Origin: a virus
DNA length: 43,899 bases
Virus record (IMG/VR): IMGVR_UViG_3300032307_000122
Location: 1-43,899 of that record
Strand: one strand, 5' to 3'
Shown: positions 1 to 43,899 of the stretch, one piece after another
Layout: every line of letters begins with the position of its first letter
Position numbering within the stretch: the first letter of the stretch is position 1
Made by a program: the position numbers and the translations under genes
The notes under the pieces: generated by a model
Told to the model about the DNA's origin: nothing
Database searches by the model: none
The model's input: the letters and a program-made list of their open reading frames with translations, nothing else

Positions 1-105
1 GGCAACTGGGACATCCTAGATGAAGCATTTACCGCAGCTGAGCTAACAGCTCCTGTGCAGGCAGTAGCTAACGTCGGGATCACCATTAACGGCGGAACTG
101 CATAA
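1..105 (+). CDS. 3' part of orphan fibre N-terminal domain protein (continues from 43693)
   Basis: This is the last 34 codons and stop (TAA at 103-105) of the gene whose full copy lies at 43693-43881. The window begins exactly at codon 29 (Gly) of that 62-residue protein. It is partial only because the circle was cut here. The stop overlaps the next start as TAATG, so the two genes are translationally coupled. Confidence 0.9.
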   Translation, partial: GNWDILDEAFTAAELTAPVQAVANVGITINGGTA

Positions 106-123
106 TGTCCTCGGACACCACAA
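1..123. repeat. Terminal direct repeat, left copy (circle overlap)
   Basis: Bases 1-123 are identical to 43777-43899. The repeat runs through the end of one gene and the start of the next (TAATG junction at 103-107) with no gap or special structure, which is what an assembler leaves when it closes a circular or circularly permuted genome. A real short terminal repeat is possible but less likely. Confidence 0.95.
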
Positions 124-356
124 ATGGTGCCCACGTAAAAGTCACAATCAACGATCTTTACAAGGAACAGCAGGAAACCAACAAACTTCTAATTCAACTA
201 GCCAGCGAGCTAAAAAACCTCTCTGACGTGCCTGACAGGGTGCGTAACGTAGAGATCCAGATCGCCAAGATGCACTGGATCGACATTATCGCCAAGACCG
301 CTCTAGGCGGCTCCATAGCCTCATTTGTAGCCACTATTTTCGCGTTTTTGCGGTAG
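105..356 (+). CDS. Small membrane protein, holin/XhlA-like candidate
   Basis: The 83-residue protein has a polar, coiled-coil-prone N-terminal part (about residues 12-55, with EQQETNKLLIQLASELKNL) and one hydrophobic segment close to the C-terminus (about 62-82, ending in FAFLR). This layout resembles XhlA-type haemolysin/holin helper proteins of Gram-positive phages, which sit in the cytoplasmic membrane and help release endolysin. The start codon overlaps the stop of the gene before it. It lies far from the endolysin (27380) on the circle, so a lysis role is an inference; a membrane-anchored virion or packaging accessory is also possible. Confidence 0.7.
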   Translation: MSSDTTNGAHVKVTINDLYKEQQETNKLLIQLASELKNLSDVPDRVRNVEIQIAKMHWIDIIAKTALGGSIASFVATIFAFLR

Positions 357-359
357 AAT
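354..359 (+). promoter_or_regulatory. Possible -10 element (TAGAAT) before the small basic gene cluster
   Basis: TAGAAT at 354-359 overlaps the end of the upstream gene and would start RNA near 366, about 20 nt before the ATG at 386. No convincing -35 is seen 16-18 nt upstream. An AGAAGGA ribosome binding site follows. Weak candidate. Confidence 0.3.
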
Positions 360-385
360 AAAGCAAGACTTACAGAAGGATTATC

Positions 386-622
386 ATGCCCAAGAAGAAC
401 TACGTAGGCGACGACGACAAGTCTCGTGACAACTACATCGAGTACGAGAAGATGAAGAAGACTACGAAGAGCCCTGAGTACAAGAACTTACTACAGCAGT
501 TTATGGGATCACTGAAGAACATTCCAAAAGCTGGTCAGACTCCAAATGAACTAAAGAGAGCTGCGCTGAAAAGAGCTGCTGCCAAAAGAGGTTCAAAAAT
601 TCCAGCAAGCCCAACTAGATAA
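386..622 (+). CDS. Small basic protein of unknown function
   Basis: A 78-residue Lys/Arg-rich protein. The N-terminus is mixed charge (GDDDKSRDNYIEYEKMKK) and the C-terminal third is strongly basic (LKRAALKRAAAKRGSK). There is no membrane segment or cysteine. AGAAGGA lies 6-12 nt before the ATG. It is the first of three consecutive small basic proteins on the plus strand. Its composition suits binding DNA or acidic surfaces, perhaps as a packaged or capsid-associated protein, but no family was recognised. Confidence 0.75.
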   Translation: MPKKNYVGDDDKSRDNYIEYEKMKKTTKSPEYKNLLQQFMGSLKNIPKAGQTPNELKRAALKRAAAKRGSKIPASPTR

Positions 623-634
623 GGAAAATTAATT

Positions 635-940
635 ATGGCAAACGAAAGAAAAGCAGACTACCAAAGACTCTACGAGCTTGCAGCTCGCAAGGTAGACAAG
701 CAGCGCTCTGACCGTCGCAAAGCGGTCAGGGGCGATAGCGCAGCAGGAAAGATTAGCGAAAGACGTGTGGGGTCAGTACCAGAGGAATACAAGAAACTTG
801 CTAATGCTTACGAAAAGAAAAATAAGTTATATGCTGCTCCTGGAGAATCTCCTAGGGATAGTGTCCTTAAAGAGAACAACATAAAGCAAATGAAAGCTAG
901 CAAAAGAATTAATCAGCGTATTTGGAATGGAAGCAAATAA
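635..940 (+). CDS. Basic helical protein of unknown function
   Basis: A 101-residue protein, very rich in Lys and Arg, with predicted helices (residues 1-30 and 48-65) and a basic tail ending in RINQRIWNGSK. AAGGAAAA precedes the ATG. It follows the 78-residue basic protein by 12 nt, and its stop overlaps the next start (TAATG), so the three form one translational unit. The role is unknown; a nucleic-acid-binding virion or packaging protein is the most economical guess. Confidence 0.75.
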   Translation: MANERKADYQRLYELAARKVDKQRSDRRKAVRGDSAAGKISERRVGSVPEEYKKLANAYEKKNKLYAAPGESPRDSVLKENNIKQMKASKRINQRIWNGSK

Positions 941-1101
941 TGCCAAACGTAAACGGAATGAAATTCTCATACACCCCAGCAGGTAAAGCAGCCGCAAAGA
1001 AGGCTGAAGCCAAGAAGGTTGCAGTTAGCTCTATGCGTAAGAAGAAGAGCGCTAAGAAGCAGAACTTCTCAGGCGTAAAGTCTCAAGTCTACGGCGGCTA
1101 A
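940..1101 (+). CDS. 53-residue basic protein, YTPAGKAAAKK type
   Basis: A 53-residue protein found by hand translation. It starts MPNVNGMKFSYTPAGKAAAKK and ends in VYGG; about a third of its residues are Lys or Arg. Many uncultured tailed phages carry similar tiny proteins near head genes, from memory of the pattern rather than a search. The start overlaps the upstream stop (TAATG). The stop overlaps by 4 nt the end of the convergent minus-strand gene at 1098, with no terminator between the two operons. Confidence 0.75.
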   Translation: MPNVNGMKFSYTPAGKAAAKKAEAKKVAVSSMRKKKSAKKQNFSGVKSQVYGG

Positions 1102-1328
1102 GCCTCTTTAGTCTCAGCTTCTTTTACAGCAGTCATTGTATTTGCAATGTGCGCTAGGCCATTCATAATAATGTCTGCGGTCTGGCAGGGAAACTCTACA
1201 GCGCAGTGAACGCAGTTGCCTGGATCATTATCGTCCTCTGGCTTCTCTGGCGCGTGTAGCGCGTATACGCCGTCTAGCGTGCCAAATGTCAGCGCCAATA
1301 CGTCATCAAATGTTGGGTTCAAGCTCAT
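1098..1328 (-). CDS. Small cysteine-containing protein at the end of the virion operon
   Basis: A 76-residue acidic protein with a CVHC motif and a third cysteine in EFPCQTADII, near residues 39-49, which could bind a metal. The start lies 2 nt after the stop of the 1,830-residue virion protein gene, so it is the last gene of the long minus-strand operon. It has no membrane segment and matches no recognised family. It might be a virion accessory or an unrelated small host-takeover protein placed at the operon end. Confidence 0.7.
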   Translation of the reverse strand: MSLNPTFDDVLALTFGTLDGVYALHAPEKPEDDNDPGNCVHCAVEFPCQTADIIMNGLAHIANTMTAVKEAETKEA

Positions 1329-1330
1329 TG

Positions 1331-4300
1331 TTATTCCTGTCCTGTCAATCTTTCTATCATCTTACGCTGATCAGTGTTCCATTGCTTAATGGTCTGGCTA
1401 GTGGAGTAGTCTTGCAACTTCTGACCAAGGAACCAGTTAGCTAGTAGTCTAGTCTTCTTTTCGCCTTGTTCGCTAGGGGTCAAGCCAGTTTCTGGCTCTT
1501 GGCCAATACCAGTAATCTTAGATAGGGTGTTTAGTCCACCAACCTGATCAATAGCGTACTCTAGGTAGTTATTGATGTTACCGCCAGTACCCACTCTGTT
1601 ACCTGTAGAGAGCTCAGCAAACCACTTAGGTAGCGGCGATAGGTTCTGCCCTGCAAGGTTCTGTGTGCCTCGTGTGAGTACATCTAGGCCTGACTGACCA
1701 GGCTGTACGGTAAAGCCACCAAACAAGCTGTTCATAATATCTAGCTGTGGCACAGCAGGTCCAAAGCCCCATGCATCTCCCTTGCCTGCAGGTCCTTGGA
1801 ACTGTGGACCAAATGTAGATCCAGTGTTCCATGAAGCATAGACACCATCTGGATCCCATGGATCTCCGAATGACTCTGGGTTGAATCCGTTAGCTTCAGC
1901 AAATGCGTACTGGATCTTAGAAGGAATAGTAATCTTGCCAGGCTGCTCTAGCACTAGCTGAGCTACCTTGGTTGCTGCAATGCGCTGCCAAGTGTAGAAG
2001 AACACCGCACGGCGCATTACTTTACGCTCAAATGCAGATAGTCCACCGATTGTAGGGTGGTAAGTAGTTACTTGTTTTGCAGCGTGAATCGCAGCTTCTT
2101 CAAATGATTTGAATACGCCACCCTTTTCAATTTCTTTTACGAAGTGAGCCATGCGGAATAGGTTGTCACGGTGGGAGCTGAACTCAGCTAGCTTGCTGTT
2201 CATTCTACTCGTAGCACCAATAGCACCTGATCCAAAGTCAGCCATACCACGAAGGTCTAAGTCTTCTACTGTCGACGCACCACCACGGGTCAAGATACCT
2301 AGTCGCTCTGCAGCGTAAGCCATTGCCTCCCTAGAAACTAATGTGCGCTTACCAGTGGTGGAGTTGATGTAACCTATCTCAGTAAACTTCTCATCGCTAA
2401 CTTTAAGGTTCCTTGGTGCACCGATTTCAGCGTAAGCTTTGAATGCGTTTGAGTCAGCTTTGTAAATTGATGGATCAAAAGTTCTAAGAATGTCAATTGA
2501 GTTTGCGTAGTACTTAGGGCTGTTTACACCAGCGAAAGCGTTCATAATAGCCTCACCAACAATTGATGTAACGTGGTGGCCTGGCCTCCAAGTAGTGTGA
2601 GCTGCCTTTAGCACCGATGTAATACGGTCAGACATGTCAACAACTGTTTGCATTGCCTTACTGGAGAATGACTTAGGGTAAAGTACATATTCTTTTACGT
2701 AGCGCAAGCGCTCAAGCTCAGATGCATCGTAAAGCTTGTCTGGGTTTAGGTACTTAGCAAACTCATCTTCTGGATCAATCTTTACGTAATCGCTTTTTCT
2801 AAGTCCTTCGCTAGTAATGTCATCTAGCGTCTTACCAAAGAACGAGCTAAAGCTTTCACCAATTCCAACACGAGTCTGCACCGCATGGATAGCGCTAGCG
2901 TAGTTACTCAAGAAGGTAAGTGCAGTAAACTTCTCGTCAACATCAGCTGCTGCCCATGAGTACTTCACTGCCATCGGCCCAGCATCATCGGCTAGACGGA
3001 ATGCGCCTTCACCTAGATCAAAGAAACCGCGCATGTCAAACATTCTGTTTAGCTCGGCACCGTAGTAAGGCAATGTAATTGAGTTCTTAACAACACCGTT
3101 TACGCCAAACATTGCTGAGATTGCTTCGTTAAAGGACTCAGCAATTTCCATATCTATGCCAGTAGAATCTGCAGTTTTAGCCCACTCCGAGAATGGGATT
3201 TCTACACCATCTGCTTCAATACGCTGGATCATGTCGCGACCATAAGATTGAACAAATTTAAATGCGCTGTTAATTGCAGGTAGATTTTTGTCATGCTTTA
3301 AGAACAAGTTCTTTAGTCCATTGTTGAAGAGGCCAACCTTGCTTTGGTTGAAGTACTCAACACCACCAATTACGACCTTGGTAGCAAGTCCCATTCCATA
3401 ACGACCGCTAAATTTAATTAGCCAGTTTTGTACAAAACCTGGATCAGTAATTGCTTTAATCTTTGCAATTGCAATGTTTTCAACGCCAGCAGAAACTGGA
3501 TCAACGTTTGCTGCAACAAGGTTACGGCTAACATTTGATGCCTCATCACCCAATGGTGGAGCAGTCTCCGCTGCTTTCATCTCAGCTTGCAACCTATTGT
3601 CGGTTGCCTTTATAAAGTTAGGAGTCAGGGCTGCAGCTTCATCGCCTTTTTGCTGGTTCTTTCTTCTACGAGCATCAGCGCCTTTTTGAGCAGCCTTAGG
3701 CGTCGCCTTAGCACTTGGCTTTGCGCTACCCATTGCATCAAAGAGGTCAACCTCAAGTTCAACTTCTCTTCTTAGCTCAGCCCAATGCTGACCTACAAAC
3801 TTTCTTAGCTCATCAGCGTCTGCTGGATCAAGATTGTCGATTGGACCCCTAGCAGTGCCGCCAATGATACTTTTGAAGAACATGTTTAGCATCATGTCGG
3901 ATGCTTCTTTTGCCAATTGAGGATCCGTAAAAACTTTTGCAGTTTTTGCAGTAGATAAAATTAATGTTTTTAGGCTGTCCTTGACAGTATCTAGCCCGTC
4001 AAGCTTTGCAAGGGTTACAGGATCTGTCGCTCCAGCAAGCACGCTAGACTGCGGAAGGTCCGCAAATACTGGTAAGCCCCTTAGGAAAGACTTTTTTGCG
4101 GCAACAAAACTGACCATACCAGAGATAACCTTAGTGGTCGCCTCCAAAGTTTCTTGGGTAGCGTTTGCATACCTAGCCGCTGCCCTTGTAGAAGAAACAT
4201 CAATAATTTCGTCTAGGTTGTCGACCATAAACTGGATCATTGCTTCGGTCTTTTGCTCTAGATTTGAAATTTTCTTTAGCTTCATACCGTTCTTGGTTGG

Positions 4301-6823
4301 GACAGGATTTAGGTGTCTTGCTGGCTTAAAGAAGCTGTCTACTGGAGCCTTCTTCGGTATAGCTATTACGCCTTCCTCATTTCTGGGTAAGGTGTAGTTC
4401 TGATCAAACGCTTTTCTTATCTCTAGCCAAGCCTCTGAGCCTTTGGATAGATCCTTACCCAGCTCTTTATAGCGAACCGCAGTGAGCATTGCGTACTCGA
4501 AGTTAGTAGGCATTACGTTTTGGTAAGACTTGCCAGGGTAGCGCAACGCTGCCATTATTTCACCAGCACCCTTTTGGATAGCCATTACGCCAAGGTCTGC
4601 CATGGTGTAGTCCATGCTCATAGCTTTAAAGTTAGGGCTTAGCTTGTCTCCCACGTTCTTCTGTCCATCCCTAGCAAGCTGCATAAGAAGGTTTTCTGGG
4701 GTTACTACTGGAACATTAAATAAACGCCAGTAATTTTCAAACGGCCTAAGAATGCGGCTTTCTTCCTCAAGTAGGTCTACAGCGGTTCTTCCTTTCTTGC
4801 CCTCATTGGCTCTAATTTCTTTTACCAATTTGTTGTAGGCTGGAATACGGGCTTCCGCGTTTAGCATGTCGACACGAACGGCGTTTTCCCTGACATCCAT
4901 AATCTCGTTTACGTTACCTTTTTTGGCCTCTTCTGCAAGCTCATTAAGCACATCCTTAATTTCCTTGCCTTCAGCCTCAGCTCTTGCTGCAATTGTTTTA
5001 TATGGCCCAGCTTCCATAAAGTCTTGGAACAAAACTAGAAGATTTTTCGTTCTACTGTTAAATCTAGGGTCTTGTAAGAATGAAAAATCTTCTGCAAATT
5101 GCTCAGCTGGCAAAACCTTTAGCGAGCTTACGCCTTCTGCTATCTCTTCAGGTGTCTTTGCTGCATCAGATGCAGTGTCAAAAAACTCTTTATTTATACT
5201 GTCGTTTACCCTGTTTGCTACTTCTTGCTCAAGATCTAGCTTCTCTTCAACCTTTGCACCCACTTGTGCTGCATCCACCATTCCAGCCGTAGCTGCACCA
5301 TTTGCAGTGTTTGCGTTGATGCCAGCGCTTTCGATCATACGAGCTAGCTGTTGACTCATCTGCTGTAGCGCATACTCATCACCCTTTAGCTTCGCTAGCG
5401 GCTCAGTTCTAAGTATTGTCTTCACGGTTAGATCAACTACGGATTGCTGTGGATCAGATGACACACCTAGCGCTCTAGCGAAGTTAGCTGTAGCGTTTGC
5501 ACTTAGCTTCATCTTGCCAGTAGCAAGTAGATCAGCAACGGCCTCTAGCTTGTTATCAGAGTCCTTTAGAACTTCAGACCACCGCTTACCAGTTGCTGGA
5601 TCAGTGCTACGAGTAATAAAGTCCATTACCTTTTTAGAAATGTCAGTAAACTGCTTAGTCTCAGCTTTTAGGTTTGCTTGGTAAGCCTTAGTTGCCCTGC
5701 TAACTTGACCCTGTAGCTTCTTAATCTCGGCGGCATTCTCAGCAACCACTTCACCCTCAACGCGCTCAAGGATAGCTGGGCGCTGAGCTGCAATTGTTTC
5801 ATCCGTAGCGGTTGCTGGCGGTGTATCTAATTCCATAGCCTTTTGCATCTGAGCATCTACAGCAGCTTCAGCGGCACGCTTCTCATCTACCTTCGCGGCA
5901 GTCTTGGCGTCGAAGAACTTTAGATCCTCAGCCTTCTTAGCCTTAGCCTGAGCCTTTGCAATCTTGGAACCAAACTTAGCCTGCAAGACCTCGCTTTGCG
6001 CTACAGCCCGCATAAACTCATCGCGTCTTAGTACAGCTACATCATCTGCAATGCTGGCGTTAGTTGACTTACGGTAAGTCTCTAGTGATGAAAGGATTTC
6101 GTCTGAAACTACGTTGTCTCCAGATTTAGCGGCATCCTTTTGCACAACCTTGGCAAGCTTTGCACCAGCACGCTCTGCAGCATAGGCAGACTTGTTGAAC
6201 TCGTAGCCACGCAATACACCAGTTAGGTAGTTACCAAGTTTTTGACCCTGAGTAAGCGGAGTGTCAGAAACAATAAATGGCTTAGCAACTGGAAGGTTAT
6301 TTATAGCAGCGTCAGCGGCAGACTTTACAACAGTTGCATTTGCCTTATTAGCAGCGGATGCAAGTCTTGTTCCAGCGCCTACACCCTTTACACCAGCAAC
6401 AGTACCAGCAGTTAGATACGTAGTGGGGTCTAAACCAATGTCTAGTGCAAGACCTAGCCAAGTTGCAGTCTTATCTTCTACGCCAAGATCACGAAGGTTT
6501 TGGCTGTAAGTTCTACGCTCAGCAACACCCTTAGCGGCAGCACCTGGGACTGACAGTGGGTTTAGTAGATCAAGTAGGCCACCAAGGTCGCCACGCTGAA
6601 TAGCGGCAACGTTTTGTCCGACCTTGTTTGTAATACCAGCGGATGCGTATCCACCAGTTGAAAGAATGTCGATAATCGACTGGCCGAGGCTCCAAGCGCC
6701 TGGTTGGTTTTTCTTAGCTGCTCCCCAGTCGATACCACTTGAGCTACCCGTTGCAGTTGTGGTTTTAGCGCCACTGGACGCACCGCTAACAAGCGCTGCA
6801 ATTGCATTGGGGTCTAGAGCCAT
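1331..6823 (-). CDS. Giant internal virion / DNA-ejection protein (1,830 aa)
   Basis: By far the largest gene. The N-terminus is Ala/Gly/Ser/Thr-rich (MALDPNAIAALVSGASSG), followed by long Ala/Lys/Glu-rich helical stretches (about residues 180-560) and a mixed alpha region rich in aromatic residues toward the C-terminus. I saw no clear lytic transglycosylase, peptidase or kinase motif. Its size, its place after the tail hub gene and the two coiled-coil proteins before it match the large ejection proteins of podoviruses (the T7 gp16 position), which leave the head during infection and help DNA cross the envelope. The role comes from synteny and size, not from a catalytic motif. Several open frames on the opposite strand are shadows of its Ala-rich codons. 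Confidence 0.8.
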   Translation of the reverse strand: MALDPNAIAALVSGASSGAKTTTATGSSSGIDWGAAKKNQPGAWSLGQSIIDILSTGGYASAGITNKVGQNVAAIQRGDLGGLLDLLNPLSVPGAAAKGVAERRTYSQNLRDLGVEDKTATWLGLALDIGLDPTTYLTAGTVAGVKGVGAGTRLASAANKANATVVKSAADAAINNLPVAKPFIVSDTPLTQGQKLGNYLTGVLRGYEFNKSAYAAERAGAKLAKVVQKDAAKSGDNVVSDEILSSLETYRKSTNASIADDVAVLRRDEFMRAVAQSEVLQAKFGSKIAKAQAKAKKAEDLKFFDAKTAAKVDEKRAAEAAVDAQMQKAMELDTPPATATDETIAAQRPAILERVEGEVVAENAAEIKKLQGQVSRATKAYQANLKAETKQFTDISKKVMDFITRSTDPATGKRWSEVLKDSDNKLEAVADLLATGKMKLSANATANFARALGVSSDPQQSVVDLTVKTILRTEPLAKLKGDEYALQQMSQQLARMIESAGINANTANGAATAGMVDAAQVGAKVEEKLDLEQEVANRVNDSINKEFFDTASDAAKTPEEIAEGVSSLKVLPAEQFAEDFSFLQDPRFNSRTKNLLVLFQDFMEAGPYKTIAARAEAEGKEIKDVLNELAEEAKKGNVNEIMDVRENAVRVDMLNAEARIPAYNKLVKEIRANEGKKGRTAVDLLEEESRILRPFENYWRLFNVPVVTPENLLMQLARDGQKNVGDKLSPNFKAMSMDYTMADLGVMAIQKGAGEIMAALRYPGKSYQNVMPTNFEYAMLTAVRYKELGKDLSKGSEAWLEIRKAFDQNYTLPRNEEGVIAIPKKAPVDSFFKPARHLNPVPTKNGMKLKKISNLEQKTEAMIQFMVDNLDEIIDVSSTRAAARYANATQETLEATTKVISGMVSFVAAKKSFLRGLPVFADLPQSSVLAGATDPVTLAKLDGLDTVKDSLKTLILSTAKTAKVFTDPQLAKEASDMMLNMFFKSIIGGTARGPIDNLDPADADELRKFVGQHWAELRREVELEVDLFDAMGSAKPSAKATPKAAQKGADARRRKNQQKGDEAAALTPNFIKATDNRLQAEMKAAETAPPLGDEASNVSRNLVAANVDPVSAGVENIAIAKIKAITDPGFVQNWLIKFSGRYGMGLATKVVIGGVEYFNQSKVGLFNNGLKNLFLKHDKNLPAINSAFKFVQSYGRDMIQRIEADGVEIPFSEWAKTADSTGIDMEIAESFNEAISAMFGVNGVVKNSITLPYYGAELNRMFDMRGFFDLGEGAFRLADDAGPMAVKYSWAAADVDEKFTALTFLSNYASAIHAVQTRVGIGESFSSFFGKTLDDITSEGLRKSDYVKIDPEDEFAKYLNPDKLYDASELERLRYVKEYVLYPKSFSSKAMQTVVDMSDRITSVLKAAHTTWRPGHHVTSIVGEAIMNAFAGVNSPKYYANSIDILRTFDPSIYKADSNAFKAYAEIGAPRNLKVSDEKFTEIGYINSTTGKRTLVSREAMAYAAERLGILTRGGASTVEDLDLRGMADFGSGAIGATSRMNSKLAEFSSHRDNLFRMAHFVKEIEKGGVFKSFEEAAIHAAKQVTTYHPTIGGLSAFERKVMRRAVFFYTWQRIAATKVAQLVLEQPGKITIPSKIQYAFAEANGFNPESFGDPWDPDGVYASWNTGSTFGPQFQGPAGKGDAWGFGPAVPQLDIMNSLFGGFTVQPGQSGLDVLTRGTQNLAGQNLSPLPKWFAELSTGNRVGTGGNINNYLEYAIDQVGGLNTLSKITGIGQEPETGLTPSEQGEKKTRLLANWFLGQKLQDYSTSQTIKQWNTDQRKMIERLTGQE

Positions 6824-6850
6824 AGCTAAATCCTACTAGGTTTTAGGGAA

Positions 6851-8098
6851 TTACCCCTGAGGGAACATTTGGCCTGTTACGGCGATAATCGCTTGCCTTT
6901 CAGCTGGGCTAAGCGTTGCTCCTGCGGCAGAGAGAATAGAGTTAGCGGCAGTGCTTGCCTTCCAACCTTGGTTGCCTTGAGACGGTACATTCTGAGTCCA
7001 CTCGGTAATTATGTTCATTACGTTTGTACCTTCTCCAGAACTTAACGCACCTACCCTAGTTAGGTTAGCAATAGTGCCAATAAGAGGGCCCGATGCTTTT
7101 AGCGCATCTGCAAATTGCTTACTTTCTTTGTCTGCGCTGTCTGCTGCAGCCCTTTGCGCTGCTGCGCTCGCTGCAGCAGCAGCATTTTGCTGAGCTTGCT
7201 GGTAATCAAAACTTGCCTGAGCTTGTTGTCCAAGTAAGCTAGTGCGCTCCTGTCCAATTTCTTGCTGGAAGTTTTCGCGAGCACCGCGAAGTTGACCTAG
7301 ATCCTCACCCATTCTGTAGTTAAAGCCTGTGACATCTGATCTTGCAAGATCCTGCGAAGTGGCACCCATGGCAGTAAGTAAGTTCTGCCAGTTCTCAGCG
7401 TTCAAAATGTTAGTGTTCTTAGCCATTGCAGCACCCTGTGAGGCAATGTCACCTTGTGAGGTAGATAGGCCGCCAAGACCCATGCTCTCTAGTACCGCTT
7501 GGTTGCCTTGAAGCCTTGCAGCTTCTGACTCATCGATAGAGGTATTTACGGCAGTACTGCGAGCGCTGGCTGCGTCGGATAGACGCCTAAATGCTTCACC
7601 CGTCGTAGCAATATCGGCTGCTCTGGCTCCAGTAATCTGGCCGTAAATGTTTGTAACCTGCTCACGGTTGGCTTCGTATCTCTGGTTAGCCAGTTGCTCA
7701 CGCTGAGCAAGTGACTCAAACATTGGGGCAAAGATAGCGTCAATAGGGTTTACTGCAGGTGCACCAGCTCCACCAGCTCCACCAGCTCCACCAGTTGTTT
7801 GAGCGTTTGGCCCAAGTTGGTTAGGTTTTTCGCTCATACCTTTAGCTATAGCAGCGCTTGCAGCACTTTGACCACCAAGTTTGTTGAAATCAGCATATTG
7901 TTTATCGGCTGCAGCTTTCATTGCGGGTGTCATTGCAGTAGAGCTTTGTACAGGGGCTTCACTTCTAAAATAGCGACCAACGTTTCCCGCTGCCTGTCTT
8001 CCTTGTTGAATGGCACCCAAAAGACCTGCAATTGTCCCCGCTGTAGCTTTGTTTACGTCCCTAAATGTTCTACTAATACCCTCTGGTTCTTTAGCCAT
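6851..8098 (-). CDS. Internal virion protein, Ala/Gln-rich coiled coil
   Basis: A 415-residue protein with low-complexity Ala/Gln/Gly segments: a glycine-alanine run near residues 103-113 (GGAGGAGGAGAP), and a long Ala/Gln/Glu helix near 270-330 (QQAQQNAAAAASAAAQRAAA). No enzyme motif is visible. It lies between the 169-residue virion protein and the giant ejection protein, with 1 nt separating it from the gene before, so it is probably part of the same internal or ejection complex. It could also be a fibre-less tail accessory. The composition suggests an extended helical protein. Confidence 0.75.
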   Translation of the reverse strand: MAKEPEGISRTFRDVNKATAGTIAGLLGAIQQGRQAAGNVGRYFRSEAPVQSSTAMTPAMKAAADKQYADFNKLGGQSAASAAIAKGMSEKPNQLGPNAQTTGGAGGAGGAGAPAVNPIDAIFAPMFESLAQREQLANQRYEANREQVTNIYGQITGARAADIATTGEAFRRLSDAASARSTAVNTSIDESEAARLQGNQAVLESMGLGGLSTSQGDIASQGAAMAKNTNILNAENWQNLLTAMGATSQDLARSDVTGFNYRMGEDLGQLRGARENFQQEIGQERTSLLGQQAQASFDYQQAQQNAAAAASAAAQRAAADSADKESKQFADALKASGPLIGTIANLTRVGALSSGEGTNVMNIITEWTQNVPSQGNQGWKASTAANSILSAAGATLSPAERQAIIAVTGQMFPQG

Positions 8099-8099
8099 T

Positions 8100-8609
8100 T
8101 TAGAATCTTCCTGGAGCTGTGCTAGCTCCTACGCCTAGTAGGTTGTAATACTCTGGCAAGCCCTGTAGGCCAGATAGCGCAGAACGGCGAGCGCCTGCAC
8201 CGATTGAACCAAACTTAACTGGATCACTCATAAAGGTTTCGCCAGCCTGAGCTCCTGCACCGTACTGCACATCGCGCTCGTTTTCTAGATCCATAATACG
8301 GTTACGCTCGTCACGGCTTTGTCCAGCAAATTCATTTTGAACTCTTGAGCGATCCTTGTTGATAGCGCCAGGTGTGCGCATACCACGGGATGCGTAATCT
8401 CCAGCAATCCTTCTAACAGCTTCGCCTCTTCTTGTTGTGCGGTCGCTTTCGTTAGCCTGAAACGCGTTTCTAGCAGCGTTGATGCCAAAGGTTGCCCTAG
8501 TTAGTCCAGGTGCGTAAGTTGAAAGATAGTAGTCTTGTAGCTCTCTTTGGTAAATAGGGCTGTTTAGAACGTTCTGAATTGAACCCGACTGGGATAGTGT
8601 CGTTGCCAT
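8100..8609 (-). CDS. Virion protein, internal-core candidate
   Basis: A 169-residue protein rich in Arg, Asn and Gln, with a helical middle (FGINAARNAFQANESDRTTR and onward). It begins MATTLSQSGSIQNVLNSP and ends LGVGASTAPGRF. The start overlaps the upstream stop by 1 nt. Position after the tail-hub gene and before two larger coiled-coil proteins suggests the smallest of three ejection or internal proteins. No family was recognised from sequence alone. Confidence 0.72.
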   Translation of the reverse strand: MATTLSQSGSIQNVLNSPIYQRELQDYYLSTYAPGLTRATFGINAARNAFQANESDRTTRRGEAVRRIAGDYASRGMRTPGAINKDRSRVQNEFAGQSRDERNRIMDLENERDVQYGAGAQAGETFMSDPVKFGSIGAGARRSALSGLQGLPEYYNLLGVGASTAPGRF

Positions 8610-8836
8610 TACTCATACCTCGCGTAGTTAGGACTTGCAAACTGCTTCTTTTGCCCAGCCTTCATCCGAGCTTGGAGAGCGTTAAGGCGAACCTTACGCT
8701 TCCTGTCTCGTTCTGAGTATCCAGTCTTGTCAACTGGGCCCATTGTAGGGTTGAACCTACCTGATCCATAAACCTTTTTGCCAGCCGCATAAGGGTTGAA
8801 GCCAGGCTTAGCTGGGTCTTTCATTGCCTTAGCCAT
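8609..8836 (-). CDS. Small basic protein in the tail/internal-protein block
   Basis: A 75-residue protein dominated by Lys, Arg, Gly and Pro (KPGFNPYAAGKKVYGSGRFNP near residues 10-30, then ERDRKRKVRLNALQARMKAGQKKQ). It lies between the tail hub gene and the internal virion proteins, overlapping both neighbours by 1 nt. It resembles in composition the three small basic proteins at 386-1101. A structural or DNA-binding virion component is likely; no family was recognised. Confidence 0.7.
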   Translation of the reverse strand: MAKAMKDPAKPGFNPYAAGKKVYGSGRFNPTMGPVDKTGYSERDRKRKVRLNALQARMKAGQKKQFASPNYARYE

Positions 8837-10479
8837 TAGGTAATCCTGTCTGACGACTTAGCCTTCATCCCGATTAGGGGAGTAATGCTAAAAATCTGAG
8901 CTGGTGACGTAACTATTGTGCCATCGCACTCAAGATACAATTCAAAGTATACCCTACGGAAACGCACTCCGTTGTCTAACTTTAGGCTATTGCGCTGTTT
9001 AGAGGTGAATCCGTTGTCTATTTCAGTGGTTACACCCCTGAATTCTACGTCTGTAGGGTTGTCCCAAGTAGCCTCTGGATCGTCCCAAGCAACGAATTTA
9101 GTATCCCCAACAAAGTCTAGGCTTACGTCATCCCAAGTAGCGTAGGAGTAGGACACCGAAGCAGGGATCACAACAGCGGTAATAGCGCCAGCAGCAATGA
9201 CATCGGCAGCCCACCAGTACAGCCTCTTCCATTCGTTAGGAGTGTTGAAGTCAAAGATCCTTGTACGCAGGATGCACTGTATGTTTTCCGTGCCAGTAAA
9301 TGAGTGGCTGTGATCCACTATTTCGTAAAGCTTCCATTTTGCAGCAGTTGAGCTACCAGACACGGCGAGAGCTGACTTGGTTTCACCAATGTTGTTTGGT
9401 GGAGTAGGCACTTCAATGCACTTAGCAAACTCAGTGCTAGATAGCCAGATGGACCAAGTGTTGGTCTTGATCTGGAATACGTATAGTGATCCGCCAAAGT
9501 GCACTATTGCGCGGGATCCAATAACTGACACCGCGTATCTAATTTTTAGGTTGCTGGCAAAAGCCTGTTCTTCAAAGCGAACCTTCTGATCATTCAGCGA
9601 GGTAAAGTTTCCGTTGTAGTAAGCGTAGAGCTGATCTCCGCTAAGTACGATAAGTCCGTTTTCGTAGTAAGCGATGCAGTTCTGGTTTTCAGCTCCGATG
9701 CCTTCTTGGATCTTTGCCATTGTTCCGCCTTCAGGCAAACCAGAAAAAGTAAAGCGGTAAGTTGATGCGTTTCTAAATACAGTAACTTCGTTGTAACCAG
9801 AGACTAGGCCAGTAATCCATTGACCGTCACCACTGTTTACAGAAGTGAAGCCATTGTTAGCATCCCACCAGCGCCAGTCTTGTCCAGGGAAAGCTTCAAC
9901 TTCACCTGAGATGTTAGACCAGTACATTATTGACTGGGTTGCAGTGTTTAGTGGGCCAAACAAGAACAGGCGCTCTTGGTGAAGCTCGATACCGCGGCCT
10001 GCAGGCATTGTTGCGATAGTTGAAGTGTTTGAGCCAGCTATAGTCCATAGGCCAGTAGAAACATCGTAACCTGGAGCGCCATTAGGCCCCCAGTAAGCAC
10101 CTGCGCCGTTAATGCGGCACATGATCAAGTAGCCTTGGTATTGCACAAAGTCAGCAGCAGGGTGAGTCCAGATTTGCGTCCATGCCTCAGTGGCTAGGTT
10201 GTATACGTAAGTTTTTGTAGGCGAGGTAAATACACCAAACCTTGTTCCGTCTTCTTTGATGTAATAGCCAAGCAGGTTAAAAAATACGTTTGCTTCAGGG
10301 AAAGCTACGCCAACCTCGGTAATTGGTGGTCTAGATGAAAGCGCACCAGTTGGAGAAAATTCTAGGTTCTGTAGAAAAGGTACTTCGTTTTCGGCAATAG
10401 CAGACGGGTCCCAGTAGTTGTTTAGACCACCTGAGAAATCTTTTATTTGCGCAGAGCGCTCACGTACAATGCTAGACAT
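8836..10479 (-). CDS. Tail hub / nozzle protein, beta-propeller-like
   Basis: A 547-residue protein made of repeated short beta-strand units rich in Trp, Tyr and Gly (for example AVSVIGSRAIVHFGGSLYVF, then NTWSIWLSS). It starts with a typical IKDFSGGLNNYWDP motif, seen in tail proteins of P22-like and T7-like phages that form the nozzle or stopper under the portal and adaptor. The gene follows the adaptor with an 8-nt overlap, the usual order in podoviruses. The family call (P22 gp10 or T7 gp12 analogue) rests on synteny, length and the N-terminal motif. Confidence 0.8.
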   Translation of the reverse strand: MSSIVRERSAQIKDFSGGLNNYWDPSAIAENEVPFLQNLEFSPTGALSSRPPITEVGVAFPEANVFFNLLGYYIKEDGTRFGVFTSPTKTYVYNLATEAWTQIWTHPAADFVQYQGYLIMCRINGAGAYWGPNGAPGYDVSTGLWTIAGSNTSTIATMPAGRGIELHQERLFLFGPLNTATQSIMYWSNISGEVEAFPGQDWRWWDANNGFTSVNSGDGQWITGLVSGYNEVTVFRNASTYRFTFSGLPEGGTMAKIQEGIGAENQNCIAYYENGLIVLSGDQLYAYYNGNFTSLNDQKVRFEEQAFASNLKIRYAVSVIGSRAIVHFGGSLYVFQIKTNTWSIWLSSTEFAKCIEVPTPPNNIGETKSALAVSGSSTAAKWKLYEIVDHSHSFTGTENIQCILRTRIFDFNTPNEWKRLYWWAADVIAAGAITAVVIPASVSYSYATWDDVSLDFVGDTKFVAWDDPEATWDNPTDVEFRGVTTEIDNGFTSKQRNSLKLDNGVRFRRVYFELYLECDGTIVTSPAQIFSITPLIGMKAKSSDRIT

Positions 10480-11134
10480 AATCAGCTGGATCAGGAGAGA
10501 CGGTAGGGTACAAGTCAGACTGGGAGATGTTCTCCTTGTAGTGAAGCCTGTCTAATCCGTCTCTGAACTGGCCCAGCTTGTATTGTGCTGCTGTGTAGTT
10601 TTCGTCGTATTCTAGAGCTTGAACCATGCAGTAGTTCACTAGCCCGTTTAGGTATCTATCTGGAATGCTTAGTGGATCGTTAAAGCTAGTAACCATTGCT
10701 GGCATCTCTACGTATTCCATTTTTAGACCGTTAGGAAAGTCCTTTTGCGGTACTGGGTAGAGTGTGATAATCCCGCCACGCTCGTACCATAGCTGAGGGT
10801 AGTCAGCGCGGGCAGCGAGGGTTGGGTCAGTTGTCAGGATGAAATCCCTAGCGCCCTGTGGAGATAGGTTCTTGATTGGTCGACCCTCGACGTATAGCGC
10901 TTCGATGTACTGAACCTTGTCAGCTGGGAAGCTGTACTCAGCCTGGTTAGCAACGATGCTGCCAATCTTGGTTTCTTTCAGGATAGCGTTGTTGTTTACA
11001 ATCTCCTGCTGTCCGTCATTGATCCAACGAATGATTGTTTCGTCGTTGATCTGCGCTCCAGAAGTGTCTCCAAATTGAGTCTTGACGCGAGTGATTACAT
11101 CACTAACGTGCTTGGTAAATAGCTCTGCTGGCAT
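10472..11134 (-). CDS. Head-tail adaptor protein (gp4 / tail tube A-like)
   Basis: A 220-residue protein with the hallmarks of phage adaptor proteins: an N-terminal helical part containing INDETIIRWINDGQQEI (about residues 27-43), a QAEYSFPADKVQYIEALY strand region, then LWYERGGIITLYPVP (about 122-136), and C-terminal helices. Such proteins form a dodecamer ring beneath the portal. It lies between the gene after the capsid protein and the tail hub, and its start overlaps the upstream stop (TAATG). The fold assignment is by pattern; confidence in a neck role is high. Confidence 0.82.
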   Translation of the reverse strand: MPAELFTKHVSDVITRVKTQFGDTSGAQINDETIIRWINDGQQEIVNNNAILKETKIGSIVANQAEYSFPADKVQYIEALYVEGRPIKNLSPQGARDFILTTDPTLAARADYPQLWYERGGIITLYPVPQKDFPNGLKMEYVEMPAMVTSFNDPLSIPDRYLNGLVNYCMVQALEYDENYTAAQYKLGQFRDGLDRLHYKENISQSDLYPTVSPDPADYV

Positions 11135-11556
11135 TACTTCCTAAGTACCTTTCCATCGTGGCGGTATTCGTTCTTACGGGAACTCATTACGGACTTCATC
11201 ATGTCCTTCTTTTCCTCCATCCATTCTAGCTCACGCTTGGCCTTCATGGCGGCTTCAGCCATCTCTAAAATGCGAAGTCTATTTACCTTTGAATCCTTGT
11301 CGTGCATGTTGTTTTCTACAAGCCAAGCAACAAGCCTCTGGTCTACTTCAGACTCCCGCATGTATCTAATTACGTATGGCGGTAGCATGTGCGGTTCGTC
11401 TACTAATGCAAATGGTCGCTCTGGGTCAAAAGCTGGGTGTAGCGAGTCAACGCGGATTAGCCTGACTGTAGGGAAAAGGTCAGCAATGACCTCAGCTACT
11501 CTACGGTGATCCGTTGAATATAGCCCGTCTATTTTGTCAAATTCTATATAGCTCAT
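11134..11556 (-). CDS. Neck/head-completion protein candidate
   Basis: A 140-residue protein with an N-terminal mixed region (FDKIDGLYSTDHRRVAEVIADLFP) and a long charged C-terminal helix full of Lys, Glu and Met (MKAKRELEWMEEKKDMMKSVM). The start has AGGAGG 8 nt upstream. It comes after the capsid gene and its terminator and before the adaptor, so a role in head completion or connecting portal and adaptor is plausible. No family was recognised. It must be expressed by readthrough of the hairpin at 11590-11626 or from a local promoter. Confidence 0.7.
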   Translation of the reverse strand: MSYIEFDKIDGLYSTDHRRVAEVIADLFPTVRLIRVDSLHPAFDPERPFALVDEPHMLPPYVIRYMRESEVDQRLVAWLVENNMHDKDSKVNRLRILEMAEAAMKAKRELEWMEEKKDMMKSVMSSRKNEYRHDGKVLRK

Positions 11557-11589
11557 AATTTAGCCTCCTGTCTCAAGTATAAAGTAAAA

Positions 11590-11626
11590 CCCTTGGGGAT
11601 AGATGAGACGGGTCTATCCCCAAGGG
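11590..11626 (-). terminator. Strong hairpin terminator after the capsid gene
   Basis: A perfect 14-bp stem (11590-11603 with 11613-11626; arm CCCTTGGGGATAGA) and a 9-nt loop lie 14 nt after the capsid stop. On the minus strand the stem is followed by TTTTAC. This is a classic Rho-independent form. With the hairpin at 12972-12993 it brackets the major capsid gene. Confidence 0.85.
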
Positions 11627-11640
11627 CAATTATTTACTAG

Positions 11641-12873
11641 TTACTTCTCGGTGATGTTAGACATTACCGCGTGTGCGTTTCTGCGGTAAGTACCTAGCTG
11701 TGAGTACTGGAAGTAGCGAGCTTCGTATGCGTCAGTGTCAGCAACACGTGACCACATAGAACCATCGCGGTCCATCCATGACCAGTCGCGCTTGCGGTTA
11801 ATCACAATCTCTTTCGAGCTTAGCGCGTACAAGGTGCTTGGTGGGGCTGCGTAGTCAGATACGAACTTGATTGGCTTGCCAACCGCGTCGAATGTGAATG
11901 CACGCTGTCCACCCTCAAGGGTTGCACCGTTGGTGAACTGGCGTAGACCCTGTAGAAGATCCCAGTAAGCGTTGAAGACTCCAGGGGATGCCAACATTAC
12001 GTCAACGTCACCGCCCTGCTTGTCTACCTTCTGTACTAGGTTGATCAGTGCCAACTCGGTTAGAGTACCAGTTGAAACTCCTGGAGTTCCAAGAGCAACC
12101 TCTGTAGCTGCCCATACTGGGTAGCTGGCTGGGTCGATCTCGTGTAGTTCGCCAGTAGCCTTAACGATTGCACCTAGACCAGTCCATTCCTTACCGAAGG
12201 AGTTTACTCCGTTGGAGGAACGTACTAGGAAGTCGCCAGCACTAATGTTAGTGTTGAAGGTTCCCAAGGTACCAGATACTGTGATTACGTTAGTGGTTTC
12301 GTTGATTGCAACGATTTCTAGAGAGCTTGCTGCACCTGACTGCTGCTTTACACCAGTTGTTGGGTCAACCACGTCAAAGGTCATTCCGACCTGTAGGAAG
12401 TGGTCGGTGTCAACGGTCAAAGTGGTTGAAGAAGGCTGAGCAGTAACAACTGCTAGCTTACCTGAGCCATCTCCGTAAACCTGACGGTTTAGGTCGTTAG
12501 CTAGGTCCTTCTTTAGACCATTGATTTCGTTGTCAACAACGTTGATGAATGCTTGGTAGTCTTCGACTGCCTGCTCGAATAGCTGTCCGTCAACCTCAAT
12601 CGAACCGTATAGGTTGGTTAGGTATAGGTGAGCTTGCTTGTACTTCTGTGCTCCAGCTACTGGTAGCTTCTCGCGAACTCCGCGAGCACCAATACCCTGG
12701 TTGCGTCCGATGTGGGTGTCGAAGATAACTTCTTTACCGTTACGGGTGATGTTTGCAGACGATGCTTCGATGAGCTGTAGCGCTGGGTTCTTGTCCCGTA
12801 GCTGCTCGTGAAGGTCGCCATACACTAGTTTGATAGCTTCTGACGCAAAGGTCAGAATTGACTGTCCTGCCAT
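11641..12873 (-). CDS. Major capsid protein, HK97 fold
   Basis: A 410-residue protein. The N-terminal arm (MAGQSILTFASEAIKLVYGD) is followed by an extended-loop-like region, the LFEQAVEDYQAFINVVDNEI helix (about residues 93-112, the spine-helix type motif), a Ser/Thr/Val-rich inserted domain (about 135-220), and a C-terminal A-domain with the NRKRDWSWMDRDGSMWSRV motif. Size and order (terminase, portal, scaffold, capsid, adaptor) identify it. AGGAG lies 8-12 nt before the ATG. It is the only gene between two hairpin terminators, which would let its RNA level differ from its neighbours. Confidence 0.9.
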   Translation of the reverse strand: MAGQSILTFASEAIKLVYGDLHEQLRDKNPALQLIEASSANITRNGKEVIFDTHIGRNQGIGARGVREKLPVAGAQKYKQAHLYLTNLYGSIEVDGQLFEQAVEDYQAFINVVDNEINGLKKDLANDLNRQVYGDGSGKLAVVTAQPSSTTLTVDTDHFLQVGMTFDVVDPTTGVKQQSGAASSLEIVAINETTNVITVSGTLGTFNTNISAGDFLVRSSNGVNSFGKEWTGLGAIVKATGELHEIDPASYPVWAATEVALGTPGVSTGTLTELALINLVQKVDKQGGDVDVMLASPGVFNAYWDLLQGLRQFTNGATLEGGQRAFTFDAVGKPIKFVSDYAAPPSTLYALSSKEIVINRKRDWSWMDRDGSMWSRVADTDAYEARYFQYSQLGTYRRNAHAVMSNITEK

Positions 12874-13009
12874 GTAAATGACTCCTATGATTTAGAAAAA
12901 GGGGAATTGTTTGCATCGTCTGGCCCTGACTCGATCGGCTGTACCAAAGACCATTCAAGGATAACACAAAACCCCGCCGTTATAACGACGGGGCTCTGAG
13001 TTATGGAGT
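12874..13009 (-). promoter_or_regulatory. Leader between scaffold and capsid genes
   Basis: This 136-nt gap holds the terminator of the scaffold gene (12972-12993) and the AGGAG ribosome binding site of the capsid gene. It must either be partly read through or contain a promoter for the capsid gene. I did not find a convincing -35/-10 pair. Confidence 0.4.
12972..12993 (-). terminator. Hairpin terminator after the scaffold gene
   Basis: An inverted repeat (CCCCG at 12972-12976 with CGGGG at 12989-12993, continued inward with one mismatch) ends in a T-rich stretch on the minus strand (GTTTTGTGTT). It lies 17 nt beyond the scaffold stop and upstream of the capsid gene. Confidence 0.75.
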
Positions 13010-13861
13010 TTATAAGCCGCCTTTTAGCTGCTGTTCAAACATTTGAGCAAGCATTGCTTTCTTGCCCTTCATGTCTTTAGGTAGCTCGAATGCCTGAGAT
13101 GGAATTCCACCACCACCACCAATTACGGTAGGAGCATCTTCTTTAGGGTTTACACCCTTAGCTGGGTAGCGAATGCCAGTGATTTCAGCAAGTTCTCTAG
13201 CTGCAGTAAATACAGTTGCATTATCATCGGAGGCAAGCTGGATCTCTAGAACCTTTAGGATCTTGTCCATCTGTACATCCGTGATGTCGTAGCGAGAAGT
13301 TAGATCGTCGATTTGAGTTTCAAGCTCAGCTTGCTCAGCCTGTACTTCAGCCTCAAACTTCATGCTTTCGATGTAGTCTTCTTGCTCCTTTAGCTTTGCG
13401 TCACGAGCTTCAAACTCTTTACGCAGTGCTGGGCTTAGTTCGTAGTCTTCATCGTCAGACTCTTCAATCTTGTCTGCTTCTTTTTCAACTACTTCAGCCT
13501 CTTCAAGCAAGCCTTGTGATCTTAGCTGGTCAGCTAGAGTACGGTACAGGTAAACAGGGTCAGATACGGCAACCTCTGCTAGGCGCAGGCTGTCACGGAT
13601 GACATCTGGGCTAATGTCCACGTCCATAAATTCTTTGAACGGGGTGTACTTCTCTAGCTGCTGCTGAAAGTATTTGTCTTGCTCCTGTAGATGCGGAACA
13701 ATCTTTTCGTGCCATGCCTCTGGAAGCTCCGCTAGGACCTTCTCGTAAGCTGGGTGTACTTTTGCTTCTGGTGCTTCTGGGGCAGACGGCGCTTCGGGCG
13801 CTGCTACCTCTGGTGTTGAATCAACTGCTTCTGGCGGGTTGATATCGATTGCCTCAGACAT
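13010..13861 (-). CDS. Capsid scaffold protein
   Basis: A 283-residue, very acidic protein. The N-terminal 40 residues are Pro/Ala/Glu-rich (PEAVDSTPEVAAPEAPSAPE), the middle is a long charged helix/coiled coil (about residues 120-210), and the C-terminus is basic and short (KDMKGKKAMLAQMFEQQLKGG). This composition and its position directly before the capsid gene are typical of tailed-phage scaffolds, which guide procapsid assembly and then leave. A glycine run near residues 248-252 may be a hinge. It starts 8 nt after the portal stop. Confidence 0.85.
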   Translation of the reverse strand: MSEAIDINPPEAVDSTPEVAAPEAPSAPEAPEAKVHPAYEKVLAELPEAWHEKIVPHLQEQDKYFQQQLEKYTPFKEFMDVDISPDVIRDSLRLAEVAVSDPVYLYRTLADQLRSQGLLEEAEVVEKEADKIEESDDEDYELSPALRKEFEARDAKLKEQEDYIESMKFEAEVQAEQAELETQIDDLTSRYDITDVQMDKILKVLEIQLASDDNATVFTAARELAEITGIRYPAKGVNPKEDAPTVIGGGGGIPSQAFELPKDMKGKKAMLAQMFEQQLKGGL

Positions 13862-13869
13862 TGCGTCTC

Positions 13870-16023
13870 CTATCCTAATTGCTCATCTGTGAACCCAGTT
13901 TGTTCTGGGAGTTCTCCCTGCATCTGACCGCCAGCTGCAGGATCTTGTTGTGGCATTCCAGACTGCATCATCATCTGTAGCTCAGCTTGCTTCTGCAAGA
14001 TCTGCTCGTGGATGGTGACGTGCTTCTGGAATTCTGCCTTTACTATGTCAGGCAAGCCTTGATAGGCCTGTGACTTACGGAATCTGTTGTGAACTTCAAG
14101 GTGAACAGCGTGGTTATCCCAGTCGTTGACGTTGATAACTGGCGGTACCTGTAGAGGCTGACCAGTATTTGGATCAAGCTTGTCAATCTCGCCGTTTGCA
14201 GCGCCTTGGTTCCATGCGTTTTCGTACTGCTGAGCCATCTCATCGGTGATCTTCTTCATCATCAAGTTCTCACGCTGTGCAGCATTTTCGTCAATCTTGA
14301 TGGTGTTGTAGTATTGCTTCAACATACCCATCTCAAGTACACGCAAACCATCCTCTGGAGAGATGAAGCCCATCTTCATCCATTCGGTGACTAGAGCCTG
14401 TCTTGCAGCCTTGCTTGTTGGCAATGCGGAGCCAGACTCAACACGGATGTCAGTTCCAGATGCAATGTCTGCACCAGATAGCATCATTGCGTCAAATGAT
14501 CCATCATCGCCAGTGATCTTGATTAGGCGCTTGTCATCTACGTACTGTACGAACAAGCTCAAAGCCTGCTTAGCCATCTTCTCTACTCCAGCTTCGATGC
14601 TGTTGTAGATGGTGGTTAAGTAAGCATCGTCGCGCTCGCCAAGATAAGCCAAGGCAGTAGCGGCTGTTACGCCTGCATTGTCCCCACGGCTGATTTGGTG
14701 CTGTCCAGATAGATCCTCGAAGTCAGTGTGAAGCTGCTGAATTTCTTGAATAACGTAGTTAGGTAGTGGCTGAATAGGCACTGGAGTTGGGTACTGGAAT
14801 CCTGGACGTACTGGAATCCAAACACCTGCACGCGCTGTAACCTTACGAGCGTCAACAGATCCCTCTTGGTACATCATCTGTGGCTTAGCCATTAGGTTCT
14901 TAGCGTGGATGATCTGAGAGCGAGTCCTGTTGTATTCGCGCTGTAGTGGAATCAAAGACTTGATTACGGAACGGCGGTAGAACTTACCATTCTGCACACC
15001 GTGTAGGTGAGCAAAAGGATACTGGCCGTGGTGGTAAGGGATACCTGAGTCAGAGTATTGAACAATCTCAGTGTCGACAATGGTAATCAAACCACCCTTA
15101 GGTAGCCAAGCTGTTTGGTTTGGCTTGATCCAAACTTCGATAACTAGAACAGAATCAGGCTTAGCGTTGTCTACACCACGTAGGTCTAGTAGCGCAGCAT
15201 CCTGGATTTCGCTGGATGTAACTTTGGTTGGCTTGAAGTCTTTAGGCAAAACATTCTTGAAGGTGTTCTTTACGTACTCTTCGCTCTTTGTGTAAACGTT
15301 GAAGATGTACGGCTGCTTCTCTAGATCTTCTTCAGATAGGTCTGGCACGAATAGATGAAACGGAGAAACAACTTCGTATCTTACGTCGCCACTCGCGGTT
15401 GGTACACGAATAATCTTTTTGTCACCGCTTAGTGGGTCCTGTACTTTTTGCGCGTCAAAGTTTTGAACTGATCCGTCCCAGAAACACTTGATAAATCCGT
15501 TACCAGTAATGGCTCTCCAGAATTCAGCTTTCTGCAGGATCTCTGTCTGGAAGTGGTTTGCGTCATAGATTGACTGCCATACTTGCTCACCAGCGGTAGC
15601 AGATAGTAGGTCTTCTTCATCGTTAGATGATGGGACTACGGAAGCAGATGGTTGCTGAGAAGTTGTCTTAGCGATCTCTGTACGGATTACTGGCTCAATA
15701 CGGTTTACGGTGATGCGTGGTAGTAGCGATGGGTTTGGCTCTTCAACCAAGCCCTGTCTACCCGCAACGGTGCGCCAGTCGTGGTACTGGTATCCGTTGT
15801 AGAAAGCAAGCTGTAGGTACCAGTCATTCTCTTCGACCTTACGGGCAGACTTGCACTTCTCGTACTCAGACTTGGCCCAAGCTACTAGCTTCTTAGCCTG
15901 CTCTTGCTTCTTAAATCTGTTGAGGATAGAGTCGTCGACAAGCTCACCAGCGATGGCTGGTGCTTTTTCAAGCAAGCTATTTTCTAGCCCTGCCATCTCG
16001 CGATTTAGCTCATCAATTGCCAT
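13870..16023 (-). CDS. Portal protein (P22-like type)
   Basis: A 717-residue protein. The N-terminal part contains WYLQLAFYNGYQYHDW and NRIEPVIRTEIAKTTSQQP motifs; the middle has the portal signature with DLSGQHQISRGDN (about 445-457), followed by TAATALAYLGERDDAYLTT; the C-terminus is Gln-rich and helical. The length is close to P22-type portals (about 725) and longer than T7-type. It forms the dodecameric ring through which DNA enters and leaves. It lies between the small membrane-type ORF and the scaffold gene, in the standard order after terminase. Confidence 0.9.
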   Translation of the reverse strand: MAIDELNREMAGLENSLLEKAPAIAGELVDDSILNRFKKQEQAKKLVAWAKSEYEKCKSARKVEENDWYLQLAFYNGYQYHDWRTVAGRQGLVEEPNPSLLPRITVNRIEPVIRTEIAKTTSQQPSASVVPSSNDEEDLLSATAGEQVWQSIYDANHFQTEILQKAEFWRAITGNGFIKCFWDGSVQNFDAQKVQDPLSGDKKIIRVPTASGDVRYEVVSPFHLFVPDLSEEDLEKQPYIFNVYTKSEEYVKNTFKNVLPKDFKPTKVTSSEIQDAALLDLRGVDNAKPDSVLVIEVWIKPNQTAWLPKGGLITIVDTEIVQYSDSGIPYHHGQYPFAHLHGVQNGKFYRRSVIKSLIPLQREYNRTRSQIIHAKNLMAKPQMMYQEGSVDARKVTARAGVWIPVRPGFQYPTPVPIQPLPNYVIQEIQQLHTDFEDLSGQHQISRGDNAGVTAATALAYLGERDDAYLTTIYNSIEAGVEKMAKQALSLFVQYVDDKRLIKITGDDGSFDAMMLSGADIASGTDIRVESGSALPTSKAARQALVTEWMKMGFISPEDGLRVLEMGMLKQYYNTIKIDENAAQRENLMMKKITDEMAQQYENAWNQGAANGEIDKLDPNTGQPLQVPPVINVNDWDNHAVHLEVHNRFRKSQAYQGLPDIVKAEFQKHVTIHEQILQKQAELQMMMQSGMPQQDPAAGGQMQGELPEQTGFTDEQLG

Positions 16024-16026
16024 AGT

Positions 16027-16365
16027 TTACTCCACGTCTTTCCATAGCTCATCCATACGACGTTGCTCTTGTAGCATAAGTTCGTATTCTTCGCCAGTTA
16101 TGTATGGTCCATTATACACCCCAGCGGGCTTAGGTTCAGGCGTTGCAGCCTGTAACATTTGGTAAGCCACTGGCTCTTTACTACTTAGAAGATTTAGCGC
16201 TTGGCTTAGTAGCCTTTGCTGATCCCTTGCTGCTCTCTCCTGGCTCGCCATTGTTTCCTTCAGCGCTTCCAAAGTCGGCTTCAATACTTTCAGGTTGTAT
16301 AGGCTTACTAGGCTTAGAGCCGCTAGCAAGGTTAACGATAAACTCACCAAGTAGAGATTGTACAT
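16027..16365 (-). CDS. Small single-pass membrane protein overlapping its neighbour
   Basis: A 112-residue frame with one N-terminal hydrophobic segment (about residues 3-25), a coiled-coil-like stretch, and a polar C-terminus ending in QEQRRMDELWKDVE. Its first 185 nt overlap the 3' end of the upstream gene in another frame. AAAGGAG lies 10 nt before the ATG. A second possible start at 16251 (AAGGAAACA before the ATG) would give a soluble 74-residue protein without the membrane segment and shorten the overlap to 71 nt. Small membrane proteins of this layout occur in other actinobacteriophages near the portal. The function is unknown. Confidence 0.6.
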   Translation of the reverse strand: MYNLYLVSLSLTLLAALSLVSLYNLKVLKPTLEALKETMASQERAARDQQRLLSQALNLLSSKEPVAYQMLQAATPEPKPAGVYNGPYITGEEYELMLQEQRRMDELWKDVE

Positions 16366-16654
16366 TGTGGGTTAACTCCTTTATTAGTCGTGGTGCTGCC
16401 TCTAGCTGGCTCTTTGCTTCAACCAGCTCGTTGTTGATCCGTGTAACTTCGCCTTCAAATTGAGACTTAGATGCCATACCAGTAAAGGTCGCTAACTCTG
16501 TTAGGCAACCGTCGCAGTAGTATGCGCCCATGTTTGTCCCGCTGATGTTTCTACCTAGATCCCACAGGCTTGATCCCGCGCCGCATCTTAGGCAAATTCC
16601 TGGGTATGGTGCCCCAGCTTCGTAAAAACGAAATGATGCTTGAAACTTGTCCAT
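16181..16654 (-). CDS. Zinc-ribbon-containing protein after terminase
   Basis: A 157-residue protein, start chosen at 16654 because AAGGA lies 5-9 nt upstream and an upstream frame extension would run into the terminase gene. The N-terminal part holds two cysteine pairs (CLRC and CDGC, about residues 21-24 and 48-51) typical of a zinc ribbon; the rest is a coiled coil (about 63-100) and a low-complexity Ser/Lys/Pro tail. The start is 2 nt after the terminase stop. It may bind DNA or a virion protein; no family was recognised. Confidence 0.72.
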   Translation of the reverse strand: MDKFQASFRFYEAGAPYPGICLRCGAGSSLWDLGRNISGTNMGAYYCDGCLTELATFTGMASKSQFEGEVTRINNELVEAKSQLEAAPRLIKELTHNVQSLLGEFIVNLASGSKPSKPIQPESIEADFGSAEGNNGEPGESSKGSAKATKPSAKSSK

Positions 16655-16656
16655 CT

Positions 16657-18192
16657 CTATCCTTCCAATGATTGGATTGCAGAAACGCTCTTCCAACCGC
16701 CGCCCCATGAATCAGAGTCATCGACATCTGACAATGGAGTAACAGGATTGAATCGCTCACCGAAGGTGGCGTGAAACGTCCCATGTGATTTCTTACCATT
16801 TAGCTGCTCTGGCGTTAGGTCATCCATAAACGTCATTGCATACTTAAGAGCATCATAGCAGTGATTGTTCACGTCTCTAATGTCTTCTTGCTTATTGTGT
16901 TGCTCAGCCATTTTCGGGCTAGCCCACTTCTTCCATTTGAGCTTAGGTAGCTCAGCTATCAGCCGTGGGCATTCATCCGTGATCATAAGAAACGGTTTCT
17001 TACTCTTCGGATTAATCTTGAAATACTGCTGGATCCTCTGGAGCCCAATACGGCGATCGGTAGGGATGGAATCCACAGAGATGTAGATGCCTGCCTTCTG
17101 ATACTCCTGGAGAATCGAAGTTCCCGTGTGCTCTTTAGTTTGCTTAATAGCTGGATCACCCGTTGTAAGCCATACTTCACAGCCATACTCTGCCTCTATC
17201 TCTTTTGTCATTTTGTTGACTATTGCGGCGTGTTCTGCCACTGTCAGCTTAGCCTGATAATGCTCTCGAAACACTACCATACTGCCATCCTCCGACACGG
17301 CTATCCAGAGCCACACTGTCGGGTTAGTGTAGCCTGAGTCCATCGTGCGGATGATGCGATCATCTGGCTTAGGCCTGAATTGGCCACGCGGGATACAATG
17401 CGTATCAGGCATAAAGTCTGGGAATACTGCGCCACCAAGGTGGACATACTGGCCTTTAGATCTAACTTCGCGCTCTTCTTCTGGCAGCATGTCCAAGAAG
17501 CGGGCAATGGCTTCGCGGGATAGCGAAGGGTTATCGTGGATCTGGGCCTCGACAATACCAATGGCTCGCTTGCCTTCTTTGGCTGGCGTGTAGATTTCGT
17601 CAAAAATCCATTCCATACCCTGCACTGGGGTCTGAGACATCCACCAGACACCATCGGTATCCACTAGACGGGCTAGGCACTCCCGAAATACGGTCTGCGG
17701 GCACTCTTCGTCAAAGTGGACAAAGTGCCTGGATGATCCAGCAAACTTGTCTAGGTCCTGATCTTGGGACATAAACTCAACAAATGAGCCGTTATTTAGG
17801 GTAAGTACGTGGCGCTCGCGAGAGTAGCTTTGCTCCCATGATCCGTTGATCAAGAAGGATTTAGGCAGCCATTGCTTGTAAAGCGGCAGGATAATCTTGT
17901 CCACACCGTTCAAGAAGTCAACGGCTACGACACGCCCACGGATAGGCTCATCTGGTATCTCACGGTATGGGTGGGAATGGGTCAGCCACCAGATAGCCTC
18001 AATGGTCGAACCTAGCGATTTACCTGATCTGTTACCACCAATGTAAAGCCTGTCGCGCATCTTGTGCTCATGGAATAGCTGCTGCTTTTCGCTGGGTACG
18101 TAGTCATACAGGTTTGGCTGCCGTGTAGCCTCAGTTAGCCCTTCACCAAGCTGGAGTAGGACCGATGAAAGATCGTAGCTTTCTTTAGCCAT
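16657..18192 (-). CDS. terL: Terminase large subunit
   Basis: A 511-residue DNA-packaging motor. The ATPase part has Walker A GGNRSGKS at residues 52-59 and a Walker B-like HFVHFDEE at about 157-164. The nuclease part has conserved acidic residues in TMDSGYTNPTVWLW and TTGDPAIKQT, and a late acidic motif near HCYDALKYAMTF. The length is normal for the family. It overlaps the upstream nuclease gene by 8 nt. It acts at the portal to pump and cut DNA. A P22-type portal and the circular map suit headful packaging, but this cannot be decided here. Confidence 0.93.
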   Translation of the reverse strand: MAKESYDLSSVLLQLGEGLTEATRQPNLYDYVPSEKQQLFHEHKMRDRLYIGGNRSGKSLGSTIEAIWWLTHSHPYREIPDEPIRGRVVAVDFLNGVDKIILPLYKQWLPKSFLINGSWEQSYSRERHVLTLNNGSFVEFMSQDQDLDKFAGSSRHFVHFDEECPQTVFRECLARLVDTDGVWWMSQTPVQGMEWIFDEIYTPAKEGKRAIGIVEAQIHDNPSLSREAIARFLDMLPEEEREVRSKGQYVHLGGAVFPDFMPDTHCIPRGQFRPKPDDRIIRTMDSGYTNPTVWLWIAVSEDGSMVVFREHYQAKLTVAEHAAIVNKMTKEIEAEYGCEVWLTTGDPAIKQTKEHTGTSILQEYQKAGIYISVDSIPTDRRIGLQRIQQYFKINPKSKKPFLMITDECPRLIAELPKLKWKKWASPKMAEQHNKQEDIRDVNNHCYDALKYAMTFMDDLTPEQLNGKKSHGTFHATFGERFNPVTPLSDVDDSDSWGGGWKSVSAIQSLEG

Positions 18193-18616
18193 GTATCAAT
18201 TTTACTAGCTCTGCTAGCGTCGTCCTAACGAGAGTGCCATCAACACACACCAGATTAGTACGAAGGTAGATAAGATCTTGAAGGCGAGCGTAAGCCCACC
18301 AATCTCCAGCGCGGGGATAACCAACACCAGCCCGCTGAGTGACAAGAAACCCAAAGCGTCCGTCAGCATTATCTCGTTCTTTTTCGGCCTCATCGTACCA
18401 CTTGCCTATCTGCTGGAATGAGGCATCTTTGGCGGACTTCCCGCCTTTGACCTCAAATACAATAAGACCGCTTGCTTCGCGTAGCCAAACATCTCCCTCA
18501 TCGTCTTTACCTTTCAAAACATTACGGTGTGCCTCTAATGGGTTATACCCAACAGATAGTAGATAATTTCTTACAGCAGTCTCAGCGCGAGTGCCAATAC
18601 TCTTTGATTTACTCAC
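18185..18616 (-). CDS. Endonuclease, Holliday-junction-resolvase-like (PD-(D/E)XK)
   Basis: A 143-residue protein. The arrangement GTRAETAVRNYLLSVGY, then DEGDVWLRE (acidic residue) and IVFEVKGGKSAKDAS (E-x-K, about 52-56) matches the PD-(D/E)XK nuclease core used by resolvase-like and VRR-NUC-like enzymes. Phages use such enzymes to resolve branched DNA before packaging, which suits its position as the first gene of the packaging operon. The start is GTG at 18616 with AGGAGA 8 nt upstream. I infer a resolvase role; a nicking or restriction-like role is not excluded. Confidence 0.78.
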   Translation of the reverse strand: MSKSKSIGTRAETAVRNYLLSVGYNPLEAHRNVLKGKDDEGDVWLREASGLIVFEVKGGKSAKDASFQQIGKWYDEAEKERDNADGRFGFLVTQRAGVGYPRAGDWWAYARLQDLIYLRTNLVCVDGTLVRTTLAELVKLIHG

Positions 18617-18637
18617 GTCTCGTGTCTCCTAGTCTGG

Positions 18638-18667
18638 TATTCTATTATGCATGGGCTTTTTCGGCAA
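18638..18667. promoter_or_regulatory. Overlapping divergent promoters with a shared -10
   Basis: Plus strand: TATTCT at 18638-18643 ends 7 nt before the ATG at 18651, so RNA would begin at or next to the start codon (leaderless). Minus strand: TAGAAT (18644-18639) with TTGCCG (18667-18662) at a 17-nt spacing drives the packaging operon with a short leader containing AGGAGA. The two -10 hexamers overlap by 5 bp. The -35 of the plus promoter is not clear. Confidence 0.6.
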
Positions 18668-18916
18668 TGAGCAATCAACATACCAGCAGGTAAAAGATTT
18701 CCATGTCAACTCTGACGTGGACGAAAACCCGCTTGCTTATCATCATACACTAGGTCCGTTGGCTGGGCAGGCTAGCCCTGGAGATCACGTTCACGACGGA
18801 AAAACATCGAAGAAGATAAACTTCTCCGACATCGAGGGCGGTTTATGGAATATCGACGGCGGTATTCCTAGTACGATTTATACTCCGATCCCAGCTTGGG
18901 ACGGTGGAGGAGTCTA

Positions 18917-18917
<1 letters not shown>
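18651..18917 (+). CDS. Small fibre-region protein, leaderless
   Basis: An 88-residue acidic protein with several His/Asp/Gly motifs ([21 protein letters not shown] near residues 45-53) and a Pro/Gly-rich end. It has no ribosome binding site; a -10-like TATTCT ends 7 nt before the ATG. The stop overlaps the next start (TAATG), so it is coupled to the collagen-like fibre. It may be a fibre-attachment or tail component; no family was recognised. Confidence 0.72.
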
Positions 18918-20712
<1,795 letters not shown>

Positions 20713-20716
<4 letters not shown>

Positions 20717-21258
20717 GTGAATTATCTGTAGGTCAGCTACGTGGGCTGACTGTAAACAGTAACGTTATTACCGTTCCTTCTGGGCATACGCTTTACGCGC
20801 CTGGAGCTATTGTACAGGTTGTGCAGGCGGTTAAGACGGACACTTTTTCTACTAGCGCAACAACCTACACAGATGTAACAGGTCTAAGTGCCACTATTAC
20901 TCCTAGGTTTGCGTCAAGTAAAATCATGGTTTTTTACAGCATGATGCTTTCGCAAAATACTACTGGATATGCTCAAGTGAGACTAGATAGAGCAGGAACT
21001 GCAATTAGCATTGGAGATTCTGCGGGGACAAGAGATAGGGTAACAATGTCTAGTTGGACTGGTGGTGCTAATAATTACATGACTGTTTCGGCTGGAATGT
21101 TTCTAGATTCACCAAATACAACCTCGGCTACAATATATAAATTGCAATTACGAAGTACAGAAGGATTGCAGTATGTAAATCGTAATGCTAGGGATTCGGA
21201 TATTACCGCAGAACCACGTGGTGTATCCTCAATTACCCTTATGGAGATAGCACAATGA
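20713..21258 (+). CDS. Fibre-tip / receptor-binding module, paralogue 1
   Basis: A 181-residue beta-rich protein. Start at 20713 (ATGA overlap with the fibre stop). The core has [19 protein letters not shown], then [16 protein letters not shown], and it ends in TLMEIAQ. The same pattern occurs in the proteins at 21806 (close) and 21255 (more distant), so it is the first of three tandem paralogues after the collagen fibre. They likely form distal fibre or tip domains that bind the host surface; no binding site can be seen. Confidence 0.78.
21243..21258 (+). repeat. Cassette junction repeat, copy 1
   Basis: GGAGATAGCACAATGA encodes the end of one paralogue (EIAQ) and serves as ribosome binding site, stop and start (ATGA) for the next. 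The same 16 nt occur at 21794-21809. Confidence 0.85.
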
Positions 21259-21809
21259 GCCAGCTAAGAGTAAGCAGTATTACCGACATCGGCGGAACTG
21301 GGTACATTTATGCACCAGGAACCGTTGTGCAAGTGCAAACCGTTAGAAGCGACTCAAGAACAACCGTTGCTTCAAACGCCACGGGTGATGGAACAACTAT
21401 CACTCAGTTGAATTTGAGCATTACTCCAAAATTTGCAAACAGTAAACTAATTATGCAGTGGATGATAAACGGAGAAATTGGAAACGATGCCGTTTTCTTA
21501 ATCCATAAAAATGGTTCTTTAATAACAACTGCTGGTGCAACTGGCTATAACTCTGAAGCTAACAACTTTAGATGGTCTGGTGTAGCTAGTGCATTTTGGG
21601 ATAACGACAGCAACTCTACTCCTAGCAACTGGTTTATTCAGTATGAATGCGTTTCTGGCTCTACTACTGCACAAGTATTTGCCCCAGCAACAAGGGCTTC
21701 TGGAGCTTCAGGTACCACTCTTTTCTTGAATAGGACATTTGTTTCTACAGGACAAGATAGCCACGAAATGACAATTTCAAACGGGACAATTTGGGAGATA
21801 GCACAATGA
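21255..21809 (+). CDS. Fibre-tip / receptor-binding module, paralogue 2
   Basis: A 184-residue beta-rich protein, the most divergent of the three. It has APGTVVQVQTVRSDSRT near residues 21-37, SITPKFANSKLIMQWMI near 55-71, and ends in TIWEIAQ. The overlap with its neighbours on both sides is ATGA. The conserved SITPKFANSKL type strand is common in phage fibre tip domains. Function inferred from position and homology with its neighbours. Confidence 0.77.
   Translation: MSQLRVSSITDIGGTGYIYAPGTVVQVQTVRSDSRTTVASNATGDGTTITQLNLSITPKFANSKLIMQWMINGEIGNDAVFLIHKNGSLITTAGATGYNSEANNFRWSGVASAFWDNDSNSTPSNWFIQYECVSGSTTAQVFAPATRASGASGTTLFLNRTFVSTGQDSHEMTISNGTIWEIAQ
21794..21809 (+). repeat. Cassette junction repeat, copy 2
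   Basis: Identical to 21243-21258 (GGAGATAGCACAATGA), at the border between paralogues 2 and 3. Confidence 0.85.
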
Positions 21810-22327
21810 CATCAACAATGAGATTTGACAGATGGCAAAACAGCCTTGGTCAGCCATACGGTACTGTCTTGCAGGTTGTTCAGGCGGTTAAGACAGATAC
21901 GTTTACAACTACAAATACAACCTTTACAGACATTACGGGTTTTTCCGCGACAATAACGCCCTCTTCAGTAAATAGTAAAATTTACATTATTGCCAGCATT
22001 GTAGTAGGTCAAAATACGCAGGTCACAGCTACGCATTTTTTACTTCTTAGGGGCTCAACTTCAATCTCTATTGGTGACGCTGCTAGTGCAAGAACTAGGG
22101 TAACTTCGTCAGCTTATGGGGCAAGCGCAAATGAAGTAGTGCCCGTGTCAATATCGTTTCTTGATTCACCAAGCACAACTTCTGCCGTCACGTATAAAAT
22201 TCAGATGAGGTCTAGCGTTTCAGGGGGCGGAAATGCCAGCTATATCAATAGAAGTAACGGAGACACAGACAATGCAAGCGCTGCAAGAGGAGTTTCAACA
22301 ATCACATTAATGGAAATCGCACAGTAA
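21806..22327 (+). CDS. Fibre-tip / receptor-binding module, paralogue 3
   Basis: A 173-residue protein starting at 21806. It has [20 protein letters not shown], then ATITPSSVNSKIYIIAS, with SSVSGGGNASYINRSNGDTD toward the end and the same TLMEIAQ ending as paralogue 1. It is closest to the protein at 20713, and paralogue 2 lies between them. The third junction does not keep the exact 16-nt junction sequence, so this is the last cassette. Confidence 0.77.
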   Translation: MTSTMRFDRWQNSLGQPYGTVLQVVQAVKTDTFTTTNTTFTDITGFSATITPSSVNSKIYIIASIVVGQNTQVTATHFLLLRGSTSISIGDAASARTRVTSSAYGASANEVVPVSISFLDSPSTTSAVTYKIQMRSSVSGGGNASYINRSNGDTDNASAARGVSTITLMEIAQ

Positions 22328-22335
22328 GGAAAATA

Positions 22336-22653
22336 ATGAACAGAACATTTGGAATAGTAGAAGCGATTATGTCGCTTGCACCAGGCGCACAATGGAGCCT
22401 AACTGGAGATGACTACGCTGGCCTTGACTGGCTAGATGAAGAACAGACTCAGCCAACTGAGCAAGAGTGTATTGCTGAGGCAGCTAGACTACAGGCAGCT
22501 TACGATGCACTTGAGTATCAGCGCCTCCGTGCACCTGAGTACCCACCGATCACTGACTACCTTGACGGTATTGCTAAAGGCGACAAGGCTCAAGTTGACG
22601 CTTACATCGCAGCTTGCAAGGCAGTGAAGGCAAAGTACCCTAAACCTGAATAA
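22336..22653 (+). CDS. Tail-fibre-associated small protein, XkdW/assembly-chaperone-like
   Basis: A 105-residue acidic protein with GLDWLDEEQTQPTEQEC, then YQRLRAPEYPPITDYLDGIAKGD and a VKAKYPKPE end. The R-x-x-EYP-x(3)-YLD pattern and YPKP ending are common in short phage proteins encoded just after fibre genes, often annotated as XkdW-like or fibre assembly proteins. AAGGAAAATA lies before the ATG. It probably assists or caps fibre assembly; the role is not proven in this family. Confidence 0.7.
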   Translation: MNRTFGIVEAIMSLAPGAQWSLTGDDYAGLDWLDEEQTQPTEQECIAEAARLQAAYDALEYQRLRAPEYPPITDYLDGIAKGDKAQVDAYIAACKAVKAKYPKPE

Positions 22654-22668
22654 AGAAAGCTTTAACTA

Positions 22669-23631
22669 ATGCCAATTGATTTTCCATCTGGCCCAACCAC
22701 TGGTCAGCTATACACCTACCAAGGTAAGTATTGGGTTTACAATGGCGCTGCCTGGGATGCAGTTAGTTCTCGTGATGCACAAGCATTAGCGGTTCCCTAT
22801 TTTGGGTACCTGGTAATTGCTGGAGGCGGTGGAGGTGCTGGAGTACACGCTGGAGGAGGCGGTGGTGCAGGAGGATATCGAACCAATTTTGGGATCACAG
22901 GAGGCGGTGTTGGGTTCTCTTCTCCTTTCAGCCTTCAATTACAAACTAATTACCTAGTAACAATAGGAGCTGGTGGAACTGCTGGTGTTAATGCTAGTAC
23001 ACCATTACCAACTAGTGGTTCCAACTCTATATTTTCAACAATAACCTCTACTGGCGGTGGAAGAGGTGGCATGGAAGGTGGAGGCGGTGGCGCTACAGGT
23101 GGTTCAGGTGGAGGAGGGTCTGGAGACACTACTGCAGCTAATAGAACTGCTGGTGCGGGGGCGACAGCTCAAGGTTTTTCAGGCGGTATAGGTAGCAACA
23201 ACGTTTCAGGTGGTTATGGAATTGGTGGTGGAGGCGGTGGTGCTTCACAGGCTGGCGCTGATGCTGCATCTACTGGTGGTAAAGGTGGAGACGGCGTAGC
23301 CTCATCAATTACAGGAACAGCCGTAACTCGTGCTGGTGGAGGCGGTGGAGGCGGATGGGGAGCTCAAGGGCGTGCTGGTGGTGCTGGTGGTGCTGGTGGA
23401 GGCGGTGGAGTGGCAACCGCTGGAACAGTCAACACTGGAAGTGGCGGCGGTGGTTCTGACGCATCGGGCTCAAGAGTTGGTGGTGCAGGCGGTTCGGGCC
23501 TTGTTGTACTTAGATACCCTGCTTCCATAACAATTACAATTGGTGCAGGACTTACTGGATCAACTGCCACTATTGGCTCCGATAGAATTACTACGTTTAC
23601 CGCTGGCACAGGAAACGTAAGCTTCGCATAA
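22669..23631 (+). CDS. Glycine-rich tail fibre / adhesin
   Basis: A 320-residue protein. Residues 1-33 are a small domain (MPIDFPSGPTTGQLYTYQGK) that also occurs alone at 23668. Then come many GGGGG and GGAGG segments, likely a polyglycine-II-type sandwich, and a C-terminal cap LRYPASITITIGAGLTGST followed by FTAGTGNVSFA. The cap occurs twice more in the protein at 24169. Glycine-rich adhesins of phages bind host surfaces and vary quickly. The ribosome binding site is weak (AAGAAAG). Confidence 0.82.
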   Translation: MPIDFPSGPTTGQLYTYQGKYWVYNGAAWDAVSSRDAQALAVPYFGYLVIAGGGGGAGVHAGGGGGAGGYRTNFGITGGGVGFSSPFSLQLQTNYLVTIGAGGTAGVNASTPLPTSGSNSIFSTITSTGGGRGGMEGGGGGATGGSGGGGSGDTTAANRTAGAGATAQGFSGGIGSNNVSGGYGIGGGGGGASQAGADAASTGGKGGDGVASSITGTAVTRAGGGGGGGWGAQGRAGGAGGAGGGGGVATAGTVNTGSGGGGSDASGSRVGGAGGSGLVVLRYPASITITIGAGLTGSTATIGSDRITTFTAGTGNVSFA

Positions 23632-23655
23632 TGGCACAGTATAAGCCAAGTAAGG

Positions 23656-23661
23656 TACAAT
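23656..23661 (+). promoter_or_regulatory. -10 element close to a start codon (leaderless candidate)
   Basis: TACAAT at 23656-23661 is followed by 6 nt and then the ATG at 23668. RNA would begin at or next to the start codon. No Shine-Dalgarno sequence lies at a normal distance. No clear -35 is seen, so this rests on spacing alone. Confidence 0.45.
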
Positions 23662-23667
23662 AAGATC

Positions 23668-23832
23668 ATGCCAGCTATTGATTTCCCAAACTCCCCCACA
23701 GTAGGCCAACTATTTACAGTTGGCGACATTACTTGGGAATGGACTGGTACCCTCTGGAAGGGCTTTACTGGGTACACAATCGCTAATTCACCAGACGCAA
23801 ACGCGCAAATATTTACATTGATGGGAGCATAA
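23668..23832 (+). CDS. Orphan fibre N-terminal domain (54 aa)
   Basis: A hand-translated 54-residue protein beginning MPAIDFPNSPTVGQLFTVGD, then WEWTGTLWKGFTGY. It parallels the first 33 residues of the glycine-rich fibre at 22669 (MPIDFPSGPTTGQLYTYQGK, then WVYNGAAWDA). The domain stands alone here without a glycine-rich region. It could be a remnant of a lost fibre gene, or a separate attachment subunit; its frame is intact and its stop lies 1 nt before the next ATG. Confidence 0.72.
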   Translation: MPAIDFPNSPTVGQLFTVGDITWEWTGTLWKGFTGYTIANSPDANAQIFTLMGA

Positions 23833-23833
23833 C

Positions 23834-24166
23834 ATGCCAACAACTTACAAGGTACTAGGGCAGTCTGCACCTGCAGCAACCACTAACGTTAACCTATACA
23901 CAGTACCTGCTGCTACTAGCGCAGTGATCTCTACCATTGTTGTTGCTAACAGGGCAGCGGTAAATGACACATACAGAATTGCAATTAGACCAGCTGGTGT
24001 GACGCTGGCTAACGAAGACTATATTGCTTACGATGTAGCGGTTGGTGCTAATGACTCCACTACTCTCACACTTGGAATTACCTTGGCTGCTACTGACATT
24101 ATTACTATTTACGCTGGTACCGCAAACTTAAGCTTTAACGTATTTGGCTCTGAAATAACGAGTTAA
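23834..24166 (+). CDS. Beta-sandwich fibre-region protein
   Basis: A 110-residue Thr/Ala/Val-rich beta protein starting MPTTYKVLGQSAPAATTNVN and containing VPAATSAVISTIVVANRA, then AIRPAGVTLANEDYIAYD, and ending in FNVFGSEITS. It resembles small beta-sandwich proteins often found beside phage fibres. It starts 1 nt after the orphan domain stop and ends 2 nt before the next fibre. The function is unknown; a fibre cap or capsid decoration is plausible. Confidence 0.72.
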   Translation: MPTTYKVLGQSAPAATTNVNLYTVPAATSAVISTIVVANRAAVNDTYRIAIRPAGVTLANEDYIAYDVAVGANDSTTLTLGITLAATDIITIYAGTANLSFNVFGSEITS

Positions 24167-24168
24167 TT

Positions 24169-25875
24169 ATGGGAGTTCAATTTTTAGGAACTTCTGGGAT
24201 ACTGGGCTACCAAAGAAAAAGAAACATGGCTTTTGTTTCCCCACCTGTCACGGTTAACTATCTAGTTGTTGCTGGGGGTGGTGGAGGCTCTGGTGGAGGT
24301 GGTGGAGCTGGTGGTTACAGATCATCTATAACAGGTGAGTTGTCTGGTGCTAACTCCACGGCTGAAAATCTTTTTTCTTTTCTTTTATCTACAAATTATA
24401 ACGTTATTATTGGAGCTGGCGGAGCTGTAGGTGTAACTGGTTCCAATTCAATATTCGGTCCTGTTACATCATTAGGTGGTGGAGCTGGCGGTGGTGGAGC
24501 TGGTGGTGCTGATTCTCTAGGTAAAATAGGTGGTGCTGGTGGTGGTGGTGGTTGGTATCCTGCTGGTGGCGGTGCTGCTGGTGGTGCTGGAACTGCTTTA
24601 CAAGGTTTTGCTGGTGGTACTGGAGCTTACGTTGTTAGCCAAACTGTTTCTGGAGGTGGTGGTGGTGGAGCTGGTGCAGCTGGTGGTAATAGCTCAGCTA
24701 GCGTTCCAGGAGTCGGTGGAGCAGGTTTAGCATCATCTATAACTGGCACTAGCGTTACACGAGCAGTTGGTGGTGCTGGTCAAGGTGACACAAACTTTAT
24801 TAGAACCGAACCCGCTGCTAACACAGGCTCTGGTGGATTTGCTGGATATTATTATCAAATTAGTCGAAACCCCTCAGCTGGTGCTTCTGGAGTTGTAATA
24901 CTTCGCTATTCGGATGCTTACACTATTACTCTTGGCGCTGGTCTTACTGGCTCAACCACAACAGTTGGCTCTAATAAAGTAACTACAATAACTGCTGGTA
25001 CTGGAACCGTTAGTTGGCGACTAAGCAGAAGCTTCCTTACTGAATACCTTGTAATCGCTGGTGGAGGAAACTCTGCAAATGACCACGGTGCTGGTGGAGG
25101 AGCTGGTGGATACCGTTCCTCTGTTACGGGAGAGCTTTCTGGGGGAAACTCTTTAGCGGAAACAAAACTTAATTCCACTGTTGGTAGGATTTATGCAGTT
25201 ACAGTCGGGGCGGGAGCACCAAAAAACTTTGGTGGTGGTCTAGCAAGGGGCTCAAATTCTTCATTAGCTGAAATTATTTCAATCGGTGGTGGAGCGCAAA
25301 ACGCTAGCGAAAGTATTAGAAATGGTGGTTCAGGTTCTGGTGCTGTTTATGCAGGCACAACATCATCAACAATAGGTCTAGGAACCGTTGGTCAGGGAAG
25401 TAACGGTGGATTAGGTGGACCATTTGGTGGAAACTATGCTTCTGGTGGTGGTGGTGGTGCTGGAGGATTAGGCGTAAGCGCTCCTAGTAACACAGTAGCT
25501 GGAAACGGTGGACCAGGTTTAGCATCTTCGATTACTGGGACATCAGTAATCCGTGCAGGTGGTGGTGGTGGTGGAAACTACCAAGGAGGAACTGTAGGAT
25601 TAGGTGGTTCTGGTGGTGGAGGAAACGCAGGTGCTACTGGAGGAAACAATGCAGGGCAAGATGGCGCAGTAAACACTGGTGGTGGTGGTGGATCTCCTCA
25701 CTACCAAAGCGGTAGCTCAAGCTCTGGTGGTGGTGGTTCTGGTGTTGTTATACTTAGATACCCTTCTGACCTTACAATTACAATAGGAGCAGGACTCACA
25801 GGATCAACAGCAACTGTTGGCGCAAACAAAGTAACGACAATAACCGCTGGCACTGGAAATGTCAGCTGGGCATAG
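24169..25875 (+). CDS. Glycine-rich tail fibre with duplicated adhesin modules
   Basis: A 568-residue protein built of two successive modules of about 270 residues. Each has a NYLVVAGGG or EYLVIAGGG start, GYRSSITGEL or GYRSSVTGEL, long GGGG runs, an ASSITGTSV strand, and an IGAGLTGST/LGAGLTGST cap followed by TTITAGTG. The start at 24169 lacks a strong ribosome binding site; an alternative ATG at 24226 would lose 19 residues. It shares its C-terminal cap with the protein at 22669. The duplication suggests growth by unequal recombination. Confidence 0.82.
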   Translation: MGVQFLGTSGILGYQRKRNMAFVSPPVTVNYLVVAGGGGGSGGGGGAGGYRSSITGELSGANSTAENLFSFLLSTNYNVIIGAGGAVGVTGSNSIFGPVTSLGGGAGGGGAGGADSLGKIGGAGGGGGWYPAGGGAAGGAGTALQGFAGGTGAYVVSQTVSGGGGGGAGAAGGNSSASVPGVGGAGLASSITGTSVTRAVGGAGQGDTNFIRTEPAANTGSGGFAGYYYQISRNPSAGASGVVILRYSDAYTITLGAGLTGSTTTVGSNKVTTITAGTGTVSWRLSRSFLTEYLVIAGGGNSANDHGAGGGAGGYRSSVTGELSGGNSLAETKLNSTVGRIYAVTVGAGAPKNFGGGLARGSNSSLAEIISIGGGAQNASESIRNGGSGSGAVYAGTTSSTIGLGTVGQGSNGGLGGPFGGNYASGGGGGAGGLGVSAPSNTVAGNGGPGLASSITGTSVIRAGGGGGGNYQGGTVGLGGSGGGGNAGATGGNNAGQDGAVNTGGGGGSPHYQSGSSSSGGGGSGVVILRYPSDLTITIGAGLTGSTATVGANKVTTITAGTGNVSWA

Positions 25876-25885
25876 ATAGGAAAAA

Positions 25886-26245
25886 ATGGCACACTACGCA
25901 TTCTTAGACGAAAACAACATCGTCACTGAAGTGATCACTGGCGTTGACGAGACTGAGCTTATTGAAGGTTTAGATACCGAAACTTGGTACGGAAACTTTA
26001 GAGGTCAGGCTTGTAAGCGCACGTCTTACAACAACAACTACCGCAAGAACTACGCTGGCATTGGATACACATACGACGCTGATCGCGATGCTTTTATTGC
26101 ACCTAAGCCATTTGCGTCTTGGCTGCTAGACGAGGAAACCTGTAGATGGGAAGCACCAGTTGCTTACCCAGACGACGGTGAGCGCTACACTTGGGACGAA
26201 GAAGCTGTAGACTGGGCTCTAATTGAGCCTGAATCTGCGCTATAA
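25886..26245 (+). CDS. Fibre-region conserved small protein
   Basis: A 119-residue acidic, Tyr/Trp-rich protein starting MAHYAFLDENNIVTEVITG and containing KNYAGIGYTYDADRDAFI and FASWLLDEETCRWEAP. This pattern is widespread in environmental tailed phages next to fibre genes; it is known to me only as a conserved protein of unknown function. AGGAAAAA precedes the ATG by a few nt. Likely a structural accessory of the fibre region. Confidence 0.75.
   Translation: MAHYAFLDENNIVTEVITGVDETELIEGLDTETWYGNFRGQACKRTSYNNNYRKNYAGIGYTYDADRDAFIAPKPFASWLLDEETCRWEAPVAYPDDGERYTWDEEAVDWALIEPESAL
26239..26244 (+). promoter_or_regulatory. Candidate -10 (TATAAT) inside the fibre operon
   Basis: A perfect TATAAT spans the stop of the upstream gene. 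RNA would begin near 26251, about 30 nt before the ATG at 26282, which has CAGGAG as ribosome binding site. No good -35 is visible at the right spacing. Confidence 0.4.
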
Positions 26246-26281
26246 TAAGCCTTAGATCAACGCCTAGCACAGGAGCATTTA

Positions 26282-26608
26282 ATGCCTAGAGTAAACCAAA
26301 TCCAACTTCGCAGGGATACCGCTGCTAACTGGACAAGCGTTAACCCTACCCTTGCTGCTGGCGAAGTAGGCTTTGAGACCGACACTCGCCTAACTAAAGT
26401 CGGAACTGGATCAGCTACCTGGACAGCCTTGCCTTACACTGCAACCTCGATCGCAGACGGTAGCGTTACTACTGCCAAGCTTGCCTCCACCGCATCAATA
26501 GGACTTGTAAATAGCAAAAGCTTTATGGTTCAAACAACGCAACCAACTACGAGACCAGGCGGATCAGCCTTAGTTGCGGGCGATGTCTGGATCTCCTACA
26601 CAGCTTAA
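26282..26608 (+). CDS. Orphan Mtd-N-like fibre attachment domain
   Basis: A 108-residue protein whose first 52 residues repeat the Mtd N-terminal pattern of the collagen fibre (IQLRRDTAANWTSVNP, then GEVGFETDTRLTKVGTG). The rest is short, with TTQPTTRPGGSALVAGDVWI. There is no collagen or tip domain. It may be an alternative fibre base that works with separately encoded modules, or a shortened fibre gene. AGGAG lies before the ATG. Confidence 0.78.
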   Translation: MPRVNQIQLRRDTAANWTSVNPTLAAGEVGFETDTRLTKVGTGSATWTALPYTATSIADGSVTTAKLASTASIGLVNSKSFMVQTTQPTTRPGGSALVAGDVWISYTA

Positions 26609-26621
26609 GGGGGTCTAACTC

Positions 26622-27371
26622 ATGGCAACCGCAGCAACCAATGACGGCAACGCCCGTGCCAGATTAACCGTAGATGCCACTGGCGGGCAAAACGTAATAA
26701 GCTGGTCAGCTTCCGTTACAGATAACAATCCTAGCTTTACTGGTTTTGGCACTAGCGGTGCAAGCTGGACTATTACCGTTGCTGGACAAACTGTTGCAGG
26801 AGACAGTAACAAAAGCTACGATTTTGGTACTGGAAACGTCGCTAGCCCGTTTTTTCCAACATCACGATCAGGCACCGTAACAGGCTTAGCCGCAGGAACC
26901 TATACTGTCACGGGAACCTTTACTACTACTGGTGTAGTAGGTACGGCGACTATAACCCCATTTAGCGTTAACGTTTCAGCTCCTCCAGCTCCTGCTCCAG
27001 TATTTGGAGATAGCTCAGTAGTTAGCTCAGCCAGCGTAGGTGTGGTTTATAACGATGAGGTAACAGCCAGCAACTCACCAAGCTACTCGGTTGTTTCTGG
27101 AGCTTTGCCTACTGGGCTTAATTTAAATACTTCTACTGGCGCAATTACTGGAACCCCTACCACTCCTGGAGTGTTTACTTTTGTAATCAGAGCTAGCAAT
27201 GGAGGCGGCAGCGTAGACACTGGAACGCTGACAATTACAGTGACTAGTGCTGCAAGGGTTTGGAACGGCACTGCCTTTGTGTCAGGCCTAGCTAACGTAT
27301 GGAACGGGACTGCCTTCGTATCTGGTATAATCAAAATCTGGGACGGTACAGTTTGGAAAAATACTAACTAG
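26622..27371 (+). CDS. Ig-like (He_PIG type) virion protein
   Basis: A 249-residue protein with an N-terminal beta domain, a Pro/Ala linker ([11 protein letters not shown]) and a He_PIG-type Ig-like domain: [19 protein letters not shown], then [16 protein letters not shown]. The last 35 residues contain three copies of a W-N/D-G-T motif ([20 protein letters not shown], then [10 protein letters not shown]), probably carbohydrate- or fibre-contact loops. GGGGG precedes the ATG. Ig-like domains on phage tails usually give weak cell-surface binding. Confidence 0.8.
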
Positions 27372-27379
27372 GAGTCCCA

Positions 27380-28018
27380 GTGTCATCATGGATCAGGCCT
27401 GTCGAAGGCAAAATTACCGACACTTTTGAAGGTCACAAAAACAGAGCAAAGCCTGCAGCAAATCCAGGTATTGACTATGGTGTTGCCTTTGGCACAGGAG
27501 TAAAAGCCGTCGCTGATGGCGTCGTTTCTGGCGTCGTGCCAACCTTTACTGGCTCTGGTGGCCGCATGATCTTCCTAGATTTTCCATCTGGACACAGAGC
27601 TGACTACCTTCATCTATCCCGCATAGACGTACTGCAGGGCCAGGAAGTAAAGCAGGGTCAGATCATTGGACTTTCTGGAGCTTCAGGCTTAGGTAAAGAG
27701 TATGGCTATGGCCCACATCTTCACTTCTCGTTCCGTGTTGGCGGAAGACCTACAATGGGCGCTGGGAACATTGACTATGAGGCATTCTTGACCCAGCAAG
27801 GTGCTGCACCTGCTGCACCTAAGGCTCCTGCTGCCCCTAAGGCACCTAAGGCACCAGCTGCAAAGCCTGCTGCCACTGGAACCTACACCGTCAAAAGTGG
27901 CGACAACCTAACTAAGATTGCCAAGGCTAACGGTACTACCGTTGCCAAGCTTACAGAGCTAAACGGGATAAAGAACGCTAACTTGATCAACGTTGGTCAA
28001 GTATTGAAACTAGGTTAA
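27380..28018 (+). CDS. Endolysin: M23 peptidase plus LysM
   Basis: A 212-residue protein with GTG start and AGGAG 5 nt upstream. The M23 (LytM-type) metallopeptidase domain covers about residues 10-135: NPGIDYG (Asp32), YLHLS (His78) and GPHLHFS (His113, His115). A Pro/Ala/Lys linker (about 143-167) leads to a LysM domain (168-212) that binds peptidoglycan. M23 enzymes cut peptide cross-links of the wall. The first zinc ligand, usually His before GxD, is Asn28 here; His19 in GHKNR may replace it. The holin candidate follows 10 nt later. There is no signal peptide, so release would need the holin. Confidence 0.88.
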
Positions 28019-28028
28019 GGATAAATAC

Positions 28029-28286
28029 ATGAAAATTTGGTTGGATATCGCTAGAAGAACCGTTGCCGTCATCATCTTGAAGGTCACAGGTATCTTTGTT
28101 GGTGGAGCCGTTATTGGCCTAGAAGTCAGGGATGCTATCGCTATGGCAGCCTTTGCGGGCCTTATGGACGTTGGACAGGAGCTGTCTCGCTCTTACCTAT
28201 CAGATGGCAAGCTAGATCCTGAAGAAATTAACAAGAGCTTTGGCAAGATTGCTGAATCCAGCAAAAACAAGGGCGACAAGGCTTAG
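28029..28286 (+). CDS. Holin candidate
   Basis: An 85-residue protein with a hydrophobic N-terminal half (about residues 12-33, AVIILKVTGIFVGGAVIGL), a second weakly hydrophobic helix (DAIAMAAFAGLMDVG) and a charged C-terminus (SSKNKGDKA). This layout, with AAGGA before the ATG and position just after the endolysin, points to a holin that makes holes in the cytoplasmic membrane. The second helix may be amphipathic rather than membrane-spanning. Confidence 0.7.
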   Translation: MKIWLDIARRTVAVIILKVTGIFVGGAVIGLEVRDAIAMAAFAGLMDVGQELSRSYLSDGKLDPEEINKSFGKIAESSKNKGDKA

Positions 28287-28309
28287 ACACGCCGATAGCT
28301 AAAAAGCCC

Positions 28310-28337
28310 TTGACAGGCTCGCCTGGCAGGCTAGGCT
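28310..28337 (+). promoter_or_regulatory. Sigma-70-type promoter with palindrome in the spacer
   Basis: TTGACA (28310-28315), a 16-nt spacer and TAGGCT (28332-28337); RNA would start near 28344. The spacer contains the palindrome GCCTGGCAGGC (28321-28331), a likely operator. An AAGGAG ribosome binding site and the ATG at 28370 follow. Confidence 0.65.
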
Positions 28338-28369
28338 AAACCTTGAAGTACTACATGAAGGAGACGATC

Positions 28370-28591
28370 ATGCTACAAGGACTTACCCCACCTGAAAAGG
28401 AATACGTTTGCGCGTTTATAAGAAGCGCCGTAGACAAGCTAGACAAGGACGACTACAAGATCCTTGAAGACAACCTTGCTGACCCTAGATGGAACCACGC
28501 TAACTTAGCCACCGCGCTAAACGAGCGTGGCTTCAAGTGTTATGCTGATCAAGTAAGGCTACACAGAACGGGCAGGTGTATTTGTGCTTAA
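28370..28591 (+). CDS. Small protein of unknown function
   Basis: A 73-residue helical protein starting MLQGLTPPEKEYVCAFIRSA with a Cys/His/Arg end (RLHRTGRCICA). The start at 28370 was chosen over 28343 because AAGGAG lies just upstream and the earlier ATG would coincide with the predicted RNA start. It is the first gene after a strong promoter and overlaps the metallophosphoesterase gene by 8 nt. The form resembles small winged-helix-like phage proteins, but I cannot assign it. Confidence 0.7.
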   Translation: MLQGLTPPEKEYVCAFIRSAVDKLDKDDYKILEDNLADPRWNHANLATALNERGFKCYADQVRLHRTGRCICA

Positions 28592-29549
28592 CGACTTAAG
28601 GCCTCAACCTAAATGGGATCTGGTGCAGCCAGCTAAACCTGTTTACATCAACAACCCTAAGGAACCTAAGAAGGTCAAGTCTAAGCAGAAGGTTTGGGTA
28701 GTATTACCTGACCCGCAGATTGGCTATCGCCATATCGACGGCCAGTGGCTACCGTTCCATGATGAAGGCGCTATGGATGTAGCTCTTCAGATCACTAACT
28801 GGCTTTATCATAACGACCGTGTTGACGGCATCATAAACTTAGGTGACTTTCTAGATCTACCAAGCCAAGGTCGCTTCGAGCAAGAAGCAGCTTTTGCTGG
28901 TACAACTCAAGCCGCATTCGATAGAGGTCATAAGTTTCTACAAGAGCAACGAGCTGCAGCTGGCCCTAATGCTGAAATTGTTTTGATCGAAGGTAATCAC
29001 GATCGCAGACTTGAGAAGTTTATTATGATCAACGCTGCTAGTGCATGGGGGCTCAAGCGAGCTAACATGGAAGAGTTGCCAGTAATGAGCATCCCTTATT
29101 TACTGAGACTTGATGAAATTGGAGTTCACTACATTGATGCCTACCCAGCGGGAGCCTATTGGCTTACTGATAGTCTCAGGGCCATCCATGGCACCAAAGC
29201 AAGATCAAACGGATCCACAGCAGCCGCTTACACCAACGCAGACCCACACATCTCAACCATCTTCGGACATTCACACAGACTTGAAATTCAGTCCAAGACA
29301 GTCTTTAACCGTGACGGAGCTATTAAATCAGTCGCCGTCAGTCCAGGCTGCTTATGTCGAGTTGATGGAGCAGTTCCTAGCGTTAATGGATCCACACACA
29401 TTGACGGAACTTCGGCCAGGTATTACGAGAACTGGCAAAACGGAATCTTGATTGTAACCATCGAAGATGAGAAGCCATACTTCGAGCTAGTGCAGATCAA
29501 CGACAGTGTGGCTTACTTCAGGGGACAGAAGTTTAAATCTACTTTGTAG
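28584..29549 (+). CDS. Calcineurin-like metallophosphoesterase
   Basis: A 321-residue protein with GTG start. The metallophosphoesterase motifs are in order: DPQ (43-45, with Gln where His is usual), LGDFLD, GNHDRR and GHSHRLE. Such enzymes cut phosphodiester bonds with two metal ions. Phage members include DNA-repair-like nucleases (Mre11/SbcD type), polynucleotide phosphatases and RNA 2'-phosphodiesterases. The substrate here is unknown. The 3' end overlaps that of the convergent HNH gene by 11 nt. Confidence 0.85.
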   Translation: MLNDLRPQPKWDLVQPAKPVYINNPKEPKKVKSKQKVWVVLPDPQIGYRHIDGQWLPFHDEGAMDVALQITNWLYHNDRVDGIINLGDFLDLPSQGRFEQEAAFAGTTQAAFDRGHKFLQEQRAAAGPNAEIVLIEGNHDRRLEKFIMINAASAWGLKRANMEELPVMSIPYLLRLDEIGVHYIDAYPAGAYWLTDSLRAIHGTKARSNGSTAAAYTNADPHISTIFGHSHRLEIQSKTVFNRDGAIKSVAVSPGCLCRVDGAVPSVNGSTHIDGTSARYYENWQNGILIVTIEDEKPYFELVQINDSVAYFRGQKFKSTL

Positions 29550-30156
29550 CATCCTCTACACGGCGCTTTTCAGCATCCAGTAGCTCCTGAGTATTAGCCT
29601 TCGTAACGGCGTCATGCGCCTCGTAGGAGCCCTCAGGTACAAAAGGTAGAGTCTGGTCTGGTCTAGGGCCGTAGAACGGGTCATTCACGCCGTGCCAAGT
29701 ATTGTGGCAGAACGAGCAGATCCTGTGAACATTGCCTGGAGCGTTATTCATTGTGTTCTTATCTGGCCCGTGATGTCTGTCGGTAGCAGCTCTACCAATA
29801 CAGCCAACGATAGGTACAACCCCACCACCAGCAAACTTTAGATTAGCCCATTCGCAAACCATGCCAGTTTCGATTGGGTACATTTCAGCTGCACGCTTAC
29901 GTCCAGTAGATACTGGATCCTTGTAGCTGCCAATGTCTTTGGTACCACCGTAGCCGTCTTCGATGTAACCAGTATCAGCCAAGGAGGCTGAGTCGGAAAG
30001 GGGGACGACACCAGCCTCCTTGACCTCACCTGTTGGGCTGAAAACTAAATTGCCACCACAGCAGCAATCTCCATCAAAGCTTTCATCCCAGGTCATTTCG
30101 CATTCATTGCAAAACCCAGCACGGCAAAGATAACAGTAGTTATCTCCAGTACTCAT
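29539..30156 (-). CDS. HNH endonuclease with zinc-binding cysteines
   Basis: A 205-residue protein. The N-terminus has a cysteine cluster (CYLCRAGFCNEC and CCCGG). The C-terminal half holds the HNH motif: GRAATDRHHGPDKNTMNN, then VHRICSFCHNTWH. HNH enzymes cut DNA with one metal ion. The start at 30156 was chosen because GGAAGAG lies just upstream; a TTG at 30174 is less likely. It may act in packaging, replication start or as a free-standing homing nuclease. The overlap with the primase gene is 17 nt. Confidence 0.82.
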   Translation of the reverse strand: MSTGDNYCYLCRAGFCNECEMTWDESFDGDCCCGGNLVFSPTGEVKEAGVVPLSDSASLADTGYIEDGYGGTKDIGSYKDPVSTGRKRAAEMYPIETGMVCEWANLKFAGGGVVPIVGCIGRAATDRHHGPDKNTMNNAPGNVHRICSFCHNTWHGVNDPFYGPRPDQTLPFVPEGSYEAHDAVTKANTQELLDAEKRRVEDATK

Positions 30157-32626
30157 CGCGCTCTTCCTTTTCAATCATAGAGTCAGCGTTAGGGGCCAAG
30201 TCCACAAGTTCTATGCCTGTAAACATCCTAATGCCTGCGCCGTCAGTTTCGCCTACGTTTAGTCGGGACCTGATCTCTCTAGCAAGAGCGTTTTGGGTTA
30301 TGTACTTCTCACCGTTATCAATACACCAATCACGGTAAGCGTTGAATACGCTGGTCTTTGTAGCTGTACCAGTTGAAGCAATCACAACACGTTCGTCAAT
30401 AAACTTGGCGATGTGATCTTCCTCGTGACGGTAAGTCAACGTGGAAAGCTTAATTGAGTCAGGCTCGTTGAAGCCCTGTGTAGTGACTCGGACTGCACCC
30501 TCGATCATCCAAGATAGGATGCCTGGGCCTTCTTTTTCGATCATTGTCTGAGCAAAGTTTTCTTTACGCTTCTCAGCAGGCACGGTGATGTTGAAGTCAA
30601 TCTTGCGAAGTCTTCTCCAGAAACCATCACCACCAGATTTAACAGCTGGCAGGTGGTTCACCGCCAAGAACAGGGTGTGAGTAGGTTTGAAGTCAAAGAA
30701 GTTCTGGTTCATAAAGCGAGCAGATAGCGTGTCGCCACCAGTAAGCATCTTTACTCTCGACTCGTTGAACTTTCCATCTGGTCTGGTCTCGCTAGCCATA
30801 GCAAAGCGAACTCCTCGTAGTCTGGCGATCTCAGTAGGATGTGTTGTGTTGCTGGCATCAAGCAAGAAGTTCTCAGGCATTGTCGCAGCATAGTCACCCA
30901 AGATACCCGCAACTACATCTAGAAGGGTTGACTTACCGTTCGCTCCTGATCCGACAAGCACTGGGAGCACATGGAACCTCGAATCTCCGAAGAGAGATGC
31001 CCCAAGCAATTCTTGCAAGTATTCAATTCTTTCAGTGTCTTGGATAACATCTTTGAGGAAGCCAGTCCACAAAGGAGTTGCCACTTCAGACGGAGATACT
31101 GTCGTTTGCCTAGTGACCAAATCAATCTTGCGGTCAGCTGGACGTATCTCACCAGTTTGGAGATTAACGATGCCAGCTGGCGTACAGAGGTCGTTTGGCT
31201 GGGTGTCCATGTCGAGAGCTTGGACTTGAACTTCTGGATCTGTTCCTGCGATAACGATGGCATTTTGTATCCTATCTTTGTTGACCGATGCCTGCGCCCA
31301 TTTTACTTGATCGTCGTTCGCAGGGGTTTGTACGATAAATTCAGCAGCGTCGATCGCTGCTTGAAATAGTGCTTTCTCTTTGTCAATAACAAATCTTCCG
31401 CCATCCCAGCGGAACCATCCAAGATCAGGTACAAACTTGTAGTGACCTTGGTTGAAGTAAACCAATCGACGTGCGTTGGCTGCATCAGTGCGTCCGTATG
31501 TACCATAGCTAGCCCGATAGATCTCAACTAACTCATTGAAATCAAAATCTTGATTAGCGGAAGGCTCGCCAAGGACGCTGCTCGGGTCGCCTGTGAAAAA
31601 ATCTGAGTGCTGGTGCCTTCTCAGTTCGTGTTGCAACTTGTCGTGCGAGAAGGTCTCAACACGCGCAATGGCCCATTTGTTAGCCCCTTGGATCTCTCCT
31701 TGGTGCATCTCGCGCCGTGGATCAAGTGTCAAGAAGTACTGGAAACGCTCAGCTACTAGCTTTAGTAGTTCATCAGCGGTGTCCTTGCTAACGCATCCGT
31801 TGCGGTGTGCAGCGTTGATCAATACCAGTTGCTGTAGTAGCCAGCCGTGCCTTGACTTAGGTGCACCATTAGTTGGGCGTACACCAGCGTAAAGGGTTGG
31901 GGTGAACTGGCAATCATGCGCAGCGAACTCCCAATCGGATGCACTGGATACTAACTCATACTCTTCTGGTAGCGATGACTCACTTGAGATGCCGTGTGCG
32001 ATAAGTACATCATTGATCTCATCAATAGTGATTGGTCGCCAGTTCTGGTGCAACATAGTTATCACTGGTGCAGGGTTAGCTGCATCCTTGAAGTTGCGAG
32101 AGCCTGGAGCTCTAAAGATGCGAGGTAGGTCAAACACGCTATCAAGTTGGATACCTTGTGATGCACCTAAGAACTTGCAGAATAATCCCCAGCGGTTTAG
32201 TACACCAGATGCTAATGCGTTGTCAACGTGATCATCTTCGATGGCCCAGTAAGGCTGAATGCCATGACCTGAGTAAACAGTTGCAGTAGGACCAACACCG
32301 ATCAGGTCAGTGATTAGATCTACGAAGTCTCTTGCAGCCTTGACTGATCCAGCGCCCGTGTCTTTGTAATCGATGTCGATGTACACAGCGGCTAGCTGAT
32401 CGATGTCTCTAGCTGTAGCTCTGCCGTTAACGCTTGACGGGTTGATCTCGAACCAGATGTTGTTGTCGAGTGCATCGAGTGCGGCGACAACTGAGTCTGC
32501 TAGATCAACCTTGATGGTCTTGGCAGTAAATTTTTGTTTTGCTGATTGGTAACAGATCGTTACGTTATCTTCTTCAGAGCGCCCTAAGCGACTTAGTAGC
32601 TCTTTGAATTGCGATGGCGAATTCAC
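30140..32626 (-). CDS. Primase-polymerase / SF3 helicase fusion (PrimPol-D5)
   Basis: An 828-residue protein, GTG start with AAGGA upstream. The N-terminal AEP (PrimPol) domain has VYIDIDYKD (catalytic DID at about 84-86), SGHGIQPYW (about 119-127) and FDLPRIFRAPGSRNFK. The middle is D5_N-like. The C-terminal SF3 helicase has Walker A GSGANGKST near residue 550, then FNESRVKMLTGGD and LFLAVNHLPAV (sensor region), and RRLRKIDF. It should prime, perhaps extend, and unwind DNA. No family A, B or C DNA polymerase was found, so this may carry part of the synthesis load. Confidence 0.88.
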   Translation of the reverse strand: MNSPSQFKELLSRLGRSEEDNVTICYQSAKQKFTAKTIKVDLADSVVAALDALDNNIWFEINPSSVNGRATARDIDQLAAVYIDIDYKDTGAGSVKAARDFVDLITDLIGVGPTATVYSGHGIQPYWAIEDDHVDNALASGVLNRWGLFCKFLGASQGIQLDSVFDLPRIFRAPGSRNFKDAANPAPVITMLHQNWRPITIDEINDVLIAHGISSESSLPEEYELVSSASDWEFAAHDCQFTPTLYAGVRPTNGAPKSRHGWLLQQLVLINAAHRNGCVSKDTADELLKLVAERFQYFLTLDPRREMHQGEIQGANKWAIARVETFSHDKLQHELRRHQHSDFFTGDPSSVLGEPSANQDFDFNELVEIYRASYGTYGRTDAANARRLVYFNQGHYKFVPDLGWFRWDGGRFVIDKEKALFQAAIDAAEFIVQTPANDDQVKWAQASVNKDRIQNAIVIAGTDPEVQVQALDMDTQPNDLCTPAGIVNLQTGEIRPADRKIDLVTRQTTVSPSEVATPLWTGFLKDVIQDTERIEYLQELLGASLFGDSRFHVLPVLVGSGANGKSTLLDVVAGILGDYAATMPENFLLDASNTTHPTEIARLRGVRFAMASETRPDGKFNESRVKMLTGGDTLSARFMNQNFFDFKPTHTLFLAVNHLPAVKSGGDGFWRRLRKIDFNITVPAEKRKENFAQTMIEKEGPGILSWMIEGAVRVTTQGFNEPDSIKLSTLTYRHEEDHIAKFIDERVVIASTGTATKTSVFNAYRDWCIDNGEKYITQNALAREIRSRLNVGETDGAGIRMFTGIELVDLAPNADSMIEKEERDEYWR

Positions 32627-32658
32627 AACATCCTTTCATAAATGCTCGATGGAGGAGC

Positions 32659-32692
32659 GCGGGGACTGGCGAGAGAGGGGACCAGTCCCCGC
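32659..32692. repeat. Hairpin in the leader of the PrimPol gene
   Basis: A perfect 11-bp stem (GCGGGGACTGG at 32659-32669 with 32682-32692) and 12-nt loop lie in the 93-nt gap between the ssDNA-binding candidate and the PrimPol gene. There is no T run after it on the minus strand, so it looks more like an attenuator, processing or stability element than a simple terminator. Confidence 0.65.
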
Positions 32693-32719
32693 TTATCTTA
32701 ACCTTAGGGAGAGAGGAAC

Positions 32720-33355
32720 CTAGAAGGTTAAGACACTTTCTACAGCTGCAACTGAGACACCAAGGTTCTCAGCAATCTCTGCTGCAGTGAAACCGTTCGA
32801 CTGTAGGGTCTCAGCAACTTTAGTTTGCTTTGCGTCGAGGGCTTCAATCTTACCACCACTTGCGATAGGAGCTGCGCCCAGATCGCCTAGTAGTGCGTCA
32901 ACATCTGGCTTAGAGGTGCCAGCGGTCAACTCAATGGCGTAAAGCTTTACGTCATTGTAGCGCTTGTTCTGTGATGGCTTGGTGCCAGACAGGGTGATCT
33001 TGAAGGTTGAGCCAATCTCAAGCTTCTTCATACCCTTCTTTGCCATTTCATCCTTGGTCGCCTTTAGCTTCTGACCAAACAAGAAGACGCGTCTGCGTCC
33101 ATCATCATCTGGGTCAGATGGGTCGGCGTATGATGTCGATAGCGTTACTTCGATCTGAAGCTTTGGCTTACCGTCATCCCAGAACTCAAGTTTAGTTGGG
33201 TCCTCGTAGTTGCGAACCTGCACTGTGCGTAGGTCCACGATTGTACCAGTGTAGCCTTCGCCAACTTGTGTGTCCTTGAAGGACAACGATGGTACCGAAG
33301 CACCACTTAGTAGGTCATCTACGCCTGGTAGGTTATCTGCATTGTATTCTGCCAT
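32720..33355 (-). CDS. ssDNA-binding-like protein with C-terminal HTH
   Basis: A 211-residue protein. The central part (about 25-145) looks like an OB fold, with VGEGYTGTIVDLRTVQVRNY and KLQIEVTLSTSY. The C-terminus (about 185-211) has an HTH-like helix pair (GFTAAEIAENLGVSVAAVES). It sits between PrimPol and the Cas4-like nuclease, as expected for an ssDNA-binding replication protein. There is no typical acidic SSB tail. AAAGGA lies before the ATG. Confidence 0.65.
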   Translation of the reverse strand: MAEYNADNLPGVDDLLSGASVPSLSFKDTQVGEGYTGTIVDLRTVQVRNYEDPTKLEFWDDGKPKLQIEVTLSTSYADPSDPDDDGRRRVFLFGQKLKATKDEMAKKGMKKLEIGSTFKITLSGTKPSQNKRYNDVKLYAIELTAGTSKPDVDALLGDLGAAPIASGGKIEALDAKQTKVAETLQSNGFTAAEIAENLGVSVAAVESVLTF

Positions 33356-33382
33356 TTTTTTCCTTTTTTCGTTTTATTAGTT

Positions 33383-34144
33383 TTAGATCATTGACTCGAC
33401 GTCAGAATGATCTGTCTCGTCATAGCGTCTGCAACTAAAGCAAAAGCTTGCCTTAGGTGCTTTATCTATTACTTTGTCCCATCCGACCAGCTCTGCTGCA
33501 TCGATCATTGATTCAAGCGCAGCGAGTGATTCGAGTGCGACTTGAGCATCGTAGCGGAGCATAACTACCACTGCGTTCTCAAGCTTGTCCTCCCTTGGTA
33601 AGAAGGTCAAGGATACGTGGCTAACCTCGTAGCCCTTTTGCGCCCAGCCATAGCCGTACAGCATAGCTTGGACACGATACTGATCTTTGATTTTGCCCTT
33701 GCGAGCATCCTCTAGAGCAGTCTTGCCAACAACTTTCCAATCGTTGACAACACCAGCCCAACCTGCTTTACCTGTGAAGGCAAACATGTCGCATGAGCCA
33801 GTGAGCTTTAGATCCTTGTACTCATGTACAAAGAGTCGTTCTTCAAGTTTGTAGTCCATAGGGAAGTTGGTGTTGAAACCATCTTCGAGAGCATTGTGAA
33901 CAGCTGTACCGATAAACGGATACCATGCGCCATCAACATTGCGTGGAGTTAGTGCGAGCTTACGTGCGATGCACTTCTTGCAATCCATGCCGACTTCACT
34001 GATACCGATTTGGATCTGCTTTGATCGCTCAGTAACAAATAGTTCAGGGATGCGAGCCATCCATGTTTGTGCAGCAGCAACGGCAACATTATCTTTTGCG
34101 TCGTATTCGCTGATGTCGGTTTCATGGATCTTAATCGTCGCCAA
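33383..34144 (-). CDS. Cas4/RecB-like PD-(D/E)XK exonuclease with Fe-S cysteines
   Basis: A 253-residue protein. Motifs in order: DCKKC (first cysteine pair), GTAVHNALEDGF (His), LTGSCDMF (Asp), NDWKVVGKT (D-x-K core) and QYRVQAMLYGYGW (Q-x(3)-Y), then FCFSC near the C-terminus. Four cysteines in this arrangement hold a 4Fe-4S cluster in Cas4/AddB enzymes. Stand-alone phage members act as 5'-end exonucleases in recombination-dependent replication. The start is TTG at 34144 with GAGGAG upstream; it overlaps the helicase gene by 14 nt. No CRISPR array is present, so a CRISPR role is unlikely. Confidence 0.85.
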   Translation of the reverse strand: MATIKIHETDISEYDAKDNVAVAAAQTWMARIPELFVTERSKQIQIGISEVGMDCKKCIARKLALTPRNVDGAWYPFIGTAVHNALEDGFNTNFPMDYKLEERLFVHEYKDLKLTGSCDMFAFTGKAGWAGVVNDWKVVGKTALEDARKGKIKDQYRVQAMLYGYGWAQKGYEVSHVSLTFLPREDKLENAVVVMLRYDAQVALESLAALESMIDAAELVGWDKVIDKAPKASFCFSCRRYDETDHSDVESMI

Positions 34145-35633
34145 GTGGGGTCTCCTCTGTCTTGCCAGTTAAGTGCTGGACTACCTTGCGGCTAAAGTCT
34201 ATGCCTCTTGAGCCATCAAGTAAAGCCCGAGTGATTAATCGGCGTGTCGTGGACACTTCTGCGATGGCCATGTCAATTGAATTCTTAGATAGCAGGTGCC
34301 AGATAGACACCTTGTGCATGTTGCTGGCGCGGTGGATGCGGTCCTCGATCTGCTCTAACTTATCTGGGTCATAAGGTAAGTCAAGCATGATTAGATCATC
34401 AGCTGTGTCGAGAGTAATACCCACACCCATCGAGCCAGATAGTAGAACAACACGCAGTGGGTCGTTGATGTCTTGGAACCTATTTTGTACATCTGCTCGC
34501 TGTGTTGCAGTTAGATCTCCCGTGAGTAGCTCAGCGTGCACACCATGCTTGGATAGCTGCTCCTTAGCCCATTTCAAAGTCTTGACGTATTGCGATGCGA
34601 TTACTACTTTTCCATTCAGACCGAGATCCTCCATGTAGCCGCGCTCGCTAAGCCAACCAAGCAACCATTCCATTTTGTTAGAGTGCTCGCCGTTGTATGT
34701 TGCTAACTGCCGAGCAATGGTGCTAAATACCAATAGCGATGTCGGTGATGGATCGTTCATAGCTTCACGTTCAGCGTTGCGGTAAAGTTCTTTCTGATCA
34801 GCGGTCATAGCGAGCTCAATAAAGTTATACGACTTAGCAGGTAGCTCTGGTAGTACTTCTTCTTTGGTGCGACGTATTACCATGTCCTTATCAAGCTGAG
34901 CCCAATCGTATGGTCGCTTGAGTGAGCCAATGCGTTTTACTGTGCGAGTGCGAGAAACTTTCTGATCATACACATTGAACTTATCTTCAATCCAATTCCA
35001 ATGAGTCTTAGGTAAGGCGTTGGGTGCAATGAACTTCCAAGTGCCGTATCTATTTTCTAACTTACCTCTATCGGGTGTACCAGAGATAGCTATCTTGAGT
35101 GAAGATGTTTGGTCGTGTACTTGAAGCATCTCTAAGCCTCGCCAGAAGTTTGTCTTGGTGCCAGGCTTGACGATTGGTAATACTAAGTGAGACTCATCGA
35201 TAGCAATGGCTGACCAGTAAGGATCCATAAGCGCTGGAATGCGTGGACCCTTCTTGGTCGTTGCCAATGCATCGTGATTAGCTACCACTATTAGCGGATG
35301 GGTACCATCTTCTGCGAGTGCCGAACTTAGTATCTTGTTCTTCTTTTCTGCGCTGCCTGATGATAGGTCCACTACTTTTAGGTGCGGGTATCTGGGTGAT
35401 AAGTATCTCTGTATAGTGTCGATCCATGCCGTGCGAGCATTCACAACTGGTGTCAGTATCAGCATTGCGTGCGAGTCGATCGGGTTCAGTAAGTCCGCTA
35501 GCTCGAAGCTGGCCAAGACTTCTAAAGTTTTGCCAAGCCCAGGCTGATCCGCTAGCAAGATCTTCTTCTGTGAAGCTATCCTCATCGATGCTTGCTGTTG
35601 GTAGGGATACAGTATCTCTTTGTAAATTGTCAT
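34131..35633 (-). CDS. SNF2-like superfamily 2 helicase
   Basis: A 500-residue protein. Motif Q-like LYPYQQQA (8-15), motif I DQPGLGKT (29-36), motif II DESH, motif III AISGTPDRG, and motif VI QIEDRIHRASN near 440. The set fits SNF2/DEAD-box ATPases, which remodel or translocate on DNA. The start at 35633 has GAGAG upstream and keeps motif Q. It lies between WhiB-linked genes and the Cas4-like nuclease. The first 356 nt are also open in the frame of the gene before. It may help restart replication forks or process recombination intermediates. Confidence 0.88.
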   Translation of the reverse strand: MTIYKEILYPYQQQASMRIASQKKILLADQPGLGKTLEVLASFELADLLNPIDSHAMLILTPVVNARTAWIDTIQRYLSPRYPHLKVVDLSSGSAEKKNKILSSALAEDGTHPLIVVANHDALATTKKGPRIPALMDPYWSAIAIDESHLVLPIVKPGTKTNFWRGLEMLQVHDQTSSLKIAISGTPDRGKLENRYGTWKFIAPNALPKTHWNWIEDKFNVYDQKVSRTRTVKRIGSLKRPYDWAQLDKDMVIRRTKEEVLPELPAKSYNFIELAMTADQKELYRNAEREAMNDPSPTSLLVFSTIARQLATYNGEHSNKMEWLLGWLSERGYMEDLGLNGKVVIASQYVKTLKWAKEQLSKHGVHAELLTGDLTATQRADVQNRFQDINDPLRVVLLSGSMGVGITLDTADDLIMLDLPYDPDKLEQIEDRIHRASNMHKVSIWHLLSKNSIDMAIAEVSTTRRLITRALLDGSRGIDFSRKVVQHLTGKTEETPLGDD

Positions 35634-35823
35634 TGCTCTCTAATCTCTCTTGGTATGCCATTGCGATTGTTATTGATAGTTCAGTATTGATTGCTTGTAG
35701 GTCTCTCCATGAAGCTACTTCTTTTGGGTTGTATAGCTGGTCATCTAAGAATTCAACTGCATCGTTGAGTCCTTCGATCCAAGCAGTGAAGCGTGGGTCA
35801 TGCTTTTCATAGCGCTGTATCAT
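35278..35823 (-). CDS. Unknown protein coupled to WhiB, long overlap with helicase
   Basis: A 181-codon frame. Start ATGA overlaps the WhiB stop (strong sign of coupling). The first 63 residues (MIQRYEKHDPRFTAWIEGLN, then FLDDQLYNPKEVASWRDLQA) lie outside the helicase gene and look like an ordinary helical protein. The remaining 118 codons overlap the helicase gene by 356 nt in another frame and look out-of-frame (Ser/Arg-rich, no clear structure). Either the protein has a long dual-coded tail, or a +1 frameshift joins it to the helicase, or the tail is a tolerated extension. No family was recognised. Confidence 0.6.
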   Translation of the reverse strand: MIQRYEKHDPRFTAWIEGLNDAVEFLDDQLYNPKEVASWRDLQAINTELSITIAMAYQERLESNDNLQRDTVSLPTASIDEDSFTEEDLASGSAWAWQNFRSLGQLRASGLTEPDRLARNADTDTSCECSHGMDRHYTEILITQIPAPKSSGPIIRQRRKEEQDTKFGTRRRWYPSANSGS

Positions 35824-36113
35824 TTCTTACTCCATATCTCTTTGCGGTCGTTGTAGCTCATGCCACCCCAGATACCGTAATGTTCTTTGTACTTTACTGC
35901 GTAGTCTCCGCATTGGGTGACTACTGGGCAACTAAGGCAGGCTTTCTTAGCCATCTTCGCTGTAGATGCAGCCGTGCCGTCACCGATCTCTGGGAAATAA
36001 AGATCTGGTGCTTGCCGACATGGTATCTGGCCACTTACTTCTTCAATTAGATCATTGAGGTGTTGCCATTCTCTCACTCGATCGTACGAGTCAAAGATCT
36101 TCTTCGCTGTCAT
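35820..36113 (-). CDS. WhiB-family Fe-S transcription regulator
   Basis: A 97-residue protein. Cys32, then CLSC (Cys59 and Cys62) and Cys68 form the four-cysteine set of WhiB proteins; GIWGG (80-84) is the typical turn. The C-terminus is basic (SYNDRKEIWSKK). WhiB proteins bind a 4Fe-4S cluster and contact the primary sigma factor in actinobacteria; phage members can redirect host transcription. This is the best marker of host phylum in the genome. AGAGAG lies before the ATG; the stop overlaps the next start (ATGA). Confidence 0.92.
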   Translation of the reverse strand: MTAKKIFDSYDRVREWQHLNDLIEEVSGQIPCRQAPDLYFPEIGDGTAASTAKMAKKACLSCPVVTQCGDYAVKYKEHYGIWGGMSYNDRKEIWSKK

Positions 36114-36228
36114 TTCTCTCTTCTCTAATTATTGTTATTTCTTTTGTGTGTGTATCGGTGGCACAGTTGGGGCAGGTGTCATGGTCAGTGCTATCAAAGA
36201 TCTGATTACACCAAAAGCATTCAGTCAT
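36091..36228 (-). CDS. Zinc-ribbon microprotein (45 aa)
   Basis: A 45-residue protein: FWCNQIF has one cysteine near another at position 4, giving CFWC, then CPNC about 15 residues later. This is a minimal zinc ribbon. Start at 36228 was chosen for AGGA upstream. It overlaps WhiB by 23 nt and the gene before by 8 nt. The acidic tail ends NDSEEDL. Such microproteins in early regions often modify host enzymes, but no target is known. Confidence 0.7.
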   Translation of the reverse strand: MTECFWCNQIFDSTDHDTCPNCATDTHTKEITIIREERNDSEEDL

Positions 36229-36397
36229 TTTTATCCTGCTCTTCCATCCAGAGATAGTAATCATCTGGCAAATGCTCTTCTGGCTTGGCATAGTAGCCGT
36301 GCTCTATGATTGCGCAGAATGTGCAGTAGATACGATCTTGAATGATCATCGCATCATCAGCTGGTAATTCTCGCCTGCACTTGGTGCAGGGCCACAT
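36221..36397 (-). CDS. Zinc-ribbon microprotein (58 aa)
   Basis: A 58-residue protein with CTKC near the start and CTFC about 20 residues later, a minimal treble-clef/zinc-ribbon pattern, then an acidic tail (DDYYLWMEEQDKND). The ATG at 36397 lies 1 nt after the preceding stop; a TTG at 36415 with no ribosome binding site is the other option. It is one of five small cysteine proteins in a row here. Confidence 0.65.
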   Translation of the reverse strand: MWPCTKCRRELPADDAMIIQDRIYCTFCAIIEHGYYAKPEEHLPDDYYLWMEEQDKND

Positions 36398-36398
36398 G

Positions 36399-36560
36399 TC
36401 ATTCTTTGCTGTCAAAGTAATCAGCTACTAACTGGTCCTTGTAGTTCTCATACAGTGCGTCATCATCAGCACCGATGTCTGGCTTGTTATAATTGCACTC
36501 TTCGAGGCTCTCGCAGTCAGTGCTTAGTTCGCCACAGTATTCACATGTTGCTTCAGGCAT
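36399..36560 (-). CDS. Small cysteine-rich acidic protein (53 aa)
   Basis: A 53-residue protein, start at 36560 (AAGAGAG upstream). It begins MPEATCEYCGELSTDCESLE and ends DYFDSKE; CEYC plus two further cysteines may hold zinc. The rest is acidic and probably helical. A longer frame from 36599 lacks a ribosome binding site. Unknown function. Confidence 0.65.
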   Translation of the reverse strand: MPEATCEYCGELSTDCESLEECNYNKPDIGADDDALYENYKDQLVADYFDSKE

Positions 36561-36693
36561 TGCTCTCTTCTTTCTTCTCTTGTTTACATTCGCAAACACT
36601 TAGTCGCTTGCCACACTTCTGGCATGGTGCTACATAGATGTCATCAACATAGCGCATTGATCCTTCTGTCTCTTTTATCCATACGTAGGTCAT
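36553..36693 (-). CDS. Zinc-binding microprotein (46 aa)
   Basis: Found by hand translation: MTYVWIKETEGSMRYVDDIY, then VAPCQKCGKRLSVCECKQEK. CQKC and CEC form a zinc site. GGAGG precedes the ATG, which overlaps the stop of the gene before (ATGA). It fills what would otherwise be a gap between two small genes. Unknown role. Confidence 0.72.
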   Translation of the reverse strand: MTYVWIKETEGSMRYVDDIYVAPCQKCGKRLSVCECKQEKKEESNA

Positions 36694-36923
36694 CTTTTAT
36701 CCTCCCAAGGATCGTATTCTTTTGCTGGTATGTCACCAGCGGTGAAGCCTATTGATCTCTCCAGTTCACCTGGGGAACCGTGCACTGCTTGTATCTCTGG
36801 ATCTATTGGTTTACATTTGTGAGCTTTGCGCCACGATGTAATTGATGCGAGTGCGTTAGGGAGAGGTGCGTCTGTTATCTCAAGTTCAGCACCACAAGCG
36901 CACTTCTCCCTAACACTTGGCAT
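36690..36923 (-). CDS. Small protein with CxC motif
   Basis: A 77-residue protein starting MPSVREKCACGAELEITDAP, with CAC and one later cysteine (AHKCKPID). The end is YDPWEDKR. TAATG overlap with the gene before and ATGA overlap with the next place it in the same early operon. It has no separate ribosome binding site, so it depends on coupled translation. Unknown function. Confidence 0.65.
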   Translation of the reverse strand: MPSVREKCACGAELEITDAPLPNALASITSWRKAHKCKPIDPEIQAVHGSPGELERSIGFTAGDIPAKEYDPWEDKR

Positions 36924-37294
36924 TAGTGAATAGTCAATCTAGACTTACCCGTTGCTTTGTAGAGCTCTGGGTAATCAACTAGAGGGAATGTTTCTTTCAC
37001 CTTGTCAGTGATCAATGATGTCTCGCGCCATCTAGCTATGCTGGCAACCTTTGAGCCGTGTATCTGTAGCTCATCGTTAGTGCCAATCATGTCTTTGATG
37101 ATTGCGTCAATCTCTGCGAGCTCTGCTTCGAGTCGCTTCTTTGCGTCGTAGACCGAGCTACGCTTCGCTAGTAGCTCATTAGCCAGTGTTGGATCTGCTG
37201 GCTCAACTACTTTTACCTTGCTCTTTGACTCTTTAGGCTTAGCAACCAATGCCGCCTTAGCCTGATCAATTAGTTCTCTATCTTTGGTGTTCAT
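36923..37294 (-). CDS. YqaJ-associated-type helical protein
   Basis: A 123-residue protein. The middle is a helical hairpin (ANELLAKRSSVYDAKKRLEA, then LAEIDAIIKDMIG), followed by a beta region (DELQIHGSKVASIARWRE) and an end in LYKATGKSRLTIH. This matches the conserved extra domain linked to YqaJ-type exonucleases in many phages (helices, IGTNDEL, then a PELY and SR motif). It lies apart from the Cas4-like nuclease and may be its partner. GAGAGG supports the start at 37294; 37330 (TAATG) is a coupled alternative. Confidence 0.65.
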   Translation of the reverse strand: MNTKDRELIDQAKAALVAKPKESKSKVKVVEPADPTLANELLAKRSSVYDAKKRLEAELAEIDAIIKDMIGTNDELQIHGSKVASIARWRETSLITDKVKETFPLVDYPELYKATGKSRLTIH

Positions 37295-37329
37295 TACTGC
37301 CTCTCTTTCTTGGTTCTCTATGTTTAGCA

Positions 37330-37566
37330 TTACTGGTTATCCGATGTCAAGTATTTGATTAGCGTGTCTAGGTCCATACCGTCCGTTAGTCCAGGCCGAT
37401 CAGGATGTTCGACAACTATGGCATAGCGACCCTTATGAGTGCCACTTGGCTGGATGTAGAGCTCAGTTTCAGGCTTGCGGTATTTAGATACCTGAGCCGT
37501 GCTGTTGATCTCTTGCCAACCTGTTTTGGATAGCGCCTCAATGAGTCTCTGGGGTAGCTTTGCCAT
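37330..37566 (-). CDS. Small alpha-beta protein of unknown function
   Basis: A 78-residue protein: MAKLPQRLIEALSKTGWQEI, then a central beta part (YIQPSGTHKGRYAIVVEH) and a helical end (DLDTLIKYLTSDNQ). It overlaps its neighbours by 1 nt (TAATG) on each side. No cysteines. The layout hints at a double-stranded RNA-binding or HicA-like fold, but I cannot assign it. Confidence 0.65.
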   Translation of the reverse strand: MAKLPQRLIEALSKTGWQEINSTAQVSKYRKPETELYIQPSGTHKGRYAIVVEHPDRPGLTDGMDLDTLIKYLTSDNQ

Positions 37567-38171
37567 TAGTCGAGCTTACTTGGTGGCACTTCGCCTACTG
37601 GGCCCGCAATGATCTCTTCATCGCTGACTTCATAGCCTCGCACCTGTGCTACTGCCTTGCGCATCGCATAGGTGATGCTAGGCCAAAAGCGCTGTGGATC
37701 TTCAGTGCGCATTTTGTAGAATGCTCCCTGCGGGTATAGCTCATCAAGATCTTCGCCAGTAGCTTGCTTGTATAGCTCTACTTGCCAGATGCGGGTATCG
37801 CCGTAAGGATCCTTCCATCCGCTGTGATCAGTAAACCATGTATACCACTTGGTCCAAGCGTTGCGAGTAGTGATCTTCACGATTTCTTCTAGATGCTTTT
37901 TGTGCTCACCAACAGCGCCTTCATTGACCAGCGGGGTGCCAATAGAGTCTTCGCCTCCGAGATACTCCCATTCTGATCCGCCGTTTAGTTCAATGTAGAT
38001 GTCTACATCGGACTTGCGATACCAAGATGTGCCACCTTGTCTAACGAATTTCAATGGCGATGTCTCTGGTTTGGTGCGTTGGTTGCGTAGCTGGTTCATG
38101 GTGAAACCAGTCAATTCTGACACCTCACGAGATGTCAAAAGTTCGCCGTAGCGAGGGTGATAAGTGCTCAA
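37566..38171 (-). CDS. HTH DNA-binding protein, excisionase/MerR-like
   Basis: A 201-residue protein, start TTG at 38171 with AAGGAG 5 nt upstream (a longer TTG frame lacks this). The N-terminal 50 residues hold an HTH of MerR/excisionase type: LLTSREVSELTGFTMNQLRN, then WYRKSDVDIYIE. The C-terminal part is Trp/Tyr-rich (NAWTKWYTWFTDHSGWKDPY) and probably for self-association. It lies directly after the 71-bp dyad and direct repeats at 38182-38393, so it may bind them. It could control early transcription or origin use. Confidence 0.72.
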   Translation of the reverse strand: MSTYHPRYGELLTSREVSELTGFTMNQLRNQRTKPETSPLKFVRQGGTSWYRKSDVDIYIELNGGSEWEYLGGEDSIGTPLVNEGAVGEHKKHLEEIVKITTRNAWTKWYTWFTDHSGWKDPYGDTRIWQVELYKQATGEDLDELYPQGAFYKMRTEDPQRFWPSITYAMRKAVAQVRGYEVSDEEIIAGPVGEVPPSKLD

Positions 38172-38181
38172 TCTGTCTCCT

Positions 38182-38197
38182 TGTAGTAGATTTGTAA
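38182..38197. repeat. Iteron-like direct repeat, copy 1
   Basis: TGTAGTAGATTTGTAA matches TGTAGACGATTTGTAA at 38358-38373 except for two bases. It forms with TACAATCTACA at 38205-38215 an imperfect inverted repeat. Confidence 0.6.
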
Positions 38198-38322
38198 TCC
38201 TGTAATACAATCTACAGAATTACTATGGTTTTGTTAGTTTACCTGTTTTTGATCTCAATTTCTGAAATTGGTCAAGTGTTTTGGCCTTTATTTTGCTCAA
38301 AATGTCAAATCTCAATTGAACT

Positions 38323-38393
38323 CTTAAGAATGACACCTACTACTTACTAATCTACAGTGTAGACGATTTGTAAGTAGTAGGTGTTCACTTAAG
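38323..38393. repeat. Extended 71-bp dyad
   Basis: A perfect 15-bp inverted repeat (ACACCTACTACTTAC at 38333-38347; complement at 38370-38384) is flanked by CTTAAG on both sides (38323-38328 and 38388-38393). The 22-nt centre holds the small palindrome TCTACAGTGTAGA (38351-38363). It lies in the only gap of the small-gene region without a reading frame and is A+T-rich. It may be an operator or replication origin. No T run suggests a terminator. Confidence 0.72.
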
Positions 38394-38397
38394 GTAG

Positions 38398-38535
38398 CTA
38401 GTTGGATTTTGGTGTTTTTGCCTTTTCAGTGAAGTAAACATCATCAAGTTTCAGATGTCCGTCTTCTCCGCAATTGGGGCAAAACGATGCCTGTATGACA
38501 TACGGCGCATTCCATTTGCACGCTAAGCACCTCAT
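38398..38535 (-). CDS. Zinc-ribbon microprotein (45 aa)
   Basis: Found by hand translation: MRCLACKWNAPYVIQASFCP and then NCGEDGHLKLDD. CLAC and CPNC make a clear zinc ribbon. GGAGG lies before the ATG, which overlaps the stop of the gene before (ATGA). It is the last gene of the small early operon before the 71-bp dyad. Function unknown; could contact host RNA polymerase or a nuclease. Confidence 0.75.
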   Translation of the reverse strand: MRCLACKWNAPYVIQASFCPNCGEDGHLKLDDVYFTEKAKTPKSN

Positions 38536-38714
38536 TGTGCCACCTCCAATTCTTCTTTACTTATTACGGACCAAATGTATCGGCCTTCTTCACGGACCTC
38601 AATTTCATAGATCTCAGGGATCTCAGAGATCTCGTGTCTAAACACGGGGTATTCTTCATCCCTGACTGTTATTGTTATGCGGTTGCCACTGGTGAAATAG
38701 ATCCTGACCTCCAT
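38532..38714 (-). CDS. Small acidic beta protein
   Basis: A 60-residue protein starting MEVRIYFTSGNRITITVRDE with alternating hydrophobic residues, ending IWSVISKEELEVAQ. AAGGAGG lies before the ATG. It overlaps the next gene (ATGA) and the previous one by 1 nt. Probably a single beta domain. Unknown. Confidence 0.7.
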   Translation of the reverse strand: MEVRIYFTSGNRITITVRDEEYPVFRHEISEIPEIYEIEVREEGRYIWSVISKEELEVAQ

Positions 38715-38911
38715 TAGTTGTCCTCCTTAGTCTCGCCTGTTTCGTCTTCGATCCAATAGCGATCCCAGTTAGTCTCCCAAGTATCGTCTAGCTCGCTAAA
38801 GTCTCCATTACGAAACTGTTCGTCTGCTAGATCCAAGGCTTGATCAAAATCTTCTGCCTCTACTGTTGTCTCAACCCATACTGTTGTTGGACGCTGAACC
38901 CTGTATTCCAT
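38714..38911 (-). CDS. Small acidic protein, DpnD/PcfM-like pattern
   Basis: A 65-residue protein: MEYRVQRPTTVWVETTVEAE, then DFDQALDLADEQFRNGDFSE. The beta strands followed by an A/E-rich helix (V-E-A-x-x-x-x-Q-A) resemble DpnD/PcfM-like and related small phage proteins that are common in early regions. It has the same layout as the next protein. Very acidic. Unknown function. Confidence 0.7.
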   Translation of the reverse strand: MEYRVQRPTTVWVETTVEAEDFDQALDLADEQFRNGDFSELDDTWETNWDRYWIEDETGETKEDN

Positions 38912-39108
38912 TAGATCTCCTCTACTGCTAGCGGGTCAATGTCTAGATCATAACCCTTGTCTTTGTGGCCAAAGCCTGTTAGATCGTCAAGGCAGGTCTC
39001 TCCCTTGTATACGGCCTCCAACATCTCAATGGCCTGTTCTTTACTGTCTGCGCTAAACCACGCCTTGTAGGTGTATGTCTCGCTATACCAAATCTCAAAT
39101 TCTGGCAT
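38911..39108 (-). CDS. Small acidic protein, same layout as its neighbour
   Basis: A 65-residue protein: MPEFEIWYSETYTYKAWFSA, then DSKEQAIEMLEAVYKGETCL. Beta strands with W/Y then a helix with the same 'A-D-S-x-E-Q-A-I' spacing as the protein at 38714, so a distant duplication is possible. The stop overlaps the next start (TAATG). Unknown function. Confidence 0.7.
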   Translation of the reverse strand: MPEFEIWYSETYTYKAWFSADSKEQAIEMLEAVYKGETCLDDLTGFGHKDKGYDLDIDPLAVEEI

Positions 39109-39206
39109 TAGTTTTCCTCCTCATAGTATTGTTCACCTTGACAGATCGCACAAAAAGGCGGGCAGTCAAAGCCTCCCTCATGGTTGGGGCATTCGATCTC
39201 ATTCAT
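39108..39206 (-). CDS. CPNHEG zinc-knuckle microprotein (32 aa)
   Basis: Found by hand translation: MNEIECPNHEGGFDCPPFCA, then ICQGEQYYEEEN. Three cysteines and one histidine before CAIC-type spacing form a compact zinc site. The same block (ECPNHEGNFDCTPFCSLCEG) makes up the C-terminal third of the 87-residue protein at 41118. It is coupled to both neighbours by 1-nt overlaps. It may be a domain freed from that larger protein. Confidence 0.7.
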   Translation of the reverse strand: MNEIECPNHEGGFDCPPFCAICQGEQYYEEEN

Positions 39207-39340
39207 TAGTTAGCCTCCCAAGTCCAAGCTACTTGGTAGCCCGCTAGTTGATAAGCCTCTACAGCGGACCAGATGGGGACGGTAAGGGGCAAGGTTGTTA
39301 GTTTCTCGCCTGTCTTTAGGTTGTAGATACTGAACATCAT
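39206..39340 (-). CDS. Small protein (44 aa)
   Basis: Found by hand translation: MMFSIYNLKTGEKLTTLPLT, then VPIWSAVEAYQLAGYQVAWT, end WEAN. One beta strand pair then a helix. GAGGAGG lies before the ATG. Coupled to both neighbours (TAATG). Unknown function. Confidence 0.7.
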   Translation of the reverse strand: MMFSIYNLKTGEKLTTLPLTVPIWSAVEAYQLAGYQVAWTWEAN

Positions 39341-39552
39341 TAGTTGGCCTCCTCTAGCTCTAATGTGGTTATTGTGCCGCAATCGTGGCAGGATACCCCG
39401 ACGCCGTTATGGATGAAGATCACGCTGTTATGTTCATGCCCGCACAATTCGGCGGGAATAACTAGGTGATGATCTGCGCAAGGCAAGAATTTTAGTTTCC
39501 CGCCTGTTGCGCATTCTTTACAGGTTGTTCTTCTGGTTGGTGTGATCTCCAT
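39340..39552 (-). CDS. Small zinc-binding protein (70 aa)
   Basis: A 70-residue protein with CKEC near residue 11, a CADHH/CGHEH His-rich middle and CHDC near residue 55. Two cysteine pairs far apart and several histidines suggest one treble-clef-like or two zinc sites. It ends TLELEEAN. Its start lies 2 nt after the upstream stop. Unknown function; part of the early operon. Confidence 0.7.
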   Translation of the reverse strand: MEITPTRRTTCKECATGGKLKFLPCADHHLVIPAELCGHEHNSVIFIHNGVGVSCHDCGTITTLELEEAN

Positions 39553-39554
39553 GT

Positions 39555-39911
39555 TTAGGCCTCCTCGTAGCGGATACGGTCTACCCCGTAATAACGGGCT
39601 AAGCCTAGTGCGATTTCATAAGACTTGGAATAACCGCCTCCATGAATAGCTAAATACCAGCGCCCGCTCCGATCTCTAAGCGAGTAGCCCATTAGCTTGG
39701 CAATTGCCCAAGTCAAGTGAGATTGTCTAACCTCGCCATTGTCGGCAGGGTAGAAGACGCTAACCCGTAAATAATCGGTTGCGCTTTTGCCGTAATCGGT
39801 AGTAATGGACACTAAGCCCTTACCGCTTGCGATGTCTTCGCGGACGCTCTCCAAGATCCAAAGAGCCCGCTCTTTATCTTCTTTCTTCTGTGTTGCTGTT
39901 TCTGTAGCCAA
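39555..39911 (-). CDS. First gene of the small early operon (118 aa)
   Basis: A 118-residue protein. TTG start at 39911 with GAGGGA upstream. The N-terminal third is helical and charged; the middle is beta-rich (SATDYLRVSVFYPADNGEVR), then WAIAKLMGYSLRDRSGRWYL and a C-terminal helix ending VDRIRYEEA. A CTAG-core hairpin (39925-39950) sits right before the ribosome binding site. The long leader back to 40156 may control it. No family recognised. Confidence 0.65.
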   Translation of the reverse strand: MATETATQKKEDKERALWILESVREDIASGKGLVSITTDYGKSATDYLRVSVFYPADNGEVRQSHLTWAIAKLMGYSLRDRSGRWYLAIHGGGYSKSYEIALGLARYYGVDRIRYEEA

Positions 39912-39924
39912 TTGTTCTATCCCT

Positions 39925-39950
39925 CTAGCTAGTTGATTGGATCTAGCTAG
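39925..39950. repeat. CTAG-core hairpin before a ribosome binding site
   Basis: CTAGCTAG at 39925-39932 and again at 39943-39950 (self-complementary) with a 10-nt loop. On the minus strand the stem ends right before AGAGGG, the ribosome binding site of the gene at 39911. Confidence 0.6.
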
Positions 39951-40168
39951 TAGCAGATTAGTTGATTAGTAGTAATAAAGTCAAATCTATTTTTAGGCGT
40001 GTTGCCCTGCTGTTATGCGGGGTATGGCTAGCGTTATCAAATCGTTATCTAATTGGATCGGTAATTATGGCTAGCCCAACCGCCCCTCACTCACTCAAAA
40101 TTCTTCACTAGCCCTGCCTCCAGTGTCTACTAGGTTGATACTGCTAGCCATACCAGCGGGGCATTATA
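39951..40168 (-). promoter_or_regulatory. Long structured leader of the small early operon
   Basis: No reading frame above about 30 codons was seen in this noncoding stretch on either strand. A TATAAT (40168-40163, minus) would start RNA near 40156, about 245 nt before the first gene. The leader contains a 20-nt inverted repeat (18/20 matching) at 40021-40040 and 40135-40154, and a third TATGGCTAGC at 40066-40075. It may be an RNA-based switch, an origin, or an operator array. Confidence 0.55.
40021..40154. repeat. GGTATGGCTAGC inverted repeat pair
   Basis: GGTATGGCTAGC starts at 40021 and its complement ends at 40154; arms of 20 nt match at 18 positions and are separated by 94 nt. One arm begins at the predicted RNA start, so a long-range stem could form in the leader RNA. 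Confidence 0.75.
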
Positions 40169-40183
40169 CTGCTAACAGGGCCG

Positions 40184-40214
40184 ATCACATCACATTCCAT
40201 TCATTCCCTTGGTT
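40184..40214. repeat. 31-nt early-promoter repeat, copy 1
   Basis: This 31-nt block matches 41027-41057 at 28 positions (core CATCACATTCCA, then TCATTCCCTT). It lies upstream of a TATAAT on the minus strand, overlapping the place of a -35 element. Confidence 0.8.
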
Positions 40215-40281
40215 TGGTTTTACGATTTTGCCCTGCTGTGCGCCCCGTACACGCCATAGCGGTATCTTGGGCATAAGAATA

Positions 40282-40312
40282 CCCCGTCAGCACCATTGAG
40301 GCGCTGACGGGG
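40282..40312 (-). terminator. Hairpin terminator after the clamp gene
   Basis: A perfect 10-bp stem (CCCCGTCAGC at 40282-40291 with 40303-40312), 11-nt loop, followed on the minus strand by TATTCTTATG. It lies 18 nt after the stop of the clamp-like gene. The T-run is interrupted, so it may be partial. Confidence 0.7.
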
Positions 40313-40330
40313 CTTGTAGGGCTTGCTAGG

Positions 40331-40951
40331 CTATGCCTGTAGTTTCAGCATTGGTTGAATTAGCGCTCTAAAGTTGCCATTGGTAGCAATTAGCGGTGAC
40401 GGGCGGTTAGGATTCTGGCGCTCGCCGTGTTCAAAATTCCATTGCTCGATCTTATTGCCATCAGTGCCAACTACTTTACCTAACTTGGCTAGTAGCTCGA
40501 TCTTGAAGCTATGGACTTCAGCGGTCACGGCAGGCTTGTGGCTATCGAATAGGGTTTCAATGGCGGGGTAATTACCCGTCATCATCCTAATTGTAGTGCT
40601 GGCGTCTCCCGTTTTGACGGTTAGGTTGCCCTCGAATACATCAAAGGCAATCATTGGATCGTAGTGCTTAGCCACTTTGTAGCTAGTGATAAACTTGGCA
40701 ACACTGGCGTCAAGATAGATAACACCAGACGCGCCGTGATCGTATCCATAGGTGCCTTGTATCACGGCATAGCGATCAGTAGCAGTGGCAGTGATCTTAC
40801 CACTATCAAAGGCCACTCTAATTACTTGTAGCGCAGGGGTGTAGCCACTTCGTGCGCTCTCAGCGAATGCGATAAAGCTAGCAATGCTCTTAGCAGTGCT
40901 AATTGGCATTAGGTGCTGAGTAATGCCCTTGGTTTCGATTATTGTAGACAT
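40331..40951 (-). CDS. Short sliding-clamp (beta-clamp-like) protein
   Basis: A 206-residue protein. It has ATDRYAV (57-63), the motif of bacterial DNA polymerase III beta clamps, then VYLDASVAKFITSYK, a GNYPAIETLF motif like the clamp FPDY region, and a C-terminal ATNGNFRALIQPML matching the clamp end with the final beta strand. It is about half the length of a bacterial clamp (three domains, about 370 residues), so it may form a larger ring or act as a partial clamp. The start at 40951 has GAGAGGG upstream; the longer frame from 40966 does not. It would tether polymerase, probably that of the host. Confidence 0.8.
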   Translation of the reverse strand: MSTIIETKGITQHLMPISTAKSIASFIAFAESARSGYTPALQVIRVAFDSGKITATATDRYAVIQGTYGYDHGASGVIYLDASVAKFITSYKVAKHYDPMIAFDVFEGNLTVKTGDASTTIRMMTGNYPAIETLFDSHKPAVTAEVHSFKIELLAKLGKVVGTDGNKIEQWNFEHGERQNPNRPSPLIATNGNFRALIQPMLKLQA

Positions 40952-40969
40952 TTTATACCCTCTCATTTT

Positions 40970-40987
40970 GGCTAGCCTTTTGGCTAG
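40970..40987. repeat. Leader hairpin of the clamp gene
   Basis: GCTAGCC (40971-40977) and GGCTAGT (40981-40987 region) with a TTTT loop form a 6-bp stem just before GAGAGGG on the minus strand. It resembles the stem at 41985-42003. Confidence 0.55.
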
Positions 40988-40994
40988 TAGTAGT

Positions 40995-41024
40995 AGCTTA
41001 GTAGCTTAGTTGGTAGCGTGTCAA
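40995..41024 (-). promoter_or_regulatory. Promoter candidate of the clamp gene
   Basis: TTGACA (41024-41019, minus) with either TACTAA (15-nt spacer) or TAAGCT (18-nt spacer) downstream. The 31-nt repeat copy 2 ends 3 nt before TTGACA. Confidence 0.5.
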
Positions 41025-41026
41025 GT

Positions 41027-41057
41027 ATCGCATCACATTCCACTCATTCCCTTAGTT
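41027..41057. repeat. 31-nt early-promoter repeat, copy 2
   Basis: Matches 40184-40214 at 28 of 31 positions, same orientation, directly upstream of TTGACA for the clamp gene. A binding site for an activator or phage-specific sigma factor is likely. Confidence 0.8.
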
Positions 41058-41117
41058 AGCACGGGCATGGTTGTAGGCCAGTTTTACGACATGGCCTAGG
41101 TCGGTTAGGGGGTAACT

Positions 41118-41381
41118 CTATTTGGTTATTTCTTGCTCACCTTCGCATAGGCTGCAGAACGGTGTGCAATCGAAGTTACCTTCGTGGTTAGGGCATTCAA
41201 TTGTTTTGGTCTGAATGTCCCAGTCCTGAGTCAGGCTTCTTACTGACACGCTATCAGTGATAACGCCGTCAAAGTCACGCCAGACTTGGACGTAAAACGG
41301 CTCTTCATACCAACCGTTTTCACGTGCGATGTTTGCCCAGAAGGCACGGTGTGCCTCGATGTCATTAGCTATCTTTGTCAT
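41118..41381 (-). CDS. Early protein with C-terminal CPNHEG zinc knuckle
   Basis: An 87-residue protein. The N-terminal two thirds contain FWANIARENGWYEEPFYVQV and RDFDGVITDSVS (an acidic beta part). The C-terminal part repeats the zinc knuckle of the 32-residue protein at 39108 (ECPNHEGNFDC, then CSLCEGEQ). GAGAGGG lies before the ATG, and a hairpin (41409-41430) before that. Function unknown. Confidence 0.72.
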   Translation of the reverse strand: MTKIANDIEAHRAFWANIARENGWYEEPFYVQVWRDFDGVITDSVSVRSLTQDWDIQTKTIECPNHEGNFDCTPFCSLCEGEQEITK

Positions 41382-41408
41382 TTTTACCCTCTCTAATTGT
41401 TTGGTTAG

Positions 41409-41430
41409 TGGGCATTTTAGAGAGTGCCCA
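41409..41430. repeat. Hairpin before the 41118 gene
   Basis: TGGGCA at 41409-41414 pairs with TGCCCA at 41425-41430, loop of 10 nt. It lies between two early genes shortly before GAGAGGG on the minus strand. Confidence 0.5.
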
Positions 41431-41440
41431 GCTCTTATGG

Positions 41441-41701
41441 CTATGCTACTAGTTCGTCTACGGCTGAGTCAAGCTCATTGTAGTCAAGCGTGTCGCTATC
41501 CCAAGCCACACCGTCAGGTGTCTCAGGGTCAATCATTCCTAGGTCATCTAGGTGTCTGATTAGGCTGACATAACCGTATACGGTGTGCTTCTCTACTAAC
41601 TCATTGACGGCTAGGTATAGCTGTTCGTCATTCATTAGCCAGAGCCAGACATTCCAAGTGTCGTAGTTAGCCCAGCCGTTGTATGTGGTTGTGGTTGTCA
41701 T
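41441..41701 (-). CDS. NYxTWNV family early protein (DUF7249-like)
   Basis: An 86-residue protein with YNGWANYDTWNVWLWLMNDE near the start, a pattern widespread in environmental phages (NYETWNVALW type), then LVEKHTVYGYVSLIRHLDDL and an acidic C-terminus. Its function is unknown to me. GAGAGGG lies before the ATG, which overlaps the stop of the gene before (TAATG). Confidence 0.75.
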   Translation of the reverse strand: MTTTTTYNGWANYDTWNVWLWLMNDEQLYLAVNELVEKHTVYGYVSLIRHLDDLGMIDPETPDGVAWDSDTLDYNELDSAVDELVA

Positions 41702-41967
41702 TAGTTTGCCCTCTCATTGAACTCATCAGCCAAGACCTTACAGGTTGGGCAGGTGTGCTGCCAGTCCTCGGCAGTGCCCTCGCCGTCATAGGCGTGAGGC
41801 CTGCTTTGTAGAAACTCCATGAAGCTACCAAGGTCATACTCACTGACCTCCTCAAAGGTGTGCCACATGTTTGCGTGGTGCTCTGGTCCGAACTCATAGG
41901 TCTGGACTGGGGTGCTACCCCATAGACCCATCTCGCTAAACCAGTAGTGCTGTCCTGCTGTGTTCAC
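41701..41967 (-). CDS. First gene of the left early operon (88 aa)
   Basis: An 88-residue protein with GTG start and GAGAGGG upstream. It is rich in His, Trp and Phe (QHYWFSEMGLWGSTPV, then EFGPEHHANMWHTFEEVSEY) and has CPTC near the C-terminus with a HTCPTCK context, possibly a half zinc site. It is divergent from the HTH regulator gene at 42144. Unknown function. Confidence 0.7.
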   Translation of the reverse strand: MNTAGQHYWFSEMGLWGSTPVQTYEFGPEHHANMWHTFEEVSEYDLGSFMEFLQSRPHAYDGEGTAEDWQHTCPTCKVLADEFNERAN

Positions 41968-42143
41968 TTGTTCCCTCTCAATCTGCTAGCCCCCTTGGCT
42001 AGCTATGTATAAATCTATTGCTTGCTGACCATGTTGTGGGGAACTTTTTCATTTCCATCCATTACTAGCCTCAAACCGCTATACATGCTATCCACACTGT
42101 GTCTACTATGCTGCTATACTGGAACCACCAACAAGGAGACATA
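41968..42143. promoter_or_regulatory. Divergent control region with hairpin and promoters
   Basis: Minus side: hairpin GCTAGCC/GGCTAGC (41985-42003, loop 5 nt) just before GAGAGGG, and a TATACA (42011-42006) as -10 candidate. Plus side: extended -10 TGCTATACT (42112-42120), then AAGGAG and the ATG at 42144. A CATTTCCATCCATTAC block near 42050 is a possible weak third relative of the 31-nt repeat. The HTH protein encoded at 42144 may act here. Confidence 0.55.
42112..42120 (+). promoter_or_regulatory. Extended -10 promoter of the HTH gene
   Basis: TGC followed by TATACT (42115-42120) is an extended -10. RNA would begin near 42127, giving a 17-nt leader with AAGGAG. Confidence 0.6.
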
Positions 42144-42659
42144 ATGGCTAGAATTTCAGATCACCCAGTGAGACTTGCAAGGCTTAGAGCATCTATGACG
42201 CAAGCAGATCTTGCTAAGCGTGCAGGCGTGCAGCGCTCTGCCATAACAGCGATAGAAGATGGCCGTACCAAGAAACCATCTGAAGCCGTATTGACAGTGC
42301 TAGCAAACGCCTCTGGTACCAGCATCGAAGAACTTCAGAACGTAATCAGAACTTGGCTAGATCAATCAGAAGCCCCTGATGTCAAACCTGCCGTAAAGAA
42401 CTTGATGGCGATCCCTCCATACGTACTAAACCAGTACTACCGCTCGTTCCAACAGTGGCGTAAAGAGATCGCACCCACACCAACCGCGCTGGCATCGCTA
42501 TTGAGGCTAAATGCAGCCGTGGTGTCACGCTATGAATCTGGAGACTATAAGCGCGGAATGCCTGAAGTACTCTCCTCAAAGCTCCTAAAGGCATTTGGGC
42601 CTTATGGATTAACCACCGAATACATACTAGAACTGGAGAAACTACCTGCCCATGAGTGA
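42144..42659 (+). CDS. Double-HTH (XRE-type) regulator
   Basis: A 171-residue protein. Two HTH domains: residues about 9-65 (LARLRASMTQADLAKRAGVQ, then SAITAIEDGRTKKPSE) and about 105-160 (FQQWRKEIAPTPTALASLLR, then AVVSRYESGDYKRGMPE). Proteins of this kind bind operators, often as dimers or by two half sites. The start at 42144 was chosen for AAGGAG. It faces the early operon, so it may repress or activate it. A lysogeny role is unlikely because no integrase is seen. Confidence 0.8.
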   Translation: MARISDHPVRLARLRASMTQADLAKRAGVQRSAITAIEDGRTKKPSEAVLTVLANASGTSIEELQNVIRTWLDQSEAPDVKPAVKNLMAIPPYVLNQYYRSFQQWRKEIAPTPTALASLLRLNAAVVSRYESGDYKRGMPEVLSSKLLKAFGPYGLTTEYILELEKLPAHE

Positions 42660-42933
42660 ATTTACCGACGCATTAGATGACAAATTTGTTGAGGCCCAAG
42701 GTCTACTATTAAAGAAACACAAAGACTACGGACCAAAGAACATCTCACAAAGCCCTGGTGGCCCGATCAACGGACTACGAGTAAGAATGCACGACAAACT
42801 AGCCAGAATAAACCACCTATACGATAATGGAGCGACCCCAGAAAATGAAAGTCTTCGCGATAGTTTTATTGACCTTGCTAATTACAGCATTATTGCTCTA
42901 ATGGTCCTCGATGCAGATTGGCCAAATGAGTAA
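42652..42933 (+). CDS. DUF1599 / nucleotide-modification-associated protein
   Basis: A 93-residue protein with HKDYGPKN (23-30), GPINGLRVRMHDKLARINHL and ESLRDSFIDLANYSIIA, the conserved blocks of DUF1599 proteins, which are related to MazG-like folds and often linked to base modification or nucleotide handling. It overlaps the HTH gene by 8 nt and the next gene by 8 nt. No separate base-modifying enzyme was recognised, so its task here is open. Confidence 0.8.
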   Translation: MSEFTDALDDKFVEAQGLLLKKHKDYGPKNISQSPGGPINGLRVRMHDKLARINHLYDNGATPENESLRDSFIDLANYSIIALMVLDADWPNE

Positions 42934-43690
42934 CGACGAAGTTTCCGAGGTTGGCTTGGATCTGTCAAAGTTTGAGACGAGACTTTACAGCTCTAAGCCA
43001 ACCAAGGAGCAAGCTCTATTTGAGAAGGTATTGGCAGCAGCGATTGCCGCTGATCGCCGCGGTTTCTTTGTAGAGAAGCAGACAGTAATAGACCAAGACG
43101 GCACTTTGGATGAAGATGCAGTTGAGCTAGTTTGGTCTACTACAAAGTTTAAGAAGGCGCTTGAGTCTCGCGGGATCAAGACGGTGGCGAATCCAAACCT
43201 TACGCTACGGCAAGAGACATTCCTGCAAGCATATTTGAACCCACTGAACTTGAAACCACCGCAGGCTTTAGCTAAGCAGATGAAAATCGGCTTGGCTGAG
43301 CTTGATGGCTGGATGCGCGATAAGCACTTCGCAAGCGCGTTTTCTGCAAAGAGCGAAGACAACCTCAAGAAGTACATCCCGATCGCTGACCAAGCATTGG
43401 GACAGTTAGTGCAGTCGGGAGACATGAAGGCCATTACCTTCTTGAACCAACTTACTGGCAGGTTTGATCCAAACGCCAGAGCGAACCTAGATGTGCCAGC
43501 ACTACTGATGCATGTGCAGGACATTATCTTGCGCCATGTTAGAGATCCGATCACTAAGCGAAATATTGCTCGCGAATTAGTTGCCCTTGCGCAGGGACAT
43601 TCTCCGCTAGCGGTAATACCTGAGCCAGTTGAAGATGGTATACTTCCAAGTGAGACAACCATCGAGATACTCCCCGAAAACGAAGGTTAG
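42926..43690 (+). CDS. terS: Terminase small subunit candidate
   Basis: A 254-residue protein (start at 42926; 42911 is possible). An HTH-like part is LTLRQETFLQAYLNPLNLKP, then ALAKQMKIGLAELDGWMRD (about residues 103-145), followed by a helical stretch (KKYIPIADQALGQLVQSGDM) with AITFLNQLTGRFDPNA, like small terminase subunits of the phBC6A51 type. It recognises packaging-start DNA. It lies far from the large terminase gene on the map and on the other strand, which is unusual and weakens the call. Confidence 0.6.
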   Translation: MSNDEVSEVGLDLSKFETRLYSSKPTKEQALFEKVLAAAIAADRRGFFVEKQTVIDQDGTLDEDAVELVWSTTKFKKALESRGIKTVANPNLTLRQETFLQAYLNPLNLKPPQALAKQMKIGLAELDGWMRDKHFASAFSAKSEDNLKKYIPIADQALGQLVQSGDMKAITFLNQLTGRFDPNARANLDVPALLMHVQDIILRHVRDPITKRNIARELVALAQGHSPLAVIPEPVEDGILPSETTIEILPENEG

Positions 43691-43692
43691 TC

Positions 43693-43881
43693 ATGGCATC
43701 CGAGTCGACACCAATTTTAGGTCTTTACAAGCCAATCCCTGGCACCGCTGAACCATTCAGCGCTGCAGAAATTAACGGCAACTGGGACATCCTAGATGAA
43801 GCATTTACCGCAGCTGAGCTAACAGCTCCTGTGCAGGCAGTAGCTAACGTCGGGATCACCATTAACGGCGGAACTGCATAA
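43693..43881 (+). CDS. Orphan fibre-like N-terminal domain (62 aa)
   Basis: A 62-residue protein: ILGLYKPIPGTAEPFSAAEI, then NGNWDILDEAFTAAELTAPV. The L-G-L-Y-K-P and N-x-N/W-D-x-L-D pattern is seen at the N-terminus of phage fibre proteins. Here it ends after a short tail. It follows the terminase-small-like gene by 2 nt and is coupled to the next gene (TAATG). Confidence 0.7.
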   Translation: MASESTPILGLYKPIPGTAEPFSAAEINGNWDILDEAFTAAELTAPVQAVANVGITINGGTA

Positions 43882-43899
43882 TGTCCTCGGACACCACAA
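43777..43899. repeat. Terminal direct repeat, right copy (circle overlap)
   Basis: Identical to 1-123. It contains the last 34 codons of the orphan domain gene and the first six codons of the membrane protein gene that is complete at 105-356. Confidence 0.95.
43881..43899 (+). CDS. 5' end of the membrane protein gene (complete at 105-356)
   Basis: The ATG at 43881 and five further codons (MSSDTT) repeat the start of the gene at 105. It is cut by the window end only. Confidence 0.9.

Follow-up and report, generated by a model that had tools for sequence, protein, structure and literature searches.

The minus-strand leader in front of the ~10-kb replication operon of this actinophage is probably a DNA control region consisting of tandem promoters and an operator for the host regulator MtrA, rather than chiefly a long leader that functions as RNA. 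An upstream promoter (P1) would be driven through a 25-nt element specific to the phage group and covering its -35 region. A second promoter (P2), near the first gene, would give rise to an mRNA with a leader of ~37 nt and a small hairpin beside the Shine-Dalgarno sequence, and a near-ideal MtrA operator between P1 and P2 would couple the operon to host physiology. The operon would then have two inputs, P1 via the phage element and P2, which has the operator for host MtrA close by.

The analysed window comprises the whole stretch of 43,899 bases and corresponds to an IMG/VR virus record. Because its terminase is closest to those of Arthrobacter phages (e.g. Jasmine, 43% identity) and it encodes a WhiB protein, a family that to our knowledge is confined to actinobacteria and their phages, we infer that the virus is an actinophage and, thus, that its hosts are actinobacteria. 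The leader is located between a sliding-clamp-like gene and the ~10 kb operon, whose products include the WhiB protein, an SNF2-type helicase, an exonuclease and a D5-type primase/helicase. The clamp-like gene (40331-40966, minus strand; phrog_947, E 7.8e-8) is a weak match to DNA polymerase sliding clamps and has its own intrinsic terminator (40281-40313, minus strand), which is made up of a stem of 14 pairs and a subsequent T-rich tail and ends the preceding cassette. Related loci likewise have inverted-repeat terminators upstream of the 25-nt element. The first gene of the replication operon (39555-39911, minus strand) starts with TTG and encodes a protein of 118 amino acids without known family. 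Used as queries against IMG/VR, the two proteins flanking the leader returned no relatives; the SNF2 helicase returned ten related contigs, several of which extend into the homologous region. In the alignment of the long leaders, several blocks are strongly conserved, the inverted repeat discussed below is not.

The 25-nt element of P1, GGGAATGAATGGAATGTGATGTGAT, is found at 40208-40184 on the minus strand and is followed after 15 nt by the -10 hexamer TATAAT (40168-40163), which the first-pass annotation had already recognized. In 9 related contigs of IMG/VR, early cassettes are preceded by exact or near-exact copies. Within the window, GGGAATGARTGGAATGTGATGYGMT has two matches against 0.00 expected, the second one ahead of the clamp gene (41027-41051, minus strand). 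A scan of IMG/VR with the 21-nt core identified nine other contigs, with a maximum of three or four copies per contig; the species genomes of bacteria and archaea (84,980) and the named phage records (50,697) gave no match. The cassettes behind these copies are short, with one gene or a few, and the element heads most early cassettes of the phage group. In most copies a -10-like hexamer of the type TNTARW (TATAAT, TATAGG, TTTAGA, TGTAGA) follows at the same 15 nt, whereas the clamp cassettes carry TTGACA-N18-TAAGCT just past the element. The element behaves as a group-specific promoter element over the -35 region. Its natural candidate reader may be the divergently encoded Xre-type HTH regulator (42147-42659, plus strand; HTH_31, E 1.7e-14), a protein present, with 80-98% identity, in seven motif-bearing contigs.

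The putative second promoter, P2 (39984-39955, minus strand), consists of TTGACT (39984-39979), an 18-nt spacer and TAATCT (39960-39955). It is followed by a hairpin with arms CTAGCTAG and CTAGCTAG around a 10-nt loop (39950-39925, minus strand), which lies between the -10 hexamer and the Shine-Dalgarno sequence, directly before the latter. It comprises 8 bp (p=0.004 relative to dinucleotide shuffles), and 18 other leaders of the group have counterparts that differ in the sequence of the arms. In all 19, the best hairpin begins near the expected 5' end of the mRNA and ends shortly before the Shine-Dalgarno sequence, with several pair types at each position. For most single leaders p is below 0.05 against shuffles, and the combined p is ~1e-15, a value to be read with the non-independence of the leaders. 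The window itself provides two further examples on the minus strand: the clamp promoter with its 5' hairpin CTAGCC-AAAA-GGCTAG (40987-40972, within 40972-41024) and the next upstream operon with GCTAGCC-AAGGG-GGCTAGC (41985-42003, p=0.003). The arms compensate each other's changes, as in the clamp hairpin of the window (CTAGCC/GGCTAG), its counterpart at the same place in contig L003 (CCAGCA-ACAC-TGCTGG, arms CCAGCA/TGCTGG) and contig L010 (GTTAGTT/AACTAGC).

In the long leaders, the hairpin is not near P1; it starts 5-8 nt past a second -10-like hexamer, at the distance also seen after the -10 hexamer of the single-promoter cassettes. Since the hairpin follows this second hexamer, a second promoter close to the gene suggests itself, and the simplest reading is that P2 starts an mRNA at ~39950 with a leader of ~37 nt. 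The architecture TTGAC(A/T)-N18-TA is also found in the clade of contig L006, where P2 reads TTGACT-N18-TAGAGT, and in the clamp promoters of the window, L003 and L016. These parallels speak for P2; L003 is without a good TTGAC -35 hexamer at P2 and a generic promoter scan does not list P2, and both points speak against it. The first-pass annotation had predicted an RNA of about 245 nt before the first gene; the comparison of leaders instead favors a start much closer to 39911, at the putative P2, although transcripts from P1, if made, would still include the long leader. Three parts of the present model had also gone unnoticed there, namely the 25-nt element (40208-40184), the promoter-like site at 39984-39955 and a tandem 11-bp repeat at 40032-40049.

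This tandem repeat, CGTTATCAAATCGTTATC (40032-40049, plus strand), matches in its core a binding site of MtrA. It consists of two GTTATC half-sites with an 11-bp period, laid out as GTTATC-AAATC-GTTATC (40033-40049). An exact-text search of the literature located the 14-nt center of the box in the M. tuberculosis MtrA probe Rv2524c, and the match extends to 16 nt, that is, the core GTTATCAAATCGTTAT (40033-40048) is identical to the probe in 16 of 16 positions (PMC10609481). Of 294 measured fragments this probe is bound most tightly (KD 4.6e-8 M), and replacement of either half-site abolishes binding or nearly so (PMC10609481). MtrA sites of Streptomyces are likewise direct repeats, spaced by 5-6 bp (PMC5650626, PMC13189361). 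The identity with a measured site suggests that MtrA binds the box in the window, although another OmpR-family regulator with 11-bp repeats could be its reader.

Each of the seven complete long leaders in the comparison contains the repeat CGTTATCAAAYCGTTAT. In the L006 clade, the sister clade of the window, its strand is that of the leader; the window and L003 carry it on the other strand. The L006 clade has 10 nt between the box and TTGAC, a clear geometry for which activation of P2 would be the most likely effect of MtrA. The box of the window is inverted and lies 47 bp from the -35 hexamer of P2, outside the usual geometry, and the box of L003 also faces away from P2. Because of this inversion and distance, the sign of control in the window could be either activation or a roadblock to P1, the inverted box possibly acting by repression. 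A possible, degenerate second box (GTTGCC-N5-GTTATG; 40001-40017, plus strand), again with an 11-bp period, lies 16 bp from the -35 hexamer of P2 and is identical in L003; we list it as tentative.

The repeat is not confined to this phage group. Within IMG/VR, CGTTATCAAAYCGTTAT occurs in at least 119 stretches and a scrambled version with identical composition in 6; the 119 include many close relatives, and the matches listed represent 61 distinct contexts. Among these 61 contexts, 11 have TTGA(C/T) exactly 20 nt past the repeat (shuffle maximum 3 at any offset), TANNNT hexamers peak at offset 43, and TTG at offset 20 occurs 15 times in forward and once in reverse orientation. A Shine-Dalgarno sequence and gene start 60-120 nt away were found in 25 forward versus 4 reverse cases of 50 contexts among the matches listed. 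The 10-nt spacing of the L006 clade corresponds to one helical turn less and is also found in one or two other contexts. Phages of Gordonia, Mycobacterium abscessus and Tsukamurella have near-matches in their intergenic DNA. WhiB is encoded in 7 of the 23 box-bearing records scanned (five of the seven longer than 38 kb), versus 1 of 4 controls. We further note that CGTTATCAAAYCGTTAT stands at promoter-like positions in the IMG/VR loci L025-L141, in Gordonia phage Runhaar (55385-55410) and in Mycobacterium phage phiGD24-3 (48578-48599), and that in many unrelated phage contigs it often lies directly past a stop codon, ~90 nt before a small gene.

A different picture emerges for bacterial chromosomes. 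Actinobacterial genomes seldom contain the perfect word (2 of 396), so that natural use of the exact word in the presumed hosts would be no more than putative, a point against the preferred reading. The pattern of repeat plus -35 box was not found in any of 198 actinobacterial genomes. The box was also considered as a widespread element of host genomes and discarded, as nearly all of the 71 exact 21-mers in genome contigs share one repeated context. These contigs (L143-L213) are mostly of Oscillospiraceae type and contain CGTTATCAAATCGTTATCAAA, the exact 21-mer, always with the same surroundings; the repeated sequence is probably a mobile element whose resemblance to the phage box is an unrelated coincidence, and one that could mislead a naive motif scan. 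We regard the chances as even that many unrelated actinophages place promoters of their own under the control of host MtrA by means of a near-ideal operator that is rare in the hosts, in the present case beside a phage-specific promoter ahead of the replication operon.

The first-pass annotation had left open whether the leader is a folded RNA switch, an origin or a set of operator sites. The last of these best fits the comparison, which points to an MtrA-type operator together with an upstream element specific to the phage group. The first would be a structured regulatory RNA in which arm 1, at the 5' end of the RNA, pairs with either arm 2 or a third copy, so that a switch between two folds controls expression of the operon. 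Its sequence features are indeed present in the window: the 20-nt inverted repeat (40021-40040 and 40135-40154) is complementary in 18 of 20 positions with the arms 94 nt apart, and the third copy of TATGGCTAGC is found as the word GCTAGCCATA at 40066-40075 (minus strand). When the leader is shuffled 300 times with its dinucleotides preserved, an 18/20 repeat never appears, and therefore the repeat exceeds chance in the genome of the window. Arm 1 (40135-40154) is near the predicted start of P1 and has two alternative partners. However, the repeat is found in the window phage only: six homologous leaders have neither an 18/20 inverted repeat nor a perfect one of 10 bp, and of the 20 pairs only 9 are kept in the aligned L003 and 4 in the L006 clade, as compared to 18 in the window. 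The covariation analysis that had been proposed as a check yields a consensus term (RNAalifold) of +0.68, approximately zero, the fold energy of the window leader is ordinary (z -1.33), and Rfam gives no match for the window at gathering score or for the region at E 5. The long stem is thus unsupported. The short hairpin at the Shine-Dalgarno sequence, which had not been named, is the sole structure with compensatory changes. The switch was dropped on the basis of the homologous leaders, and we consider it highly improbable. Arm 2 (40021-40040) overlaps the MtrA box. The palindrome GCTAGC was likewise rejected as a simple operator, as it is not enriched genome-wide (31 found, 29 expected), and the compensated changes of the short-leader arms fit hairpins better; all four copies of TGGCTAGC on the plus strand are confined to the early region (40025, 40068, 40969, 41996).

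The region might also be an origin of replication, with the 11-bp tandem repeats as initiator iterons and the conserved block plus nearby A+T-rich DNA as opening site. The non-coding DNA is conserved, with one long-leader type per genome, it adjoins the clamp-like gene and precedes the operon of the primase/helicase, direct repeats are present, and, according to a work cited as reference 26 in PMC10609481, the M. tuberculosis oriC is bound by MtrA. We nevertheless consider an origin quite unlikely: there are one or two repeats and no array of iterons, their orientation differs between sister clades, and among the matches listed in other phages the spacing of the same repeat to -35 boxes and to gene starts is constant, as is the case for promoter operators. 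Another explanation retains the two promoters but has the 11-bp repeat read by a phage-encoded or other host OmpR-type protein instead of MtrA. Sites of this family resemble each other, and a word common in phages but rare in actinobacterial chromosomes (2/396) is compatible with such a reader. The 16/16 identity to the strongest measured MtrA site speaks against it, as does the sharing of the box by phages with unrelated gene content, whose hosts must then have the reader of the box in common; the title of PMC5487470 describes MtrAB as conserved among actinobacteria. A reader other than MtrA therefore appears unlikely to us, and tandem promoters with an MtrA operator remain the preferred reading.

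MtrAB is a master regulator of actinobacteria tied to the control of cell division, replication and the envelope. If the preferred reading is true, it establishes a direct regulatory link between this system and a broad set of phages, including those of Gordonia and Mycobacterium, such that phage genes are tied to the cell-cycle and envelope control of the host. It would also be the second clear case, after the PHO boxes of cyanophages, of phages wired into a two-component system of the host. In the literature searched, which took in few subscription papers, MtrA sites were not reported for the promoters of phages. The cyanophage PHO boxes, through which the response regulator of the host PhoBR system controls phage genes, are the closest precedent, and predicted PHO boxes are not always bound (PMC10976474). 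Both cases share a site for a host OmpR-family regulator upstream of phage genes; the present one differs in the regulator (MtrA), the hosts (actinobacteria), the target (an early replication operon) and a site near the best known affinity, and it is a prediction from sequence. Compared to the MtrA sites of M. tuberculosis and Streptomyces, the box shares the two direct-repeat half-sites, the 5-bp spacing and a core identical to Rv2524c. It differs in being located in phage genomes, with the perfect repeat rare in host chromosomes, and, in the window, in being inverted relative to the nearest gene.

If the preferred reading is true, the 25-nt element and the 5' hairpin also define promoter parts for a group of uncultured actinophages; both have analogs. 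In the lambda promoter PRE, the phage activator cII has its site over the -35 region; similarly, the 25-nt element is conserved, overlaps the -35 region at a fixed spacing to the -10 hexamer and occurs at several early promoters, whereas it is non-palindromic and has no sequence match in named phages. The leader of ompA contains a 5' stem-loop that stabilizes a bacterial mRNA. The hairpins described here are likewise located at the extreme 5' end, just ahead of the ribosome site, but recur with different sequences at almost all early cassettes of the group, and are so far predictions from the genomes.

One conserved feature is left unexplained by the two-promoter model, a block TAGACAC...AATTTTGAG (40129-40094, minus strand) that is nearly invariant in the alignments of all long leaders. 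Outside the group, TAGACACYG...AATTTTGAGT has one extra match in an A+T-rich contig, which looks like coding sequence by eye and was judged to be due to chance. The block was also considered as a promoter, TAGACA-N18-AAGAAT (40129-40100), and rejected, as relatives do not preserve the second hexamer. A look-alike, TAGACAC...TTTGAG, is located upstream of the divergent HTH gene at ~42075-42110 of the window.

Further observations concern the genomes as such. Between small operon genes of the window, a 20-nt inverted repeat (38333-38384, 95% complementary, 12-nt spacer) is likely a terminator or mRNA structure. A protein of 211 amino acids (32720-33355) has a C-terminal end with weak similarity to HTH domains such as sigma-70 region 4; its best match (E 0.001) falls short of the cut-off. 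The loci L007 (1-400) and L023 (1-152) are the two ends of one 44,657-base contig and carry slightly different copies of the leader region, which suggests that the genome is circular or terminally redundant and that strains differ at this region.
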